A DNA stretch of 64,000 bases, from assembly GCF_021730435.1 (NCBI RefSeq), contig NZ_JABWGX010000002.1:1-64000 (forward strand), in the 5' to 3' direction. Positions 1 through 64,000 of the stretch are shown here, one piece after another. Below the pieces are notes generated by a model. The model searched no databases. It was not told the DNA's origin and saw only the letters and a program-made list of their open reading frames with translations. The stretch is from Xanthobacter agilis. GTDB lineage: Bacteria > Pseudomonadota > Alphaproteobacteria > Rhizobiales > Xanthobacteraceae. Made by a program: the position numbers and the translations under genes. The stretch's first letter is position 1; the number at the start of each line of letters is the position of its first letter.

Positions 1-75
1 GTCAGCCTTGGGGGCGTCAGCCTTGGGGGCGTCAGCCTTGGGGGCGTCAGCCTTGGGGGCGTCAGCCTTGGGGGC
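1..75 (-). repeat. 15-bp coding tandem repeat (ADAPK) in the efflux adaptor
   Basis: Five perfect copies of gtcagccttgggggc fill bases 1-75, with a degenerate sixth at 76-90. Read on the minus strand they encode Ala-Asp-Ala-Pro-Lys in frame. The array continues off the left edge, so copy number is unknown. Confidence 0.97.
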
Positions 76-1206
76 GTCAGCCATCTGCGGGGTCACCGTC
101 ACGCCGGGACGCACCCGCATCAGCCCGTTCACCACCACCACGTCTTGCGGCGTCAACCCTTCGAGGATCGCGCGCTGGTCGCCCACCGTGGCGCCGAGGG
201 TGACGAAGCGCTGCGAGACCGTGTTGTCGGGCCCCACCACATAGACAAACTTCTTCACCTGCTCCGTGCCGATGGCGGCATCGGGCACCACCATCACCTC
301 ATGCGGATCGGACGAATTGAGGCGGATGCGCGCGAACATGCCCGGCCGGAACAGGCCGTTGGGATTGTCGAACACCGCCCGCCCGCGGATGGTGCCGGTC
401 TCGCGGTCGATGACGTTGTTCAGGAAGTCCATCTTCCCGTTGTGAACGAAGCCCTTGTCATCGATGAGCTTCAGGGCCACCGGATCGCCCTTGATATCGG
501 CCTTGCGGCGCTGGATGCGCAGCAGTGAGGCCTCGTCGATGGTGAATTCGAAGCGGATGGGATTGGTGGAGACGATCACCGCCAGCAGGGTCGGCGAACC
601 ACCCGTGCCGCCGGTCACATAATTGCCCACCGACACCCGCCGGTCGCCGATCTGGCCGGAGACCGGCGCCTTCACCTCGGTGAAGTCCAGATCGAGCTGG
701 GCGGACCGCACGGCGGCTTCCTGCGACTGCACGGTGGCGGCGGCGGTGCGCTCGGCCTGGGTGCGCTGGTCGAAGGTCTGCTTGGAGATGGCCGTGGAGT
801 TGCGGTCCTCCAGCAGCGAGCGGGCGCGCTCGAGGTCGGCCTTCGTGAAGTCCAGGTTCGCCTGGGCCTGGGCGAGGTTCGCCTGGGCCTGCTGGAGGGC
901 GATCTTGAACGGGCGCTGATCGATGGTGAACAGCAGGTCGCCCTGCTTCACCAATTGCCCGTCCGTGAAGTGGATGGAGTCCAGATAGCCGGACACGCGG
1001 GCGCGCACGTTCACCTCGTCAATGGCGACGAAGCGGCCCACATATTCGTCCTGATCGGTCACGGTGCGGGTGGAAGGGTGCGCCACCGTCACCGGGGGCG
1101 CCGGCGGCGGCCCCGACTGCTGTGCGGTCGGCTGGCCACAGCCCGCGAGCGACAGCGCGAGAAGGGCAGGCGCGAAAAAGAAAGCTGAGCGCATGGGGTG
1201 CGTCAT
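1..1206 (-). CDS. RND efflux membrane fusion (periplasmic adaptor) lipoprotein, 3' end cut by window edge
   Basis: This is the periplasmic adaptor that couples an inner-membrane RND pump to an outer-membrane channel. 402 codons are visible and no stop is reached before base 1. The start ATG at 1206 has AGGAG nine bases upstream (1216-1220). A lipoprotein signal ends in the lipobox LAGC at Cys23. Then follow the barrel-sandwich lipoyl half (VRARVSGYL, LFTIDQRPF), an Ala/Gln-rich helical hairpin near residues 105-165, the second lipoyl half (VKAPVSGQIGDRRV) and a beta-barrel and membrane-proximal part ending VNGLMRVRPGVTV. The C-terminus runs into Ala-Asp-Ala-Pro-Lys repeats. The RND pump gene is expected just left of the window. 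The family is clear; the substrate is not. Confidence 0.9.
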   Translation of the reverse strand, partial: MTHPMRSAFFFAPALLALSLAGCGQPTAQQSGPPPAPPVTVAHPSTRTVTDQDEYVGRFVAIDEVNVRARVSGYLDSIHFTDGQLVKQGDLLFTIDQRPFKIALQQAQANLAQAQANLDFTKADLERARSLLEDRNSTAISKQTFDQRTQAERTAAATVQSQEAAVRSAQLDLDFTEVKAPVSGQIGDRRVSVGNYVTGGTGGSPTLLAVIVSTNPIRFEFTIDEASLLRIQRRKADIKGDPVALKLIDDKGFVHNGKMDFLNNVIDRETGTIRGRAVFDNPNGLFRPGMFARIRLNSSDPHEVMVVPDAAIGTEQVKKFVYVVGPDNTVSQRFVTLGATVGDQRAILEGLTPQDVVVVNGLMRVRPGVTVTPQMADAPKADAPKADAPKADAPKADAPKAD

Positions 1207-1222
1207 CAAATCCGGCTCCTGA

Positions 1223-1239
1223 CGGATCCTTGGGATCCG
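1223..1239. promoter_or_regulatory. inverted repeat upstream of efflux adaptor, candidate operator
   Basis: CGGATCC and GGATCCG flank a TTG spacer just upstream of the adaptor's ribosome-binding site. RND adaptors are often repressed by TetR-family proteins that bind such palindromes, but no regulator gene is visible here. The rest of the 1207-1440 gap shows nothing else recognisable. The operator role is inference. Confidence 0.3.
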
Positions 1240-1440
1240 CGAAAAATTCTGGGGCGAGGGGTTCGGCACTTCCCGCAACCGACGAGCCGAAACCGGAATG
1301 AGAGGCGTTGCGATAGCACAGCCCGGTGCGATGCAAAACGCCTGAATCGCGGAAATCGCCGTCGCCACGGACGTCAAAGGGCGGCGAACGGTCGACAGTG
1401 ACTTAATGGCAACGCCGCCGCCACGGTGCAAACGGACCAT

Positions 1441-2991
1441 TCACGACACCACGGCGGGCATATGCCGGCCCATGACGCCCGCCAGGAAGCGCCGGCCGAG
1501 CAACAGCCAGACGCTGGCAGCGTAAGCCGCCCCGCCGCCGAGCACGACCAGCGCCAGCATCACTTCCTCGCGACCGGGCATCCGCGCCGGCACAGCCAGC
1601 GCCGCCAGCGCCTGGGTGCCCCACAGGGCCAGCGCCACCACCACCAGCACCAGGGCGAGCCGCGCCAGATGCCCGCCCAGCGCCGCGTCCCCGAGCGGGA
1701 ATCCGCGCCGCCACGCGAACAGGATGAGCAGGCTCACATTGATCCAGCCGCCCACCGCCGTGGCGAAGGCAAGGCCCACCTGGGCCAACGGTCCCATCAG
1801 CGCGAACTTCAGCGCCACGTTCAGCGCCACCGCCGTAAGCGCGGCGATCATGGGGGTGCGGGTGTCGCCGCGGGCGTGAAAGGGCGCGATGAAGGCCCGC
1901 ACCACCACGAAGGCGAGCAGGCCGAAACCGTAGGCCCGAAGGGTCGCCGCCGCATCGGCCGCGTCCGCCGTGGTGAAGGCGCCGCGCGCGAACAGGGCGC
2001 GCATGGTGAGGTCCGGCACCACCAGCGCCGCCGCCACGAAGGGAAGGCCGAGCAAGGTGGACAATTCGATGCAACGGGCCTGCGCGTGGGCGGCGCCGGC
2101 ATCGTCTTTCACCGCAAGCCGCCGCGCCATCTCCGGCAGCAGCACGGTGCCGACCGCGATGCCCACCACGCCGATGGGCAATTGATTGATGCGGTCCGCA
2201 TAATAGAGCGCCGAGAGGGCGCCCGAGGGCAGGAAGGTGGCGATGATGGTGTCGGCGAACAGCGCGATCTGCACCCCCGCCGAGCCGATGATGGCCGGAC
2301 CCAGGGCCTTGAGGAACTGCCGCGTGCCCGAATCCATCTTCGGCCAGCCGAACCGCAGGCCGATGCCGTGCCGCTCCGCGTCGAGCCCCACCCAGAACAA
2401 TTGCGCCACGCCGGAAATGAGCACGCCCCACGCCGCCGCATGGCCGGCGGTGGGAAACAGCGCCGCCGCGAGCAGGGTGCTGACCATGCAGATGTTGAGC
2501 AGGATGGGCGAGGCCGCCGCCACCCAGAAGCGTTCGGACGCATTGAGGGCGCCCGACACCAGCGTCGCCACCGAGATCAGCGCCAGATAGGGAAAGGTGA
2601 TGCGGGTCAGCGTCACCGCCAGCTCGAACCGCGCCCCATCCTCGGCGAGACCCGGCGCCAGCAGCCCCACGAACTCGCGCGTGAAGCCGAGCGCCAGCAC
2701 CAGCAGCACCCCATGCACCAGCATCATGGCGGTGAGGATCTCGTCGGCGAACTGCCGGGCCGCCGGCACCCCGTCCTGTTCCCTCAGGCGCGCATAGGTG
2801 GGCACGAAGGCCGCGTTGAACGCCCCTTCCGCGAAGATGGCGCGGAAATGATTCGGCAGCCGGAACGCCACCAGGAAGGCATCGGCCACCGGCCCGGCGC
2901 CGAGCACCGCCGCCATCACCACGTCGCGGATGAAGCCGGCGAGGCGCGAGAGCAGGGTGAAGCCGCCGACGGAAAGGATGGAGCGAAACAT
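1441..2991 (-). CDS. murJ: MurJ/MviN lipid II flippase
   Basis: MurJ moves undecaprenyl-linked peptidoglycan precursor (lipid II) across the inner membrane. The 516-residue protein is of full family length with many hydrophobic segments. The N-terminus is characteristic: LLSRLAGFIRDVVMAAVLGAG, then ADAFLVAFRLPNHFRAIFAEG with FNAAFVPTYARL. The ATG at 2991 begins directly at the conserved MFRSILSVGGFTLLSR segment. It is transcribed towards the efflux adaptor with a 234-bp gap, and the Uma2 gene lies 120 bp upstream on the same strand. No other peptidoglycan gene is adjacent, as is common for murJ in Rhizobiales. Confidence 0.96.
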   Translation of the reverse strand: MFRSILSVGGFTLLSRLAGFIRDVVMAAVLGAGPVADAFLVAFRLPNHFRAIFAEGAFNAAFVPTYARLREQDGVPAARQFADEILTAMMLVHGVLLVLALGFTREFVGLLAPGLAEDGARFELAVTLTRITFPYLALISVATLVSGALNASERFWVAAASPILLNICMVSTLLAAALFPTAGHAAAWGVLISGVAQLFWVGLDAERHGIGLRFGWPKMDSGTRQFLKALGPAIIGSAGVQIALFADTIIATFLPSGALSALYYADRINQLPIGVVGIAVGTVLLPEMARRLAVKDDAGAAHAQARCIELSTLLGLPFVAAALVVPDLTMRALFARGAFTTADAADAAATLRAYGFGLLAFVVVRAFIAPFHARGDTRTPMIAALTAVALNVALKFALMGPLAQVGLAFATAVGGWINVSLLILFAWRRGFPLGDAALGGHLARLALVLVVVALALWGTQALAALAVPARMPGREEVMLALVVLGGGAAYAASVWLLLGRRFLAGVMGRHMPAVVS

Positions 2992-3111
2992 GGAGCCTGG
3001 CGCGCCGTGGTGAGAGCGGCGCGAAAGCTAGCCGTTCGCGCGCCCCGGCGCCAGCGCGCCGACATCACGGGACGGCGTGACGCGGCGTGCGGCCTGCGCG
3101 CGGTCACGCCC

Positions 3112-3702
3112 TCAGACTTGAGCGTCCGGCGTAAAGCTGACCCGGTCGTAGAGGTCGGCCATGGCCAGAGTCGCGCCGATGGCGGGCAGATGGAACACGC
3201 CGTCGAGGCCCGCCTGTTCCTCCAGGCCCCAGGGCGCGGCGGCACCGCCCTCCGGCCGCCAGAGCAGCGCCCGCGGCGCCTCCGGCTCGACGATGAGAAT
3301 ATAGGCGAGGCCGGGCACCGATTTGTACTCTTCCAGCTTGCGCAGAAGGTCGATGCCGCGCGTGGAGGCCGACAGAACCTCGATCACGAGGCGGGGATCG
3401 CTTGCCAATTGGGCGCGATCATCCAGCGCCCCACAGTCCACGCTCACATCGGGGCGGCGCACATTGCCATTGGGAACGACGATGGCGATGTCGGCCGTGG
3501 ATGGCTCACACGGCTTCCCCTTCAACGACTGGCGCAGTCCCGCGATGGCATTGACGACAATCCGGTCGTGCCGCCGGCTCGCGCCCGTCATGGCCCGCAC
3601 CGGCACCCCCTCCACAAGCTCGTAGCGCACGCATTCCTCGCCCCTCAGGGCGAGGAATGCGGCGACGGTCAGGCGGGGGGCGATGCGCGCGGCGTCGGCC
3701 AT
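3112..3702 (-). CDS. Uma2 family (DUF820) PD-(D/E)XK-fold protein
   Basis: A 196-residue protein with the restriction-endonuclease-like core of the Uma2/DUF820 family: RRPDVSVDCG, then LVIEVLSAST, then a lysine/tyrosine segment KLEEYKSVPGLAYILI. The N-terminal YELVEGVPVRAM is the usual 'R-Y-E-L-V-E-G' entry of the family. Such proteins are abundant in cyanobacteria and scattered singly in other bacteria. Their substrate is not established, so nuclease activity is inferred from the fold. It stands alone between murJ and the aminotransferase, on the same strand as both, with no partner gene. Confidence 0.85.
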   Translation of the reverse strand: MADAARIAPRLTVAAFLALRGEECVRYELVEGVPVRAMTGASRRHDRIVVNAIAGLRQSLKGKPCEPSTADIAIVVPNGNVRRPDVSVDCGALDDRAQLASDPRLVIEVLSASTRGIDLLRKLEEYKSVPGLAYILIVEPEAPRALLWRPEGGAAAPWGLEEQAGLDGVFHLPAIGATLAMADLYDRVSFTPDAQV

Positions 3703-3772
3703 GGGTCCGAGGGTCCCTGAAAGGTGATCTCGAACCGATCATAGCATGGCTGGAACGCCGGCGACCGGACCC

Positions 3773-4924
3773 TCAGCGACCAAGGCCGCGGCGCACCGCG
3801 TCGACGATGCGATCCTGCGTCGCCGCGTCGAGATAGGCGTGCATGGGCAGGGAAATGACTTCCTCCGCCAGCGCCTCGCACACGGGCAGGATGGCGCCCG
3901 CCGCCGGATAATGGCGATAGGCCGGCTGAAGGTGCATGGGCAGGCGGTAATAAACCGCCGTGGGCACGCCGTCCGCCTTCAGCGCGTCGGCGAGGCCGTC
4001 GCGCACGCCGGGAGGCAGGCGCAGGGTGTATTGCGCCCACACCGAGGTCGCGCGCGGATCGATCACCGGCACGGTGGCCACGTCCTTCAGCAGCGCATTG
4101 TAGCGCTTGGCCACCACATCGCGCGCCGCGATCTCCTCCTCGAAGATGGCGAGCTTCTCCAGCAGCACCGCCGCCTGAACCGTATCGAGGCGGGCCGTCA
4201 TGCCGATCCGCACGTTCTGGTATTTATCCACGCCCTGGCCGTGCTCGCGCAGGCTTTTCAGGATGGTCGCCAGCTCTTCGCTGTCGGTGAAGATGGCGCC
4301 GCCGTCGCCATAGGCGCCGAGCGGCTTGGCCGGGAAGAAAGAGGTGGCGGTGGCATCGCCGATGGAACCGGTCCGCCGGTTGTTCCAGGTGCCGCCGAAG
4401 CCCTGGGCGGTGTCGCACAGCACCTTCAGCCCATGCTTCTCGGCGATGGGCAGGAGCGCGTCATAGTCCGCCGGCTGGCCGAACAGGTCCACCGGGATCA
4501 CCGCCTTGGGGGTGAGCCCCTGCTCGACGGCGATGGCGATCGCCAGTTCCAGGCTCTCCGGGTCCATGTTGAAGGTGTCTTCCTTCACATCCACGAACAC
4601 CGGGGTGGCGCCGACCCATGGCACCACCTCGGCGGTGGCGCAGAAGGTGAAGGCGGGGCAGAACACCGCGTCGCCCGGCTTCAGGCCCCACGCCATCAGG
4701 ATGAGGGCCAGGGCATCGGTGCCGGAGGAACAGGTGACCGCATATTTGGAGCCGGCGAACGCCGCCAGCTTCTCTTCGAGCTCACCCACCTGCGGGCCGT
4801 TGATGAAGCGGCAGGAGGAGAGCACCGCCTGCACCGCATCATCGATCCTCTTGCCGATGCGGGCGCGCTGCGCCGCAAGATCGATGAAGGCGATGGGCGC
4901 GGCGGCCGTCGCGGAAGACGTCAT
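3773..4924 (-). CDS. DegT/DnrJ/EryC1/StrS family PLP aminotransferase
   Basis: A PLP-dependent sugar aminotransferase of 383 residues. The family entry IAFIDLAAQRARIGKRIDDAV is followed by FINGPQVGELEEKLAAF, the CSSGTDAL cofactor loop, the PVDLFGQPADYD segment and a TSFFPAKPLGAYGDGGAIF stretch containing the Schiff-base lysine. The frame is open upstream to 5035, but the ATG at 4924 is preferred because it has AGGA about eight bases upstream and avoids overlap with the dehydrogenase. Paired with the Gfo/Idh/MocA gene 61 bp upstream, it resembles the WbpB/WbpE couple that oxidises and then aminates a UDP-sugar at C3. The exact sugar is inference. Confidence 0.9.
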   Translation of the reverse strand: MTSSATAAAPIAFIDLAAQRARIGKRIDDAVQAVLSSCRFINGPQVGELEEKLAAFAGSKYAVTCSSGTDALALILMAWGLKPGDAVFCPAFTFCATAEVVPWVGATPVFVDVKEDTFNMDPESLELAIAIAVEQGLTPKAVIPVDLFGQPADYDALLPIAEKHGLKVLCDTAQGFGGTWNNRRTGSIGDATATSFFPAKPLGAYGDGGAIFTDSEELATILKSLREHGQGVDKYQNVRIGMTARLDTVQAAVLLEKLAIFEEEIAARDVVAKRYNALLKDVATVPVIDPRATSVWAQYTLRLPPGVRDGLADALKADGVPTAVYYRLPMHLQPAYRHYPAAGAILPVCEALAEEVISLPMHAYLDAATQDRIVDAVRRGLGR

Positions 4925-4985
4925 GAGCCAAGTCCTGAAAGAGGACGCGCGCCACGGGGGAACGCATCCTGAAATGAAGATCGAA

Positions 4986-5969
4986 TCAACCGACGGCGCG
5001 CCGCTGGGCGGGCGCCGCGGCGCCATGCTCGGCAAGGCACGAGATGGCGATCTCGAGGCTCGCCACGCCCTGCTCGCCGGTCACCTCCGGCGTGCGCCCG
5101 GTGCGCACGGCGGCAAGGAAGTTTTCGAGCTCCGCCCGGAGCGGCTCGGCATAGGCCACCGGCAGGTGCCGGGTGGAATAGGAGCCGTCCGGCCGGTAGT
5201 CGAAATGCTCGGTCACCTGCCGGGTGAGCAGGTCGCCGATCACATACTTCTTGGCGGTGGCCACATGCACCGTGCGCGCCTTGAAGGGGGTCAGCCAATT
5301 GGTGTTGATGTGGGCGAGCACGCCCGATGCGGTGCGGAACTGCAGCAGCGCAATATCCTCGCGCGCAGCGAGCGCGGCCGAGGTCTGCGGCTGCACCTCG
5401 GCGATTTCCGAATCGGTCAGCCAGCGGATCAGGTCGATATCGTGCACAGCCAGATCGATCACCACGCCCACATTGGACATGCGGGGCGGGAACGGCCCCA
5501 CGCGGGTGAAGGCCACCGACAGGATGTGCTCGCCGCGGATGGCTTCCTTCACCGCGCGCACCGCCGGATTGAAGCGTTCCACATGGCCGATCATGAGGGT
5601 CACGCCCTTCTGGCGGGCCGCCTCGACGATCTCGCGGCCTTCCTCGGCGGTGGAGGCAATGGGCTTTTCCACCAGCACGGAACAGCCGGCGCCGATCACG
5701 TCCAGGGCGATCTTGTGGTGCAGATGGGTCGGGGCCGCCACCACCACGGCATCGAGGCCGAGATCGAGCAGCGCCCGGTGGTCGCCCACCGCTTTGCAGC
5801 CAAGGAAGCTCGCCACGCGCTCCGCCTGGGCCTGGTCGGGGTCCGCCACCGCCACCAGCTCGGCGCCGGGCAGCTCCGCAAGAACGCGGGCGTGGTTGGA
5901 ACCCATGATGCCGATGCCCGTGACACCGACGCGAAGGGCACGCGCCTCGGGCGCAGCCGGATGAGCCAT
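4986..5969 (-). CDS. Gfo/Idh/MocA family NAD(P)-dependent sugar dehydrogenase
   Basis: The N-terminal Rossmann motif reads RVGVTGIGIMGSNHARVLAEL, followed by the cofactor strand VAVADPDQA and the family's EKPIASTAEEG segment whose lysine is catalytic. The C-terminal half has the usual alpha/beta fold with VVIDLAVHDIDLIRWL. ATG at 5969 gives 327 residues with GAGGG a few bases upstream; in-frame starts farther out (to 6011) add residues not seen in the family. It lies directly upstream of the DegT aminotransferase, on the same strand, and probably supplies the 3-keto sugar for it. Substrate not readable from sequence. Confidence 0.88.
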   Translation of the reverse strand: MAHPAAPEARALRVGVTGIGIMGSNHARVLAELPGAELVAVADPDQAQAERVASFLGCKAVGDHRALLDLGLDAVVVAAPTHLHHKIALDVIGAGCSVLVEKPIASTAEEGREIVEAARQKGVTLMIGHVERFNPAVRAVKEAIRGEHILSVAFTRVGPFPPRMSNVGVVIDLAVHDIDLIRWLTDSEIAEVQPQTSAALAAREDIALLQFRTASGVLAHINTNWLTPFKARTVHVATAKKYVIGDLLTRQVTEHFDYRPDGSYSTRHLPVAYAEPLRAELENFLAAVRTGRTPEVTGEQGVASLEIAISCLAEHGAAAPAQRRAVG

Positions 5970-6194
5970 CACAGCCCTCACTCTATTGTTCACGGTGCCG
6001 GCTCCTAGCACGACAACCGCGCAAGAAGCGAGGCGGCTTGCGAAACTGGCCCCGCCGCAGCGTTCAAGAATTGCGTCCCCGTGTTACCGGACCGCGCCTT
6101 GACGCTGCGACGATTCGACCTTCGTGAACGGCCGCGCCGCCCCCGCCTGGTGCCGCGCCCTTCCCTCGAAGCGCCCACGCGATTAAGACCAACC

Positions 6195-6247
6195 GCCCCG
6201 GTCGCCGACCGGGGCAAAGAAGATTTCGCTCAAGCGCCGCGTGGGCT
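6195..6247 (+). repeat. dispersed intergenic repeat, family B copy 1
   Basis: A roughly 50-bp segment in the gap upstream of panD resembles 15582-15633. Both begin CCCCGGTC, close a short hairpin with GACCGG, then share TTCGCTCA, GCGCCGCG and GGGCT in order. The remainder of the 5970-6317 gap has no gene that I can support. Confidence 0.6.
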
Positions 6248-6317
6248 GCACCCGTGACGCGCCAGAGACACGCGACAATACGAGATGCACCCTCACGAGA
6301 AGCGGGCAGGAACACCC

Positions 6318-6773
6318 ATGCGCAAGATCGTCGCCGGCAAGCTGCACGGCATCACCGTCACCGGGGCGGACCTCAACTACCACGGCTCCATCACCCTCGA
6401 CCCGGACCATTGCGAGGAAGCCGGCATCCTGCCGATGGAGTTCGTGGAGATCTGGAACCGCAATTCCGGCGCCCGCATCTCCACCTATGTCATCCTCGGC
6501 GAGCGCGGCTCGCGCTGCTGCGTGCTCAACGGCGCCGCCGCCCGCACCTGCCAGCCCGGCGACGAGGTCATCATCTGCAATTCGGTCTATGTCGGCGAGG
6601 ACGAGATCCCGGCCCTGAAGCCGCGCGTGCTCACCTTCGACAAGGACAACCGCGTCACCGGCCGGCTTGTATACGAGGTCACGCGCGAGGCCGACGGGCG
6701 CTGGCGCTTCGCCATCCGCGACGAAAGCGGCACCGCCCAGCCCATTCCCCTGCGCAGCGCGCCGCGCAATTGA
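6318..6773 (+). CDS. panD: aspartate 1-decarboxylase precursor
   Basis: PanD decarboxylates L-aspartate to beta-alanine for pantothenate and coenzyme A. The 151-residue proenzyme starts [19 protein letters not shown] and has the self-cleavage site Tyr-His-Gly23-Ser24, where Ser24 becomes the pyruvoyl cofactor. Downstream are the family segments [13 protein letters not shown] and NGAAAR. ATG at 6318 is chosen because it aligns with the family start; the frame also opens at 6285. It is a little longer than the roughly 126-residue E. coli enzyme because of a C-terminal tail. It is monocistronic and followed at once by a strong terminator. Confidence 0.95.
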
Positions 6774-6799
6774 GGCCTCCGGCGGGCGGCGCCCAAACG

Positions 6800-6837
6800 A
6801 AAAGGGGCTCCCCGGCATGGGCCGGGGAGCCCCTTTT
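6800..6837. terminator. bidirectional intrinsic terminator between panD and the outer-membrane gene
   Basis: A perfect 17-bp stem (aaaaggggctccccggc and its complement) with a 4-nt loop begins in four A and ends in four T, so it can terminate transcripts from either strand. It sits between the ends of the convergent panD and omp genes. Confidence 0.9.
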
Positions 6838-6851
6838 ACATGCGGCGGCGA

Positions 6852-7550
6852 TCAGAACTTGTAGTTCACGCCGGCCTTCACGGTGTTCATGGTCAGGCCA
6901 GACGACACCGATTCCAGGGACGGATAGACGATGCTCTTGTCGCCGAGGTCGATGTAGAGATATTCGGCCTTGACCGTCCAGTTGTTGGTGATGGCGTATT
7001 CGGCGCCGCCACCCACGGTCCAGCCCCAGCGGGTGCCATCCGAGGACACGCCCCAAGGACCGGTAAAGCTGGTCTTGGCCCAGGCCGCGCCACCCGTGAA
7101 ATAGGGCAGGAAGCGGTCGAAGGCATAGCCGACACGGCCGCGGATGGTGCCGAAATAATCCACGTTCGACGAGGTGGTGAAGCCGGTGGCCGGGCCACCC
7201 ACCAGCACCGCGCTCTGGCCGATGTCGGCGAACTCCAGATCGGCTTCGGCACCGATCACCACATTGTTGGCGAACTGGAAATTGTAGCCGGTCTGGACAC
7301 CGCCGAACACGCCGTTCGAATTGCCGACGTCATAGCCGTAGGTGATGCCGCCCGAGGTGACGTCAAACGAGTTGGAGGCCCAGCCCCAGCCCACGTTGCC
7401 GCCGACGTAGAAGCCCGTCCACGAGAACATGGCCACGGGCACCACGGCCGCCTTCACGGGATATTGGTAGCGCCCGGACAGATCGGCGGCGGACGCAGAA
7501 CCGGCCAGAAGAGCCAGGGCGGACACGCCCAGCAAAGTACGCTTCAACAT
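6852..7550 (-). CDS. Omp25/Omp31-like outer-membrane beta-barrel protein
   Basis: A 232-residue porin-like barrel of the type common on rhizobial and Brucella cell surfaces. A classical signal peptide (MLKRTLLGVSALALLAGSASA) is followed by ADLSGRYQYP and the family's FSWTGFYVGGNVGWGW. Alternating strands include GGVQTGYNFQF, ADLEFADIG and FGTIRGRVGYAFDRFLPYFTGG, ending NTVKAGVNYKF with the terminal phenylalanine used for outer-membrane insertion. Codon use matches strongly expressed genes. It stands alone with a long upstream region (7551-8249) and a shared terminator downstream. Confidence 0.92.
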   Translation of the reverse strand: MLKRTLLGVSALALLAGSASAADLSGRYQYPVKAAVVPVAMFSWTGFYVGGNVGWGWASNSFDVTSGGITYGYDVGNSNGVFGGVQTGYNFQFANNVVIGAEADLEFADIGQSAVLVGGPATGFTTSSNVDYFGTIRGRVGYAFDRFLPYFTGGAAWAKTSFTGPWGVSSDGTRWGWTVGGGAEYAITNNWTVKAEYLYIDLGDKSIVYPSLESVSSGLTMNTVKAGVNYKF

Positions 7551-8249
7551 GACGGATACCTTCTTGCTTCAATTCGGCCCACCCGAAGGCGAACGCCGAT
7601 CATGGGAGACTTCATACAGACCCGCGCCGCACAGGTCTGTAGCGACTGCGCCACACCGACCAAATCAAAAACGGCCGAGATGTGGCAGACTCTTTCCCTT
7701 TCGTTACCGCACTCAGAGCACGGAATGTCAAACAAGGCGCCGTTGCGGCATCATCACAGTTGCGCCCCATTTCTGGAACCTTCCATTCGCTCCGAAACCT
7801 GAACAGATAGTTGAGATCCACAGATTCAATATTATCTACGAAGATCTGTAAACAGTGGACAACGGGCCAAGAAAGCCAATCACAGCCACGTTTTACAGCC
7901 CGCCTCTCAACCTCCGCCACACATCCCGGACGCCTCGCAACCCCGCCGCCAGCGCACCGCGCCGGCTTGGGGCCAGCGGCTTCACTCTCGCAGGAAAAGC
8001 CTGCGCAAATTTGGCCGCACCGGCACCGATGCGGCCTATGCTGAACGCTCCGTAAACGGATCAACACATTGATTTTGAAGATGAACGGCATCAAGCACAC
8101 GCGGCCCCGCGCGGGCTGCGGGGCAGCTCCTCGCCGACAGGGTTGATAGTTCCTGACCACGGCGCGCCGCGGCCCTCGCGTGCAATCTCCCTCGGCCCCG
8201 GCCGCGCCTGCCCCTGGTTCTGGCGGCCACGACTGCCTAAGTTGCGCCC
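7551..8249. other. 700-bp divergent intergenic region between omp and uvrC
   Basis: No convincing gene is present on either strand. The segment 7790-7870 is clearly more AT-rich than its surroundings and contains ACAGAT at 7821 and ATCTGT at 7845 as a loose inverted repeat, which could be part of the omp promoter region. From about 8095 the sequence is very GC-rich with short self-complementary runs. Promoters for omp and uvrC must lie here, but no -35/-10 pair is distinct enough to name. Confidence 0.5.
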
Positions 8250-10508
8250 ATGACCGGCAAACGCCCCACGGACCCGCCCGAACTCCAGCTTCCCGACGCC
8301 GATGCGCGCATGCGGCGATCGTCCCGCCATGCGGGTCCGGACATGCCCACCGGGGTCGAACCCGGCGACCCGCAGGACGCCGCGCGCGCCGACGCCGCGG
8401 ACGACACCGACGCGCAGCCCCTCCTGCTGCTCTCCGAGGACGGGGAGACCGAGGCGCCGGCGGAGGCGAGCCTTGCCACCGGCCGGGCCGCCATCGTCAG
8501 GGCGGTGAAGCACGCCCCGGCGGGGCCGGGGGTCTACCGCATGCTCGGCGCCGACGGCACCGTGCTCTATGTGGGCAAGGCCAAGAGCATCAAGAAGAGG
8601 GTGCTGAGCTATACCCGCCCGGTGGGCCACACCAACCGCATCGCGCGGATGATCGCGGCCACCCATGCCATGGAGTTCGTATCCACCCGCACCGAGCCGG
8701 AAGCGCTGTTGCTGGAGGCCAACTTCATCAAGCAGTTGAAGCCGCGCTTCAACGTGCTGCTGCGCGACGACAAGTCCTTTCCCTACATCCTCATCACCGC
8801 CGACCACGCCGCCCCGCAGATCCTGAAGCATCGCGGCGCGCGCAACCGGCCGGGGGATTATTATGGTCCGTTCGCCAGCGTGTGGGCGGTGGACCGCACC
8901 ATCAACGCATTGGAACGCGCGTTCCTGCTGCGCTCGTGCTCCGACAGCTATTACGAGAACCGTTCGCGCCCCTGCCTGCTCCACCAGATCAAGCGCTGCG
9001 CCGCCCCCTGCACCGGCGAGATCGACGAAAAAGAGTATGCCCAGCTGGTGCGGGAGGCGAAGGCGTTCCTCTCCGGCCGCTCCCGCGCCATCAAGGAGGA
9101 ATTGGCCCAGGAGATGGAGCAGGCGGCCGAAGCCCTGGAATTCGAGCGCGCCGCGCGCCTGCGCGACCGCCTCGCCGCCCTGTCCGCCGTGCAGGGCAGC
9201 CAGGGCATCAATCCGCGCTCGGTGGAGGAGGCGGACGTGTTCGCCTGCCACCAGGAGGGCGGGGCCACCTGCATCGAGGTCTTCTTCTTCCGCACCGGCC
9301 AGAACTGGGGCAACCGCGCCTATTATCCGCGCGCCGACCGCTCCCTGGACGAAAGCGAGGTCCTGGGCGCCTTCCTGTCCCAGTTCTACGAGGACAAGCC
9401 GGCGCCGCGCCTCATCCTCTTGTCCCACAAGGTGGAGGAGCAGGCGCTGTTGTCCGAGGCGCTTTCGGAAAAGGCGGGCTTCCGGGTCGAGATCGCCGCG
9501 CCCCAGCGCGGCGAGAAGCGCGACCTCGTGGAGCATGCCCTGCAGAACGCCCGCGAGGCGCTCGGCCGCACCCTCGCGGAAACCGCCACCCAGGCGAAGC
9601 TGCTGGATGGGGTGGCGAAAGCCTTCGGCCTCGCCCATGCGCCCCAGCGCATCGAGGTTTACGACAATTCCCACATCATGGGCACCAATGCCGTGGGCGG
9701 CATGATCGTGGCGGGGCCGGAGGGCTTCCGCAAATCCCAATACCGCAAGTTCAACATCAAGTCGGCCGACATCGTGCCCGGTGACGATTTCGGCATGATG
9801 CGCGAGGTGCTCACCCGCCGCTTCGCCCGCCTGCTGAAGGAGGCCCCGCGCGCAGCCGCCCAGCCGGACGCCCAGCCCCCCGCCAGCCCCGACACCGCCG
9901 CCCCGCCCACGAGCGCCCCCGACATGGAGGCGACGGTCGTGGAGGAACCCGGCCTGGAGGCGCCGGACCTGGAGGCGCCGGACCTGGAGGCGCCGGACTT
10001 GGAGGCGCCCGACACCGACACGGCCCTGCCCGATGCCGAGGGCGCCTCGCCCTGGCCGGATCTGGTGCTCATCGACGGCGGCCTGGGCCAGCTCAATGCG
10101 GCACGCGCGGTGCTGGGCGAACTGGGCATCACCGACGTGCCGCTGGTGGGCATCGCCAAGGGCCTCGACCGGGAGGCGGGCCGCGAGCAATTCTTTCTGC
10201 CCGGCAAGACCCCGTTCCGCATGGAACCGCGCGACCCGGTGCTGTATTTCATCCAGCGCCTGCGCGACGAGGCCCATCGCTTCGCCATCGGCTCCCACCG
10301 GGCCCGGCGCAAAAAGGACATCACCGAAGCCGGCCTGCAGGCCATTCCAGGCGTCGGCCCCACGCGCAAACGCGCCTTGCTGCGCCATTTCGGCACACTG
10401 AAGGCGATCGAACGGGCCTCCTTCGCGGACCTTGAGCAGGTGTCCGGAATCAATGCGGCCACCGCCAAGGCAGTCTATGATTATTTCCATGAGCGACCGC
10501 CGGCCTGA
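8250..10508 (+). CDS. uvrC: excinuclease ABC subunit C
   Basis: UvrC makes both incisions in nucleotide excision repair with UvrA and UvrB. The 752-residue protein has an unusual 80-residue acidic N-terminal extension, then the GIY-YIG nuclease ([20 protein letters not shown]), a UVR motif for UvrB near residues 285-315, and the RNase H-like nuclease ([11 protein letters not shown] near 467, LIDGGLGQL near 603). The helix-hairpin-helix tail is [21 protein letters not shown]. Between the two parts of the RNase H-like domain, about residues 527-600 are a Pro/Ala/Glu-rich insert that includes four LEAPD repeats. Start at the ATG at 8250; pgsA follows 91 bp downstream. Confidence 0.95.
9954..10013 (+). 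repeat. 15-bp coding tandem repeat (LEAPD) inside uvrC
   Basis: Four head-to-tail copies of ctggaggcgccggac (the last with two changes) encode Leu-Glu-Ala-Pro-Asp four times. They sit in the low-complexity insert of UvrC, so the repeat probably extends a flexible linker. Confidence 0.95.
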
Positions 10509-10599
10509 GCGCCGCGCACCACAACCGGGTTTCCCCGCCGCCCGGGGCGGATTAAAGGAGGGGAACCGCGACCCCGATCGCTCTTGCGAAGTGACAAGC

Positions 10600-11232
10600 A
10601 TGGCCGACGCCGCAACGCGCACATCCCCTTCCCCCGCGCCCGGACGGGGCCATGCCCTTTCCGTGCCCAATCTGCTGACCTATGCGCGCTGCGTGGCAGT
10701 GCCACTGGTGGCGGCATGCCTGTTCTGGTCGGACATCCTGCACGGCGGCCTGTGGCTGCGCTGGGTGGCGCTGGCGCTCTATGTCGCCGCCGCCATCACC
10801 GACTTCTTCGACGGCTACCTCGCCCGCGCCTGGCAGCAGCAATCGGCCATCGGCCGCATGCTCGACCCCATCGCCGACAAGCTCCTGGTGTCCACCAGCC
10901 TCTTGATGCTCGCGTCCGACGGCACCATCCGCGGCTGGTCCCTGTGGGCCGCGGTGGTGATCTTGTGCCGCGAGATCCTGGTCTCGGGCCTGCGCGAGTT
11001 CCTCGCCGAGCTGCGGGTGTCGGTACCGGTGTCGCGCCTCGCCAAATGGAAGACCACGGTGCAACTGGTGGCGGTGGGCGTGCTCATCACCGGCACGGCC
11101 GGGGAAAGGCTCGTCCCCGGCATTACCATCATCGGGCTCACCCTATTGTGGATCTCGGCCGTGCTCACCCTCTACACCGGCTATGATTATTTCCGGGCCG
11201 GGGCGCGCCATCTGGTGGAGGAGAAAAGGTGA
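10600..11232 (+). CDS. pgsA: CDP-diacylglycerol-glycerol-3-phosphate 3-phosphatidyltransferase
   Basis: PgsA makes phosphatidylglycerol phosphate, the first committed step to phosphatidylglycerol and cardiolipin. The CDP-alcohol phosphatidyltransferase signature D-G-x2-A-R-x8-G-x3-D-x3-D is complete in DFFDGYLARAW...IGRMLDPIADKLL. The N-terminal SVPNLLTYARCVAVPLVAAC is the family entry, and several hydrophobic helices follow. Length is 210 residues from the ATG at 10600; a GTG at 10591 is possible. A strong AAGGAGGGG at 10556-10564 lies too far upstream to serve either start directly. It is followed by moaD with a 4-bp GTGA overlap, so the two are translationally coupled. Confidence 0.93.
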   Translation: MADAATRTSPSPAPGRGHALSVPNLLTYARCVAVPLVAACLFWSDILHGGLWLRWVALALYVAAAITDFFDGYLARAWQQQSAIGRMLDPIADKLLVSTSLLMLASDGTIRGWSLWAAVVILCREILVSGLREFLAELRVSVPVSRLAKWKTTVQLVAVGVLITGTAGERLVPGITIIGLTLLWISAVLTLYTGYDYFRAGARHLVEEKR

Positions 11233-11480
11233 GGATCCTCTATTTCGCCTGGCTGCGGGAGCGGGTGGGCGTGGCCGAGGAGAGCCTCGACCCGCCCGAC
11301 ACGGTGGTAAGCGTGGCCGATCTCGCCCGCTGGCTGGCGGGCCGGGACGAAGCCCATGCCGCCGCCTTCGCCGACCCCAAGGTGGTGCGCGCCGCCCTCG
11401 ACCGCCGCCATGTGAAGCCGGACACGCCGCTTGATGGCGCGCGGGAAGTGGCCTTCTTCCCGCCCATGACCGGGGGCTGA
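11229..11480 (+). CDS. moaD: molybdopterin synthase sulfur-carrier subunit
   Basis: MoaD is the ubiquitin-like small subunit of molybdopterin synthase and carries sulfur as a C-terminal thiocarboxylate. The 83-residue protein begins MRILYFAWLRERVG and ends VAFFPPMTGG, with the required Gly-Gly terminus. It starts at a GTG (11229) inside the pgsA stop, and moaE begins two bases after its own stop. The order pgsA-moaD-moaE behind uvrC is a typical alphaproteobacterial arrangement. Confidence 0.95.
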   Translation: MRILYFAWLRERVGVAEESLDPPDTVVSVADLARWLAGRDEAHAAAFADPKVVRAALDRRHVKPDTPLDGAREVAFFPPMTGG

Positions 11481-11482
11481 CC

Positions 11483-12004
11483 ATGAGCGCTCCGATCCCA
11501 CCCGATGGCGGCATCTTCCAGGTGCGGGTGCAGGCCGAGCCGTTCGACGCGGCGGTGGAGAGCGCGCGCCTGTCGACCGGCCGCACCGATGTGGGCGCGG
11601 TGGTGACTTTCACCGGCCTGTGCCGCGCCGATGCCGGCGCCGCGCCCCTCACCGCCCTGGTACTGGAGCATTATCCCGGCATGGCGGAAGAGGAGATGGC
11701 GCGCCTGCTGGCCGAGGCTCGGAGCCGCTGGCCCCTGCAAGGGGCGGTGATCGTGCACCGTCACGGGCGGATCGTTCCGGGCGAACCCATCGTGCTGGTG
11801 GCCACCGCCTCGGCCCACCGCGGCGCGGCCTTCGCCGCCGCGGAATTCCTGATGGACTGGCTGAAGACCAACGCGCCCTTCTGGAAGAAGGAGGAACGGG
11901 CGGCCGGAGATCGAGGCGCGCCCTCGGCCGGCGGCTGGGTGGCCGCCAAGAGCGCCGACGATGATGCCGCCGCCCGTTGGACCGCTCCGGACGACGCCCG
12001 CTAA
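11483..12004 (+). CDS. moaE: molybdopterin synthase catalytic subunit
   Basis: MoaE joins MoaD to convert precursor Z (cPMP) into molybdopterin. The 173-residue protein shows the family pieces VGAVVTFTGLCR, LEHYPGMAEEEM, IVHRHGRI, ASAHRGAAFAAAEF and the active-site WLKTNAPFWKKEE with its catalytic lysines. A C-terminal tail of about 35 residues rich in Ala and Asp is extra. It starts at ATG 11483, two bases after the moaD stop, and is the last gene of the run. Confidence 0.95.
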   Translation: MSAPIPPDGGIFQVRVQAEPFDAAVESARLSTGRTDVGAVVTFTGLCRADAGAAPLTALVLEHYPGMAEEEMARLLAEARSRWPLQGAVIVHRHGRIVPGEPIVLVATASAHRGAAFAAAEFLMDWLKTNAPFWKKEERAAGDRGAPSAGGWVAAKSADDDAAARWTAPDDAR

Positions 12005-12116
12005 CGAGCGCCTCTTCCATCGGAAAAGGCACCTTCCCGAGCGCTTGCGCCGCCCGCTTGCGCGCTGCCCTGTGAGCGTGCCGGCGCCGGTTCTCCACGG
12101 TCGCGGACGGGTATCG

Positions 12117-12132
12117 TAAAGATCTGGTTAAC
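12117..12132 (+). promoter_or_regulatory. CtrA-like half-site pair in the gap upstream of the 184-residue gene
   Basis: TAAA, seven bases, then TTAAC resembles the alphaproteobacterial CtrA box TTAA-N7-TTAAC with one mismatch. The ATCTGG/CCAGAT inverted repeat (12122-12127 and 12140-12145) overlaps it. The 12005-12388 gap holds no gene that I can support. A cell-cycle link is speculative. Confidence 0.25.
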
Positions 12133-12388
12133 GACCTGCCCAGATACCGGCGCGCTCCCAAGCAAGCATGCTGTTTCAATGACTTGCCGGAGGCGCCGGG
12201 CCCCGCCGCGACGACAGACCCGAGCCGGCCCCCACCGGTCCGCCGACCGGCGTCTCTTTGAAAACGCTCGACAAGACGATACAAGGGGCGAACTTGGCCC
12301 CGAACGTCATCCGCATCCCAAGGATCTGATCCGAGGGAGTCGCGGCGCGCCGGGGTCGGCGATATTCTCCCTGGGGTGGAGCTGAGGA

Positions 12389-12943
12389 ATGGAAAACCCG
12401 CGCGTTTACGTGTACCAGTTCGCCACCGGCGCCCAATGGGCCGCGGGCGACAGCGTGGAGACCTATCTGCGCCGCCTGCTCGATGTGGACTTCATCCAGA
12501 ACCTGCGGGCCGACCGCCTGGCGGCCCTGAGCTCCTTCCTCGACGAAGCCTTCCAGCTCGCCCATTCGCTGGGCTGGACCGGTTCCGCCCGCGAGGCGCC
12601 GCAGATGTTCTCCCTGCCCGGTATGCCGGTGGACGAGGAAGTCTACATGGTCGCCTGGGAGCAGGAGGACGGCGTGGCCTTCATCGCCTCGCCCTTCCCG
12701 TTGCCCTGGCTCGACGCGAAGGCCTCGCGCACCACCGATTCGGGCCGCGCAGTGCCCATCACCAACGCGCGCCCGGCACCCGCCGCCGCCGCTCCCGCCC
12801 GTCCCCAGCCCCTCGAAGTTGCCCCCGCGAGCGCCCGGGAGGACGCTCGTGACCCTTTTTCGGATTTCATCCGGCGCGATGAGGCCCCGCGCCTGACCCG
12901 CGAGCCGGGTCAGGACGAAGAGGGCGGCCGCCGCTTCTTCTGA
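12389..12943 (+). CDS. conserved-looking protein of unknown function
   Basis: I do not recognise this 184-residue protein. Residues 1-115 look folded (MENPRVYVYQFATGAQWAAGD, VETYLRRLLDVDFIQNLRADRLAALSSF, then PVDEEVYMVAWEQEDGVAFIASPFPLPWLDA), and residues 120-184 are Ala/Pro-rich and charged, ending in two phenylalanines. No signal peptide or membrane segment is seen. The start ATG at 12389 has a GGA-rich leader (gctgagga). It is isolated, followed by a long hairpin, with nothing nearby that suggests a pathway. Confidence 0.75.
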   Translation: MENPRVYVYQFATGAQWAAGDSVETYLRRLLDVDFIQNLRADRLAALSSFLDEAFQLAHSLGWTGSAREAPQMFSLPGMPVDEEVYMVAWEQEDGVAFIASPFPLPWLDAKASRTTDSGRAVPITNARPAPAAAAPARPQPLEVAPASAREDARDPFSDFIRRDEAPRLTREPGQDEEGGRRFF

Positions 12944-12981
12944 CCGGCGCTCACAGCCGCACGGCCCCCTCGGAGCCCGCC

Positions 12982-13012
12982 GTGTTTCCGCGCCGATAAC
13001 GCGCGGAAACAC
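12982..13012. terminator. 12-bp perfect hairpin between convergent genes
   Basis: gtgtttccgcgc pairs with gcgcggaaacac around a 7-nt loop. It lies 38 bp after the 184-residue gene and before the end of the facing membrane-protein gene. No T-run follows on either side, so it may work as a weak terminator or as an mRNA 3' end stabiliser. Confidence 0.55.
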
Positions 13013-13241
13013 CCGGTGCCCAGGATCGGCCTCGCGCGCTTGAGGCGCCTGGGGACGGACGCGGGGGCATCTCTGCCATCGGCTCTCGCGCGCGGCCAAG
13101 GGCCTCTTATCCGACTGCCGCAGCCGACGCCCATTGGGGCCAGCGCACCGACCTGTCACGGCAAGACCGGCCCGCCCGCCGCCGATGCGCCGGCCCGCCC
13201 GGACCACGACGGCATCCTCGCCGGCGCCATCTGCTTCCGGC

Positions 13242-13490
13242 TCAGGGCCGCCCGCCGGGCGGTGCATCGCGCCGCGCGATGGCTTCCAGCATGCGGCGCT
13301 GCCAGCGATCATTGCGCTTCATGTGCACCGAGATCAGGGCATGCGCCGAGGGCAGCAGCAGGAACAGCGGAAAGATCAGCCCCAGCAGCACGCACGGCAC
13401 GATCATGATGAGATTGGCCACGGCCGACACCGGCTGGCCGTTCAGCAGAAGCCCCAGCGGCGGCAGCAGCGCCGCGAGCAGATAGACCAT
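13242..13490 (-). CDS. small two-helix membrane protein (YqaE/Pmp3-like)
   Basis: An 82-residue protein that is mostly two hydrophobic helices: MVYLLAALLPPLGLLLNG and VANLIMIVPCVLLGLIFPLFLLLPSAHAL, followed by a basic tail HMKRNDRWQRRM. The proline-containing first helix and short turn resemble YqaE/Pmp3 proteolipids, but the tail is longer than usual, so family membership is tentative. The ATG at 13490 is preferred over the open frame to 13535 because GGGAGGTG lies seven to eight bases upstream. It likely resides in the inner membrane. Neighbours give no functional hint. Confidence 0.7.
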   Translation of the reverse strand: MVYLLAALLPPLGLLLNGQPVSAVANLIMIVPCVLLGLIFPLFLLLPSAHALISVHMKRNDRWQRRMLEAIARRDAPPGGRP

Positions 13491-13574
13491 GGTGCAGCAC
13501 CTCCCGGAGTACCTTGGAGCGTCTTCCGTTCGCACCGGCTCACGTCATCCGCTCTCGGTTTTTGCATTGACGCC

Positions 13575-13612
13575 TGTTCTTCACACGCACCGGAATCCGT
13601 TTCGCTTGAAGA
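13575..13612 (-). repeat. dispersed intergenic repeat, family A copy 1
   Basis: Read on the minus strand, TTCAAGCGA, GGATTCCGGTGCG and GTGAAGAACA occur in order over 36 bases and match 33299-33334 with about four differences. Elements of this kind (agcattttc...aagcga.gtggat.ccggt.cg.gtgaagaa) are common between genes in Rhizobiales. Confidence 0.7.
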
Positions 13613-13783
13613 TCCTCGCGCGTAAGAACACGTCCCCCTCGATATGGGCCTCGGCGGCGACGGCGCAAGCGGCGGCGACCCCTCCCCGGCGCAAATCGGC
13701 GCGGCACCGCGGCCGCTTCATGCCCCAAGGGCAGATGGCTACAACGACCGGCCCCCTCGGGATACCATTGTGCCGATATCCGC

Positions 13784-14013
13784 CCCCCGCACCGTGTTCC
13801 GCGCCGCGATCGCGGTCTTCATCCTGGGCTCGGTGCTGTGCGGCTTCTCCACCTCGCTCACCGACTTCGTGATCTACCGCTTCATCCAGGGCATCGGTGG
13901 TCAGCGGGCTCTCGGTGTTCCATTTCGCCGGCCTGCCCAAGGGCGCCGGCGCCGAGCTGATCGCCAGCAAGGCCAAGCCCTCCGATCCGCGCACCGCGCC
14001 CAATCACACCTGA
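13784..14013 (+). pseudogene. internally deleted MFS (DHA2) exporter gene
   Basis: Bases 13784-13900 encode APRTVFRAAIAVFILGSVLC, then GFSTSLTDFVIYRFIQGIGG. This aligns with GARTVFRSAIVIFTLGSVLC and what follows in the intact transporter downstream. At about 13896-13901 the match jumps, in another frame, to that protein's extreme C-terminus: VVSGLSVFHFAGLPKGAG followed by AELIAS and a stop at 14013 (intact copy VVSALSVFHFILLPKTAG, RELIAKP). Some 340 codons are missing and the frame is shifted, with GGTGG at the junction that both ends could have shared. The N-terminal first membrane helix is also absent. It is therefore a remnant of a diverged tandem paralogue. Confidence 0.85.
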
Positions 14014-14086
14014 AGGGCACCGATCCGGCCTCTTCATCCAGCCGCTAAAGTGACTTAAGAAGCGCTCACTCCGCCAGGATGACGCC

Positions 14087-15523
14087 GTGCCCCGCCTCGC
14101 TCTCCCCCCGCAGGTCCTCATTCCCCTGATCGTCGCCTGCGCCCTGTTCATGGAGCAGGTGGACGCGACGGTGATCGCCACCTCCTTGCCCGCCATCGCC
14201 GCCGACCTCCACGAGGATCCGGTGGCGCTCAAGCTGGCGCTGACCTCCTATCTGCTGTCGCTGGCGGTCTTCATTCCCGCCAGCGGCTGGGCGGCGGACC
14301 GCTATGGCGCGCGCACCGTGTTCCGCTCCGCCATCGTCATCTTCACCCTGGGCTCGGTGCTGTGCGCCCTCGCCACGTCGCTTGCCGATTTCGTGCTGTA
14401 CCGCGTCATCCAGGGGCTCGGCGGCGCCATGATGGTGCCGGTGGGCCGGCTCGTCATCCTGCGCGCGGTGCCGAAATCCGAGCTGGTGTCTGCCCTCGCG
14501 TGGCTCACCATCCCCGCCCTGCTCGGACCGGTGATCGGACCGCCGCTGGGCGGCTTCATCACCACCTATTTCGACTGGCGGCTGGTGTTCCTCATCAACG
14601 TGCCCATCGGTATCCTTGGGGTATTCCTGGCCACCCGCTTCATCGAGAACGTGCGCGCGGAAGACGTGCCGCCGCTCGATTTGAAGGGCCTGGTGCTGTC
14701 CGGCATCGGGCTCGCGGGGCTGGTGTTCGGCTTCGCCGTGCTGGGCCAGCATCTGGTGCCGCTCTGGGTGGTGGTCATCGTGACCGGCATCGGCGCGCTG
14801 TCGCTGGCCGCCTATGTGCGCCATGCCCGCCACACGCCCCACGCGGTGCTCGACCTGAGGCTGATGCGCTACCCCACCTTCCGCGCCTGCGTGGTGGGCG
14901 GCTCCCTGTTCCGGGTGGGCATCGGCGCCCTGCCCTTCCTGCTGCCGCTGCTGCTGCAACTGGTCTATGGCCTTTCGCCCCTCGCCTCGGGTCTCATCAC
15001 CTTTTCGGCCTCGGCCGGCGCCATTGTCATGAAGGTCACCGCCGCCCGCATTCTCCGCACCGTGGGCTACAAGCGGGTGCTGACGGTGAACGCCGTGGTC
15101 TCCGCCGGCTTCATCGCCGCCTATGCCCTGTTCACCGCGCAGACGCCCTATTGGCTGATCGTAAGCCTGCTCCTGCTCGGCGGCTTTCTGCGCTCGCTCC
15201 AGTTCACCGCGCTCAACGCCTTGAGCTATGCCGAGGTGCAGGACCGCGAGATGAGCAGCGCCACCTCGTTCGCCAGCGTCGCCCAGCAGGTCTCCTTGTC
15301 CACCGGCGTCGCCCTGGCGGGGCTGGTGCTGGAGATGATGCGCGGCAGCCGGCACGAGCTTCACGTCACCCAGGCGGATTTCACGGCCGCCTTCCTGGTG
15401 GTGGCCGTGGTGAGCGCGCTCAGTGTCTTCCACTTCATCCTGCTGCCGAAGACCGCCGGCCGAGAGCTGATCGCCAAGCCCGCCGACATCACCGACCCGC
15501 GCGGCGAGGTGGAACAGCACTGA
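14087..15523 (+). CDS. MFS transporter, DHA2 (EmrB/QacA-like) family
   Basis: A proton-driven multidrug exporter of 478 residues with about 14 hydrophobic segments. The first helix carries MEQVDATVIATSLPAIAADL, typical of DHA2 proteins, and motif A follows as GWAADRYGARTVF. Later segments include VIQGLGGAMMVPVGR and PALLGPVIGPPLGGFI (antiporter motif C-like). The start is GTG at 14087 with AGGA seven bases upstream; a nearby ATG at 14079 is out of frame. It lies 73 bp after a deleted paralogue. No adaptor or regulator gene is next to it, so substrate is open. Confidence 0.92.
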   Translation: MPRLALPPQVLIPLIVACALFMEQVDATVIATSLPAIAADLHEDPVALKLALTSYLLSLAVFIPASGWAADRYGARTVFRSAIVIFTLGSVLCALATSLADFVLYRVIQGLGGAMMVPVGRLVILRAVPKSELVSALAWLTIPALLGPVIGPPLGGFITTYFDWRLVFLINVPIGILGVFLATRFIENVRAEDVPPLDLKGLVLSGIGLAGLVFGFAVLGQHLVPLWVVVIVTGIGALSLAAYVRHARHTPHAVLDLRLMRYPTFRACVVGGSLFRVGIGALPFLLPLLLQLVYGLSPLASGLITFSASAGAIVMKVTAARILRTVGYKRVLTVNAVVSAGFIAAYALFTAQTPYWLIVSLLLLGGFLRSLQFTALNALSYAEVQDREMSSATSFASVAQQVSLSTGVALAGLVLEMMRGSRHELHVTQADFTAAFLVVAVVSALSVFHFILLPKTAGRELIAKPADITDPRGEVEQH

Positions 15524-15581
15524 GCCCACCCCGCGGGGCAGCGCGCGCTCACTTTTATCCCGCGCCCACTCTATACCATCG

Positions 15582-15633
15582 GCCCCGGTCCTTGACCGGT
15601 GCCAAGTGGGTTCGCTCAGGCGCCGCGCGGGCT
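15582..15633 (+). repeat. dispersed intergenic repeat, family B copy 2
   Basis: Shares with 6195-6247 the ordered blocks CCCCGGTC, GACCGG, AAG, TTCGCTCA, GCGCCGCG and GGGCT. Here it occupies the gap between the convergent MFS and rlmE genes. Confidence 0.6.
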
Positions 15634-15635
15634 TG

Positions 15636-15672
15636 ACCAAAGCCCAGTGAGTCACACTCACAGGCCTTTGGT
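15636..15672. terminator. long imperfect hairpin between convergent MFS and rlmE genes
   Basis: accaaag pairs with ctttggt and gtgag with ctcac around a tcaca loop, giving 14 of 16 possible pairs. It sits 13 bp from the rlmE stop and could end transcripts from both sides, although no clear T-run follows. Confidence 0.5.
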
Positions 15673-15684
15673 ATCACGCCGCGC

Positions 15685-16428
15685 TCACTCTTGCGCCGCC
15701 GGCGAATCGGTCGGCGAACCCTCATCCGCGCCGACGGCACCACGCCCGCGATAGCCAGTGGCCAGCACATAGAGTTCGGCCGAATCGGCGCGGCTCGCGG
15801 CCGGCTTCAGATGCTTCACCTGGGCGAAGTCCCGCTTCAAATCCGCCAGCAGCGCCCCCTCGGTGCCGCCTTGCAGCACCTTGGCGAGGAAGGCACCGCC
15901 CGGCGCCAGCACCTGCCGGGCAAATTCCGCCGCCAGCTCCACCAGCGCCACGATCTTCAGGTGGTCGGTCTTCTTGTGGCCGGTGGCATTGGCGGCCATG
16001 TCGGACATCACCACGTCCGCCGGGCCGTCCATCAAGGCGAGCAGCCGTTCGGGCGCATCGGGCTCGAGGAAATCCATCTGCGCGAACACCACGCCGGGAA
16101 TCGCCTCCATCTCCAGCAGGTCGATGGCGACGATCTTGCCGTGGCCCGCCTCCAGCCCGATCTTCTGCGCCGCCACCTGGCTCCAGCCGCCGGGCGCGGC
16201 GCCGAGATCGACGATGCGCATACCCTTCTTCAGGAGCCGGGCCTTCTCCTCGATCTCGATGAGCTTGAACGCCGCGCGCGAGCGCCATCCCTCGCGCCGG
16301 GCACGGGCCACATAGGGATCGTTGAGCTGGCGCTGCAACCATTTCTGCTGGGAGGTGGTGCGGCCGCGCGCGGTCTTCACGCGCACCTTCAGGGGCCGGC
16401 CATCCGGCCCGCGGGACGGAGTGTTCAC
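15685..16428 (-). CDS. rlmE: 23S rRNA (uridine-2'-O)-methyltransferase RlmE/FtsJ
   Basis: RlmE methylates the ribose of U2552 in the 23S rRNA A-loop at a late step of 50S assembly. The family core is plain: LKVRVKTARG, WLQRQLNDPYVARARREGWRSRAAFKLIEI, the SAM site GMRIVDLGAAPGGWSQ, VVMSDMAANATGHKKTDHLK and FLAKVLQGG. I place the start at GTG 16428, which overlaps the ppx stop as GTGA and has AAAGGA nine bases upstream (247 residues). An ATG at 16500 would add 24 basic residues inside ppx. Coupled expression with ppx is expected. Confidence 0.93.
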   Translation of the reverse strand: MNTPSRGPDGRPLKVRVKTARGRTTSQQKWLQRQLNDPYVARARREGWRSRAAFKLIEIEEKARLLKKGMRIVDLGAAPGGWSQVAAQKIGLEAGHGKIVAIDLLEMEAIPGVVFAQMDFLEPDAPERLLALMDGPADVVMSDMAANATGHKKTDHLKIVALVELAAEFARQVLAPGGAFLAKVLQGGTEGALLADLKRDFAQVKHLKPAASRADSAELYVLATGYRGRGAVGADEGSPTDSPAAQE

Positions 16429-17582
16429 GACCGTGCATCCTTTCTTTGAGCGCGGGCGCGATCCGGCCCCGCGTGGCCGCCCTTTCCGGGCCGCCGCCAA
16501 ACTCCATCGGCACGCATCAACTGAACCAACATGCCTTCCCTCAGTCCGCGATCGGCCACCCGCAGGCGCTCCGCCGGAAACACCGCCCGCACCGCTTCCA
16601 TGATGGCGCAGCCGGCCAATACCAAATCCGCGCGCTGGGCGCCGATGCAGGGGTTCGCCACCCGCTCCTCGAACGACATGCCCATCACCCGACCCACCAC
16701 CTCGCCGATGCAGGTGTCGCTGAGCCAGGCCCCATCCACCCGGGTGCGGTCATAGCGGTCGAGGCCCAGATGGATGCCCGCCACCGTGGTCACCGTGCCG
16801 GAGGTGCCGAGCAGGTGCAGCCGATAAGGCGGGCGGAAGCCCCAGCTCTCGCGGACACCCTCCAGCATGGCGCGCACCTCGGCCACCATGGCATGGAACA
16901 CATCGGGCGTGACCCGCACCCCGCCATGGCGCTCGGACAGCGAGACGACGCCGACCGGAAGCGAAATCCAGGCCCGGATGCGGGCCCGCGGCGGCCCGTC
17001 GTCGCCGGCCGAGCGGCGGCCGAGCCACACCACCTCGGTCGAGCCACCGCCAATGTCGAACAGGATCGCCCCGTCGCCGCGTGGATCCACCAGCGGTGCG
17101 CAACCGGTGGCGGCAAGGCCCGCCTCGGTGCGCCGGTCCACCACCTCGAGATCAAGGCCGGTGCGCTCACGCACGCGGGCGCAAAAGGCATCGCCATTGT
17201 CGGCGGCGCGGCAGGCCTCGGTGGCGATCACGCGGGCACGGGTGACGCCCCGCTGCGCCATCTTGGCGGCGCACACCTCGAGCGCGGCCGCGGCCCGATC
17301 CATCGCCGGCTCGCCCAGCCGGCCGGACCCGCCGAGCCCTTCGCCCAGGCGGACAATGCGCGAGAAGGCATCCACCACGCGGAAGCCGCGCGGGGTCGGA
17401 CGGGCCACGAGCAGGCGGCAATTGTTGGTGCCGAGGTCGATCGCGGCATAGACCGCGTCGTCGGCCGGCACCGGCCGCCCGGATCCCCGCCGCGCGGGGC
17501 CAGGCGCGGGGTCGCGCCCCTCGCCCCCGGTGCGGGAAGACGGCTCCGAGCCCGGCACGGACCCGTGCGCCTCGTCCCTCAT
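16425..17582 (-). CDS. ppx: Ppx/GppA exopolyphosphatase family protein
   Basis: Hydrolyses terminal phosphate from polyphosphate or pppGpp. The actin-like ATPase fold is marked by AAIDLGTNNCRLLVA (phosphate 1), RVIATEACRAADN, GAILFDIGGGSTEVVWL (phosphate 2) and HLLGTSGTVTTVAGI. It is 385 residues from ATG 17582, which has GAGGG seven bases upstream; an ATG at 17612 and one at 17744 are also in frame. The first 40 residues are low complexity. At this length it lacks the C-terminal extension of E. coli Ppx and resembles the shorter rhizobial forms usually paired with rlmE. Confidence 0.9.
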   Translation of the reverse strand: MRDEAHGSVPGSEPSSRTGGEGRDPAPGPARRGSGRPVPADDAVYAAIDLGTNNCRLLVARPTPRGFRVVDAFSRIVRLGEGLGGSGRLGEPAMDRAAAALEVCAAKMAQRGVTRARVIATEACRAADNGDAFCARVRERTGLDLEVVDRRTEAGLAATGCAPLVDPRGDGAILFDIGGGSTEVVWLGRRSAGDDGPPRARIRAWISLPVGVVSLSERHGGVRVTPDVFHAMVAEVRAMLEGVRESWGFRPPYRLHLLGTSGTVTTVAGIHLGLDRYDRTRVDGAWLSDTCIGEVVGRVMGMSFEERVANPCIGAQRADLVLAGCAIMEAVRAVFPAERLRVADRGLREGMLVQLMRADGVWRRPGKGGHAGPDRARAQRKDARS

Positions 17583-17749
17583 GTTGATGCCCTCGCCAAA
17601 AGGCGGAATCATGCGCTCAAGCTCGGTGTGTGCGTCACGCCCCGGCTGCGCCTTGCGGACAAGTCTAACAGCGCCGCCCGCCGGCGCAATGGCCGCCCGG
17701 GGGCCATTGGCCATTGTGCGTCGCGCGCGGCCGGTTATTCGCAACCGCC

Positions 17750-18499
17750 TCAGGCGGCGGCTTCGCGGCCGGATGCAGGCAGGGTGAGGCCCGCCGCCTC
17801 CACATCGGCGCGGAAGGCCCTCACCGCGTCGAGGGACAATTCAGCCGCGCTGCGGCTGCCGATGCCGGGCAGCTTCTTCAGCACATCCGCCGGCGCGGTG
17901 ATGATGTGACACCCCAGGCGGTCGGCCTCGATGACGTTCCACACCTCGCGCGTGGAGGCCCAGATCACCTCCACATTCGTGGTGGCGCGGGCAAGGTCCA
18001 CGGCGCGGCGCACCGCCGGCGCATAATCCAGCCCCATGTCGGCGAGCCGGCCCGCGAACACCGAGATACAGGCGGGCGCGCCGCCCGCCAGCGCCGCCAC
18101 GCCCGCATCCACCTGGGGCAGATCGAACACCGCCGTCAGGTTCACCTTCACGCCCGCTTGCGACAGCTCCCGCACCAGCGGGTAGAGCGGCTCGCCGCGG
18201 GTGGTGGACACCGGCAGCTTCACATAGACGTTCGGGCCCCATTCCGCGATCAACCGCGCCTGCCGGCGCATCTCGGCGACATCGTCCGCGATCACCTCGA
18301 ACGAGATGGGACGATCCGGCACCGCCGCCACCAGATCACGGGCATACGCGGCATAATCGGTGACGCCCGCCTTGCGCAGCAACGAGGGATTGGTGGTGAA
18401 GCCGGCGATGTGGCCGTGCCGGGCCATCTCCATGATCTGAGCCTTGTCCGCCCCATCGGTGAACAGCTTCACCTTGAGCATGTCGAAGGTCACCCGCAT
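17750..18499 (-). CDS. transaldolase (TalC/fructose-6-phosphate aldolase type)
   Basis: A small class I aldolase that moves a dihydroxyacetone unit in the non-oxidative pentose phosphate pathway. Motifs are KLFTDGADKAQI, GFTTNPSLLRKAGV, the Schiff-base lysine in NVYVKLPVS, VNLTAVFDLPQV and ISVFAGRLADMG. The ATG at 18499 has AGGAG seven bases upstream, giving 249 residues; the frame stays open to 18571. The short form covers both transaldolase and fructose-6-phosphate aldolase, and sequence alone does not separate the two here. It is transcribed away from the 119-residue gene, with a 178-bp shared promoter gap. Confidence 0.88.
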   Translation of the reverse strand: MRVTFDMLKVKLFTDGADKAQIMEMARHGHIAGFTTNPSLLRKAGVTDYAAYARDLVAAVPDRPISFEVIADDVAEMRRQARLIAEWGPNVYVKLPVSTTRGEPLYPLVRELSQAGVKVNLTAVFDLPQVDAGVAALAGGAPACISVFAGRLADMGLDYAPAVRRAVDLARATTNVEVIWASTREVWNVIEADRLGCHIITAPADVLKKLPGIGSRSAAELSLDAVRAFRADVEAAGLTLPASGREAAA

Positions 18500-18677
18500 C
18501 TGTTCGCTCCTGATCCTGTTCTCCACGCCGCCCGAGCAGCCCGGCCCCGCCGCCCCGCGCGTCGCGTTCATGTTTCATTGACCATGCGGCCAAATCGCCC
18601 CTTTTCGCAACGGTCGTGAAACCCCTTCCAGGCACCTTCAGCATCCGTAGGGATCGACAGGCCAAAAGGGTGACGGG

Positions 18678-19037
18678 ATGATCGCGGCGGACATGGTGGA
18701 GCGTATGGCGCGGGCGATGCACGCCTTTTCGCGCGACCGCTATCCGCTCCTGGAGGCCTGGGAGGACATCGCGCCCGAGCGGCGGGCCTATCAGCGCCAG
18801 CTCGCCGCCCACGCCCTGCAGGCTCTCACCGCCCACGACATCATCGAGATCACCTCGCACAACGCGCCCGAGATCGTCGCCCTGCCGGTGGAGCCCAACC
18901 CCTGGGCCATCGCCGAGCTGCAGGAGGCCGCCATCTGCGACAACGGCACCGCCATCGACGCGCGACGGCGCTATCGCTCGTTCCTGGCCACGGCCTCGCT
19001 GCCGCTGGCCACGCACTATTCCGATACGGCGGTCTGA
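18678..19037 (+). CDS. small protein of unknown function
   Basis: A 119-residue soluble-looking protein that I do not recognise. It begins MIAADMVERMARAMHAFSRD, has RRAYQRQLAAHALQALTAHD in the middle and ends LPLATHYSDTAV. Spacing of hydrophobic residues suggests mostly helices in the first half. No signal peptide or metal-binding motif is visible. The ATG at 18678 is preceded by AGGGTGACGGG. It diverges from the transaldolase and has no downstream partner. Confidence 0.65.
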   Translation: MIAADMVERMARAMHAFSRDRYPLLEAWEDIAPERRAYQRQLAAHALQALTAHDIIEITSHNAPEIVALPVEPNPWAIAELQEAAICDNGTAIDARRRYRSFLATASLPLATHYSDTAV

Positions 19038-19442
19038 GGACGGCGTCTGCCGTCCGGCCACGGAGGACGAAGGTCGGCAGGCTCCGAATCACACCGCCCC
19101 GCCTCGCACCGGTGGAGTGCTGAGCTGCGGAACCCTGGAAGCGGTGTTTGCCGGCGAGAGGGCGCGGTCGCGACGCACGCTTCCCCCAGCGGCACCCGGA
19201 CAATCGGAGCCGCCCGCCGCTGAGCGTGGCAGCCCGCAGCAACGACGCACCGCGCGCCGGCGCGGGATCGGACCGACCGAAGCCCATCGGATCATAGGGA
19301 TGACACGAGGAGCCCCGCGCCGCGCAAGATCGCCGGGGCATGGGCGCACCGCCGCACCCGCGCCGGTCGCATCGCGACGCCGGCTCGGCAGGCGTGGGCG
19401 GAAGGACGGCAGTCGGCGGAGGCCAGGGGGCCTCGCCGCCCT
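19038..19442. other. 405-bp gap without a supportable gene
   Basis: Short open frames exist on both strands, but none has a ribosome-binding site, family resemblance or the coding bias of neighbours. I see no repeat or strong hairpin in it. Confidence 0.5.
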
Positions 19443-19829
19443 TTATTCGGCGGCCACCGCCAACGGGCAGCGCGCCCCCACGGTCGCCAGCTTGGCCAGG
19501 AATCGGCGGCATTGCTGCTCCCGGTCGTAGCCGAGCAGGGTGCCGAGCATGAAGTCCTCCTCCGGGCTCAGGAGGTTGAGCGGCTTGGTGACGAAGCTGC
19601 GCGCCACCGCCACATAGGCCTCCCGCCCGAAGAACACATTGACCTTGGAACTCCCCACCCGCTGCACAAAGTGGTCGATGCCGTCGTCGCGAAGCTTCGC
19701 GACGACGGGAGCTGATTCGATGAGCCCCAGGGTCATCAGGAACAGGCCCCTCACACCCCGCCCGTATTCATACAGGTGGTGGTGGAACAGCCGGAGCGCG
19801 ACCGGATCTACAGCAGCTTGCTGAGCCAT
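19443..19829 (-). CDS. DUF2023-like protein paired with flavodoxin
   Basis: A 128-residue protein resembling DUF2023, a family often found next to flavodoxin genes. Readable segments are LRLFHHHLYEYGRGVRGLFLMTL, VVAKLRDDGIDHFVQRVGSSKVNVFFGR and LLSPEEDFMLGTLLGYDREQQCRRFL. The function of the family is unknown; the repeated pairing suggests a role with flavodoxin or its regulation. Its start at 19829 lies 22 bp inside the flavodoxin gene, so the two are almost certainly co-translated. Confidence 0.7.
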   Translation of the reverse strand: MAQQAAVDPVALRLFHHHLYEYGRGVRGLFLMTLGLIESAPVVAKLRDDGIDHFVQRVGSSKVNVFFGREAYVAVARSFVTKPLNLLSPEEDFMLGTLLGYDREQQCRRFLAKLATVGARCPLAVAAE

Positions 19830-20290
19830 GCCGTGACCCGCTTCTCCGTCATGCCGGACTGACCGTCCTGGTCGAGGGCGAGGCCGACGAACTGGCCGTC
19901 CCGCTCCGCGGTGGAATTGCTGTAATCGTAGCCGGAGGTTTCGGTGAAACCGACCACCACGGCGCCCAGTTCCGTGACTTCATCATAAAGAATGCCCATG
20001 GCATCCACGAAGCTGTCGGGATAGGTCGCCTGGTCTCCGGTGCCGAACAGAGCCACTTTCTTGCCGCCCAGCTTCGCCGCGCGCAGCTTGTCGATATTTT
20101 CTTCCCAGTCGGTCTGGAGCGTGCCGTCGCCATAGGTGGGGGAGCCGAGGATTAGAAGCTCGCAATTTTCGAAATCGGCCTTGGTGGCGGTCTTGATATC
20201 GACGCTGCGGCCCTGGCACTTCTTGGAAATCTTGGAGGCGACACCCTTGGTCGCGCCGCCGTCCGATCCGAAGATGACGGTAACATTCAT
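19808..20290 (-). CDS. flavodoxin
   Basis: An FMN-binding one-electron carrier of 160 residues. The phosphate loop GSDGGATKGVA follows the first strand VTVIFG. LLILGSPTYGDGTLQTDWEE contains the first FMN-stacking loop, and VALFGTGDQATYPDSFVDAM carries the second aromatic loop. YDYSNSTAERDGQFVGLALD is the long-chain insertion. Flavodoxins replace ferredoxin under iron shortage or feed nitrogenase; nothing here decides between these roles. It is the first gene of a two-gene unit and lies next to an AT-rich upstream region. Confidence 0.93.
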   Translation of the reverse strand: MNVTVIFGSDGGATKGVASKISKKCQGRSVDIKTATKADFENCELLILGSPTYGDGTLQTDWEENIDKLRAAKLGGKKVALFGTGDQATYPDSFVDAMGILYDEVTELGAVVVGFTETSGYDYSNSTAERDGQFVGLALDQDGQSGMTEKRVTAWLSKLL

Positions 20291-20769
20291 GGGTCGAGTC
20301 TCTTTATTGAATTGTTCAAAATCAAAACACAGAGCGCCACGCGGAGAGGCTGACGCCCGACCTTCAGCGCCTGAAATCTAGATGCACGCTGCAAGTGTTC
20401 TCAAGATAGGATAACACCGAATTGTGTCAAAGAAAAATATATGCTATCTGCATCACCATCGAAAACATACGCTTTCGAGAGCGATTTTAAATTGAAGCGT
20501 TGTTTTGAATTTTTCTGATTTAATTTGAGCCGAAATCGAACAGACATCGCTCCGCCCCTGCGCGCGACCGGCACCGCCCGAGGAACACGACCCGAGTGAC
20601 ACGACCCGAGTGACACGATTTTCCAAGAATGTTCGGACATACGTGGGCTTGCGTGGGCGGCAAATGATGCACGCAGCAAAGCCCGACACGGCGCCCGCTC
20701 AACGGGCGCCCAAATCTGCTTTGGACCTTCGATGATAGGGGGCGGCGGCGGCAACGCGAAGAACGCGGT
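20291..20769. other. AT-rich 480-bp gap between flavodoxin and the toxin-antitoxin pair
   Basis: Bases 20400-20540 are strikingly AT-rich for this genome. Bases 20585-20618 hold two and a half copies of the 14-bp unit acacgacccgagtg. No gene can be supported: the open frame at 20401-20754 on the minus strand has atypical composition and no ribosome-binding site. The base composition and the flanking toxin-antitoxin genes are consistent with acquired DNA. Confidence 0.5.
20307..20319. promoter_or_regulatory. TTGAA-TTG-TTCAA inverted repeat upstream of flavodoxin
   Basis: A 5-bp inverted repeat with 3-bp spacer lies 17 bp before the flavodoxin start, in AT-rich sequence. It could be a repressor site placed over the ribosome-binding region. 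It does not match Fur, FNR or the Irr consensus well enough to name a regulator. Confidence 0.3.
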
Positions 20770-20988
20770 CTACTCCGCCGCTTCCTTCGGCGGCTTGCGG
20801 CGGCTCTTGGCGGGAATGACAAGATCGAACTCGGCCAACTCGGCGTCGGTGGGCCAAGTCATGTCCTTGTCCCACGCCCAGTGGGCCCGGATCTCCTCGT
20901 CCGACATGGCGTCGAACCTTGCCCAGTCAATCGTCTTTGCGAGACGTTCGGCCTCTTCCAATTGTTTCTTGGTAGGCACGGCGTTCAC
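20770..20988 (-). CDS. BrnA-like antitoxin, short form
   Basis: The 72-residue product reads TKKQLEEAERLAKTIDW, then ARFDAMSDEEI, then AELAEFDLVIPAKSRRKPPK and stops. The first part resembles BrnA antitoxins, which bind BrnT and carry a C-terminal ribbon-helix-helix DNA-binding domain. That domain is missing, and none is visible in any frame downstream. The GTG at 20988 overlaps brnT by 62 bp; its ribosome-binding site is weak. Either this is a domain-poor variant or a truncated antitoxin. Identity is moderately supported by position and by the brnT partner. Confidence 0.6.
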   Translation of the reverse strand: MNAVPTKKQLEEAERLAKTIDWARFDAMSDEEIRAHWAWDKDMTWPTDAELAEFDLVIPAKSRRKPPKEAAE

Positions 20989-21241
20989 TCCGATGGGCAA
21001 CCCGCAAGGAGATGATGCGGCGCTGCTCACCACTCCATGTCCACACGCAGAATAGCACACGCCCCTCATATTCCGCCATGGTCTCGAAGCGCGTCTCGCC
21101 GTCCGGCGACTTGAGCGAGACATCCTCCACGCGCGTCCGGCCGTCGAAGAGCAGCGCGGCAAGGGGGAGCGGCAAACCGCGCTTTTCGCGGTTTGCCGCA
21201 TCCTTGTTGTCGTCCCAACTGAGATCGTCCGTCTCGCCCAT
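20927..21241 (-). CDS. brnT: BrnT family ribonuclease toxin
   Basis: BrnT toxins are small RelE-fold ribonucleases held in check by BrnA. The 104-residue protein has the family pattern LSWDDNKDAANREKRGL, LAALLFDG, ETRFETMAEYEGRVLFCVW and RRIISLRVAHRSERRAY, which matches the usual 'W-D-x-x-K-x-x-x-N-x-x-K-H-G ... R-I-I-S-x-R-x-A' layout, with Arg replacing the usual His in the KHG triad (KRG). Start is ATG 21241. The frame is open upstream of this ATG and reads a hydrophobic stretch, but no start is evident there. The short brnA-like gene overlaps its 3' end. Confidence 0.8.
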   Translation of the reverse strand: MGETDDLSWDDNKDAANREKRGLPLPLAALLFDGRTRVEDVSLKSPDGETRFETMAEYEGRVLFCVWTWSGEQRRIISLRVAHRSERRAYQETIGRGRTSRKDD

Positions 21242-21372
21242 GAAATGCCTCGCGAACCATGCTTGCACTTCAATGATAGCCAACACTGCTAAAAAAGCGG
21301 GGATGAGCACGTCAATGTACTCATTCTCATAGATCGAGACGGCCGGTAAAATGCCTTTTGAGGCAACTCTCC

Positions 21373-22455
<1,083 letters not shown>

Positions 22456-22477
22456 TCACGGCCGATGGGAATACGGA

Positions 22478-22993
22478 TTACAGGGCGGTCGGCCCGCGCG
22501 AGATGGCGACCACGCCGGTGCGCGCCACCTCCACCAGGCCGAGCGGCTCCATCAGGTGGGCGAACTGGTCGATCTTGTCGCTCTTGCCGGTGATCTCGAA
22601 CACGAAGCTTTCGCGGGTGGCGTCGATGACGCGGGCACGGAACGCCTCGGCGAGGCGCAGAGCCTCCGAGCGCGCTTCCCCGGTGCCGCGCACCTTCACC
22701 ATGGCCAGCTCCCGTTCCAGATAATAGCCCTCGACGGTGAGGTCCTGCACCCGGTGCACCGGCACCAGGCGGGCGAGCTGGTTGCGGATCTGCTCAATCA
22801 CCATGGGGGTGCCGGTGGTGACGATGGTGATGCGCGAGAGGTGGCTCTCCGCGCTCACCTCGGACACCGTGAGGCTGTCGATATTGTAGCCGCGGCCGGA
22901 GAACAGGCCGATGACGCGGGCGAGCACGCCCGGCTCGTTGTCCACCAGGACCGAGAGGGTGTGGCGCTCGATGCGCTCGGGAGCTTCAGACAT
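22478..22993 (-). CDS. ilvN: acetolactate synthase small (regulatory) subunit
   Basis: The regulatory subunit that binds valine and stimulates the catalytic subunit. 171 residues: an N-terminal ACT domain (HTLSVLVDNEPGVLARVIGLFSGRGYNIDSLTV) and a C-terminal ferredoxin-like half (RELAMVKVRGTGEAR, ARVIDATRESFVFEITG). ATG at 22993. It follows ilvB with an 84-bp gap that holds a perfect palindrome. Confidence 0.97.
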   Translation of the reverse strand: MSEAPERIERHTLSVLVDNEPGVLARVIGLFSGRGYNIDSLTVSEVSAESHLSRITIVTTGTPMVIEQIRNQLARLVPVHRVQDLTVEGYYLERELAMVKVRGTGEARSEALRLAEAFRARVIDATRESFVFEITGKSDKIDQFAHLMEPLGLVEVARTGVVAISRGPTAL

Positions 22994-23024
22994 GGATGGC
23001 TCGCAAATGAGTGTCGGCGGAAAC

Positions 23025-23046
23025 CCCTCCCCCGCGCGGGGGAGGG
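23025..23046. repeat. palindrome in the ilvB-ilvN gap, REP-like
   Basis: ccctccccc pairs perfectly with gggggaggg around gcgc. Palindromes of this composition recur between genes in high-GC Rhizobiales. In an operon it could tune the ratio of the two subunits by protecting the ilvB mRNA end. Confidence 0.6.
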
Positions 23047-23077
23047 CCGGAACGGCGTCGGGACGCAGAGGCCCCGC

Positions 23078-24883
23078 TCACACCAGCATCTTGCCTTCGT
23101 CGGTGATGGCCGCGTCGAGATCCACGGCCATGTCGCCGAGGATCATCTCGTTGTGGGCGCGGCCCGAGGGGATCATGGGGAAGCAGTTCTCCTGCTGGTC
23201 CACCACGCAATCGAAGATCACCGGCTTCCGCACCGAAATCATCTCATGGATCGCCGCGTCAAGATCGGCCGGCTTGTCGCAGCGGATGCCGACGCCGCCA
23301 TAGGCTTCGGCCAGCTTCACGAAGTCCGGCAGCGCCTCCGAATAGGAGTGCGAATAGCGCCCGCCGTGCAGCAGCTCCTGCCACTGGCGCACCATGCCCA
23401 TATACTTGTTGTTCAGGATGAACACCTTCACCGGCAGGTCGAACTGCATGGCGGTGGACATTTCCTGCATGTTCATCTGGATCGAGGCTTCGCCCGCGAT
23501 ATCCACCACCAGCGCACCGGGGTGAGCCTTCTGCGCGCCGATGGCGGCGGGCAGGCCATAGCCCATGGTGCCGAGGCCGCCGGAAGTGAGCCACCGGTTC
23601 GGTTCCTCGAAGCGGCAGAACTGCGCCGCCCACATCTGGTGCTGGCCCACCTCGGTGGTGATGTAGACGTCCTTGTCCTTCACCGCGTGATACAGCCGCT
23701 CGATGGCGTATTGCGGCTTGATGATGGTGTCGGAGGCGCGATAGGCGAGGCATTGGCGCGAACGCCAGCGGTCGATCTGCGCCCACCACGCGGTCAGCGC
23801 CGCCTTGTCCATGGCAAGGCCCCTGGCCGCCCAGGCACGGGTCATCGCGCCCAGCACCCGCGCCACGTCGCCGACGATGGGCAGGTCCACCTTCACGTTC
23901 TTGTTGATGGAGGACGGGTCGATGTCGATATGGATCTTCTTGGACCCCGGCGCGAACGCATCCAGCCGGCCGGTGATGCGGTCGTCGAAGCGCGCGCCGA
24001 TGCACACCATCACGTCGCAATCGTGCATGGCGAGATTGGCTTCATAGGTGCCGTGCATGCCCAGCATGCCCAGCCACTGGGGGTCGGAGGCCGGAAAGGC
24101 GCCGAGGCCCATCAGGGTCGAGGTCACCGGCACGCCGGTTTCGCGGGCAAACGCGCGCAGCAGGCGGCTCGCTTCCGGCCCGGAATTGATGACGCCGCCG
24201 CCGGTGTAGAAGATGGGCTTCTTGGCGGAGGCGATCATCTCCACCGCCGCCGCAATCTGCCCGTCCTCGGCCTCGAGCTTCGGCCGGTAGGTCTTGTGCT
24301 GGATGTTGGCGCGGCCGACATAGGTGCCGGTGGCGAACTGGACATCCTTCGGAATGTCCACCACCACCGGACCCGGCCGCCCGTTCTGCGCCACATAGAA
24401 GGCCTCGTGCAGCACGCGGGCGAGATCGTTCACGTCGCGGACAAGGTAATTATGCTTGGTGCAGGGGCGGGTGATGCCGACCGTGTCGCACTCCTGGAAG
24501 GCGTCGTTGCCGATGAGGTGGGAGGCCACCTGCCCGGAGATGCAAACGATCGGGATCGAATCCATGAGCGCGTCGGCGAGGCCGGTCACCGCGTTGGTGG
24601 CGCCGGGGCCGGAGGTGACGAGCACCACGCCCACCTTGCCCGAGGAGCGGGCATAGCCTTCCGCCGCGTGCACCGCCGCCTGCTCGTGGCGCACCAGGAT
24701 GTGCTCGATGGCGTTCTGGTGGAACAGCGCATCATAAATGGGCAGCACGGCGCCGCCGGGATAGCCGAAGATGTGCGCGACTCCCTGGTCGGCAAAGGCC
24801 TGGATCACCATTTCGGCGCCGGTCATCTTGGTGCCGGTGGTCGCAGTGCCGGCGGTCGCGGTGGCGGTGGTCACGCTCGTCAT
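23078..24883 (-). CDS. ilvB: acetolactate synthase large (catalytic) subunit
   Basis: A ThDP- and FAD-dependent enzyme condensing pyruvate with pyruvate or 2-oxobutyrate, the first common step to the branched-chain amino acids. 601 residues. Motifs: IFGYPGGAVLPIYDALF, the activating Glu in LVRHEQAAVHAAEGYAR, LVTSGPGATNAVTGLADA, PVVVDIPKDVQ, the FAD region IGARFDDRITG, and the ThDP-magnesium motif LVVDIAGEASIQMN followed by NNKYMGMVRQWQ. ATG at 24883 begins after a leader peptide and hairpin. Expression is therefore likely set by charging of tRNAs for branched-chain amino acids. Confidence 0.98.
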   Translation of the reverse strand: MTSVTTATATAGTATTGTKMTGAEMVIQAFADQGVAHIFGYPGGAVLPIYDALFHQNAIEHILVRHEQAAVHAAEGYARSSGKVGVVLVTSGPGATNAVTGLADALMDSIPIVCISGQVASHLIGNDAFQECDTVGITRPCTKHNYLVRDVNDLARVLHEAFYVAQNGRPGPVVVDIPKDVQFATGTYVGRANIQHKTYRPKLEAEDGQIAAAVEMIASAKKPIFYTGGGVINSGPEASRLLRAFARETGVPVTSTLMGLGAFPASDPQWLGMLGMHGTYEANLAMHDCDVMVCIGARFDDRITGRLDAFAPGSKKIHIDIDPSSINKNVKVDLPIVGDVARVLGAMTRAWAARGLAMDKAALTAWWAQIDRWRSRQCLAYRASDTIIKPQYAIERLYHAVKDKDVYITTEVGQHQMWAAQFCRFEEPNRWLTSGGLGTMGYGLPAAIGAQKAHPGALVVDIAGEASIQMNMQEMSTAMQFDLPVKVFILNNKYMGMVRQWQELLHGGRYSHSYSEALPDFVKLAEAYGGVGIRCDKPADLDAAIHEMISVRKPVIFDCVVDQQENCFPMIPSGRAHNEMILGDMAVDLDAAITDEGKMLV

Positions 24884-24973
24884 GGCGTTGGAACTCCCTG
24901 GCGCCGGAGCGCCTCATATCAAGCTGTCATCGCGGTCTTGCCGCGATCCGGAAGGACGCGGCGGTTCAGAAAC

Positions 24974-25001
24974 GACGAAGGGGCCCCAAGGGCCCCTCGT
25001 C
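24974..25001 (-). terminator. attenuator hairpin between ilv leader peptide and ilvB
   Basis: On the minus strand GACGAGGGGCCC folds against GGGCCCCTTCGTC-like sequence (12 pairs with one bulge, 3-nt loop), followed by a weakly U-rich run. It lies 29 bp after the leader-peptide stop and 90 bp before ilvB. A second hairpin, CAGCC with GGCTG (25023-25038), spans the leader stop and could be the competing or pausing structure. A third, ATCGCGG with CCGCGAT, lies at 24929-24947. Confidence 0.7.
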
Positions 25002-25030
25002 ACGCGCCACGTCCATTCGAAACAGCCCTT

Positions 25031-25087
25031 TCAGGCTGGACCGATCGTGGCGCCCCCGGATACGAGAAGAATAACGAAATTGCGCAT
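25031..25087 (-). CDS. ilv operon leader peptide
   Basis: An 18-codon frame reads MRNFVILLVSGGATIGPA and stops 147 bases before ilvB. Five consecutive branched-chain codons (Val-Ile-Leu-Leu-Val) stand early in the peptide, with another Ile later, just where a ribosome would stall when Val, Ile or Leu is short. AAAGGG lies upstream of its ATG at 25087. Leader peptides of this kind control ilv operons by transcription attenuation in enteric bacteria; here the role is inferred from the peptide plus the hairpins after it. Confidence 0.8.
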   Translation of the reverse strand: MRNFVILLVSGGATIGPA

Positions 25088-25223
25088 GGTCACGCAGGCC
25101 CTTTCAAAAGTTGCGCGAAATTACCGGCCGCGCCGCGCGGCGTCAAGCGTCGATCGCGCGACAGGTCGCGGCACCCTGATCTCACGCGCGGCACCCGCGC
25201 GCGGGCCCGGCGCAAGTGGCTGT

Positions 25224-25262
25224 TTGACGACGCTGCTTGACGCCGCCGTTTGACGCCGCGGT
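25224..25262 (+). repeat. 13-bp tandem repeat containing TTGACG three times
   Basis: TTGACG occurs at 25224, 25237 and 25250 with GC-rich fill, an exact 13-bp period. It lies in the divergent gap between ilvB and smc. Each copy looks like a -35 hexamer, but no matching -10 box is clear. Confidence 0.7.
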
Positions 25263-25314
25263 CAAGCACTGGCACACCTTTTGCCATGTTCTCCGCGAGC
25301 GACCCTTTCACCCC

Positions 25315-25347
25315 ATGACCCTCGACCGCCTCCGGCTGACCGCATGA
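25315..25347 (+). CDS. 10-codon upstream reading frame overlapping the smc start
   Basis: ATG at 25315 opens the peptide MTLDRLRLTA, whose TGA stop overlaps the smc ATG as ATGA. The DNA is a tandem partial copy of the smc 5' end: 17 bases (tcgaccgcctccggctg) are identical in both, offset by 29 bases. Translation is plausible by its placement but unproven. Confidence 0.45.
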   Translation: MTLDRLRLTA

Positions 25348-28300
25348 AGTTCGACCGCCTCCGGCTGGTGGGCTTCAAGACGTTCGTCGAGCCCACCGAA
25401 CTCGTCATCGAGCCCGGCCTGACAGGCGTGGTGGGCCCGAACGGGTGTGGCAAGTCGAACCTCGTGGAAGCGCTGCGCTGGGTGATGGGCGAAAGCTCCC
25501 ACAAGGCCATGCGCGCCCAGGACATGGACGACGTGATCTTTTCCGGCACCACCGGGCGGCCGGCGCGCAACATGGCCGAAGTCGCGCTCCACCTCGACAA
25601 TGCCGACCGGACCGCCCCCGCCGCCTTCAACGAATGGGAAAAGCTGGAAGTCGCGCGCCGCATCGAGCGCGGCTCGGGCTCTGCTTATCGCATCAATGGG
25701 CGCGACGTGCGTGCGCGCGATGTGCACCTGCTGTTCGCGGACGCCTCCACCGGCGCGCGGTCCCCGGCCTTGGTCCGGCAAGGGCAGATCGGCGAGATCG
25801 TGGGCGCCAAGCCCAATGCCCGCCGCCGCATCCTGGAGGAGGCGGCCGGCGTCGCCGGCCTTCATGCCCGCCGCCATGAGGCCGAGACGCGCCTGAAGGC
25901 GGCCGAGCAGAACCTCGCCCGGGTGGAAGACGTCATCACCCAGATGGGATCCCAGGTGGAGAGCCTGCGCCGGCAGTCGCGCCAGACCCAGCGCTACAAG
26001 GTGCTCGCGGCCGAAATCCGCAAGTGCGAGGCCACCCTCATGTGGCTGCGCTGGCGCGAGGTGACGGCAGCCCTGATGGAGGCCGAGCGGGCGCTGTTCG
26101 CCTCCCAGCGCGACGGCGCGGAGCTGACCCGCATGCAGGCGGAATCGGCCCGCCTCCAGGCGCTCGCGGCCCACGCCCTGCCCCCCCTGCGCACGCAGGA
26201 GGCGGAAGCCGCCGCCGCCCTCCAGCGCCTCACCCACGCCCGCGAGGCGCTGGACAAGGAGGAGGCGCGCCTGTCCACCCGCCGCCAGGAGCTGGAACGC
26301 CGGCTGGTGCAGCTCGCCCAGGACCTCGAACGCGAAAAGTCCCTGTCCACCGACGCGGAAGGCGTATTGGCGCGGCTGGAGGCCGAAGCGGAAGCCCTCA
26401 TCGCCGAGCAGGAGGACGCGGCCGACCTTGGCGCCGCCGCCGCCGAGCGGCAGGAGGAAGCCGCCGCTTTGCTGGAGGAAGCCGAGCTGCGCCTTCAGGA
26501 GAAGACCACCCATTTCGCCGATCTCGGCGCCCGCCGCGCCAGCCTGGAGCAGACCGCCCGCGAAATCCGCGACCGGCTGTTGCGCAACGCCGCCGAGCGC
26601 GCCTCGGTGGAGGCCGAGGAGGGTCGGCTCAGGCGCGAGGCCGGCACAGCGGCCCTCGACGACATCCGCCTCAACGCGGAAATCGCCCGCGAAAGCCTCG
26701 CCGAGGCCGAGGAAGCCACCATGGCCGCCGAGGCCGAACACGCCGCCGCCCGGCGCGCGGTGGAAGCGCTGCGGCCGGCGGTGAGCGAGGCGGACAAGCG
26801 TTTCGGCCGCCTGGACGCGGAGGCCCGCACCCTCGCCAAGCTGTTGCAATCCAGTGACCACCGCTTCCCGCCGGTGGCCGACCTGGTCGCCGTGACGAAG
26901 GGCTACGAGACCGCCCTCGGCGCCGCCCTGGGCGACGACCTCGACCTGCCGGTGGCGCCGGAGGCCCCCGCCCGCTGGGCCGGCTCCGCCCTCGACCCCG
27001 CCGACCCGCCGCTGCCGCCGGGGGTGACGCCGCTCGCCACTCATGTCCAGGGCGCGCCGGCGCTGGCCCGCCGGCTGGCCCAGGTGGGCATCGTCGCCGC
27101 CGGCGATGGCGGGCGCCTCGCGCCGCTGCTGAAGCCTGGGCAAAGGCTCGTCTCCCTGACCGGCGACCTCTGGCGCTGGGATGGCGTCGTCGCCGCCGCC
27201 GATGCGCCCACCGCCGCCGCCCGCCGCCTCGCCGAGCGCAATCGCCTGGCCGATATTGAGGCCGATGCCGCCGCCGCGCAGGAGGCCATGGAGGAGCTGC
27301 GCGCCACCCTGGCCGAGCGCGAGGGCGAGCTCCACCTCGCCGCCGCCGCCGAGACCCAGGCCCGCGAGGCCCGTCGCACCGCCCAGCGCGCCGCCGAGAC
27401 CGCCCGCGCCGTGCTGGAGACGGCCGAGCGCAAGGCGGCCCAGCATATGGCCCGCCTCGCCGCCATCGGCGAGGCCCGCACCCGCCTTGCCGCCGTGCGC
27501 GAGGAGGCCGAAGCCCAGGCGGAGGATGCGCAGGCGGAGCTTGCCGCCCTCGACCTGCCCCAGGTGCTGGAAGCCGAGCTCGCCCGTGCCCGCGCCGATG
27601 CCAGCGCGCACCGGGCCGCTCTCGCGGAGGCCCGCGCCGCCGCCGAGGCCCTGCGCCGCGAGGGCGCCGCCCGCATCAAGCGCCTGGAGGCCATCGTCGG
27701 CGAGCGCCGGTCCTGGCAGCAGCGCGCCGGGGGCGCCGGCGAGCGGCTCGCCGCCATCGCCACCCGCGCCGAGGAGGCGCAGGCCGAATTGGCCGAGATC
27801 GAGGACGCGCCGAGCGAGATCGTCCGCCAGCGCCGGGCCCTGATGACCGCCCTCGAGACGGCGGAAGCCGCCCGCCGCGCCGCGGCCGACCGGCTGGCCG
27901 AGGGCGAGGCGGCCCTTGCCGCCGCCGACACCGCCGCCCGCGACGCATTGGAGGCCATGTCCCAGTCCCGCGCCGAGGCCGCCCGCGCCGAGGCCCGGCT
28001 CGAGGCCGCCCGCCAGCGCCGGGAGGACGTGGAACGCGAGATCCTCGAAGCCCTGGACGGCCCCCCGGACACCGCCCGCGCCCAGGCCGCCATTGCCGAC
28101 GACGACAACCTGCCCGAGGCCGCCGCCATCGAGGCCGTGCTCGAACGGGCCAAGCGCGACCGCGACCGCCTCGGCGCCGTGAACCTGCGCGCCGATGTGG
28201 AGCTGGAGGAGGCCGAGGCCAGCCACACGGCCCTCGTCGCCGAGCGCGACGACCTCATCGAGGCCATCAAGCGCCTGCGCGGCGCCATCCAGAGCCTCAA

Positions 28301-28796
28301 CCGCGAGGCGCGCGAGCGCCTTCAGGCCTCGTTCACGGTGGTGAACGCCCATTTCAAGTCGCTGTTCGACACCCTGTTCGGCGGCGGCGAGGCGGACCTC
28401 GTGCTCACCGACGCCGAGGACCCGCTGGAAGCCGGCCTCGACATCATCGCCCGCCCGCCGGGAAAGAAGCCGCAGACCCTGTCTTTGCTCTCGGGCGGCG
28501 AGCAGGCGCTGACCGCCATGGCGCTCATCTTCGCGGTGTTCCTCACCAATCCCGCGCCCATCTGCGTGCTGGACGAGGTGGATGCGCCCCTCGATGACGC
28601 CAATGTGGAACGCTTCTGCACCCTGCTCAAGGAAATGACCCGGCGCACCGACACCCGCTTCCTCACCATCACCCACAACCCCATCACCATGGCGCACCAG
28701 AACCGGCTGTTCGGCGTCACCATGGCCGAGCGCGGCGTGTCGCGGCTGGTGTCCGTGGACCTTGAGGACGCCGAGCGCCTGCTTGAGGCGAGCTGA
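25344..28796 (+). CDS. smc: chromosome segregation protein SMC
   Basis: SMC is the long coiled-coil ATPase that, with ScpA and ScpB, compacts and resolves the chromosome. 1150 residues: head with FKTFVEPTELVIEPGLTGVVGPNGCGKSNLVEALRW (Walker A), Ala/Glu/Arg-rich coiled coil, a hinge around residues 500-620, returning coiled coil, then the signature LSLLSGGEQALTAMAL, Walker B in PICVLDEVDAPLDDAN and D-loop. ATG at 25344 fits the family start MKFDRLRLVGFKTF. No ScpA/ScpB gene is near. A short upstream frame ends on its start codon. Confidence 0.97.
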   Translation: MKFDRLRLVGFKTFVEPTELVIEPGLTGVVGPNGCGKSNLVEALRWVMGESSHKAMRAQDMDDVIFSGTTGRPARNMAEVALHLDNADRTAPAAFNEWEKLEVARRIERGSGSAYRINGRDVRARDVHLLFADASTGARSPALVRQGQIGEIVGAKPNARRRILEEAAGVAGLHARRHEAETRLKAAEQNLARVEDVITQMGSQVESLRRQSRQTQRYKVLAAEIRKCEATLMWLRWREVTAALMEAERALFASQRDGAELTRMQAESARLQALAAHALPPLRTQEAEAAAALQRLTHAREALDKEEARLSTRRQELERRLVQLAQDLEREKSLSTDAEGVLARLEAEAEALIAEQEDAADLGAAAAERQEEAAALLEEAELRLQEKTTHFADLGARRASLEQTAREIRDRLLRNAAERASVEAEEGRLRREAGTAALDDIRLNAEIARESLAEAEEATMAAEAEHAAARRAVEALRPAVSEADKRFGRLDAEARTLAKLLQSSDHRFPPVADLVAVTKGYETALGAALGDDLDLPVAPEAPARWAGSALDPADPPLPPGVTPLATHVQGAPALARRLAQVGIVAAGDGGRLAPLLKPGQRLVSLTGDLWRWDGVVAAADAPTAAARRLAERNRLADIEADAAAAQEAMEELRATLAEREGELHLAAAAETQAREARRTAQRAAETARAVLETAERKAAQHMARLAAIGEARTRLAAVREEAEAQAEDAQAELAALDLPQVLEAELARARADASAHRAALAEARAAAEALRREGAARIKRLEAIVGERRSWQQRAGGAGERLAAIATRAEEAQAELAEIEDAPSEIVRQRRALMTALETAEAARRAAADRLAEGEAALAAADTAARDALEAMSQSRAEAARAEARLEAARQRREDVEREILEALDGPPDTARAQAAIADDDNLPEAAAIEAVLERAKRDRDRLGAVNLRADVELEEAEASHTALVAERDDLIEAIKRLRGAIQSLNREARERLQASFTVVNAHFKSLFDTLFGGGEADLVLTDAEDPLEAGLDIIARPPGKKPQTLSLLSGGEQALTAMALIFAVFLTNPAPICVLDEVDAPLDDANVERFCTLLKEMTRRTDTRFLTITHNPITMAHQNRLFGVTMAERGVSRLVSVDLEDAERLLEAS

Positions 28797-29026
28797 CCCC
28801 GCGGCGGGGATGACACGGCCGTTCGTGCCCGAAAGCCTCGCCCGACGGGTGCATATCGCGCGGTACTCGACCAACGCGTGCTGATCGTGGCGTAGCGACG
28901 CGCACGAAAGGCGGGCCGTCGCGCAAGCGCAATCCCAGCTTCATCCTGCTGTCAAAAAAAACAAAGACAACCGCCGGACGCTCCAGCTTTGCCCCATGGA
29001 GCAGGTCGGAGCAGGCGCGGCAGCCC

Positions 29027-30712
29027 ATGAGCGAACACTCCATCCCCGTCTTCGAGGATGCGCGCAGCGACCGGCTTGTTCTGCCGCTGGCGCCGGACGC
29101 CCCGGTGGGCACGGATGTGCGCGGCCTGCCGGCCTTCGAGGAGATCGAGACCAGCGTCCGCCGCATCGAGACCGATGGCCCCGCCGCCGTACCGTGGCCG
29201 CAGGTGGCGCGCATCGGGCTTGATCTGCTGACCACCCACGGTCGCGACCTTCTGGTCACCGCCTGGACCACCGTCGCCCTGACCCAGACCGAGCAATGGC
29301 GTGGCCTCGCGGTGGGGATCGATGCGCTCTCGGCCATGGTCAAGCAGTGGTGGGACGAGGTCCCGCCCAAGCGGGAGCGGGCTCGCGTCGGCGCCCTCGA
29401 ATGGATGGTCACCCGCCTGACGCCGGTGGTCGCCGACCTGCCGGTGGCCGAGCCCGACATCCCGGCCTTGCTGCATGCCTCCGAATTGCTCGAGGAACTG
29501 AACGTCCTTCTGCCGGAAAAGCTCGCCAAGGAGCGCATCGCGTTCGGCGACCTGGTGCGCGCGGTCCGCACCAAGGCCGAGGCGGCGAAGGCCGAGCTCG
29601 CCCGCGCCGCCGAGGCGGCCCGGCAAGCCGCCGCGCGGGAGGCGGCGGAGAAGGCCGGAACGCCCCAGGCGCCCGCGCCCGCGACGCCCCTTCCCGCCAA
29701 TGGCGGTGCCACGCCGTCGCCCGCCCCCGTCACCCCGGCGGCCACGGCATCCGCGACCGCAGCACCCTTGCCGGCGGCTCCGCCGGTGGCGCCCGACGCC
29801 AGCGGTCCCGAGCTCGACCGCGCCATCAGCGCCCTGGCCGACAGCATGCGCCAGCACGCGCGCCGGCTGCGCGAAACGAACCTGTCCGATCCCCGCAGCT
29901 ATCGCCTCTCCCGCTCGGCGGCCTGGCTCGACATCACCCTCACGCCACCCGCCAAGGACAACGCCACCCAGCTCATGGCGCCGGCCGCGCAGCGCCTGGA
30001 AGGCATCGCCGCCATGAGCCGCTCCGGCGAACATGAAGCGCTCGTGCACGCCCTCGAAGGCCTCATCGGCTCCTCCCCCTTCTGGCTGGATGCGCACCGG
30101 AAGGTATTCGAGACGCTCAATATCCTTGGGCCAAAATATGCCATGGCCGCGGCGGCGGTGGTGGAATTATCGTGCGCCCTGGTCCGGCGCCTCCCGGCGC
30201 TGGTCGACCTCACCTTCGCGGACGGCACGCCGTTCGCGGACGTCGCGACCCGTGCCTGGTTCGACGAGCACGCCGGCTCACCCGCCGCCGCGCCCGCCGA
30301 GGCACAGGCGGACACGTTCAAGGACCTGGCCGCGGACATCAAGACGCTCGTGGGCGCCGGCAAGAAGGCCGAGGCCCTCGACCGCCTGGGCGCCGCGCGG
30401 GACACGGTGCGCGGCGAGCGCGCGCTGTTCGACATGCACCTGCTCCAGGCACAAACCTGCCTGGACCTGGACCTTCCATCGGTCGCGCTGCCGCTGGTGC
30501 AGCACCTTGAATCCGAAGTGGAGCGCCGCGCTCTCGATGCCTGGGAGCCGGGGCTGGCCCTGCGCGCGGCCCGGCTTGCGCTGCGCGCCTATCACCATCC
30601 GGCCGCCGAGAAGCTGCTCGGCGCCACCCACCTGCGCGGCGCGGTGGAAGCCGCCCAGCGCCGGCTCGCACGCCTCGATCTTCGAACCGCCGTCCGGCTG
30701 GTCCACGCCTGA
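29027..30712 (+). CDS. tssA: T6SS cap/baseplate protein TssA
   Basis: TssA organises baseplate docking and tail-tube/sheath polymerisation in the T6SS. 561 residues: the N-terminal ImpA domain (PLAPDAPVGTDVRG, VRRIETDGPAAVPWPQVARIGLDLL, and TTHGRDLLVTAWTTVALTQT), an Ala/Pro-rich linker at about residues 175-265, a middle helical region with YRLSRSAAWLDI, and a C-terminal helical region. It opens the long plus-strand operon; tssB follows 22 bp later. An eight-base A run lies about 65 bp upstream, but no sigma-54 promoter is clear in the 230-bp gap behind smc. Confidence 0.92.
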   Translation: MSEHSIPVFEDARSDRLVLPLAPDAPVGTDVRGLPAFEEIETSVRRIETDGPAAVPWPQVARIGLDLLTTHGRDLLVTAWTTVALTQTEQWRGLAVGIDALSAMVKQWWDEVPPKRERARVGALEWMVTRLTPVVADLPVAEPDIPALLHASELLEELNVLLPEKLAKERIAFGDLVRAVRTKAEAAKAELARAAEAARQAAAREAAEKAGTPQAPAPATPLPANGGATPSPAPVTPAATASATAAPLPAAPPVAPDASGPELDRAISALADSMRQHARRLRETNLSDPRSYRLSRSAAWLDITLTPPAKDNATQLMAPAAQRLEGIAAMSRSGEHEALVHALEGLIGSSPFWLDAHRKVFETLNILGPKYAMAAAAVVELSCALVRRLPALVDLTFADGTPFADVATRAWFDEHAGSPAAAPAEAQADTFKDLAADIKTLVGAGKKAEALDRLGAARDTVRGERALFDMHLLQAQTCLDLDLPSVALPLVQHLESEVERRALDAWEPGLALRAARLALRAYHHPAAEKLLGATHLRGAVEAAQRRLARLDLRTAVRLVHA

Positions 30713-30734
30713 CGGCCATCTGGGGGACATGGAC

Positions 30735-31229
30735 ATGGCTGAATCGATCGCACCCAAGGAACGGGTCAACATTCGCTACCGTCCGGCGACGGGCAATATG
30801 AAGGAAGACGTCGAGCTTCCCCTCAAGCTGCTGGTGGTCGGCGACTTCACCCAGAAGGCAGATGAACGCCCGGTGGAGGAGCGCGAGCTTGCCAATATCA
30901 ACAAGGACAATTTCGACGACGTGCTGAAGAGCCACAATCTCAGCCTCGACCTGTCCGTCGACAACAAGCTGAGCGAGGAGGCTGCCGACGAGAAAATCGC
31001 GCTGAGCCTTACCTTCGACCGGCTGAAGGACTTCGAGCCCGAGGCCGTGGTGCGGCAGGTGCCCGAGCTGAAGGCGCTGCTGGAGCTGCGCGAGGCGCTG
31101 GTCGCCCTGAAGGGGCCGCTCGGCAACATCCCCGCCTTCCGCAAGATGATCCAGGGTGTGATCGAAGACGAAGCGGCGCGCCAGCGCTTCCTGTCCGAGA
31201 TCACCGGTTCCACCGACCCCTCCGCCTGA
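30735..31229 (+). CDS. tssB: T6SS contractile sheath small subunit TssB (VipA)
   Basis: TssB pairs with TssC to form the contractile sheath. 164 residues from ATG 30735, which has GGGGGA seven bases upstream (an ATG at 30729 is also in frame). Family segments: PKERVNIRYRPATGN, LPLKLLVVGDFTQKADERPVEERELANINKDNFDDVL, LTFDRLKDFEPEAVVRQVPEL and a C-terminal helix KALLELREALVALKGPLGNI that carries part of the ClpV-recognition region in this family. Next gene tssC. Confidence 0.97.
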   Translation: MAESIAPKERVNIRYRPATGNMKEDVELPLKLLVVGDFTQKADERPVEERELANINKDNFDDVLKSHNLSLDLSVDNKLSEEAADEKIALSLTFDRLKDFEPEAVVRQVPELKALLELREALVALKGPLGNIPAFRKMIQGVIEDEAARQRFLSEITGSTDPSA

Positions 31230-31276
31230 GCGGTCCTGCCCGGACAGCCGCCGTCGAATCCTTCGGAGAAACAGTC

Positions 31277-32764
31277 ATGAGCACGCCTGACACCGTCGCC
31301 GAGGCCCCGGCCGGCGCGGCCACGCTGGAAGAAACCTCCATGTTGGACCAGATCCTCATGGAGACCAAGCTGCGCCCCACGGATGAGGGCTATGATGTCG
31401 CCCGCCGCGGCGTCGCCGCCTTCATTTCGGAATTGCTGAAGCCGGCCCACGGGGACGAGAAGGTCAACAGCGCCGCGGTCGACCAGATGATCGCCGCCAT
31501 CGACCAGAAACTGTCGTCGCAGCTCGACGCCATTTTCCATGCCGAGGCCTTCCAGCAGATGGAATCATCCTGGCGCGGCCTGAAGTTCCTGGTGGACCGC
31601 ACGGACTTCCGCCAGAACATCAAGATCGAGATGCTCTCGGTGGCGAAGGACGACCTCCTGGCGGACTTCGACGATTCGCCCGAGGTGGTCCGCTCCGGCC
31701 TCTACAAGCATGTCTACACGGCTGAATACGGCCAGTTCGGCGGCCAGCCCGTCGGCGCCGTCGTCACCAATTATGATTTCGGTCCCGGTGCCCAGGACAT
31801 CAAGCTGCTGCAATATCTCGCCAGCGTCGGCGCCATGTCGCACGCCCCGGTGATCGGCGCCGCCTCGACCCAGATGTTCGGCGTCGACACATTCGAGGAA
31901 CTGCCGAATCTCAAGGATCTGCAGTCGATCTTCGAGGGGCCGAAATACGCCAAGTGGAACGGCTTCCGGCAGAGCGAGGACGCCCGCTACGTGGGCCTCA
32001 CCGCGCCGCGCTTCCTGTTGCGCCTGCCCTACGGCCAGGACAGCAACCCGGTGAAGTCGTTCAACTATTCGGAGACGTCCGCCGGCAGCACCGCCAATTA
32101 TCTGTGGGGCAACACGGCGTTTGCCTTCGCCACCCGCCTCACCGACAGCTTCGCCAACTACCGTTGGTGCCCCAACATCATCGGCCCCCAGTCCGGCGGC
32201 GCGGTGGAGAACCTGCCCCTGCACACCTTCGAGTCCATGGGCCAGCTCCAGACCAAGATCCCCACCGAGGCCCTGGTCTCCGACCGGCGGGAATATGAGC
32301 TCGCCGAACAGGGCTTCATCGCCCTCACCATGCGCAAGGGCACGGACAACGCCTCCTTCTTCTCTGCCAATTCGGTGCAGAAGCCGAAGTTCTTCGGCAA
32401 CAGCGAGGAGGGCAAGGCGGCGGAGCTGAATTACAAGCTCGGCACCCAACTGCCCTACATGTTCATCATCAACCGCCTGGCGCATTACATCAAAGTGCTT
32501 CAGCGCGAGAACATCGGCAGTTGGAAGACCCGCGTCGAGCTTGAGACCGAGCTCAACAAATGGATCCGCCAATATGTGGCCGACCAGGAGAACCCCTCGT
32601 CCGACGTGCGCTCCCGCCGCCCGCTGCGCAACGCGCAGATCACGGTCGAGGACGTGGAAGGTGAGCCCGGCTGGTACCGGGTCTCGATGGCGGTTCAGCC
32701 CCATTTCAAATACATGGGCGCCGACTTCACGCTGACCTTGAAGGGCAAGCTGGACAAGGCCTGA
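31277..32764 (+). CDS. tssC: T6SS contractile sheath large subunit TssC (VipB)
   Basis: The large sheath subunit, 495 residues, full length. Conserved runs include AIDQKLSSQLDAIFHAEAFQ, the ESSWRGLKFLVDRTDF region, EYGQFGGQPVGAVVTNYDFG, NGFRQSEDARYVGLTAPRFLLRLPYG, and the C-terminal RRPLRNAQITVEDVEGEPGWYRV and FTLTLKGKL. AGAAAC lies ahead of the ATG at 31277. It comes 47 bp after tssB. Confidence 0.98.
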   Translation: MSTPDTVAEAPAGAATLEETSMLDQILMETKLRPTDEGYDVARRGVAAFISELLKPAHGDEKVNSAAVDQMIAAIDQKLSSQLDAIFHAEAFQQMESSWRGLKFLVDRTDFRQNIKIEMLSVAKDDLLADFDDSPEVVRSGLYKHVYTAEYGQFGGQPVGAVVTNYDFGPGAQDIKLLQYLASVGAMSHAPVIGAASTQMFGVDTFEELPNLKDLQSIFEGPKYAKWNGFRQSEDARYVGLTAPRFLLRLPYGQDSNPVKSFNYSETSAGSTANYLWGNTAFAFATRLTDSFANYRWCPNIIGPQSGGAVENLPLHTFESMGQLQTKIPTEALVSDRREYELAEQGFIALTMRKGTDNASFFSANSVQKPKFFGNSEEGKAAELNYKLGTQLPYMFIINRLAHYIKVLQRENIGSWKTRVELETELNKWIRQYVADQENPSSDVRSRRPLRNAQITVEDVEGEPGWYRVSMAVQPHFKYMGADFTLTLKGKLDKA

Positions 32765-32818
32765 TCTTGCCGGAAGGCGGGCCCGTCCCGCCTTCCTCCG
32801 CGCCGGGGGCAAAGCGCC

Positions 32819-32836
32819 ATGACGCATCGGACATGA
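32819..32836 (+). CDS. 5-codon upstream reading frame overlapping the tssE start
   Basis: ATG at 32819 reads Met-Thr-His-Arg-Thr and stops at a TGA that overlaps the tssE ATG. The 14-base unit atgacgcatcggac is repeated as atgacccatcgcac at 32833, 12 of 14 identical, so the frame is a tandem copy of the gene's own start. Confidence 0.4.
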   Translation: MTHRT

Positions 32837-33258
32837 CCCATCGCACGCTCCTGGAACGGCTCCGGGCGCCCGACACCGCGCCCCGCGGCGAGACCGCATC
32901 GGACGCCACGGGCGACCTGTCCGGCCTCGTCGACAGCATCATGGGCAACCTGCGGTCGGTGCTGAACGCACGGGCGAACTGCTGCCTGTCGCGTCCCGAC
33001 TTCGGCATGCCGGATTTCAACGATCTGGTGGGCCGGTTTCCGGACGCGCTCGGCATCATCGCGGCGGCGGTGCGCGGCCAGATCGAGATGTTCGAGCCGC
33101 GCCTGTCCGAGGTCTCGGTCAGCCACGTTCCAGACCGCAGCAACCCGCTGCATCTGGCCTTCCGCATCCACGCCACCCTGGTGCTGGAAAACGGCCCCAA
33201 GCGCCTGGCGTTCGACACCGTCCTCAACAACAACGGCTACGTGAATGTGAGCGATTGA
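32833..33258 (+). CDS. tssE: T6SS baseplate wedge protein TssE
   Basis: TssE is the gp25-like baseplate wedge. 141 residues with the family's MTHRTLLERL start, a central NLRSVLNARANCCLSRPDFGMPDFNDL and C-terminal VSHVPDRSNPLHLAFRIHATLVLENGPKRLAFDTVL. I chose ATG 32833 because family members begin near the LLERL motif; a TTG at 32767 would add 22 low-complexity residues. The start codon region is tandemly duplicated upstream. Confidence 0.92.
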   Translation: MTHRTLLERLRAPDTAPRGETASDATGDLSGLVDSIMGNLRSVLNARANCCLSRPDFGMPDFNDLVGRFPDALGIIAAAVRGQIEMFEPRLSEVSVSHVPDRSNPLHLAFRIHATLVLENGPKRLAFDTVLNNNGYVNVSD

Positions 33259-33285
33259 AGCCGTTCCGGAAGAAGCCGATCGCGG

Positions 33286-33334
33286 CTTTAGAGCATTTTC
33301 AAGCGACGTGGATTCCGGTGCGCGTGAAGAACAT
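33286..33334 (+). repeat. dispersed intergenic repeat, family A copy 2
   Basis: Runs from TTTAGAGCATTTTC through AAGCGACGTGGATTCCGG to GTGAAGAACA. It matches 13575-13612 read on the other strand and the general Rhizobiales intergenic element. It fills the tssE-tssF gap, so a tssF start inside it (GTG 33308) is unlikely. Confidence 0.7.
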
Positions 33335-33364
33335 GTCCCAGGTCCAATTGCGAGCGACGAGACC

Positions 33365-35113
33365 GTGACGCTGAACCGATATTATCAGGACGAGCTGGCC
33401 TATCTGCGCGATCTCGGCGACATCTTCGCCCGCGAGAATCCGAAGCTGGCCAGCTTCCTGTCCCGCAAGGCGCGCGATCCCCATGTGGAGCGGCTGCTGG
33501 AGGGGTTCGCCTTCCTCACCGCCACCTTGCGCCAGCGGCTCGACGACGACCTTCCGGAGCTGGTCCATGATCTCCTGCGGCTGATCTGGCCGGCCTATCT
33601 CCAGCCGGTGCCACCCACCACCACCCTGGCCTTCCGCCATGCCCCCGGCAGCGACGGCGGCGCCCTTGCGGTACCGCGGGGCACCCAGGTCCGCTCCCGC
33701 ACCATCGACGGCACGAGCTGCCCCTTCAGCACCTGCTTCGCGCTTGCGGTGCTGCCGTTCGAGGTGCGCAACGCGACCCTGGAGAACACCCCCGCCAATG
33801 CGGAGATCAGCCTCGACCTCGACTGCCTGCCCCATGCCACCCTGGCGCCGCTCGCCGGCAACGACCTGCGCTTTCACCTCGCGCCGCAGGGCGATCCGGC
33901 GCAGGCGGTGCATCTCTATCTCTGGCTGCTCGCCCACCTGAAGCGGATCGAGGTGCGCCACGGCGACGCGACGGTGCTGACCCTGCCGGCGACCGCCCTG
34001 CGCCCGGCCGCCTTCGCGCCCGAAGAGGCGGTTCTCGCGCAGCCGAAAACCGCAGTCGAAGGCTTCCGGCTGCTTCAGGAATACCTGCTGGTGCCGGATA
34101 AGTTCCTTTATGTGGATCTGACGGGCCTTGCCCCCCTGGCCGAATTGCCGGCCCGCGGCCTCAAGCTTTCGTTCCAGTTCACGCGGCCCTTTCCCCAGCA
34201 TGTGCGCCTGCCGCCGGGCGCCGTCCGCCTGAACTGCACACCGGCCGTCAACCTGTTCCGCGCCGACGCCCGCCCGCTCCATGTGGACGGCAGCAAGACC
34301 GAATATCGCCTGACCCCACTCCAGGGCGAGGGCCTCTCGGTGCACACGGTGGAGAGCGTCTCCGGCTACATCCAGGGGGTGTCGGAACGGGTGGCCTATG
34401 CCCCCTTCGAATCCTTCCGGCACGATCTGCCGGGCGCGCGCGCCACCACCGCCTATTATCGCCTGCGGGCCAAGCCCGCGGTCGCCGGGCGGCGCATCGA
34501 TCACTACATTTCGTTCGTGAACCGGCTGGACGAACGCATGGTCCCCAAGGCGGAGACCGTGTCCATCGGCCTTGTCTGCTCCAACGGACGGCTGGCGGAG
34601 CGCCTGCCCGCCGGCGCCATCACCCAGCCCGGCAACACCACTCCGGGCGCGGTCCTGTTCGAGAACATCTCGTTCGTGACGCCGGAAATCCCGCCGCCGC
34701 TCTCGGACGGCCTGTTGTGGCGACTGGTGGCGGCCCTCGCCTGCAATTTCAGTACCATCGCCAATGTGGAGGCCCTGCGGCAGTTGCTCGCCACTTTCGA
34801 CTTCCGCGCGGTGCACGACGACCAGATGCGCCAGCGGCTCGAACTCCTGCTCGCCGGCCTGGAGCGCTTCGAGAACACCACCGGCGACAGCATCCTGCGC
34901 GGCGTGCCGGTGCGGATCCGGCGCTTCACCCTCGTGTGCCAGGAAAGCAAGATCGGCGGCGAAGCGGAAATGTTCCTGCTCGGCAGCGTCATCGACCGCA
35001 TGCTGAGCGCGTTCGCCACCGTGAACAGCATGCACCAGTTCGCCATGTCCGGCAGCGAAGGCAATGTGAGGTACGAATGGGAACCGAGGCGGGGCGTCAA
35101 GGAACCGCTGTGA
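33365..35113 (+). CDS. tssF: T6SS baseplate protein TssF
   Basis: TssF forms the baseplate wedge with TssG, TssE and TssK. 582 residues from GTG 33365, matching the family entry LNRYYQDELAYLRDLGDIFARENPKLASFLSRKARDPHVERLLEGFAFL. Later come LPELVHDLLRLIWPAYLQPVPPTTTLAFR and a C-terminal RIRRFTLVCQESKIGGEAEMFLLGSVIDRML. The frame opens at GTG 33308, but those residues come from an intergenic repeat. It overlaps tssG as GTGA. Confidence 0.95.
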   Translation: MTLNRYYQDELAYLRDLGDIFARENPKLASFLSRKARDPHVERLLEGFAFLTATLRQRLDDDLPELVHDLLRLIWPAYLQPVPPTTTLAFRHAPGSDGGALAVPRGTQVRSRTIDGTSCPFSTCFALAVLPFEVRNATLENTPANAEISLDLDCLPHATLAPLAGNDLRFHLAPQGDPAQAVHLYLWLLAHLKRIEVRHGDATVLTLPATALRPAAFAPEEAVLAQPKTAVEGFRLLQEYLLVPDKFLYVDLTGLAPLAELPARGLKLSFQFTRPFPQHVRLPPGAVRLNCTPAVNLFRADARPLHVDGSKTEYRLTPLQGEGLSVHTVESVSGYIQGVSERVAYAPFESFRHDLPGARATTAYYRLRAKPAVAGRRIDHYISFVNRLDERMVPKAETVSIGLVCSNGRLAERLPAGAITQPGNTTPGAVLFENISFVTPEIPPPLSDGLLWRLVAALACNFSTIANVEALRQLLATFDFRAVHDDQMRQRLELLLAGLERFENTTGDSILRGVPVRIRRFTLVCQESKIGGEAEMFLLGSVIDRMLSAFATVNSMHQFAMSGSEGNVRYEWEPRRGVKEPL

Positions 35114-36156
35114 GCGACGGGCCGGTTCCGGCGGCCACGCCCGGCGGACCGGGCGGAAGGACGCAAGAGCTGGAATCACAAGAGCTGGAGGCACAAGGGC
35201 TGGAGACGCAAGAGCTGGAACTCTGGGCCTTCTTCGCCCTGATCCAGCATCTGGAGCGGCTGTTTCCCGACGCCCCGCCGTTCGGCGGGACGCGTGACCC
35301 CCAGGCCGAGGCGGTGCGCTTTCACGCCAATCCCAGCCTCGGCTATCCGGCGCGGGAGGTGGAACGCCTCGTCTTCAACGCGGACGGCACCCGTGCCGAC
35401 GTGACCGTGAACTTCCTGGGCCTGCAAGGCCCCTCCTCGCCGCTGCCGCCGTTCTACACCGAGCAGGTGATCGAGGATGCGGCGGATGGGGGGGTGCTTA
35501 GCACCTTCCTCGACCTGTTCAATCACCGCCTGGTGTCGCTCCTGGTGCGCGTGCACAAGCATCACCGCCATGCCCTCCAGTACGAGCGCGGCGCGCACGA
35601 CGCGGTTTCGCAGACCATCGCGGCGCTGATGGGGCTGTTGCCGGGGCGGGCCGACCGGCGGCGCGTCGCGCTGCTGCCCTATGCGGGATTGCTGAGCTGC
35701 TACAGCCTGTCGGCCTCCATCATCGCGCCCCTCATCGGCCACTGCACGGACCTGCCGGTCCGCATCGACGAATTCGTCCCGCGGGTGGTCACCATCCCCG
35801 CGCATCTGTGCTCGCGCCTCGGCGACACGCCGCCGGAACTCGGCGTCGACTTCATCGTCGGCGCCGACGTGATGGACCATACGGGCAAATTCCGGCTGGT
35901 GATCGGCCCCGTGGACGGCCCCACCTTCGCGCGCCTCATGCCCGACCAGCCGTTGTTCGCGGAAGTGCTGGACCTGCTGATGCTGGCCTTGAAGGACCCA
36001 CTCGCCTTCGACCTCAGGATCGAGATCAAGGCGGGGGAGCGGCCCGCCTTCGCCCTCGGCGAAGGACAGCTCGGCTGGAACACCTGGGCCGCGCCCCCGG
36101 ACGACGCGGGGGGCCATGTGGACTTCGCCGCCGACCGGCTGGCGCCAACCCTGTGA
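35110..36156 (+). CDS. tssG: T6SS baseplate protein TssG
   Basis: Partner of TssF in the baseplate wedge. 348 residues from GTG 35110 inside the tssF stop. After a repeat-bearing N-terminus the family body begins LWAFFALIQHLERLFPDAPPFGG, with RFHANPSLGYPAREV, the NFLGLQGPSSPLPPFYTEQV run, FNHRLVSLLVRVHKHHR, and a C-terminal LDLLMLALKDPLAFDLRIEIKA and GEGQLGWNTW. The 15-bp repeat adds Gln-Glu-Leu-Glu units ahead of the domain. Confidence 0.94.
   Translation: MSDGPVPAATPGGPGGRTQELESQELEAQGLETQELELWAFFALIQHLERLFPDAPPFGGTRDPQAEAVRFHANPSLGYPAREVERLVFNADGTRADVTVNFLGLQGPSSPLPPFYTEQVIEDAADGGVLSTFLDLFNHRLVSLLVRVHKHHRHALQYERGAHDAVSQTIAALMGLLPGRADRRRVALLPYAGLLSCYSLSASIIAPLIGHCTDLPVRIDEFVPRVVTIPAHLCSRLGDTPPELGVDFIVGADVMDHTGKFRLVIGPVDGPTFARLMPDQPLFAEVLDLLMLALKDPLAFDLRIEIKAGERPAFALGEGQLGWNTWAAPPDDAGGHVDFAADRLAPTL
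35164..35223 (+). repeat. 15-bp coding tandem repeat (QELEx) at the TssG N-terminus
   Basis: Four units of caagagctggaNNNN-type sequence (15 bp) encode QELES, QELEA, QGLET and QELEL directly before the folded TssG body. Confidence 0.9.
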
Positions 36157-36345
36157 GCCGCCAGCCTCATCCGCCGGCGGCGCCTGTAATCGCCATGTCG
36201 TAATTTGCATCGATAAGACACGGGAAGGTGCCCATCCGTGGTCCAACAACGGGCGCTTCCATCTCGCATAGCGGCGTCCCTCTTTTCACGGCGGAGACCT
36301 GCCGGCGGGGCCGCCTGATGATGTCATGCGGCGGGGGAGGACAGT

Positions 36346-38193
36346 GTGCTGCGTGCGAGGCTGACTGTCACCAGCGAACAGGGGCGCGGCCTCGGCGCCA
36401 GCGCCACGCACGATTTCGACGCGGCGGGCGGCGTCATCGGCCGATCGGCGACCTGCGACTGGCGCCTCCCCGATCCAACCCACACCCTGTCCGCCCGCCA
36501 TGCCGAGATTCGTTTCAACGGGCAGGGCTTCACGGTGGTCGACCTGTCCACCAACGGGGTCTACCTCAACACCACCGACGCGCCCCTCGGCCGGGGCAAT
36601 GCCGCCGTGCTGGTCGACGGCGACCTGCTCTATCTCGGCTCCTATGTCATCTCGGCGGAGATCCGGCGCATCCAGCCGGCCGCCGCCCCCGAGCGGCCGA
36701 TGGCCGACCCGCTGCCGCCACTGCGGGAACGCGCGCCGGCGGCGCTCCCACTCGCCGCGCCGTTCACCACGCCCGGGACAGCGCGGGGTCCCCTGTCACC
36801 CGCCGCCTATCCCGGCGCGACCCAGGGCATCCGCGATCCGCTTGCCGCGCTCGACGGCCAAAGCGTGCTGCAAGAGAGCGACAATCCCTTCAGCGACCTG
36901 GGCATCGGCCAGATGGACGGCGAAGGGACCGACACCGCCCGGCGCGCCGGCGCCCGACCCGGCGGCATCGACGATCTGCTGACGCCGCGCCCGGTCCGCC
37001 CGACCTTCGACTTCACTCCGGGACCAGCCGCCCCACCGCCGGCCGCCCCACCGCCAGCCGCCCCGGCGCCGATGGCGCCGTTCCCGGCCGCCCTGGCGAT
37101 CCCCACCGCCCTGCCGCCGCGCGCGCCGATCCAGGCACCGCCGCCGGATGCCGTCGGGTGGCCCGCCGTCCCGCCGGCCCGGCCGGTGGTCACCGCTCCG
37201 CCGCAACCGACCGATGCCGAGGAGGCAGCGGCCGTGATCCCTCCCGGGTTCCTCGACGAACTGTCGATCCTGATCCCACGGCTGGTGAGCGCGGGGGACG
37301 CTGCGGCACCGGCCGCCGTCGCGCCAGCGCCACCACGGCCGCCGGCCCCACCATTCCCGGTCGCGCCGGCGCCCCTCGTGCCGCCGGCCGATCTGGACGA
37401 CCCGGAAGAGATGGTGACCCTTCTGCGGATGCGCGGCAAAGGCAAGGCCCAGCCCCCGGCGGCGCGCGCGCCGCAGCCGTTCCTGGCTCCGCCGATGCCC
37501 GCCCTTCGCCCGCTGGCGGCGGACACGCCACCCCTTCCGCCGCCGCGCCCGGCCGCGCCCGAACCGGCTTCGGAAAACGATCTGTGGGCCCTGCTCGGGG
37601 TCGAACCCGCCCGACTGACCGCCCCCGAGCGCGAGCGGCTCCTGGGCGAGGTCGCGGCACTGCTGCGCACCCTGGTCCAGGGCCTGCTTGCCTTGAAGGA
37701 CACGCAGCGCCGCCTGAAGGACGATCTGCGCCTTGATGCCGACCGGCGCGCGGTGTCGGACAATCCGTTCGAGGCGGCAGCCTCACCGGAGGAGGCCCTG
37801 TCCCGCGCCCTAGCGCGCGACTCGGCCCGCGACCCACGGACAAGCCCCGCCGGCGCAGCGCAGGCTGTTCTCAACGAGATGAACCGGCACGAGATGGCGG
37901 CCATCGACGCCCTCCAGGCCACCGCCGCCGACCTTCTGGAACGCGTCAGCCCTGCGGCCATCGCCTTTGATCTGGAGGACGAAGGCCCGAGCAACGGGAT
38001 CTTCGCCCGGAAGGCCGACAAGATGAAGCTGTGGGACCGCTACCTCATGATGCACGAACGGCTGGTTGGGGCGCTCGACGTGGTCAGCTCGGAGGTGATG
38101 GGGCGCGCCTTCGCCCGCAGCTACGCGCAGCGCACCGAAGACTCCGGCCGGCAAGACCTTGGCCGGCAAGACACCCGCCGGGAGGAGTTCTGA
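36346..38193 (+). CDS. tagH: T6SS-associated FHA-domain protein TagH (Fha)
   Basis: Fha proteins bind phosphothreonine and relay kinase signals to T6SS assembly. 615 residues from GTG 36346 (GGGGGAGG seven bases upstream). The N-terminal FHA domain shows VIGRSATCDWRLPDPTHTLSARHAEI and VVDLSTNGVYLN. A very Pro/Ala-rich linker covers about residues 110-410. The C-terminal TagH domain starts near ENDLWALLGVEP and includes LLGEVAALLRTLVQGLLALKDTQ and KADKMKLWDRYLMMHERLVG. The C-terminus ends with a 15-bp repeat encoding GRQDL and GRQDT. With PppA, the kinase and TagF it makes a phosphorylation switch set. Confidence 0.92.
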   Translation: MLRARLTVTSEQGRGLGASATHDFDAAGGVIGRSATCDWRLPDPTHTLSARHAEIRFNGQGFTVVDLSTNGVYLNTTDAPLGRGNAAVLVDGDLLYLGSYVISAEIRRIQPAAAPERPMADPLPPLRERAPAALPLAAPFTTPGTARGPLSPAAYPGATQGIRDPLAALDGQSVLQESDNPFSDLGIGQMDGEGTDTARRAGARPGGIDDLLTPRPVRPTFDFTPGPAAPPPAAPPPAAPAPMAPFPAALAIPTALPPRAPIQAPPPDAVGWPAVPPARPVVTAPPQPTDAEEAAAVIPPGFLDELSILIPRLVSAGDAAAPAAVAPAPPRPPAPPFPVAPAPLVPPADLDDPEEMVTLLRMRGKGKAQPPAARAPQPFLAPPMPALRPLAADTPPLPPPRPAAPEPASENDLWALLGVEPARLTAPERERLLGEVAALLRTLVQGLLALKDTQRRLKDDLRLDADRRAVSDNPFEAAASPEEALSRALARDSARDPRTSPAGAAQAVLNEMNRHEMAAIDALQATAADLLERVSPAAIAFDLEDEGPSNGIFARKADKMKLWDRYLMMHERLVGALDVVSSEVMGRAFARSYAQRTEDSGRQDLGRQDTRREEF

Positions 38194-38708
38194 TGGCCCC
38201 GCTCTCCCGCCGTGAAGCGTTGCGCGGCCTCCTCGCCAGCGGCGCCGCGCTGTCGCTGGGCGGCTGCGCCACGCCCGGACCGCCGCCGGTGGTGGTGACC
38301 CCCACCCGGATCACCATCCGCGCCGACGAGAACATCAATCCGAACCAGTCGGGCGTGCCCTCCCCCGTCGTCATCAAGCTGTATGACCTGAAGGCCACGA
38401 CCAACTTCATGGCCGCGAGCTTCTTCGAGCTCCTGGACAACGACGTGACGCGGCTCGGGCCGGAAATGATCTCCAAGCAGGAAGTGGAGATCGTGCCCGG
38501 CACCGCCCGCGAGGTGGAGCACGATATCACCGGCGATGCGAAATACCTCGGCGTCATCGCCGGCTTCCGCGACATCTCGGCCGCCCAGTGGCGCACCTTC
38601 GTGGATCTCACGCCGGGCAAGACCAACTACCTGCTGGTGACGGTGACCAGTCTCGCCGTCAACGTCGAACTCAACGGAACGCGGGACAAGGGCTGGTTCG
38701 GCCAGTGA
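38193..38708 (+). CDS. tssJ: T6SS outer-membrane lipoprotein TssJ
   Basis: TssJ anchors the TssL-TssM membrane complex to the outer membrane. 171 residues. The signal MAPLSRREALRGLLASGAAL is followed by SLGGC with the lipidated Cys25; the SRREALR run resembles a twin-arginine motif. The mature part has RITIRADENINPNQSG, PVVIKLYDLKATTNFMAASFFELLDND and PGKTNYLLVTVTSLAVNVELNG, typical of the family. Its ATG overlaps the tagH stop by one base (TGATG). Confidence 0.93.
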   Translation: MAPLSRREALRGLLASGAALSLGGCATPGPPPVVVTPTRITIRADENINPNQSGVPSPVVIKLYDLKATTNFMAASFFELLDNDVTRLGPEMISKQEVEIVPGTAREVEHDITGDAKYLGVIAGFRDISAAQWRTFVDLTPGKTNYLLVTVTSLAVNVELNGTRDKGWFGQ

Positions 38709-38748
38709 CACCTGCCGCCCCTGTCCGTCCTTCGGGAGAGATGAACGC

Positions 38749-40089
38749 ATGTCTGTGACGAGCAAACCCCTTTGGACCGAAGGCATGTTCGTCCGGCCCC
38801 AGCACTTCCAGCAACACGACCGCTGGCTGGAGCATGTCATCGAGGCCCGCGTCGCCGGCCTCATCCCCCATGGGTGGGGATTGCGGCGCCTCGCCCTCGA
38901 TGCCCGGCTTCTGAAGCTCGGCCAGTTCGGCCTTGCCCATTGCGAGGCGGTGCTGCCGGACGGCGCCGCGATCGACATGCCGGGCCAGACGCCGCCGCCG
39001 GTGTCGCGCCGTGTTCCGCCCAATCTGAAGCAGGCCCTGGCCTATCTCGCCGTTCCCGCCCGCGCGCGGGACGGCGCCGAGATCACCGAGCCCGGCGGCG
39101 GTCCGCGCCGCTTCACCGCCGTGCAGCAGGCGGTGCGCGACACCAGCGCCCCCGACCGCGAGCCGATCGACATCCGGCTCGGCGCGCTGAACGCGAGCCT
39201 GGTGTTCGAGGGCGAGAGCCTTGATGGCCTCATCGTCCTGCCCCTGGCCCGCATCGCCGAAGTGACGCCGGCCGGCGAGGTGATCCTGTCCGCGACCTTC
39301 ATCCCGCCCTGCCTCGACTATCAGGCCTCGCAGCGCCTCACCGAGGTGCTGGCCGAGGTGCACAGCCTGGTGCACGCGCGCGCCGAGGCCCTCGCCGAGC
39401 GGACCGACCCGACCCGCATGGGCGCCGACAGCGCCGGCCTCATTGACCTGCTCCTGCTCCGGGTGATGAACGCGGCCGACGCGGTTCTGAATCATCTGGC
39501 GCGGCTGCCGGGAACCCATCCGGAAACCCTGTACCGGGAGCTGGTGCGGCTGACCGGCGATCTCGCCACCTTCAACACCCATCAGCGGCGCGTGCCGCAT
39601 CTGCCCGCCTACGTGCACGACGATCTGGAATCGAGCCTGGAGCCGGTGCTCAAGCTGCTGCGGCAAGAGCTGAACCTGATCGTCGAGCGCAACGTGGTGC
39701 CACTGCCGCTGCAGGAGCGCGGATACGGCATCAGCACCGCCACCATCAACGACCGAACCTTGTTCTCCGGCGGGCGGTTCGTGCTGGTGGTCAGCGCCGG
39801 CATCCCCCACGAGGCGCTGCGCACCCAGTTCCCGGCCACCACCAAGATCGGGTCCGTGGAGCAGATCCGCGACCTGGTGAACCTGCAATTACCGGGCATC
39901 CCGCTGCGCTCGCTGCCGGTCGCGCCGCGCGAGCTGCCCTACCTTCAGGGCGCGGTCTATTTCGAGCTGGACCAGAGCCATGAGCTGTGGCGCAGCCTGA
40001 CCCGCTCGGCCGCCTTCGCGTTCCATGTGAGCGGCGGCTATCCCGATCTGCACATGGAATTCTGGGCCATCCGGGCGGTGCAGCCGTGA
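38749..40089 (+). CDS. tssK: T6SS baseplate adaptor TssK
   Basis: TssK connects the baseplate to the membrane complex through TssM/TssL. 446 residues with the family opening KPLWTEGMFVRPQHFQQHDRWLEHVIEAR and conserved QRRVPHLPAYVHDDLESSL and QLPGIPLRSLPVAPRELP toward the C-terminus, ending FHVSGGYPDLHMEFWAIR. ATG at 38749 has GGGAGAG upstream. Overlaps tssL as GTGA. Confidence 0.96.
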   Translation: MSVTSKPLWTEGMFVRPQHFQQHDRWLEHVIEARVAGLIPHGWGLRRLALDARLLKLGQFGLAHCEAVLPDGAAIDMPGQTPPPVSRRVPPNLKQALAYLAVPARARDGAEITEPGGGPRRFTAVQQAVRDTSAPDREPIDIRLGALNASLVFEGESLDGLIVLPLARIAEVTPAGEVILSATFIPPCLDYQASQRLTEVLAEVHSLVHARAEALAERTDPTRMGADSAGLIDLLLLRVMNAADAVLNHLARLPGTHPETLYRELVRLTGDLATFNTHQRRVPHLPAYVHDDLESSLEPVLKLLRQELNLIVERNVVPLPLQERGYGISTATINDRTLFSGGRFVLVVSAGIPHEALRTQFPATTKIGSVEQIRDLVNLQLPGIPLRSLPVAPRELPYLQGAVYFELDQSHELWRSLTRSAAFAFHVSGGYPDLHMEFWAIRAVQP

Positions 40090-40973
40090 GCTACGACAGC
40101 CACATGGGGGATGACGAGCCGACCGTGATCGGCCATCGGCCCACGGCCGTCTCGCGTCCGGCCGCCGGACGCGAGACGGCGGCTCCGCGCGGCGCGCGGC
40201 CCGGCGAGCCCACGCCCCGCCGCGCCATCGACGACGGCGGACCGGCCGACAGCAACCTGCCCGACCTGTCGGAGGCTCCGGAGCCCGGCCGACCGGAGGA
40301 ATCCATCGCCGCCGCGGCCACCCCGCTGCTGGCGCTGGTGGCGCAGCTGCGCCAGTCGGTGGAGCAAGCCGACATCACCGCCCTGCGCACGGAAACCGTC
40401 TCGCAGATCAAAAGGTTCGACGAGCGCGCCATCAAGTTCGGCGCGCGCATGGCGGATGTGGGCGCCGCCCGCTATGTGCTGTGCTCGGTGATCGACGAGG
40501 CGGTGATGACCACCCCGTGGGGCGCCGCCAGCAACTGGAGCAGCCACAGCCTGCTCAATCAGTTCCACGGCGAGACCTGGGGCGGCGAGAAGGTGTTCGC
40601 CATCGTCGATCGGGTCAGGGCCAATCCGGCCCAGCATCTCGCCCTCTTGAAGCTGATCGACCTGTGCCTCGCCTTCGGCTTCGAGGGCAAGTATCGGGTC
40701 ATGGAAGGCGGGCAATATCAGCTTGAAGAGCTGCGCGACGAGCTCGGCCGGATCTGGCAAAGCCATGTGAAATCGCCTCCGGACGAGCTGTCGCCGCACT
40801 GGCACGGGGTTTCCGCCCGGCGCAAGCTGTCCACCGCCGTACCGTTATGGGTGGTGTTCGCGGTGGCCGGCGTGCTGCTGCTGACCATCTACTCGCTGTT
40901 TGCCATCCACATCGAACAGAACATCGCGCCGGTCGAGCAGCGTCTCAACCATCTCGTCGCCCCGCACTCCTGA
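40086..40973 (+). CDS. tssL: T6SS inner-membrane protein TssL (DotU)
   Basis: TssL is the cytoplasm-facing part of the trans-envelope complex. 295 residues from GTG 40086. About 80 N-terminal residues are disordered; the DotU domain then runs ATPLLALVAQLRQ, RYVLCSVIDEAVMTTPWG, LLNQFHGETWGGEKVFAIVDR and IDLCLAFGFEGKYRVMEGGQYQLEELR. A single C-terminal membrane helix is PLWVVFAVAGVLLLTIYSLF. No peptidoglycan-binding OmpA domain follows. Confidence 0.95.
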   Translation: MSYDSHMGDDEPTVIGHRPTAVSRPAAGRETAAPRGARPGEPTPRRAIDDGGPADSNLPDLSEAPEPGRPEESIAAAATPLLALVAQLRQSVEQADITALRTETVSQIKRFDERAIKFGARMADVGAARYVLCSVIDEAVMTTPWGAASNWSSHSLLNQFHGETWGGEKVFAIVDRVRANPAQHLALLKLIDLCLAFGFEGKYRVMEGGQYQLEELRDELGRIWQSHVKSPPDELSPHWHGVSARRKLSTAVPLWVVFAVAGVLLLTIYSLFAIHIEQNIAPVEQRLNHLVAPHS

Positions 40974-40982
40974 GATTGCACG

Positions 40983-43900
40983 ATGTTCCAGGCCCTCGTC
41001 GCCAATCTTCTCAGGGTTCGCACGCTGCTGATGCTGGTGGGCCTGTGCTGCCTGGCCATCCTCGTGTGGTTCGTGGGACCGCACGTCAGCGTCGCCGGCA
41101 TCACGCCGCTGGCCGGTGCGGGCACGCGGGTGCTGGTGATCGCGGCCCTGTTCGTGTTCGCCATCGGCGCATTGGCCGCGCGCATCTTTCTGTCGCGCCG
41201 CGCCAATGCCCGCGCCATCAAGACCCTGCTGGATTCCGACGGCCTCGCCTTGCTGGCGAGCGAACAATCGTCGGACGAGGTGGAGATCATCCGCGAGCGC
41301 TTCGAAAGCGCGATGCGCACGCTCAAAGAGCAGGCCATCGGCAACGAAGCCGGCCGTAACTACATGATCCAATTGCCGTGGTACGTGATCCTCGGACCGC
41401 CCGGCGCCGGCAAGACCACCATTTTGAAGAATTCCGGCCTCAACTTCCCGCTCGCCGACCGGGTGGGCGATGACCCGGTGGCCGGCATCGGCGGCACCCG
41501 CTATTGCGACTGGTGGTTCACCGACGAGGCGGTGCTGATCGACACCGCCGGGCGCTACACCACCCAGGACGTGAACAGCGAGGTGGACAAGGTGGCCTGG
41601 CGCGGCTTCCTGGAGCTGTTGCGCACCCACCGCCCGCGCCGCCCCATCAACGGCGTCATCATCGCCATCAGCCTCGCCGACGTCATCTCCACCAGCGACG
41701 CCCAGCGCAAGGTCCACGCGGACCACGTCAAGCGCCGGCTGCAGGAACTCATGCGCTATTTCGGCATGACGGTGCCGGTCTATGTGCTCATCACCAAATG
41801 CGACCTGCTGAGCGGCTTCGGCGAATACTTCGGCGAGCTGGACGACGTGAGCCGCGCCCAGGTCTGGGGCATGACCTTTCCCCTGGACATGCCCGCCGCC
41901 CAGCTGGAACCGGAGTTCCGCAGCAATTTCCTCGGGCTGGTGGAGCGCCTGGAGGGCCGGCTGATGCGGCTCCTGCACCAGGAGCGCGCGCTGGTCCGGC
42001 GCTGCCGCATGTTCAATTTCCCGAAGGAGTTCGCAAGCCTTTCCGGGCCGCTCGGGCATTTCACCTCGGAGGTGTTCAAGACCTCCCGCTTCGAGATGCG
42101 GCCGATCCTGCGCGGGCTCTATTTCACCAGCGGCACCCAGGCCGGCGCCCCGGTGGAGCGGCTGCTCGGCGCCATGAGCCGCAATTTCGGGCTCTCCGGC
42201 GGCGCCCGACGCAGCCAGGCCGGCATCGGCAAGACCTTCTTCGTCAAGCGTCTGCTCAGCGACGTGATTTTCGACGAGCAAGGTCTCGTGGGGGTGAACC
42301 GGAAGCTGGAACGCAGCCTCTCCACCATGCGCGCGGCCACCTATGTCGGGGCCGCCGCCGTCACCCTCGGCCTCTCATCGCTGTGGATCTCTTCCGCCTC
42401 CCAGGCCGACCTGCGCATCGGCGCCACCCGCGAGAGCCTCGACGACGCGGAGCGCCTGCTGCGGCATCTGCCGCCCCAGGCCGGCTATGGCGAGCTGCTG
42501 CCGCTGCTCAACGCCGGCAAGGCGCTGACGGTGGTGGCGGGGATCGATAGCTCCTGGATCAGCGCCGACCTGCTCGGCCTTCCCACCGCGCCACGGCTCG
42601 GCGCCGCGGCGCGGAACGCCTACGATCAATTGCTCGTCACCCGCCTCCTGCCCGCCTTCGCGGCCCGCCTGGAGGGCCGCATCGCCCAGGACATCCAGGC
42701 CGGCACGCCGGCGGCGCTGGAGGACATGCGGACCGCCCTCACCGCCTATCTGATGCTCGGCGAGCCCAAGCGCTTCGAGCGCTCGACCATGCTGGAGACC
42801 GTGAACGGCGAGGCCGTGCTCACCTTCCCCCTGGACACGGCCCGGCAGAAGGCCCTCGCCGGCCATCTCGACGCGCTGGTGGGGCTGATGCCGCAGCGCT
42901 ATCCCCTGAACACCCGGCTGATCGAGGAGGCCCGCGCCCGCCTCTCGCGGGTGCCGCAGGTGGATCAGGTCTATGCGCGGCTGCTGCGCGAGGGCTACCA
43001 GAACCAGCAGCTCACCGGCATTGATCTGGCCCAGGTCATGGGCACCCGCAGCCTCGCCGGCGGCGCCCAGGCCCAGGCCAGCGGCGCGCTGGCGATCCCC
43101 GGCGTGTTCACGCGGGCCGGCTTCTACAATTTCTTCCTGCCGCGCCTGCCGGTGCTGGTGTCCGAGGCGCTCGGCGGCGACTGGGTGGTGGGCACCGGCG
43201 ACAAGCCCCAGTCCCAGGCGCTGGCCCGCCAGATCGCGGCCCTCTATGTGCGCGACTATATCGCCGCCTGGCAGGGCGCCCTGTCCCACATCACCGCCAT
43301 CCGCTTCGACACCATGCCCCAGGCGCTCGGGGTGCTGCAGAACCTCGCCGGCCCGCAATCCCCACTCGACGCGCTGGTCGCCGCGGTGAAGGAGAACACC
43401 GACCTGCCGGCCCCCGGCCAACAGAGCAACGTGCCCATCCCCGCCGGCCCGCAGCCGGCGCCCTCACCCGCTGTGTCGCCGGCCGGTCTTGCCCAGCAGG
43501 CGGCCGGCGCGGCCGGGGACATGGCCGCCGGCGCCGCCTTCGGCGAAGGGCCGTGGCCAGGCAAGACCATCACCCAGCCCTTCATCGCGCTGATCCAGCT
43601 CGGCACGCCCGGCGCCTCGGGCCAGGCCCCCGCCTTGTCGCGGGTCCGCGACCTGGTGAGCAACGTCTATGGGGTGCTGTCCGGCGTCGCCAACGCGCCG
43701 CAACCGCCGGTGGCCGCGTTCCAGATCATCTCGTCCCAGGGCCGGAACCAGGGCAATGACGCCTTCACCGCCCTGCGCACCGATTCCGCCCTGCGGCCCG
43801 AGCCGGTGCGCACCGTGCTCACCAGCGTCACCGACAATGCCTGGGCGACCCTGCTGGGCCTTGCCCGCGACAACGTCAACCAGGCCTGGAAGCAGGAGGT

Positions 43901-44567
43901 GCTGCCGGTCTGCGAGAGCGCCATCGCCCGCCGCTACCCGGTCTATGGCGACGCGCGCGACGACATCACCCTTTCCGATTTCACCGACTTCTTCCGGCCC
44001 GGCGGCACCATCGACAGCTTTTTCCAGCAATATCTCGCGCCCTTCGTCACCGACCGGCGCGGGGCCTATGTGCCCCTCAACGCGGACGGCGCCCGCACGC
44101 TCCTGAACGCGGACACGCTGGCCCAGTTCAACCGCGCGCGGCAGATCCGCGAGGCCTTCTTCCCCAACAAGGGACCGACCCTGCTGGTGAAATACGGGGT
44201 GCGCCCGATCTTCCTGTCGCCGAACGTGCTGCGCGCCACCCTTTCCATCGACGGCACCGACATCGTCTATCGCCACGAGGCCCCGCGCACCTACGACATG
44301 GAGTGGCCGACTAAGGGCGAGGCCAGCACCCTCACCGTCACCCTCACCCCGGTGGAGGGCCGGGAAACGCAGGTTCAGCGCACCGGCCCATGGGCCCTGT
44401 TCCGCTTCGTCTCGGGCTTCGGCCTGCGCAGCCGAGGCGACATCCAGAGCGTCAAGGTGCAGGGGCCGGACGGCCAGAGCGTCACCTATGAGTTCCGCGC
44501 CGCCAGCGTCAACAGCGCCTTCGCGCTCGGTGCCCTGCGCGGCTTCCGCTGCCCGGACGAGCTATGA
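40983..44567 (+). CDS. tssM: T6SS inner-membrane core protein TssM (IcmF)
   Basis: TssM spans the inner membrane and periplasm and contacts TssJ. 1194 residues. Two N-terminal helices (LLMLVGLCCLAILVWFVG, VLVIAALFVFAIGALA) precede a cytoplasmic NTPase domain with Walker A GPPGAGKTTILKNSGLNFPL intact and IDTAGRYTTQD as Walker B region. A third helix follows near residue 450 (YVGAAAVTLGLSSLWI). The large periplasmic part ends with the TssJ-binding beta domain (AFALGALRGFRCPDEL). ATPase use is known to vary in the family; here the motif is complete. Overlaps tagF by ATGA. Confidence 0.97.
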   Translation: MFQALVANLLRVRTLLMLVGLCCLAILVWFVGPHVSVAGITPLAGAGTRVLVIAALFVFAIGALAARIFLSRRANARAIKTLLDSDGLALLASEQSSDEVEIIRERFESAMRTLKEQAIGNEAGRNYMIQLPWYVILGPPGAGKTTILKNSGLNFPLADRVGDDPVAGIGGTRYCDWWFTDEAVLIDTAGRYTTQDVNSEVDKVAWRGFLELLRTHRPRRPINGVIIAISLADVISTSDAQRKVHADHVKRRLQELMRYFGMTVPVYVLITKCDLLSGFGEYFGELDDVSRAQVWGMTFPLDMPAAQLEPEFRSNFLGLVERLEGRLMRLLHQERALVRRCRMFNFPKEFASLSGPLGHFTSEVFKTSRFEMRPILRGLYFTSGTQAGAPVERLLGAMSRNFGLSGGARRSQAGIGKTFFVKRLLSDVIFDEQGLVGVNRKLERSLSTMRAATYVGAAAVTLGLSSLWISSASQADLRIGATRESLDDAERLLRHLPPQAGYGELLPLLNAGKALTVVAGIDSSWISADLLGLPTAPRLGAAARNAYDQLLVTRLLPAFAARLEGRIAQDIQAGTPAALEDMRTALTAYLMLGEPKRFERSTMLETVNGEAVLTFPLDTARQKALAGHLDALVGLMPQRYPLNTRLIEEARARLSRVPQVDQVYARLLREGYQNQQLTGIDLAQVMGTRSLAGGAQAQASGALAIPGVFTRAGFYNFFLPRLPVLVSEALGGDWVVGTGDKPQSQALARQIAALYVRDYIAAWQGALSHITAIRFDTMPQALGVLQNLAGPQSPLDALVAAVKENTDLPAPGQQSNVPIPAGPQPAPSPAVSPAGLAQQAAGAAGDMAAGAAFGEGPWPGKTITQPFIALIQLGTPGASGQAPALSRVRDLVSNVYGVLSGVANAPQPPVAAFQIISSQGRNQGNDAFTALRTDSALRPEPVRTVLTSVTDNAWATLLGLARDNVNQAWKQEVLPVCESAIARRYPVYGDARDDITLSDFTDFFRPGGTIDSFFQQYLAPFVTDRRGAYVPLNADGARTLLNADTLAQFNRARQIREAFFPNKGPTLLVKYGVRPIFLSPNVLRATLSIDGTDIVYRHEAPRTYDMEWPTKGEASTLTVTLTPVEGRETQVQRTGPWALFRFVSGFGLRSRGDIQSVKVQGPDGQSVTYEFRAASVNSAFALGALRGFRCPDEL

Positions 44568-45325
44568 CCGCCGCCGGCCGCGCCCAGGGCGGGCTCTACG
44601 GCAAGATCCCCTCGAAGGACGATTTCGTCCGGCGCAACCTGCCGCTCTCCTTCGTCACGCCCTGGGATGGCTGGCTGAACCGGGTGATGGCGGGCAGCGC
44701 CGAACCCGGCTCCGGCGCCTGGAAGGCGGCCTATCTCACCAGCCCGCCCTGGCGTTTCGCCCTCGACCCCGGCGTGGCCGGGCCGGAGGGGTGGATCGGC
44801 GTGCTCGCCTCCTCGCTGGACCGCTTCGGCCGCGCCTTTCCCCTCACCCTCGCGGTGCCCTTCGCCCGCGATTTCGGTATCCTCGACCTCCACGAGGAGA
44901 CGCGCCCCCTCACCAGCGGCCTGGAAGACCTCGTGCTGGAGGTGATCGACGGCACCCTCGACCTGGAACAGGCCGCCGCCGCCCTCGTCAGCCTCGCCGG
45001 CCGGCTCCTGCCGGCACCGCACCCCGATCCGGTGACACGCACCGCGCGGGAGGGCGCTACCCGCGCCGACCGCACCTGGGTGCTCACCGGGCGCCGGCTG
45101 CCCACTGTCGCCGGCGCCGCCAGCGAGTTGCTCACCTGGTCGCTGCGGGCCGGCGCCGCGGGCCCGGTGGGCCTGTCGTGCTGGTGGCACGAGGGCTGGG
45201 ACGAGCATCCCCCGGTCTGGCTCATGACCCGAGGCCTGCCGGCTCCGGACGTGTTCGCGCGGATGATGGACGGGGCGTGGTCCGCGATCGCCCCGCCGGG
45301 GGAGGTGATCCGCCATGAGCGATGA
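44564..45325 (+). CDS. tagF: T6SS-associated regulator TagF
   Basis: In Pseudomonas and Agrobacterium TagF represses T6SS after translation, in part by binding Fha. 253 residues beginning GLYGKIPSKDDFVRRNLPLSFVTPWDGWL, the DUF2094 signature, followed by PPWRFALDPGVAGPEGWIGVLASSLDRFGRAFPLT, and C-terminal GLSCWWHEGWDEHPPVWLMTRGLP. The start overlaps the tssM stop. In Agrobacterium TagF is fused to PppA; here the two genes are separate but overlap by 11 bp. Confidence 0.92.
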   Translation: MTAAGRAQGGLYGKIPSKDDFVRRNLPLSFVTPWDGWLNRVMAGSAEPGSGAWKAAYLTSPPWRFALDPGVAGPEGWIGVLASSLDRFGRAFPLTLAVPFARDFGILDLHEETRPLTSGLEDLVLEVIDGTLDLEQAAAALVSLAGRLLPAPHPDPVTRTAREGATRADRTWVLTGRRLPTVAGAASELLTWSLRAGAAGPVGLSCWWHEGWDEHPPVWLMTRGLPAPDVFARMMDGAWSAIAPPGEVIRHER

Positions 45326-46091
45326 AGCCGCACGCGATGGAGCCGCGCGCGATGGCGCCGTGAGCGATGCCACCATGGGAGAGCTGCGCTTTGCCGCCTC
45401 GGCCGCGACCCGCATCGGCCCCCGCCACCGGCAGAATGAGGATGCCCATGCCGCATGGGATGCGGCCGCCCTGTTCGTGGTGTCGGACGGCATCGGCGGC
45501 CTCGCCGACGGCGCGGTGGCGAGCCGCGCCGTGGTCGAGCTGCTACAGCGGGGCGTCACGCCGGGGGCGGCGCTGGACCGCCGCGTGGCACAAGCCCGCG
45601 ACGCCTTGTTCCGCGCCAACGCCGCCCTGTTCCAGTCCGGCGCCGAGAGCGGGGCGCCGCTGGGCGCCACCGTGGTGCTCGCCGTGTTGGGCGAGGGCTG
45701 CGCCGTCTGCCTCTGGGCGGGCGATTCCCGAGCCTACCTCGCCCGTGCGGGCCGGCTGCATCCGATCACCCGCGACCATGCCATCTTCGGCCGCACCGCG
45801 CCCGGCGCCGCGGCCCGCACCGTCATCACCCGCGCCATCGGCCCCGAGGACGATGTGGAGATCGACTGCGCCATCGTCGATCTCGTGGCGGGCGACGCGC
45901 TGCTGCTGTGCTCGGACGGGGTGCACGGCGCCATTCCGAGCGCGCGGCTGGAACAGCTGCTGACGACCGGCCCCGGCGTGGGCGCGACCCAGGTGGTGGA
46001 AGAGGCCGCCGCCTACGGGACGCGGGATGATGCCACCGCGATCATCGTCCACATCCGCGCCGCGGAGGGAGCCCATGGCGCGCGGGCCTGA
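45315..46091 (+). CDS. pppA: PP2C-type protein phosphatase PppA
   Basis: Reverses threonine phosphorylation of Fha in the T6SS switch. 258 residues with the PPM metal-binding motifs: RHRQNEDAHA, VVSDGIGGLADG, GATVVLAVLGEGCAVCLWAGDSRAYL, TRDHAIFGR, GDALLLCSDGVHG and DDATAIIVHI. The first 20 residues are low complexity, from a 15-bp repeat at 45319-45378 encoding DEAAR, DGAAR and DGAVS; an ATG at 45375 would skip it. Overlaps tagF by 11 bp and the kinase by 17 bp. Confidence 0.94.
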   Translation: MSDEAARDGAARDGAVSDATMGELRFAASAATRIGPRHRQNEDAHAAWDAAALFVVSDGIGGLADGAVASRAVVELLQRGVTPGAALDRRVAQARDALFRANAALFQSGAESGAPLGATVVLAVLGEGCAVCLWAGDSRAYLARAGRLHPITRDHAIFGRTAPGAAARTVITRAIGPEDDVEIDCAIVDLVAGDALLLCSDGVHGAIPSARLEQLLTTGPGVGATQVVEEAAAYGTRDDATAIIVHIRAAEGAHGARA

Positions 46092-47088
46092 GCCCCGGCC
46101 CGCGGGCGCCGCCGCGCCGGGTGAGGCCGGCGGCAACCGCACGCGCATCCTGTCCCCCTATCTCGGCCTCAGGCTCAAGGGCCGCTACGAGCTGATCCAG
46201 GTGATCGGACGCGGCGGCATGAGCACGGTCTTCCATGCCGTGGACCATGTGCGGCTCGGTGCCCGCGCCGGGCGACCGGACGTCGCCATCAAGCTCGTCA
46301 CCCTCGCCCCGCCCCATGACACGGCGGCGCGGGCGCTGATTCACCGCGAGGCCCAGCGCATGCTGGAGCTGATCCACCCCAACATCGTGCGTGTCTACGA
46401 CAGCGACCATGACGGCGACCGCCATTTCCTGGTGATGGAGCTGCTGCGGGGCCGCACGCTCGCCGCCATACTCCGGGACCGGCGCGGCCGGGGCCTCGAC
46501 GGGCCGCAGGCCTGCGGCTGCATCCGCTCCGTGGGCGCAGCGCTGGCGCATGCGCATGCGCACGGTCTCATCCACGGCGACCTGAAGCCCGGCAATGTCT
46601 TCATCTGCAACGACGGCCGGGTGAAGGTGCTGGACTTCGGCCTGGCGCAGCGGACCGTCCAGGCCCCTCACGATGACGAGGATGCCACGATCCGCCTTCT
46701 CGACCAGGTGGGCGCGCTGACGCCGCGCTTCGCCTCGCCCGAACGGCTGGACGGCTGCCCCCCCACACCGGCGTGCGATCTCTTCGCTTTCGGGCTTCTC
46801 GCCTATATGGTGCTGTCCGGAGCCCACCCGTTCCAGCGGCGCACCGCCCTCGAAGCCCGCGCGGAGGGGGTGGGACCACGACGCCCCGAGGGCCTTTCCG
46901 CGCACCGCTGGCGGGCTCTCAAGGCGCTGCTGGCATTCGATCCCGCGCACCGTCCCGCGCGGGTGGAGGAGTTCACCAACCGCTTCCTGGCCCAAAGCGT
47001 CCTTGCGCAGGCCTTTGCGTTGCCGAACCTTCGCGCGCGCTGGCGGGCCGGCGCAGCCTTCCTTGCCGCACGCAGGTCGTCGCCATGA
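46075..47088 (+). CDS. T6SS-associated serine/threonine protein kinase (PpkA role)
   Basis: The kinase is expected to phosphorylate Fha. 337 residues from ATG 46075 (GGAGGGA just upstream). Domain: glycine loop IGRGGMSTVFHA, ATP lysine in DVAIKLV, catalytic loop HGDLKPGNVF where Gly replaces the usual Arg of HRD, DFG in VKVLDFGLAQ, and FASPE. Unlike Pseudomonas PpkA it has no visible membrane helix or periplasmic sensor, so it is probably cytoplasmic. The lost arginine suggests activity without activation-loop phosphorylation. Stop overlaps the first of a chain of short ATG frames. Confidence 0.9.
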   Translation: MARGPEPRPAGAAAPGEAGGNRTRILSPYLGLRLKGRYELIQVIGRGGMSTVFHAVDHVRLGARAGRPDVAIKLVTLAPPHDTAARALIHREAQRMLELIHPNIVRVYDSDHDGDRHFLVMELLRGRTLAAILRDRRGRGLDGPQACGCIRSVGAALAHAHAHGLIHGDLKPGNVFICNDGRVKVLDFGLAQRTVQAPHDDEDATIRLLDQVGALTPRFASPERLDGCPPTPACDLFAFGLLAYMVLSGAHPFQRRTALEARAEGVGPRRPEGLSAHRWRALKALLAFDPAHRPARVEEFTNRFLAQSVLAQAFALPNLRARWRAGAAFLAARRSSP

Positions 47089-47135
47089 ACATCGCGCCAA
47101 GATGAGCATCGTCCAAAGATGAGCACCGCCCCGAG
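47085..47135 (+). repeat. three 17-bp repeats forming a chain of overlapping stops and starts
   Basis: atgaacatcgcgccaag, atgagcatcgtccaaag and atgagcaccgccccgag follow head to tail. The first ATG overlaps the kinase stop (ATGA). Its frame MNIAPR stops on the second ATG, and that frame (MSIVQR) stops on the third, which is the real start MSTAPR of the coiled-coil gene. All three junctions are ATGA. Confidence 0.9.
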
Positions 47136-47562
47136 ATCCGAATTGCAGACGCTCCAGAAGCTCGACCAGCTCTGCCGCCAGATCGCGCGGGGCAATTACG
47201 ACTATACGGACGAGCTGTTCGCCCTCACCTGCGCGGAGGATGCCTCCCCCTCCATTCGCGAGCTTGCGGAATCCTTCGGCTTCATGCTGGTGCAGGTGGA
47301 AGCGCGCGAGACCCGGCTGACCTGGCTGGTGGAGGAATTGCAGGAGCTCAAGGCCCAGCTGGAGGAGGCCAACGGCCGGCTGCGGAAGGAGAATGCGACC
47401 CTCTCCGACACCGTCGCGCAGCTCACCGTGGCCATCGACCGCCAGCGCTTCAAACGGGAGGTGGGCGCCATCACGGAATCCGATTATTTCCAGAATCTCC
47501 AGCGCCGGGCCCGGTCGCTGCGGGAGCGGCACAAGGCCGGCGAGCCGGAGGACCGGAAGTGA
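47119..47562 (+). CDS. coiled-coil protein of the T6SS locus, unknown function
   Basis: A 147-residue soluble protein. A helical N-terminal part (LQTLQKLDQLCRQIARGNYDYTDELFAL) leads to a long coiled coil at about residues 60-110 (VEARETRLTWLVEELQELKAQLEEANGRLRKENATL) and a charged C-terminal helix with ITESDYFQNLQRRARSLRERHK. It ends inside the MinD-like gene (GTGA overlap), so the two are likely partners, by analogy with ParA/MinD ATPases whose partners are often coiled coils. I do not recognise a named family. Confidence 0.8.
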   Translation: MSTAPRSELQTLQKLDQLCRQIARGNYDYTDELFALTCAEDASPSIRELAESFGFMLVQVEARETRLTWLVEELQELKAQLEEANGRLRKENATLSDTVAQLTVAIDRQRFKREVGAITESDYFQNLQRRARSLRERHKAGEPEDRK

Positions 47563-48323
47563 CCCACATCGTCTCCACCCACTCCTATCGCGGCGGCACC
47601 GGCAAATCCACGATCACCGCCAATATCGCCTATCTGCTCGCGCTCCAGGGGCTGCGCGTGGGGGTGGTGGACACCGACATCCTCTCGCCCGGCATTCATG
47701 TGCTGTTCGGCCTCGATGCCGATAGCGCCCGCTTCACCCTCAACGATTATCTGTGGGGCCGCTGCGCCATTGAGGAAGCGGCGATCGACGTCACCGACAG
47801 CGCCTTTCCCGATGGCGCTCCTGATGGCGGCAGCATCCACCTTCTGCCGTCCAGCATGCAGGCCGGCGAAATCGCGCGGGTGCTGAAGGAGGGGTTCGAG
47901 GTGGACCTGCTCAACGAGGGCTTCCACGCCCTGTGCGAGCGCCTCGCCCTCGATTATCTCCTCATCGACACCCATCCGGGGGTGAACGAGGAAACCCTGC
48001 TTTCCATCGCCATCTCCGACACCCTGCTGCTGGTGCTGCGGCCGGATCACCAGGATTACCAGGGCACGGCGGTGACCTTGGAGCTGGCCCGCCGCCTGGA
48101 CGTGCCGCAATTGCTGCTGGTGGTGAACAAGGCGCTGAAGGCGTTCGACACCCGGCAGCTGGCGGACCAGATCTGCACCGCCTTCCGCAGCCCGGTGGCG
48201 GCGGTGCTGCCCCTGAACGAGGATCTGGTGCGCCTGGGCAGTTCCGGCATCCTCTCGGCCCTCGCGCCCGAGAGCGACTATGTGGTTGCCCTGCGCCCGG
48301 TGGTGGACCTGGTCCGGAACTGA
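47559..48323 (+). CDS. MinD/ParA-like ATPase of the T6SS locus
   Basis: A 254-residue P-loop ATPase of the MinD/ParA class that positions cellular machines. Deviant Walker A is HSYRGGTGKSTITANIA, with Arg where the signature lysine (KGG) is usual. Walker A' is VGVVDTDILSPGIHVLFG, Walker B LLIDTHPGVNEETL, and a late LLLVVNKALKAFD holds the adenine-contact asparagine. No C-terminal amphipathic membrane helix like MinD's is obvious. It is the last gene of the plus-strand T6SS operon. A role in placing or timing T6SS assembly is inference from context. Confidence 0.88.
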   Translation: MTHIVSTHSYRGGTGKSTITANIAYLLALQGLRVGVVDTDILSPGIHVLFGLDADSARFTLNDYLWGRCAIEEAAIDVTDSAFPDGAPDGGSIHLLPSSMQAGEIARVLKEGFEVDLLNEGFHALCERLALDYLLIDTHPGVNEETLLSIAISDTLLLVLRPDHQDYQGTAVTLELARRLDVPQLLLVVNKALKAFDTRQLADQICTAFRSPVAAVLPLNEDLVRLGSSGILSALAPESDYVVALRPVVDLVRN

Positions 48324-48347
48324 CCACGGGAGCTGCGCAACGGCGCG

Positions 48348-49535
48348 TCAGCGGCCCTGGAACGCGCCGAGGAAGGCCACCGCATCCGCCGGGCGCTGCC
48401 CCTGGTCGAACGAGAGCGCCGCGGCGAGCGCCGCCTGCATGGGCGCCGTGAGGCCGGCGATCACCGGCGGCACGAGCCCGCGCGCCATGGCGTCGGTGGC
48501 GGGAACGCGCCCGAAGGGGTGCCTGCGCGTCAGCAGCAGATGGATGATGCAGCCGAAGGCATAGACATCGTCCCGTGGGTCACGCGGCTCGCCGCGCAAT
48601 TGCTGGGGGCTGGCATAGGTGGGCGTCACGGCGTCGAAGGTCGGGGCGTCGCGGTCCCCCCCGGTCCGGGCGGCGCTGGCGATGCCGAAATCGAGGATCT
48701 TCAGGCGCCCGTCCGCGCACAGGAACAGGTTGCCGAGCTTCAGGTCCGCATGGATGACGCCCTGGGCATGGGCGTGACCGAGCCCGGCGAACATGTCCCG
48801 AATGGCGTGCCAGGCCGCTGGACTGCCGGCAAAGGCAGCGTCGTCCTTCAGCCGCACATCCAGCGAGCTGCCTTCCAGCAGTTCCATGACGATGAAGGGA
48901 TTGGCGCCATCGCGGTCGAAATCGTGCACGGCCACGATGTTGGGGTGGGACAGGTCCTGGGTGCGCCGGGCCTCCGCCTCCATGCTGCGCAACGCGTCGG
49001 GATGGGCGCCGAAATCCCCGTGCAGCAGCTTGACGGCCACATAGGGACGGCTGCCGGCCGCTTCCACCCGGCGGCGATCCACGGCGCGGTAGACCACGCC
49101 CATGCCGCCGCGCCCCAGCTCCGCGTCGAGGACGAAACGGTCACGCAGGATCTGGCCGATCCGGTTCTCCTCGCGCCCGCTGCGGCCGAGCACCAGGGGG
49201 CGGCCATTGCCGTCAGCGCTGCTGCGGGCATCGCGGCGCAGCCGCGCGCCGCGGAACGAGGCCAAGGCATCGTCCAGCTGGCGCTGGTTCTGCCGCGCCC
49301 GCGCCTCCCCGCCCTTGCGCAGATCCTTGAACTGGCCAAGCAGCGCGGAGAGCACCACCGCATCCACCCGGCCACGCAGGGTTTCCCCCTCGCCCGCCGG
49401 CGACTCGGCCCCCGCCGATGCCCCAGTTGACGCCCCACTTGACGCCCCAGTTGACGCCCCTTGCGCCGCCGCAGGTGGGGCCGGTTCCGGCCGGGTGGCT
49501 TCCTGGAACAGCAGCATGGCGAGATCATAAGGCAT
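48348..49535 (-). CDS. second serine/threonine protein kinase of the T6SS locus
   Basis: 395 residues from the only canonical start, ATG 49535. After a low-complexity segment with GAST/GASS units the kinase domain runs ELGRGGMGVVYRAVD, YVAVKLLHG, HADLKLGNLFL (Ala in place of the HRD arginine), LKILDFGIAS and PTYASPQQL, and closes with QRPADAVAFLGAFQ. It lies 60-250 bp after the sigma-54 activator, on the same strand. Coding-like sequence continues in frame upstream of this ATG to about 49727, so the true start is uncertain. It faces the MinD-like gene, 24 bp apart at the stops. Confidence 0.85.
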   Translation of the reverse strand: MPYDLAMLLFQEATRPEPAPPAAAQGASTGASSGASTGASAGAESPAGEGETLRGRVDAVVLSALLGQFKDLRKGGEARARQNQRQLDDALASFRGARLRRDARSSADGNGRPLVLGRSGREENRIGQILRDRFVLDAELGRGGMGVVYRAVDRRRVEAAGSRPYVAVKLLHGDFGAHPDALRSMEAEARRTQDLSHPNIVAVHDFDRDGANPFIVMELLEGSSLDVRLKDDAAFAGSPAAWHAIRDMFAGLGHAHAQGVIHADLKLGNLFLCADGRLKILDFGIASAARTGGDRDAPTFDAVTPTYASPQQLRGEPRDPRDDVYAFGCIIHLLLTRRHPFGRVPATDAMARGLVPPVIAGLTAPMQAALAAALSFDQGQRPADAVAFLGAFQGR

Positions 49536-49727
49536 GCGGCCGAGATTGATCTGTTCTTGGAGCGCCGCCGAAAGCTGGGCGGCGCTCCGCCCCGCGGCGC
49601 CCCCGCCGTCCGCCCCATCGTCCGCCCCATCCTCCTGGCCGAACGCGCGCAGGGCCGCGGCGAGCTGATCGAACGAGCGCCGCCCCGTGAAGAATTCCGA
49701 GAACAGATCGTTCAGATGGCGGTCGAT
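49536..49727 (-). other. probable N-terminal extension of the second kinase with ATC initiation
   Basis: In frame with the kinase ATG and without a stop, 64 codons read IDRHLNDLFSEFFTGRRSFD, then QLAAALRAFG, then AAQLSAALQEQINLGR before MPYDLAMLLF. This looks like folded protein. No ATG, GTG or TTG occurs in it, but AAGGGAG (49735-49741) stands exactly seven bases before an ATC codon (49725-49727). A non-canonical ATC start, or a base change from ATG, would explain it. Confidence 0.5.
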
Positions 49728-49787
49728 GGCGTCTCTCCCTTCGTTCTCACCCGCGCCGCGCTTCCATCGATTGCGAACGGGTTTGGC

Positions 49788-51524
49788 TCATACTCGGCCG
49801 GGCTGGCGGATATCGTAGCGCGACAGCTTTTCCACCAGGCTGCGCCGGGAGATCCTCAAGAGATCGGCCGCACGGCTCTGGTTCCAGCCGGTCTCGCGCA
49901 GTTTCACCTCGATGATAGCAGCTTCGTAATTCTGCACCATCAGGCGCAATCCGCCCCCTTCTTCCTCCGGGGTCATGATCGGTGCCGGCAGGGCGGTGCT
50001 GGCCATCAGCTCCGGCGGGAGATGGGGCAGGTCGAGCCGGTCGCCATCGCAGAGCAGCACCGCGCGTTCCACGATATTCTTCAGCTCGCGGACATTGCCG
50101 GGAAAACGCCAGTTGACGAGGCAGGCAAGCGCCTCCGGCGTCAAAGCCGGTGGCCGGCGCCCCAGCGGCGCGCAGGCCGCCGCCAGGAAATGCTCGATCA
50201 AGGCGGGAATGTCCGACGTCCGGTCCCGAAGCGGCGGCAGGGTGATGGGGAAGACCTGCAGCCGGTAATAGAGATCCTCGCGGAACTGGCCCTGCGCGAT
50301 CTTGGCGGCAAGGTCCGCATTGGTGGCGGCGACGATGCGCACATCCACGGTCTCGGTGCGGGTATCGCCGACCCGCCGCACCTCGCCCTGCCCCAGCATG
50401 CGCAGGATCTTCGATTGCAGGCCAAGGGGCATGTCCCCCACCTCGTCCAGGAATAGGGTGCCGCCCTGGGCGGCGTGCACCAGGCCGGCGCGGTCCGCGA
50501 TCGCCCCGGTGAAGGCGCCACGGCGATAGCCGAACAGCTCGCTTTCCAGGAGGTGCTCCGGCAGCGCCGCGCAGTTTTGCACCACGAACGGCCGCGCGCT
50601 GCGGGGGCTCGCCGCATGCAGCATCTTGGCGAACACCTCCTTGCCGGTGCCGGTCTCGCCCAAAAGCAGCACCGGCACCGTCGCCGGAGCCGCCCGCTGG
50701 AGCAAAGCGAGGGCCACCTGGAATGGCGCGCTGTCGCCGATGACGCCGTTGCCGGGCCCCGCCTGGGCGTTGCGCAGGCGGGTGTTTTCCTCCTCGAGGT
50801 CGCTGCGCGCGCGGTCGAGCTGGCGGATCAGCCGACGGTTCTCGTCGAACAGGCGCGCATTGGCGATAGCCACCGCCGCATGGGCCGCGAAGCAGCGCAC
50901 GACCCGTTCGAAATCCGGGCTGAGCGCGCGTCCGGCGGCGCCGGCCTCCAGAGGCCAACCATCCATGCGCCGATGATCCATGCGCACGTTGATGAGCTGG
51001 AGCACCCCAAGGGTGAACCCCTCCACCGAGCGCAACGGCACCGCCACGAAGGCGCGGGTGCGGAACGCCGTCGCCGCTTCATGGGCATAAAGCGCGGTGA
51101 AATCGAGCCCGGTATACGCGCGGACATCGGCCACGTTCACCACCCGCCCGGTCACCGCCGCATAGACATTGGGCTCGTCGAGATTAAAAGAATTGGCGGC
51201 CCGGTAGAGCGGCACGCTCCGCGCAAGGCCCGACAATTCCGGCGCCGCCTCGTTCTGCCCCACCAGGCAATGCAGCTCCCGGCCGGTGCGGTCGAGCACG
51301 AGAATGCGCCCGCCCTCGGCCGCGGTCAGGCGCCGCGCCGCGCTCACCACCGCGTTGAGGAGGGTTTCGAGATGACGCTCGGTGGCGAGCGCCGTCGTCA
51401 CCTCCATCAACTCCTCAAGCGCCGCCAAGGAATCATGTGAGGCCCCGGGATCATGTGAGGTCTCGGGATCATGCGCCGCCCGGAGGTCGTCCGCGGTCGA
51501 GGGATCGTGCGATGCCGCATCCAC
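49788..51524 (-). CDS. sigma-54-dependent transcriptional activator with GAF domain
   Basis: An enhancer-binding protein that opens sigma-54 promoters. 578 residues from GTG 51524. A GAF domain (about 35-215) is followed by the AAA+ domain: Walker A LLGETGTGKEVFAKML, the sigma-54-contacting loop GAFTGA intact in YRRGAFTGAIADRAG, Walker B TLFLDEVGDMPL, and FREDLYYRLQVFPI. The C-terminal helix-turn-helix is NQSRAADLLRISRRSLVEKL. The N-terminus holds a degenerate 18-bp repeat (51431-51484). VasH-type activators drive T6SS hcp genes in Vibrio; this one is coded 13 bp after clpV and 3.6 kb from a -24/-12 promoter. Confidence 0.95.
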   Translation of the reverse strand: MDAASHDPSTADDLRAAHDPETSHDPGASHDSLAALEELMEVTTALATERHLETLLNAVVSAARRLTAAEGGRILVLDRTGRELHCLVGQNEAAPELSGLARSVPLYRAANSFNLDEPNVYAAVTGRVVNVADVRAYTGLDFTALYAHEAATAFRTRAFVAVPLRSVEGFTLGVLQLINVRMDHRRMDGWPLEAGAAGRALSPDFERVVRCFAAHAAVAIANARLFDENRRLIRQLDRARSDLEEENTRLRNAQAGPGNGVIGDSAPFQVALALLQRAAPATVPVLLLGETGTGKEVFAKMLHAASPRSARPFVVQNCAALPEHLLESELFGYRRGAFTGAIADRAGLVHAAQGGTLFLDEVGDMPLGLQSKILRMLGQGEVRRVGDTRTETVDVRIVAATNADLAAKIAQGQFREDLYYRLQVFPITLPPLRDRTSDIPALIEHFLAAACAPLGRRPPALTPEALACLVNWRFPGNVRELKNIVERAVLLCDGDRLDLPHLPPELMASTALPAPIMTPEEEGGGLRLMVQNYEAAIIEVKLRETGWNQSRAADLLRISRRSLVEKLSRYDIRQPGRV

Positions 51525-51536
51525 GCGCGCGCAACC

Positions 51537-54299
51537 CTATGCCAACGCCTCTTCCGGCACCGGGTCCGCATCCTCCGCCACCCGATCGGCGGACAGGGCG
51601 GCCGCCAGCGGCGCCGCTTCGCCGGACGCCGTGAAGCGATAGACGAAGCGGCCGTCCGCGCCCACGTCCACGAACACGCCGTCGGTGGCCTGCTCCTGAC
51701 TCATGCGGGCGAGCAGCTCGGTGGCAATCTCCGGCAGCAGGGTGCGCGAGACGATATGATCGATATTGCGGGCGCCGCTCTCCACCTCGGTGCAGCGCCG
51801 GGCGATCTGCTCCACCACTTGGTCGGCATAGCCGAAAGCCATTTTCTGGCTGTCGGCCAGCCGCCGCCCGACGCGGTCGAGCTTGAGCCGCACGATCTCG
51901 CCCAGGGTGTCGCCCAAGAGCGGATAGAAGGGCACGATCTGCATCCGCGCCAGCAGGGCCGGCTTGAAATAGCGCGACAGGGTCGGGCGGATGGCGGCCA
52001 CCAGTTCATCGGTGGCGGGCCGCTCGGCGCGGGTGCCCATTTCGGTGATGAGGTCGGTGGCAAGGTTGCTGGTGAGGATGACGATGGTGTTCTTGAAATC
52101 CACCACCCGGCCTTCGCCGTCGGAGAGAACACCCTTGTCGAACACCTGGTAGAACAGGTTCAGCACTTCCGGGTCGGCCTTCTCCACCTCGTCCAGCAGC
52201 ACCACGCTATAGGGCCGCTGGCGCACCGCCTCGGTGAGGATGCCGCCTTCGCCGTAGCCCACATAGCCGGGGGGCGAGCCCACCAGCTTCGACACCGTGT
52301 GGCGCTCTTGGAACTCGGACATGTTGATGGAGACGAGGAAGCGCTCACCGCCGAACAGAAGATCCGCCAGCGCCGTGGCAAGCTCGGTCTTGCCGACACC
52401 CGACGGCCCCACGAACAGGAACACCCCCATGGGCTGGGTGGGGCTGTTGAGGCCCGCCTTGGCCGCCCGCATGCCCTCGTCGATGGCGTCCACCGCCTGG
52501 GCCTGCCCCTTGATGCGCCGCGACAGGTTCTCGGCCAACGCCAGCACGGATGCCGCCTCGTCGCGCACCATATTGCCCACCGGAATGCCGGTCCAGTCGG
52601 CGATCACCTGGCCCACCGTCTCCGGCGTCACCTCGTAATGCAGGAGGCCGGCGCGGCCCTGATGGGCGCGCAAATCGGCAAGGGTCTGCACCAGCGCTTC
52701 GCGCAGCTCGGCTTCACGCTCCACCATGGGCTCTGGCTCCGGCGCGGCGTCGGCCGCCTGCTCCTGAGCACAGGTGTTAAGCTGCTGGCGCAGCTCCAGC
52801 ACGCGGTCCACCAGGAGCTTTTCCGCCTGCCAACGGGCCTCCAGCACCGCGATGTCGGCATGGAGCACGGCGATTTCGGTGGCGATCTCCGCGCAGCGCG
52901 GATCTTCCGCGGTGCCGAGCGTACTGCGGTCGCGCTGAAGGGCCGAAAGCTCACGCTCCAGCACGGCGATGCGCCGCTCGTTCCCCTCCAGCGCCCGGGG
53001 ACGGCTCGACATGGAGAGCTTGACCCGCGCACAGGCGGTGTCGAGCACGTCCACCGCCTTGTCCGGCAACTGGCGGCCCGAGATGTAGCGGGCCGAAAGC
53101 TGGGCCGCCGCCATCACCGCGTCGTCGCGCACATAGACGTTGTGGCTGCGCTCGTAGATGGGCCGCAGGCCCCGCAGGATGGTGGCCGCGTCCTCCGGGC
53201 TCGGCTCGTCGAGCTTCACCACCTGGAACCGGCGTTCCAAGGCGGCGTCCTTCTCGAAGTATTTCTTGTATTCGCTCCAGGTGGTGGCGGCGATGGTGCG
53301 CAGCTCGCCGCGCGCCAGGGCCGGCTTCAACAGGTTGGCGGCATCGCCCCCGCCGGCCGGACCACCGGCGCCCACCAGCATGTGGGCCTCGTCGATGAAC
53401 AGGATGATGGGCGTGGGCGAGGCCTTTACCTCCTCCACGATCCCCTTGAGGCGGTTCTCGAATTCGCCTTTCACCCCGGCCCCGGCCTGGAGCATGCCGA
53501 GGTCGATGCCGATCAATTCCACCTGTTTCAGGAAATCGGGCACATCGCCCTGGGCGATCTTGAGGGCCAAGCCCTCCACCACCGCCGTCTTGCCGACGCC
53601 CGGCTCGCCCACGCAGATGGGATTGTTCTTCCGCCGCCGTCCGAGAATGTCGATCATCTGCAGGATCTCGCGGTCACGACAGAAGACCGGGTCGATCTTG
53701 CCGGCGCGGGCGAGCGCGGTGAAATCGGTGGCGAAGCGGCCGAGCACGCTGTCGGGTGAGCGGCCGGGAGCCCCTGCGCCCCCGCGCGCACCGCCGGCAG
53801 CAGCCGGGGTCGCGGAGGATTTCGCCTCGGACGACGACGCCAGGAGATCGTGAAACCTCGCCTTCAACTCCGCGGCGGGCACCCGGCGGAGCACATCCCA
53901 CCAGTCCGCGAGACCGAAGCGGTTGGTGTTCTGAAGGATCGCCAGCAACACCGTGCCCGAGCGCACCGCCCCTTGGGCGAGTTCCACCGAACCAATGAGC
54001 CAGGCGTCGGTGATGACCTCGATCAGGCTGGAGGCGAACACCGGGCGTCCGGGATTGCCGGCCTTCATGTCCTCCACCGCCCGCTGCAGACGGCGCTTGA
54101 GGAGCGGGACATCCACCTCGAAATGACGCAGCGCCAGCGGCAGGTCGCGGTCGGCGTCGTCCACCATGGTGAGCAGCAGATGCTCGACGGTGACCTCGTA
54201 ATGGCCCCGTCCCACGGCAAGGCCGGCGGCGGTCTCAAGCGACCGCTTCGGATAGACGCCGAGCCGATCCAGAAGTGACTTGAGATCGAGCGACAGCAT
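51537..54299 (-). CDS. clpV: T6SS sheath-recycling AAA+ ATPase ClpV (TssH)
   Basis: ClpV disassembles contracted TssB/TssC sheaths. 920 residues from ATG 54299, which has GAGGG eight bases upstream; the open frame extends to 54422. N-domain: LKSLLDRLGVYPKRSLETAAGLAVGRGHYEVTVEHLLL. First NBD: CVGEPGVGKTAVVEGLALKI, ILFIDEAHMLVGAGG. A middle coiled-coil region follows, then second NBD: FLFVGPSGVGKTELATALADLLFGG, SVVLLDEVEKADPEVLNLF. The long middle region distinguishes ClpV from general ClpB. It sits between hcp and the sigma-54 activator. Confidence 0.96.
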   Translation of the reverse strand: MLSLDLKSLLDRLGVYPKRSLETAAGLAVGRGHYEVTVEHLLLTMVDDADRDLPLALRHFEVDVPLLKRRLQRAVEDMKAGNPGRPVFASSLIEVITDAWLIGSVELAQGAVRSGTVLLAILQNTNRFGLADWWDVLRRVPAAELKARFHDLLASSSEAKSSATPAAAGGARGGAGAPGRSPDSVLGRFATDFTALARAGKIDPVFCRDREILQMIDILGRRRKNNPICVGEPGVGKTAVVEGLALKIAQGDVPDFLKQVELIGIDLGMLQAGAGVKGEFENRLKGIVEEVKASPTPIILFIDEAHMLVGAGGPAGGGDAANLLKPALARGELRTIAATTWSEYKKYFEKDAALERRFQVVKLDEPSPEDAATILRGLRPIYERSHNVYVRDDAVMAAAQLSARYISGRQLPDKAVDVLDTACARVKLSMSSRPRALEGNERRIAVLERELSALQRDRSTLGTAEDPRCAEIATEIAVLHADIAVLEARWQAEKLLVDRVLELRQQLNTCAQEQAADAAPEPEPMVEREAELREALVQTLADLRAHQGRAGLLHYEVTPETVGQVIADWTGIPVGNMVRDEAASVLALAENLSRRIKGQAQAVDAIDEGMRAAKAGLNSPTQPMGVFLFVGPSGVGKTELATALADLLFGGERFLVSINMSEFQERHTVSKLVGSPPGYVGYGEGGILTEAVRQRPYSVVLLDEVEKADPEVLNLFYQVFDKGVLSDGEGRVVDFKNTIVILTSNLATDLITEMGTRAERPATDELVAAIRPTLSRYFKPALLARMQIVPFYPLLGDTLGEIVRLKLDRVGRRLADSQKMAFGYADQVVEQIARRCTEVESGARNIDHIVSRTLLPEIATELLARMSQEQATDGVFVDVGADGRFVYRFTASGEAAPLAAALSADRVAEDADPVPEEALA

Positions 54300-54495
54300 G
54301 TTCACGACCCTCGCGATGCGCATGGACCGGCCCCGCGGCGCGGCCCGGTGACTGGAAGCGGGTGACCCCGCAGAGCGGCCCCTGCGGTGAACGAAGCTCT
54401 GGGCAGCAAGGCGGATGGCCACGCACCCCCGCCGGCCTCACGGCGGCGCGCCGCGCAGAAGACCTTAGAATCCGTGACCTCTCAATGACATTGAC

Positions 54496-54530
54496 GCGCG
54501 CGGCCGGGCTCGATCGCGCCGGCCGCGCGC
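54496..54530. terminator. strong GC hairpin between hcp and clpV
   Basis: gcgcgcggccgg pairs with ccggccgcgcgc around an 11-nt loop, ten bases after the hcp stop. No T-run follows on the hcp strand. It may partly terminate or protect the hcp transcript so that Hcp is made in excess of ClpV. Confidence 0.5.
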
Positions 54531-54539
54531 AAAAGTGGA

Positions 54540-55055
54540 TCAGCTGCCGGTCTTGCGCCAGTCGTCGGAACCGGAGGTGCCGGCCTTCTCGTGCGTCCAG
54601 GTCACCTTGCGATAGGTGAAGGCCCACTCCTCCATGTCCTGCAGCTTCGAGTTCTCCGACATCAGGACATTCGGGATCATGCCCTTGCCGTCCACCAGCA
54701 CGGCGTCTTCCCACTTGATGGTGAAGTATTTTTCCTGCTGGCCGGCGGTCGAGGTGCGCCAGAAGGACAGCGTGACCTCCGACAGCACTTCGCCGGTCGA
54801 AAGCGCCTGCCACAGCAGCGGCGACGCCTTGTCCTGATACTTGGTGATGGTCGCGGGCTGGTGCACCCGCGAGCCGGTGGGCTGACCCGACTGCGGGTCG
54901 CGGGGAATGATCACGTTGGAGGAAAACGCCTGGACGATGCACTCGTCCTCATGGCCCTCCTGCCAAATGTTGCCGACGCTATCGCTGGTGAAGGCACCCT
55001 TGCTGATCAGGCCCTGTTTCGTACCCGTGATGGAAATATATGCGGGTTGCGGCAT
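54540..55055 (-). CDS. hcp: T6SS tube protein Hcp (TssD)
   Basis: Hcp forms the hexameric rings of the T6SS tube. 171 residues starting MPQPAYISITGTKQGLISKG and continuing DSVGNIWQEGHEDECIVQAFSSNVIIPRD, the Hcp1-type core. Later strands include VTLSFWRTSTAGQQEKYFTIKWEDAVLV and the C-terminal MEEWAFTYRKVTWTHEKAG. No effector domain is attached. It has its own sigma-54 promoter. Confidence 0.96.
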   Translation of the reverse strand: MPQPAYISITGTKQGLISKGAFTSDSVGNIWQEGHEDECIVQAFSSNVIIPRDPQSGQPTGSRVHQPATITKYQDKASPLLWQALSTGEVLSEVTLSFWRTSTAGQQEKYFTIKWEDAVLVDGKGMIPNVLMSENSKLQDMEEWAFTYRKVTWTHEKAGTSGSDDWRKTGS

Positions 55056-55104
55056 TTCATCCTCGATCGATCATCGCCGGCCATGTTCCGGCGTGCCGAG
55101 TTAC

Positions 55105-55119
55105 GCAATACCGGTGCCA
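55105..55119 (-). promoter_or_regulatory. sigma-54 (-24/-12) promoter of hcp
   Basis: TGGCACCGGTATTGC on the minus strand matches TGGCAC-N5-TTGC exactly, with the invariant GG and GC ten bases apart. It lies 50 bp upstream of the hcp ATG, giving a leader of about 40 nt. The activator that would use it is encoded two genes downstream. Confidence 0.88.
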
Positions 55120-55290
55120 TTTATGTTTCAGAATGACGTCAACCTCATTCGCATGGACCAAGCCTTGTCTTTGCAGGAGGCGGACATCACGCTCACGACT
55201 TTGCGATGACTTTTCCGCCGCACCCGGACTGCGCAGATTTCCGCGCACCCCCGGCAAGTGCGCAGCGGCCCGCCCACCCCAAGCCACCTG

Positions 55291-55635
55291 TCAGTTCCCC
55301 GGCTCCACCGGTCCCAGCGGGATCAGCCGGCACGCCACGTTCAGGAAGGCGCGGGTCTTCAGATCGAGGATCGCGCTGGCCTCGCAGCGGTAGCCTTCCA
55401 GGCCTTCAAGCACTTCACCGGAGACGGCGTACAGCAGGGCCGCCCGCCCCTGATAGGCAAGGGTTTGCCGCGGCGCGTGATGCAGGCGCAGGCGCAGCGT
55501 CCGGCCGCCATAAGTCCCTTCCTGCCAGATCGTTTCACGGTGCCCGTCCGGGTATCTGGCAATGCCGGTACGCACTGCCCGGGAAACGATCATGTCCCGA
55601 GGATCCACGTCCCGTTCGAGCGGTTGCCAGATCAT
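55291..55635 (-). CDS. 114-residue protein of unknown function in the vgrG operon
   Basis: I do not recognise this protein. It reads MIWQPLERDVDPRDMIVSRA, RYPDGHRETIWQEGTYGGRTLRLRLHHAP, LLYAVSGEVLEGLEGYRCEASAILDLKTRAFLNVACRLIPLG, and looks like a small beta-rich domain without signal peptide. It overlaps the TPR gene by four bases (ATGA), so it is co-translated with it. Position as the last gene of the VgrG cargo operon allows an adaptor, chaperone or immunity role; none is demonstrated. Confidence 0.72.
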   Translation of the reverse strand: MIWQPLERDVDPRDMIVSRAVRTGIARYPDGHRETIWQEGTYGGRTLRLRLHHAPRQTLAYQGRAALLYAVSGEVLEGLEGYRCEASAILDLKTRAFLNVACRLIPLGPVEPGN

Positions 55636-57494
55636 CCCGCGTCCTCCTGCGCCAAATCCTCAAGGGTGGCCGTGGGGGGCGGCGCCTGCCGCTCGGGCGT
55701 CTCGCGGGCCGCGACGACGGCGGCGACCTCCGCCAGCGCTTCATCCCACCGCCCGGGCACCGGCTGGCGCGCCACACGCAAGGTGGGATACCAGAGCGCG
55801 GTTCCCCCTCGGTGGGCCCAGGTCCACGGCAGATGCGGCGGCACGGCCACGATCCCCTCGCGTCCCAGCGCGCCCGCCACATGCAGCGCAAGACTGTCCA
55901 CGCCGACGGTGAGATCGAGCTGCGCGACCGCCGCCACGAGATCACGGGCATCGGCGAAATGGGCGCCCGCGTCGACGATCTCGGGGTGCGCCGCCAGTTG
56001 CCGCCGGGCCCCGTCAAAGACGAGTGACACCCACGTGCCGCCCCCCGCCGGCCGGCCCCCCAACGCGGCCACGAGGGCCTCCAGCGTGAGACCCGGCGCC
56101 GCCTCGTCCCACACCAGGCCGACCAGCGGACGGGGGAAATCCGCAAGCCCGTGGCCCCAGGCCGCGTTCCGCCCCACCTCGACCGCAAGATAAGGAATGG
56201 TGGGTCGCCCGTCGCCATCGCCGCCGCGGGGCATCGGCACGCGGACCGGCAGATCGGACAAAGGCACCGCCTCCCGCGGCGCGGGCGCGGGCGTCGGCGC
56301 AAGGCCCACCACGCCCGCCAGCAGCGGCAGAAGCTCGGGTTCCGCATGACATGCCATGCGCCCGCCCGCCGGCGCCAGCCGGGCCGCGAACCGCGCCAAC
56401 GCCAGCGCTTCGGCCGCCGCCATGCCGAGCGGCACGGTGACGGCGGGGGTCGGCAGCGCCTCGGCGGGGGGCGGCCACGCCTCATCCATCCGGCCGAGGG
56501 CCAGCAGCAGTTCCTCCCGCAGCGCCGGCGCCGAGACCGCGCCCGGCACCTGCCGCGCCGCGATCTCGACAAAGGACAGCGCCTTTTCCAGATCCCCGTT
56601 CAGGCGCACCAGCATGGCCATGCGCACCAGCAATTCGGCATCGCTTGGCGCGCGCCGCAGCAGCGCGCCGAACAGCGCCAGCGCCTGGGCGCCCTCCCCC
56701 ATCAAGGTCAGACGGGTGGCCAGCAGATGGTTCGCCTCCACATGGTGCGGCGCGGTGGCCACGATCCGGCGCAGGTGGCGCTCGGCCTCCGCCCAGCGGT
56801 TCATTTCCGCCAGACGACGGGCGAGCAGCAGCGCCGCGGCGGGATCGGTCGGCCCCAGCAGATAGAGCTGGCGCGCAAGCTCGAGCGCCTCGTCCCGGTT
56901 CTGCAGGCGCGCGAGCACATCGGACAGCAGGGTCAGGTCTTCCCCATCGCCCGGCCGCAGGGCCAGCGCCGCGCGCAGGGCCCGCGCGGCGGCGAGCGGC
57001 GCCCCCTCCAGAAGCGCCAGCCGGCCGGCGAGGGCATGGCCTTTCGCCATCACCTCCGCGCGCCCCTGGCGCCGGCCGAGATCAAGCAAGGCCTCGGCCT
57101 GGGCGCGCACCCCCGCCCCGTCGCCGGCCGCGAGCAAAACCGCGGCGAGCGCCTGCCGGTGGCCGGCGCCGTCCGGTTCGAGCGCGACCGCCCGCTCCAG
57201 GCAGAACCGCGCCTCCTCGTTCCGGCCCGCCAGACGATGGGCCGCGCCGAGGTTGGCCACGATGTCGGCGCGGTCCGGACGATGGCTCGCCAACGCCCCG
57301 AGCAGCTCGAACGCCGCGTCCCCCGCGCCCCGCGCGAGCAGGGACACGCCGCGCAGGCTCAAGGCATCCACATGGCCCGGCACAACCGCGAGCACCTCGT
57401 CGATCAACACATCCGCCGCATCGATCTGGGCCGCCGACAAGAACCGCCGCGCCGCCTCCAGGGCGCCCGGCGGGTCGATCACCATGCGCTCCAT
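55632..57494 (-). CDS. TPR protein with glycosyltransferase-like C-terminal domain
   Basis: 620 residues. Residues 1 to about 310 are tandem tetratricopeptide helices (GVSLLARGAGDAAFELLGALASHRPDRADIVANLGAAHRLAGRNEEARFCL repeated in pattern). The C-terminal third ends VGVDSLALHVAGALGREGIVAVPPHLPWTWAHRG with LWYPTLRVARQPVPGRWDE. This resembles the donor-binding end of OGT-like/heptosyltransferase-fold proteins that follow TPR arrays. Catalysis is unproven. It lies three bases after DUF3540 in the cargo operon, so it may recognise or modify a VgrG-borne cargo. Confidence 0.75.
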   Translation of the reverse strand: MERMVIDPPGALEAARRFLSAAQIDAADVLIDEVLAVVPGHVDALSLRGVSLLARGAGDAAFELLGALASHRPDRADIVANLGAAHRLAGRNEEARFCLERAVALEPDGAGHRQALAAVLLAAGDGAGVRAQAEALLDLGRRQGRAEVMAKGHALAGRLALLEGAPLAAARALRAALALRPGDGEDLTLLSDVLARLQNRDEALELARQLYLLGPTDPAAALLLARRLAEMNRWAEAERHLRRIVATAPHHVEANHLLATRLTLMGEGAQALALFGALLRRAPSDAELLVRMAMLVRLNGDLEKALSFVEIAARQVPGAVSAPALREELLLALGRMDEAWPPPAEALPTPAVTVPLGMAAAEALALARFAARLAPAGGRMACHAEPELLPLLAGVVGLAPTPAPAPREAVPLSDLPVRVPMPRGGDGDGRPTIPYLAVEVGRNAAWGHGLADFPRPLVGLVWDEAAPGLTLEALVAALGGRPAGGGTWVSLVFDGARRQLAAHPEIVDAGAHFADARDLVAAVAQLDLTVGVDSLALHVAGALGREGIVAVPPHLPWTWAHRGGTALWYPTLRVARQPVPGRWDEALAEVAAVVAARETPERQAPPPTATLEDLAQEDAG

Positions 57495-57496
57495 GC

Positions 57497-58168
57497 TCAG
57501 CCCACCGTCACGCGGGTGCCGTCGAAGCGCAGGTCGTCCTTGGCCACCAGCACCGCGCTTTGCGCCGTCTCCACCGACACTTCCTCCACCCGCCGCACGG
57601 AGGTGCCGACCGCGCTGACATCCGTGCCCCGCACGCGGGTGGTGCGCTCTCCCGCCTGCACCGCCATTTCATCGGCCGCGGTCTCGGTGCGGCGCGCCGT
57701 GGTGCGCAGAAGATCGGCAACCAGGGTGGCAAGTCGCCCCACCAGGCTGAAGGACGTCGCGAGGATGCGCACATTCTCGCCCTCCAGGCGCGCGTCCCGC
57801 GCCCGCAGCGCAAGGCTCGCCTCGGCCGTGATGGCGATGTCCGGCGCCGACAGCGCCACGCACCGGGCATGGGGCACCGACAGCGTCATGGTGTCCGGCA
57901 GCAGGCGATCCAGGATCGCGAGCACGAACGCCTCGCCATCCACCCGCGCCACCAGCACTCTGTCGCCCACCTCCGGCGCCAGCACGCAGCTCAGGCTGCG
58001 CTGGGCCCACAGGCATTCGTCGCCGACGGTGACGCCCACCTGCTGCGCCGCATCGAGCGCGAACACCCGGCCCGGCACGAGGCCCGGCATCGCCGCCGGC
58101 GGCTGCGGAGAGCCCGCCGCGGAAGAAGAAAGGCGGCCCTGAGCGCCGCCCGTGTCAGTGCCGCGCAT
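57497..58168 (-). CDS. DUF3540 protein of the T6SS spike module
   Basis: A 223-residue protein of the DUF3540 family that accompanies vgrG genes. After a short N-terminus, the beta-rich body runs VFALDAAQQVGVTVGDECLWAQRSLSCVLAPEVGDRVLVARVDGEAFVLAILDR, an OB-like module, then ITAEASLALRARDARLEGENVRILA and a repetitive tail RVRGTDVSAVGTSVRRVEEVSVETAQSAVLVAKDDLRFDG resembling a beta-helix. It could extend or adapt the VgrG spike. It begins eight bases after vgrG. Confidence 0.8.
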   Translation of the reverse strand: MRGTDTGGAQGRLSSSAAGSPQPPAAMPGLVPGRVFALDAAQQVGVTVGDECLWAQRSLSCVLAPEVGDRVLVARVDGEAFVLAILDRLLPDTMTLSVPHARCVALSAPDIAITAEASLALRARDARLEGENVRILATSFSLVGRLATLVADLLRTTARRTETAADEMAVQAGERTTRVRGTDVSAVGTSVRRVEEVSVETAQSAVLVAKDDLRFDGTRVTVG

Positions 58169-58176
58169 GCTTTCAC

Positions 58177-60816
58177 CTACATGATGTTGTAGAGGCCGGG
58201 CATGGCCGTCATCATCCCCATGGTCTGGGACATCATCGCGCCCGATTCGACCGCGGTGCTCGCGACCTTCGAGGCGACCGCCGACACGACCGAACTGGTG
58301 CCATTCACGATGAATTTCAACGCCGAATTATCATAATTGGCGGAAACCATCTTGGTGAGCGCGGCGCCGATGGTCACCTTGCTGGTCTCAAGCTTCAAAT
58401 CGGTCGTCACGATCTTGACGTCGGTGTTGACGAGCTTCAGATCCGAGTTGGTGATCTTGGTGGCATTGCCGGCGATAAGGTCCATCTTGATGCCGACGAT
58501 GGTCTCCAGTTTCATGCCCAGCTGGAAATTTGTGGTCATGGCGAGTTTGATGGACTCCTCCGTGCCGAAGAACACGGAGAAGGAATTGCCCTGCGTGTAC
58601 TTGGTGGAGTTTCCATAGACCCAGTCGTAGGTGTCGCCGTCGGACTTCGTGGTCACCGTATTGGTGGCGTGGATGAGAATGTCGGCCGGGCTGGTGGTGG
58701 TGACTCCGGTCGGATCGGTGTAGGTTCCGGCCTCGATGGTCACGCCGTTCAGGGTGGTCAGTTTATACTGCCCCTTGTCGACGGTGTGCACGGAATCGCC
58801 GCCTGCGGTCTTGGTGGTGTGGCCGGCGCCGAATTTCGTCAGCCCCGCGCCCTTCACATTGATGTTGAGGTCGTCGTCCGAATACAAAAGGACGCCCTTA
58901 CCAGACCAGTCATGGCTGGTCGCGCTGACCTTGGACTTCTCCTTCGCCGACTTGGACGACGACGCCTTGTCTCCATAGGGGTCGTCCTCATTCTTGTTGG
59001 CATTGTCCGTCTGCGTCACTGACGAGGTCGTATATTTCAACCCCGACGCGGCGCCGGAATCGTCCGCATGGCCGCCAAGGCGCAGATAGGTGCCGGAAGC
59101 GGCGCTGCTGGAGGGCGGCGCATCGGTCACCGCCTTGGGAATGTCGAAGCGCATGTAGCGCGTGGCCGACTTGTTGGCGCCATCCTGCATCTCCATCAGC
59201 AGACCGCCCGTGGTGCGCAGCACGTTGGTGGTCTGGTCGCTGGAAGTGACGGGATCGGCGTTGTTCTGGTTGAACGCCGCCCCGAGGATGACCGGCCGGT
59301 CGGGGTCGGCGTTCACGTAGCCCACCAGCACCTCGGTGTCGCGCACCAGAGGGAAGTGCAGCCCGCTCACCACGCTGTCGGCGCTGGAGCCGGCATAAGG
59401 CTGGGCCTGGCGGACCGGCGCGCTGCCCTTGCCGGCGGTGTTGCGGCTGGAGGTCTCGTTATAGCCGAGGCCGAGGCGGTAGCGGCCGGAACTGTCCAAG
59501 GCGGCGCGGGTGGCGCTGGTGTCCTCGGCCTCCACCATGGCGTTGAAGACCCCGGCCATCACCGGCCGCGGCGTCACCCGCCGCGGCCGGAAGGTCTGGC
59601 TCTTCTTGATGGCCGTGAAGCGGTTGCGATAGGGCATGGAGGCGGTGTTGGCGGCATAGCCGAGGGCTCCCGGCTTGCCGGCCTCGTGGCGCATCTCAAG
59701 CACCACATAGTCAGTGTTGAAGGCCGAAATATCGTGCCCCGTCAAGGCGAACACCTGACCGGCGCCGAGCTCGCAGGCGGTGCTCTCGCAGGCAAAAATG
59801 CTGCTCTGCCACGCCTGTTCCTGGGCCCGGATCTCAACCAGGGCTTCGCCTTCGTCGCGGGTGAGATAGTGGTCGCCATACTCCACCACGCCGCCGACAC
59901 CATCGGCCGGGGTCTGCGTGCTGCTGACCAGCATGTCCGTGTCCGGCTTGTCCTCGCTGAAATCACGCAGCTTGAAGGCTTTCAGCGCCGGCCGCGCCAC
60001 CCATTCCAGCGCGGTGACCGCCGCCTGCGTCACCGCGACGGTGGCCCGCGCCGGCTTGAAGCCGAGCGACCCCGCCGCGGACGCGGGAAAGGCCGCGTTG
60101 TCCGCCGCCACTACCAGCTTGTCCTTGACGGTTCCCGCCGTTTCGATCACGTCGAAGAAATAGAAGACCCCATAATGCTCACAGACACGCGAGAAGAACT
60201 GAAAATCGCTCTCATTGAACTTGGTGATGTTCGTCCGCTTGTAGTTTTTCGAAACTGAATCCTGGATCTCATAATCAAGGCTCACGCCACGATCCGTGAC
60301 CGTCGCATTGGCATAGAGGGAGCCGGACAGGAGGCCATCGAGCAGATCCTTGACGCCGAGCGCGCTGTCGGGCGCGAACACCGCGCTTTGCCGGCTGCGA
60401 TCCAGCAGCGACAGGCGCGGGCCGATGACCACGGCGTACGTATAGCTGTTCACATCGATCTTGTTCAGCAGCCGGAATTCCAGCACCACGCCGCCGAACA
60501 CGCGCGTTTCCCCGTTCTGCTTCACCTGGAACCAGGCCGGCTTGCTCACCACGCTGGAGCCGGTGAGATCGCGCATGACGACGAAGAACGCCTCCAGGCG
60601 GAACGAGCGCGATACCCCCTCCTCGGCGGTGAAGGCCTCGCACTCATAATCCGACAGGCTGAGTTCGGGGATCGAGAGCTGGAGCTGCAGGCGCACCAAC
60701 GGCGCCCCACCGCCGCCGGGGGCTGGCCCACGCGGTTCAAGCTCTGGCGCCGGCCGGTCCCGGTCTGGCGCATGGGTCGGCGTGGACGCGGCTTCGGCGT
60801 GCTGAGATGTGGACAT
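58177..60816 (-). CDS. vgrG: T6SS spike protein VgrG (TssI)
   Basis: VgrG trimers tip the Hcp tube and carry effectors. 879 residues. The gp27-like half has LSDYECEAFTAEEGVSRSFRLEAFFV, the FQFFSRVCEHYGVFYFFDV run and DHYLTRDEGEALVEIRAQEQ. The gp5-like part has PYAGSSADSVVSGLHFPLVRDTEVLVGYVNADPDRPVILGAAFNQNN. The last 230 residues form a long Thr/Lys/Val-rich beta-helix (TKITNSDLKLVNTDVKIVTTDLKLETSKVTIG) ending in an Ala/Met-rich tail. No known catalytic effector domain is recognised. The 3' third is visibly less GC-rich than the rest. Confidence 0.94.
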   Translation of the reverse strand: MSTSQHAEAASTPTHAPDRDRPAPELEPRGPAPGGGGAPLVRLQLQLSIPELSLSDYECEAFTAEEGVSRSFRLEAFFVVMRDLTGSSVVSKPAWFQVKQNGETRVFGGVVLEFRLLNKIDVNSYTYAVVIGPRLSLLDRSRQSAVFAPDSALGVKDLLDGLLSGSLYANATVTDRGVSLDYEIQDSVSKNYKRTNITKFNESDFQFFSRVCEHYGVFYFFDVIETAGTVKDKLVVAADNAAFPASAAGSLGFKPARATVAVTQAAVTALEWVARPALKAFKLRDFSEDKPDTDMLVSSTQTPADGVGGVVEYGDHYLTRDEGEALVEIRAQEQAWQSSIFACESTACELGAGQVFALTGHDISAFNTDYVVLEMRHEAGKPGALGYAANTASMPYRNRFTAIKKSQTFRPRRVTPRPVMAGVFNAMVEAEDTSATRAALDSSGRYRLGLGYNETSSRNTAGKGSAPVRQAQPYAGSSADSVVSGLHFPLVRDTEVLVGYVNADPDRPVILGAAFNQNNADPVTSSDQTTNVLRTTGGLLMEMQDGANKSATRYMRFDIPKAVTDAPPSSSAASGTYLRLGGHADDSGAASGLKYTTSSVTQTDNANKNEDDPYGDKASSSKSAKEKSKVSATSHDWSGKGVLLYSDDDLNINVKGAGLTKFGAGHTTKTAGGDSVHTVDKGQYKLTTLNGVTIEAGTYTDPTGVTTTSPADILIHATNTVTTKSDGDTYDWVYGNSTKYTQGNSFSVFFGTEESIKLAMTTNFQLGMKLETIVGIKMDLIAGNATKITNSDLKLVNTDVKIVTTDLKLETSKVTIGAALTKMVSANYDNSALKFIVNGTSSVVSAVASKVASTAVESGAMMSQTMGMMTAMPGLYNIM

Positions 60817-60846
60817 GGCGTCTGCTCCCGATGGCGTCGCGGCGGC

Positions 60847-61251
60847 TCAGCGCAGCGACATCAGCTTCACCTGGGACGGGGAAAGGGTCATGCCCGCGGC
60901 ATTCGGGCAGACGCCGTTCTGCTTGGTGGGCGAGGTCATCTTGATGGCCGGCGTACCGCCTACAAAAAAGTTGGTGGAGCCCATGGCCGCCGCCACCGGC
61001 CCCATGTCGAGATTGGACACCATGCCGAGGCCGAGACCGGCGTTGTCCCCATTGGACAGCGGCTTCTGGGTCACCAAATTGTGCGCCGGCATGCAGGTGA
61101 GACAAAGCTTGGTCTGGGTCGGAATGGCCGTGTTCGACAAAGCGATGTCGGGATAAGGGATGGGAACGATGGCCGGCCCCACCGGGGTGCGACACACGTC
61201 GGGAAAGGCCATGTCCATGGCCGGCAAGGGGCCCTGCGACGTCACGAACAT
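60847..61251 (-). CDS. DUF4150 PAAR-like spike-tip protein
   Basis: DUF4150 proteins act as PAAR-type caps on VgrG. 134 residues: FPDVCRTPVGPAIVPIPYPDIALSN, TKLCLTCMPAHNLVTQKPLSNGDNAGLGLGMVSN and FFVGGTPAIKMTSPTKQNG, with short repeated 'P-I-P-Y-P-N'-like and Cys-containing turns. The ATG at 61251 abuts the stop of the pentapeptide gene and has AGGAGGAA seven bases upstream. No fused toxin domain is present. Confidence 0.88.
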   Translation of the reverse strand: MFVTSQGPLPAMDMAFPDVCRTPVGPAIVPIPYPDIALSNTAIPTQTKLCLTCMPAHNLVTQKPLSNGDNAGLGLGMVSNLDMGPVAAAMGSTNFFVGGTPAIKMTSPTKQNGVCPNAAGMTLSPSQVKLMSLR

Positions 61252-62361
61252 CTAGTCTTCCTCCTGCCACGGGCGCACCCGCTGCGGCGCGTAGAGCTCC
61301 GCCACCGCCCGCGCCGGCTCGGTCTCGGTCACGCTGCCGGAGGCATCGAGCCGGGCGAGGCCGGTCAGCGAGGCGCGGTGGAAATTGGTGCGCAGGAAGC
61401 GGGCGCGCGAAGCGTCGGCGCCGTCGAGCCGCGCCTGCGCGAACTGGGTGTAAGCGAGGTTCGCGCCGGTGAAGCGCGCGCCCGGCGCCTGCGCCTGCGT
61501 CATCACCGCCATTTCGAGATCGGCGCCGGAAAAGTCGGCGCCGCCGAGCCGCGCCTGCATGAAATTGGCATTGTCGAGCCGCGCGCCGGTGAAACGCGCG
61601 CCGGACAGGTCGGACTTCGAGAAATGGGCCGCGCTCGCCGCCGCCCCGGAGAAATCGGCGCCGCGCGCCGTGCATTGCAGGAAGAAGCTGCCGGCGATGT
61701 CCATCCCCGTCAGCACCGCGCCCGTCAGGTTCGCGCCCATGAGATTGCAGCGGGCGAGCCGCACCGAGGTCAGATCGCGCTCCGACAGGTCGGCATCCGC
61801 CAGAAGGGCGCTCTCGCAGGAGAGGCCGTCGAGGCGGGCCGCGCGCAGATCCGCCTTGGAGACGAACAGCCGCTGCGCCGCGACACCCGAAAGGTCGATC
61901 TCCGCGATGGTGCAATCCAGCAGCACGGCGCCGTTCAACTGTGCGTCGGCGAAGCGCGCGGCGGTGAGATCACATTGCAGGAAAGTCGATTCGGTGACCG
62001 TGGCGCCCCCGAACCCGGCCGCCGGCATCGCGCATGCGATGAATGTCGCCTTCTCGATGGTGGCGCCGGCGAAGCTCGCGCCGCTCAGGTCGCACCGGAT
62101 GAAAATGGTCTCGCGCACCACTGCGGCGCGGAACACCGCGGCGGTGAAGTCCGCCTCGATGAACTGAACAGCGCCAAGGCGTGCACGATCGAACCGGGCG
62201 CTGCGGAACGCTGTCTTGGCGATGCAGCCGGCGGACAGGTCGCCCGTGTCGCTCCAGTCGGTCAGCGCGAAATCGCCGTCCTGGAACAGCAGGTTGAAGC
62301 GGACATGGGCCAGAAGCTCCGCGCGCGCCCGAGCGGCCTTCTCCTGGGCGGTCTCAGTCAT
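61252..62361 (-). CDS. pentapeptide-repeat protein of the T6SS cargo operon
   Basis: 369 residues, nearly all A(D/N)LXX-type pentapeptides (for example CDLSGASFAGATIEKATFIACAMPAAGF), which fold as a right-handed square beta-helix. The N-terminal 35 residues are helical. Such proteins commonly flank DUF4150 and DUF2169 genes in T6SS loci; they may act as adaptor or as part of the delivered tip. It overlaps the preceding pentapeptide gene by eight bases. Confidence 0.88.
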   Translation of the reverse strand: MTETAQEKAARARAELLAHVRFNLLFQDGDFALTDWSDTGDLSAGCIAKTAFRSARFDRARLGAVQFIEADFTAAVFRAAVVRETIFIRCDLSGASFAGATIEKATFIACAMPAAGFGGATVTESTFLQCDLTAARFADAQLNGAVLLDCTIAEIDLSGVAAQRLFVSKADLRAARLDGLSCESALLADADLSERDLTSVRLARCNLMGANLTGAVLTGMDIAGSFFLQCTARGADFSGAAASAAHFSKSDLSGARFTGARLDNANFMQARLGGADFSGADLEMAVMTQAQAPGARFTGANLAYTQFAQARLDGADASRARFLRTNFHRASLTGLARLDASGSVTETEPARAVAELYAPQRVRPWQEED

Positions 62362-64000
62362 GGACCGTCTCCAGCGCCAGCGGCGAGTTCAGCAGGTGAG
62401 CGAGCGTGAAATCGGCGGCGCGCAGATCCGCGTCCGTCAGGTCCGCGCCGAACAGATTGGCATGGCGGAAGGTGGCGCCCGTCAGGTTCGCGCGATGGAG
62501 CTGCGCCTCCATGAGCTGGGCTCCGGCGAGGTCCGCGTCGGCCAGATTGGCCCCGTCCAGCAGAGCGAAGCGCAAGCTGGCGAGATGGAAATCCGCGCCC
62601 GCGAGCTGCGCCGCGTTGAACACCGTGCGCTCGCAGATGGCCCGGCGGAACACCGCGCCGGTGAGATCGGCGCCGTAGAAGCTGGCCTCGCTGGCGAGCC
62701 CCTCCGAGAAATCGAGCCCAGACAGGAGGGCGCCGCCCAGGAACGCGCTGCCGCGCCAGTCGGCCCGAACCGCGGACACCCCCGGCGCCGTCAGCTTCAG
62801 CAGCGAGCAACGATCGACGAAAGACCCGTCGAGACATGCCCCGGTGAAGTCGCCCTCCATGATCTGGCAGCGGCGTAAGGTCGCCCGCTCCAGCCGGATG
62901 GCGGCGGCCTTGACGCTCATGAACAGGCCGTCCTCGAAGCGCGCCTCGGTGAAATCGGCCCCCGTGAGGTCGCACGACAGGAAACGGACGCCGGTGAACA
63001 CCGCCCGCCGCGCGCTCGCGCCCGTCAGGCAGGCCTCCAGCAGCAGCCCCTCCGACAGCCGGACCCCGTCGAGGCGCATGTTACGGCCGCTCACCGCGCT
63101 GAGGTTGGCGCCGGTGAGGTCGGCGTCGGTGAGGTCGGCATGGTCGAGCCGCGCCTGCGTCAGCACCGCGCCGGAGAGATTGGCGCCGCGCAGCCGCGCG
63201 TTGGCGAGGTTGGCGCGCTCCAGGAACGCGCCCGACAGATCGAGGCCCGACAGGTCCGCCCCGGCCAGGTCCACCCCCGCCAGATCGCGCCCCGCCAGCG
63301 TCAGTCCCGCCCCGAGCTGCTCCAGCACGGCATCGCCGAAGCGCCGGGCGACCCGCGGCGCCAGCGGCACCTGGGGGTAGCTGGACTTGGGCGCCATCCG
63401 GCGCAGCTCGGCCACGCCGGTCTCGAGCCGCGCTTCCGCCGCATCCACCTGGCGCAGCGCATCCGCCACCGCCGCGTCCCGGTGGGCACTCAGATCCTGA
63501 AGGTCCACAGCGCCGGCGGCGGCCGCGCCCGCGGGAACAAGTCCGGCCAAAAGCCTGTCGATGGCCTCGCTCGGGTGCACCGCGCCGAGGCGCGGCAGCA
63601 GGTCTTGGATCTGCCGCCCGGCCTCGCCCAGCTTCTCCTTCGCCGCCATCACCTGCGCCGTCACCACCTGCGCCGCCGCCGGAGCGGCGTCAGGGTCCGC
63701 CAACAGCGCATCGAGCAGCGCCGTGACCGACGGCCCGACGGCCTCGGCCGCGCGCTGTCCCGAAGCCGGGTCCGCGGCGGGCGGAGACGGCAGCTCCATG
63801 CCGGCCGCAGCATCCAGCGCGGCGCGGGCCGCGGCGAGCGGGCGACCTTCCGGCAAGCGGAGACAGCGCGCCAGGGCGGCGGCCAGCACGGCGGCATCGT
63901 CCCCGCCCTTCAGATTGTCCGCGAGCAGCCGCCGCCAATCCGCAGGCCCCGCGTCGCCGGGCAGGGCGGCGGATGCCACCGGCGGCAGCAGCGCCGCCAA
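62354..64000 (-). CDS. pentapeptide-repeat protein (likely DUF2169 C-terminal half), 5' end beyond window
   Basis: 548 codons are visible and the frame continues past base 64000; a TTG at 64000 is not convincing as a start. Residues 1-240 of the visible part are Ala-rich helices with LKGGDDAAVLAAALARCL and RMAPKSSYPQVPLAPRVARRFGDAV. Then pentapeptide repeats run to the C-terminus (LAGVDLAGADLSGLDLSGAFLERANLANARLRGANLSGAVL). The layout matches large DUF2169-pentapeptide fusions that head T6SS spike-cargo operons. The DUF2169 part would lie right of the window, so that name is inferred. Confidence 0.8.
   Translation of the reverse strand: MAALLPPVASAALPGDAGPADWRRLLADNLKGGDDAAVLAAALARCLRLPEGRPLAAARAALDAAAGMELPSPPAADPASGQRAAEAVGPSVTALLDALLADPDAAPAAAQVVTAQVMAAKEKLGEAGRQIQDLLPRLGAVHPSEAIDRLLAGLVPAGAAAAGAVDLQDLSAHRDAAVADALRQVDAAEARLETGVAELRRMAPKSSYPQVPLAPRVARRFGDAVLEQLGAGLTLAGRDLAGVDLAGADLSGLDLSGAFLERANLANARLRGANLSGAVLTQARLDHADLTDADLTGANLSAVSGRNMRLDGVRLSEGLLLEACLTGASARRAVFTGVRFLSCDLTGADFTEARFEDGLFMSVKAAAIRLERATLRRCQIMEGDFTGACLDGSFVDRCSLLKLTAPGVSAVRADWRGSAFLGGALLSGLDFSEGLASEASFYGADLTGAVFRRAICERTVFNAAQLAGADFHLASLRFALLDGANLADADLAGAQLMEAQLHRANLTGATFRHANLFGADLTDADLRAADFTLAHLLNSPLALETVHD

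Follow-up and report, generated by a model that had tools for sequence, protein, structure and literature searches.

Mycobacterial MIRUs, found for example at senX3/regX3, are the closest known natural case of the arrangement described here. In the excerpted text of PMC12548453, they are tandem-repeat short open reading frames (ORFs) at start codons, coupled at -4 nt and thought to limit harm to expression. Lengths of 77 and 53 bp are given in the corresponding extract of PMC4213456, and both are of the form 3n-1 by our own arithmetic. The published reinitiation work compared here, as far as it is represented in the extracts of PMC6728339 and PMC10666635, studied ribosome restart at a single overlap. 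In E. coli gene pairs, coupling needs no more of the upstream gene than its last 15 nt, a stop-to-start spacing of +14 nt cuts reinitiation by 40-80% and one of +38 nt nearly abolishes it (extract of PMC10666635); earlier reports to the contrary, in which scanning extends further, are mentioned there too. In Haloferax, a Shine-Dalgarno motif helps reinitiation and is not essential (extract of PMC6728339). Synthetic constructs with a non-functional short frame (nfORF) right before a gene use this frame to deliver ribosomes to it (extract of PMC13255528). A literature search of titles and abstracts found no start-codon tandem duplications of the kind reported below, which is a weak negative, subscription journals lying mostly outside its coverage.

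Three overlapping starts at a kinase/coiled-coil junction

The window analysed is a stretch of 64,000 nucleotides from Xanthobacter agilis (contig NZ_JABWGX010000002.1 of assembly GCF_021730435.1, positions 1 to 64,000). It contains a short array of start codons within a type VI secretion cluster that encodes TssM, TagF, a PP2C-type phosphatase, a kinase, a coiled-coil protein and a MinD/ParA-like ATPase. The junction is composed of the following features:

46027..47088, plus strand: Ser/Thr protein kinase gene upstream of the array (Pfam Pkinase, 6.3e-37; ORF list), stop TGA at 47086-47088
47074..47076, plus strand: AGG, the sole Shine-Dalgarno-like motif near the array (sequence), 8 nt ahead of ATG1 and also present in the Xanthobacter relative
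47085..47105, plus strand: unit 1 mini-frame MNIAPR-stop (sequence, Tandem Repeats Finder), ATG1 at 47085 over the kinase stop, TGA 47103-47105 over ATG2
47102..47122, plus strand: unit 2 mini-frame MSIVQR-stop (sequence, Tandem Repeats Finder), ATG2 at 47102, TGA 47120-47122 over ATG3
47119..47562, plus strand: coiled-coil gene of 147 aa, beginning at ATG3 in unit 3 (ORF list, relatives)
47559..48323, plus strand: MinD/ParA-like ATPase gene (Pfam ParA, 1.3e-16), GTG at 47559 in a 4-nt GTGA overlap with the coiled-coil stop

According to the sequence and the ORF list, the units at 47085, 47102 and 47119 are 17 bp each and all open with ATGA. Tandem Repeats Finder reports a period of 17 at 47085-47137 with 3.1 copies, 77% matches and a score of 64, and the three units are identical to each other at 13/17 positions in pairwise comparison. 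ATGA pairs at 17-bp spacing occur three times in the window (0.79 expected; three were reached in 0/100 shuffles), two of the three being the array itself. A preliminary description of this DNA had named the three 17-bp ATG units, the overlap with the kinase stop and the two hexapeptide frames whose stops fall on the next ATG, all of which is confirmed by sequence, ORF list and Tandem Repeats Finder. The overlap of stop and start on the same strand that is used as a criterion for termination-reinitiation is thus found three times in series.

Ribosome-binding signals were expressed as Shine-Dalgarno duplex energies, calculated throughout with an anti-Shine-Dalgarno tail that we assumed; a 16S tail was sought within the 64-kb window and not found there. 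The energy is -3.8 at ATG1 and only -1.9 at ATG3, compared to a median of -5.8 over 126 genes, and ATG2 has no match. No Shine-Dalgarno motif is located inside the units of this array.

Like the MIRU frames, the X. agilis mini-frames are short ORFs coupled to the next start at -4 nt. MIRUs, in contrast, are a single interspersed and apparently mobile family, whereas the present units are 14-29 bp long and differ from locus to locus. A repeat family of shared sequence was not found, as both X. agilis chains with 17/17 spacing and the arrays from the family (see below) differ in sequence. Because each array resembles the first codons of its own gene, the present arrays are not regarded as MIRUs. 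The -4 nt overlap at every step is of the standard type known from ATGA coupling (extracts of PMC6728339 and PMC10666635). Known pairs, however, join two genes, while here one or more six-codon frames intervene in series. Bicistronic design, a synthetic arrangement with a short upstream ORF, is comparable to the nfORF. The frames in these synthetic systems hold a strong ribosome site beside the stop, which is lacking in the window units and present in most units of the C27 chain described below.

For the coiled-coil protein, neither profile library gave a family match above the cut-off, and a bZIP match was sub-threshold only. Tandem repeats of 12, 15, 18 and 24 bp, all of length 3n, lie close to where three further genes of the type VI secretion cluster begin, namely those for the PP2C phosphatase, a second kinase and a sigma-54 regulator (45319-45369, 49408-49474, 49598-49635 and 51432-51473). 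At the edge of the window (1-82), a perfect 15-bp tandem array of 5.5 copies is found.

The junction in relatives

The coiled-coil gene is present in 2/14 genomes of the genus and 14/296 genomes of the family, with the X. agilis genome counted in both. Its closest relative with the gene is a Xanthobacter (87% identity), in which the compared stretch is identical to the record Xanthobacter sp. NM-59. There, a matching kinase end with the AGG is followed by a single ATGA overlap at the ATG1 position that serves as the coiled-coil start; in-frame repeats are located in the first residues of the coiled-coil protein, and the kinase and coiled-coil genes are out of phase.

Among the 13 relatives, the printed frames, read by eye, give a -4 overlap (ATGA or GTGA) in five (L002, L004, L006, L016 and L017) and a coiled-coil start 1 to 4 nt past the upstream stop in another five (L009, L010, L011, L012 and L014). 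The remaining three (L005, L019, which is cut off, and L020) are outside this count of 10 readable junctions. Extra out-of-frame units at the coiled-coil start are absent from all 10. The upstream gene resembles a phosphatase and not a kinase in at least three relatives (L004, L006 and L017), and in-frame repeats of 24 bp lie at this coiled-coil start in the Azorhizobium record L006 (identical to L018). The single or close starts in relatives, together with the in-frame repeats, show that tight coupling at this start is common, that the out-of-frame units are particular to the X. agilis genome and that repeats readily expand at the N-terminus of the coiled-coil protein. Given the one ATGA overlap that the Xanthobacter relative has where ATG1 lies, the extra units appear to be duplications of the start within the X. 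agilis lineage.

No selection on the mini-frames is detectable at this locus, as the probability that six substitutions spare each of the 12 ATGA sites by chance is 0.18. The preliminary description had suggested comparing junctions for unit number and preserved length. At the kinase/coiled-coil junction, extra units are found in 0/10 readable relatives, all of them from other species. Its refuting outcome, random unit lengths without preserved ATGA junctions, is answered at another gene, the mfd junction of a related genus, where the length of 17 bp and the ATGA are kept.

Recurrence of start-codon chains

In the whole X. agilis genome, the ATGA triple at 17/17 spacing has three matches at two places, namely the kinase/coiled-coil array and C27:3243-3297, and the reversed control pattern has none. 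The latter place is part of a chain of six ATGAs spaced 16, 16, 17, 17 and 17 bp (C27:3211-3297; L022 1469-1555), which lies between the stop of a membrane-fusion-like gene (named by eye) and the start of an FtsX/MacB-like permease gene (Pfam). The duplex energy is -5.7 or better at 5/6 ATGs of this chain and -2.5 at the permease start. Two further start duplications of length 3n-1 are found in the window:

25315-25373: 29-bp duplication at the start of an SMC gene (25344), upstream copy MTLDRLRLTA-stop, ending on the SMC start
32819-32846: 14-bp duplication at the start of a GPW_gp25-family gene (32833), upstream copy MTHRT-stop

Elsewhere in X. agilis, a matched string on the minus strand of C6 (11250-11281) consists of units that resemble each other and carry three ATGAs spaced 14/14. 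At C1:91129-91180 and C1:60344-60374, 12-bp in-frame repeats multiply ATG codons at gene starts.

A search for ATGA triples at 16 or 17 spacing in 296 family genomes gave at least 150 matches. The arrays examined were the 27 distinct ones with at least 60% unit identity among the matches listed, together with five found earlier. Chains recur at gene starts across these genomes, including starts of mfd, ruvA, purS and M16 peptidase genes. By eye, 16/24 of these 17-bp arrays clearly have the first codon of a coding frame at their end, two do so weakly (L177 and L191) and six do not. The 16-bp arrays of the same set are located at gene starts in 0/8 cases, a contrast confounded by their origin mostly from other genera. 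Genes supported by Pfam after the chains are RuvA, PurS, M16 peptidase, TctA, an ABC permease and a RimK-type ATP-grasp protein, the last of which is preceded by the longest chain among the arrays examined (L192, G190:C15:83764-83852), with six ATGAs at 17-bp spacing. The gene caller used across the surveys is crude, orthologous chains are not independent and several genes were named by eye.

For the related genus g23 (30 genomes), complete lists were evaluated, with tandem loci defined by at least 55% identity. The totals are 43 loci of 3n-1 (11, 14, 17 and 20 bp) versus five of 3n+1 (10, 13, 16 and 19 bp), or 33 versus five without the 10/11 class, in which several 11-bp rows resemble one recurring sequence. 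Because some of the loci are orthologous and hence not independent, binomial values for g23 overstate the evidence. The position relative to gene starts was read for the 25 arrays with a locus, in addition to which there are 24 rows without one. Clear gene-start positions are found for 17/22 arrays of 3n-1, with one weak case, and for none of the three arrays of 3n+1, one of which is ambiguous. Spacing 20 is represented by one tandem locus away from gene starts and spacing 19 by none.

The g23 junction between two genes that we take to be sdhE (upstream) and mfd was collected by protein similarity from 30/30 genomes, so that it is free of pattern bias, and is readable in 29. A 200-aa piece of the downstream protein gave the UvrB-interaction domain as its only Pfam match. 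Single overlapping starts are found in 20 junctions (19 ATGA, one GTGA) and other spacings in two. Extra units occur in the remaining 7/29 (one unit in five, two in one and three in one), and 10/10 of them are 17 bp long with an intact ATGA. In an mfd tree based on about 450 nt from 30 sequences, the carriers form two separated groups, G095 with G275 and a second of G183, G198, G260, G257 and G113. Divergence at third codon positions ranges from 6 to 26% in the second group, within which three single-start species are nested with poor support.

Viral contigs lend no support to a general rule in viruses, as they have no excess of 17 over 16 and contain mostly plain minisatellites. Four ATGAs at 17-bp spacing were found in 75 stretches with 86 arrays, 63 of them tandem; six had a last ORF of at least 60 aa outside a long ORF. 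At 16-bp spacing, 80 of at least 120 stretches gave 100 arrays, 78 of them tandem, with five cases by the same ORF rule.

Length bias and a probable passage of ribosomes

Tandem duplications that carry a start codon were counted in 2016 genes with crude gene calls, taken from 1.192 Mb of the X. agilis genome and 0.4 Mb from each of three genus relatives. At the precise position of the called start, eight are of 3n-1 (G000 four, G006 two, G011 two, G009 none), none of 3n+1 and none of 3n. A looser scan that includes nearby starts gave 27, namely eight of 3n-1, five of 3n+1 (none at a called start) and 14 of 3n. Shuffled upstream DNA yielded 0.55 of 3n-1 and 0.65 of 3n+1 per run. Non-coding tandem duplications number 30 of 3n-1, 28 of 3n+1 and 57 of 3n, the 3n count probably being swollen by missed coding sequence. 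Since the two out-of-frame classes are nearly equal there, the mutation process is taken to be unbiased between them, and the 8:0 ratio at starts differs from 30:28 with a one-sided Fisher p of 0.0085.

The explanation that we consider probable is that start duplications arise by slippage and persist at 3n-1, where the end of the extra frame coincides with the following start, so that ribosomes can be passed on by termination-reinitiation. Like its counterpart in the Xanthobacter relative, the coiled-coil gene would first have had its start over the kinase stop, at ATG1. Tandem duplication of 17 bases at this start would have moved it to the last copy, ATG3, leaving the older starts ATG1 and ATG2 as six-codon frames. 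Because 17 is of the form 3n-1 and the start reads ATGA, the stop of every old frame falls exactly on the start that follows. Ribosomes leaving the kinase would encounter, step by step, a stop and a start within 4 nt and be handed on to ATG3, the mini-frames restoring the -4 overlap each time with 18 nt ahead of each mini-frame stop. Direct reinitiation at ATG3, in turn, should be poor, given its distance of 30 nt from the kinase stop and its nearly absent Shine-Dalgarno match. Copies of 3n-1 would persist in the family, while the frame opened by a 3n+1 copy would continue into the gene in the wrong phase. Direct observations are the anatomy of the array, the recurrence of chains, the length bias and, at the mfd junction, a unit number that varies with intact junctions; that the mini-frames are translated, that ribosomes are handed over and that selection brought about the length bias is what we infer from them. 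Against such a relay speak the undetectable selection on the mini-frames, the relative that does without extra units and their absence from all 10 readable junctions, the units without Shine-Dalgarno motif, the 16-bp units that also occur in the C27 chain, the six 17-bp arrays away from gene starts and the viral contigs.

The undetectable selection in the units, the single start of the relative and the units without Shine-Dalgarno motif favour a pure relic, in which ATG1 and ATG2 are dead, ATG3 is initiated alone or by short-range scanning, the mini-frames are unused and the length of 3n-1 is accidental. We regard this as rather unlikely, given that the match at ATG3 is weak relative to the 126-gene median and ATG1 has a better one, that the length bias is found at starts and absent from non-coding duplications, and that 17-bp ATGA units at the mfd junction stayed intact through the third-position divergence given above.

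Returning to the relay by termination-reinitiation, 3n-1 micro-duplications of starts might constitute an evolvable class in Xanthobacteraceae-type genomes, made anew from each gene's own start and not spread as a repeat family, with copy number as a selected, fast-changing coupling dial at many operon junctions; in this general form the idea is doubtful. The preliminary description had proposed that the relay could fix the level of coiled-coil/MinD in relation to the kinase. Its geometry and its 3n-1 argument hold, also at other loci, but unit number as a selected regulator of this level is improbable. The mfd junction, where species have from zero to three extra units of constant length and intact ATGA, and the chains of up to six ATGs would suit it; against it, the kinase/coiled-coil chain is found in one genome and extra units are absent from the Xanthobacter relative. 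A fused kinase/coiled-coil protein made by readthrough of the kinase TGA is most improbable, because the shared phase of the two frames (47119-47086 = 33, with ten open codons at 47089-47118) is given automatically by two 17-bp copies and is missing in the Xanthobacter relative.

Start annotation is likely to be uncertain at such chained sites. The suggested rule is that duplication of a start codon is tolerated at 3n-1 (or 3n) and removed at 3n+1, which the reported MIRU lengths fit. At most putative tuners of gene expression, the chains are a natural test of ribosome restart, and those with one to five mini-frames provide a ready series for measuring the efficiency of successive restarts.
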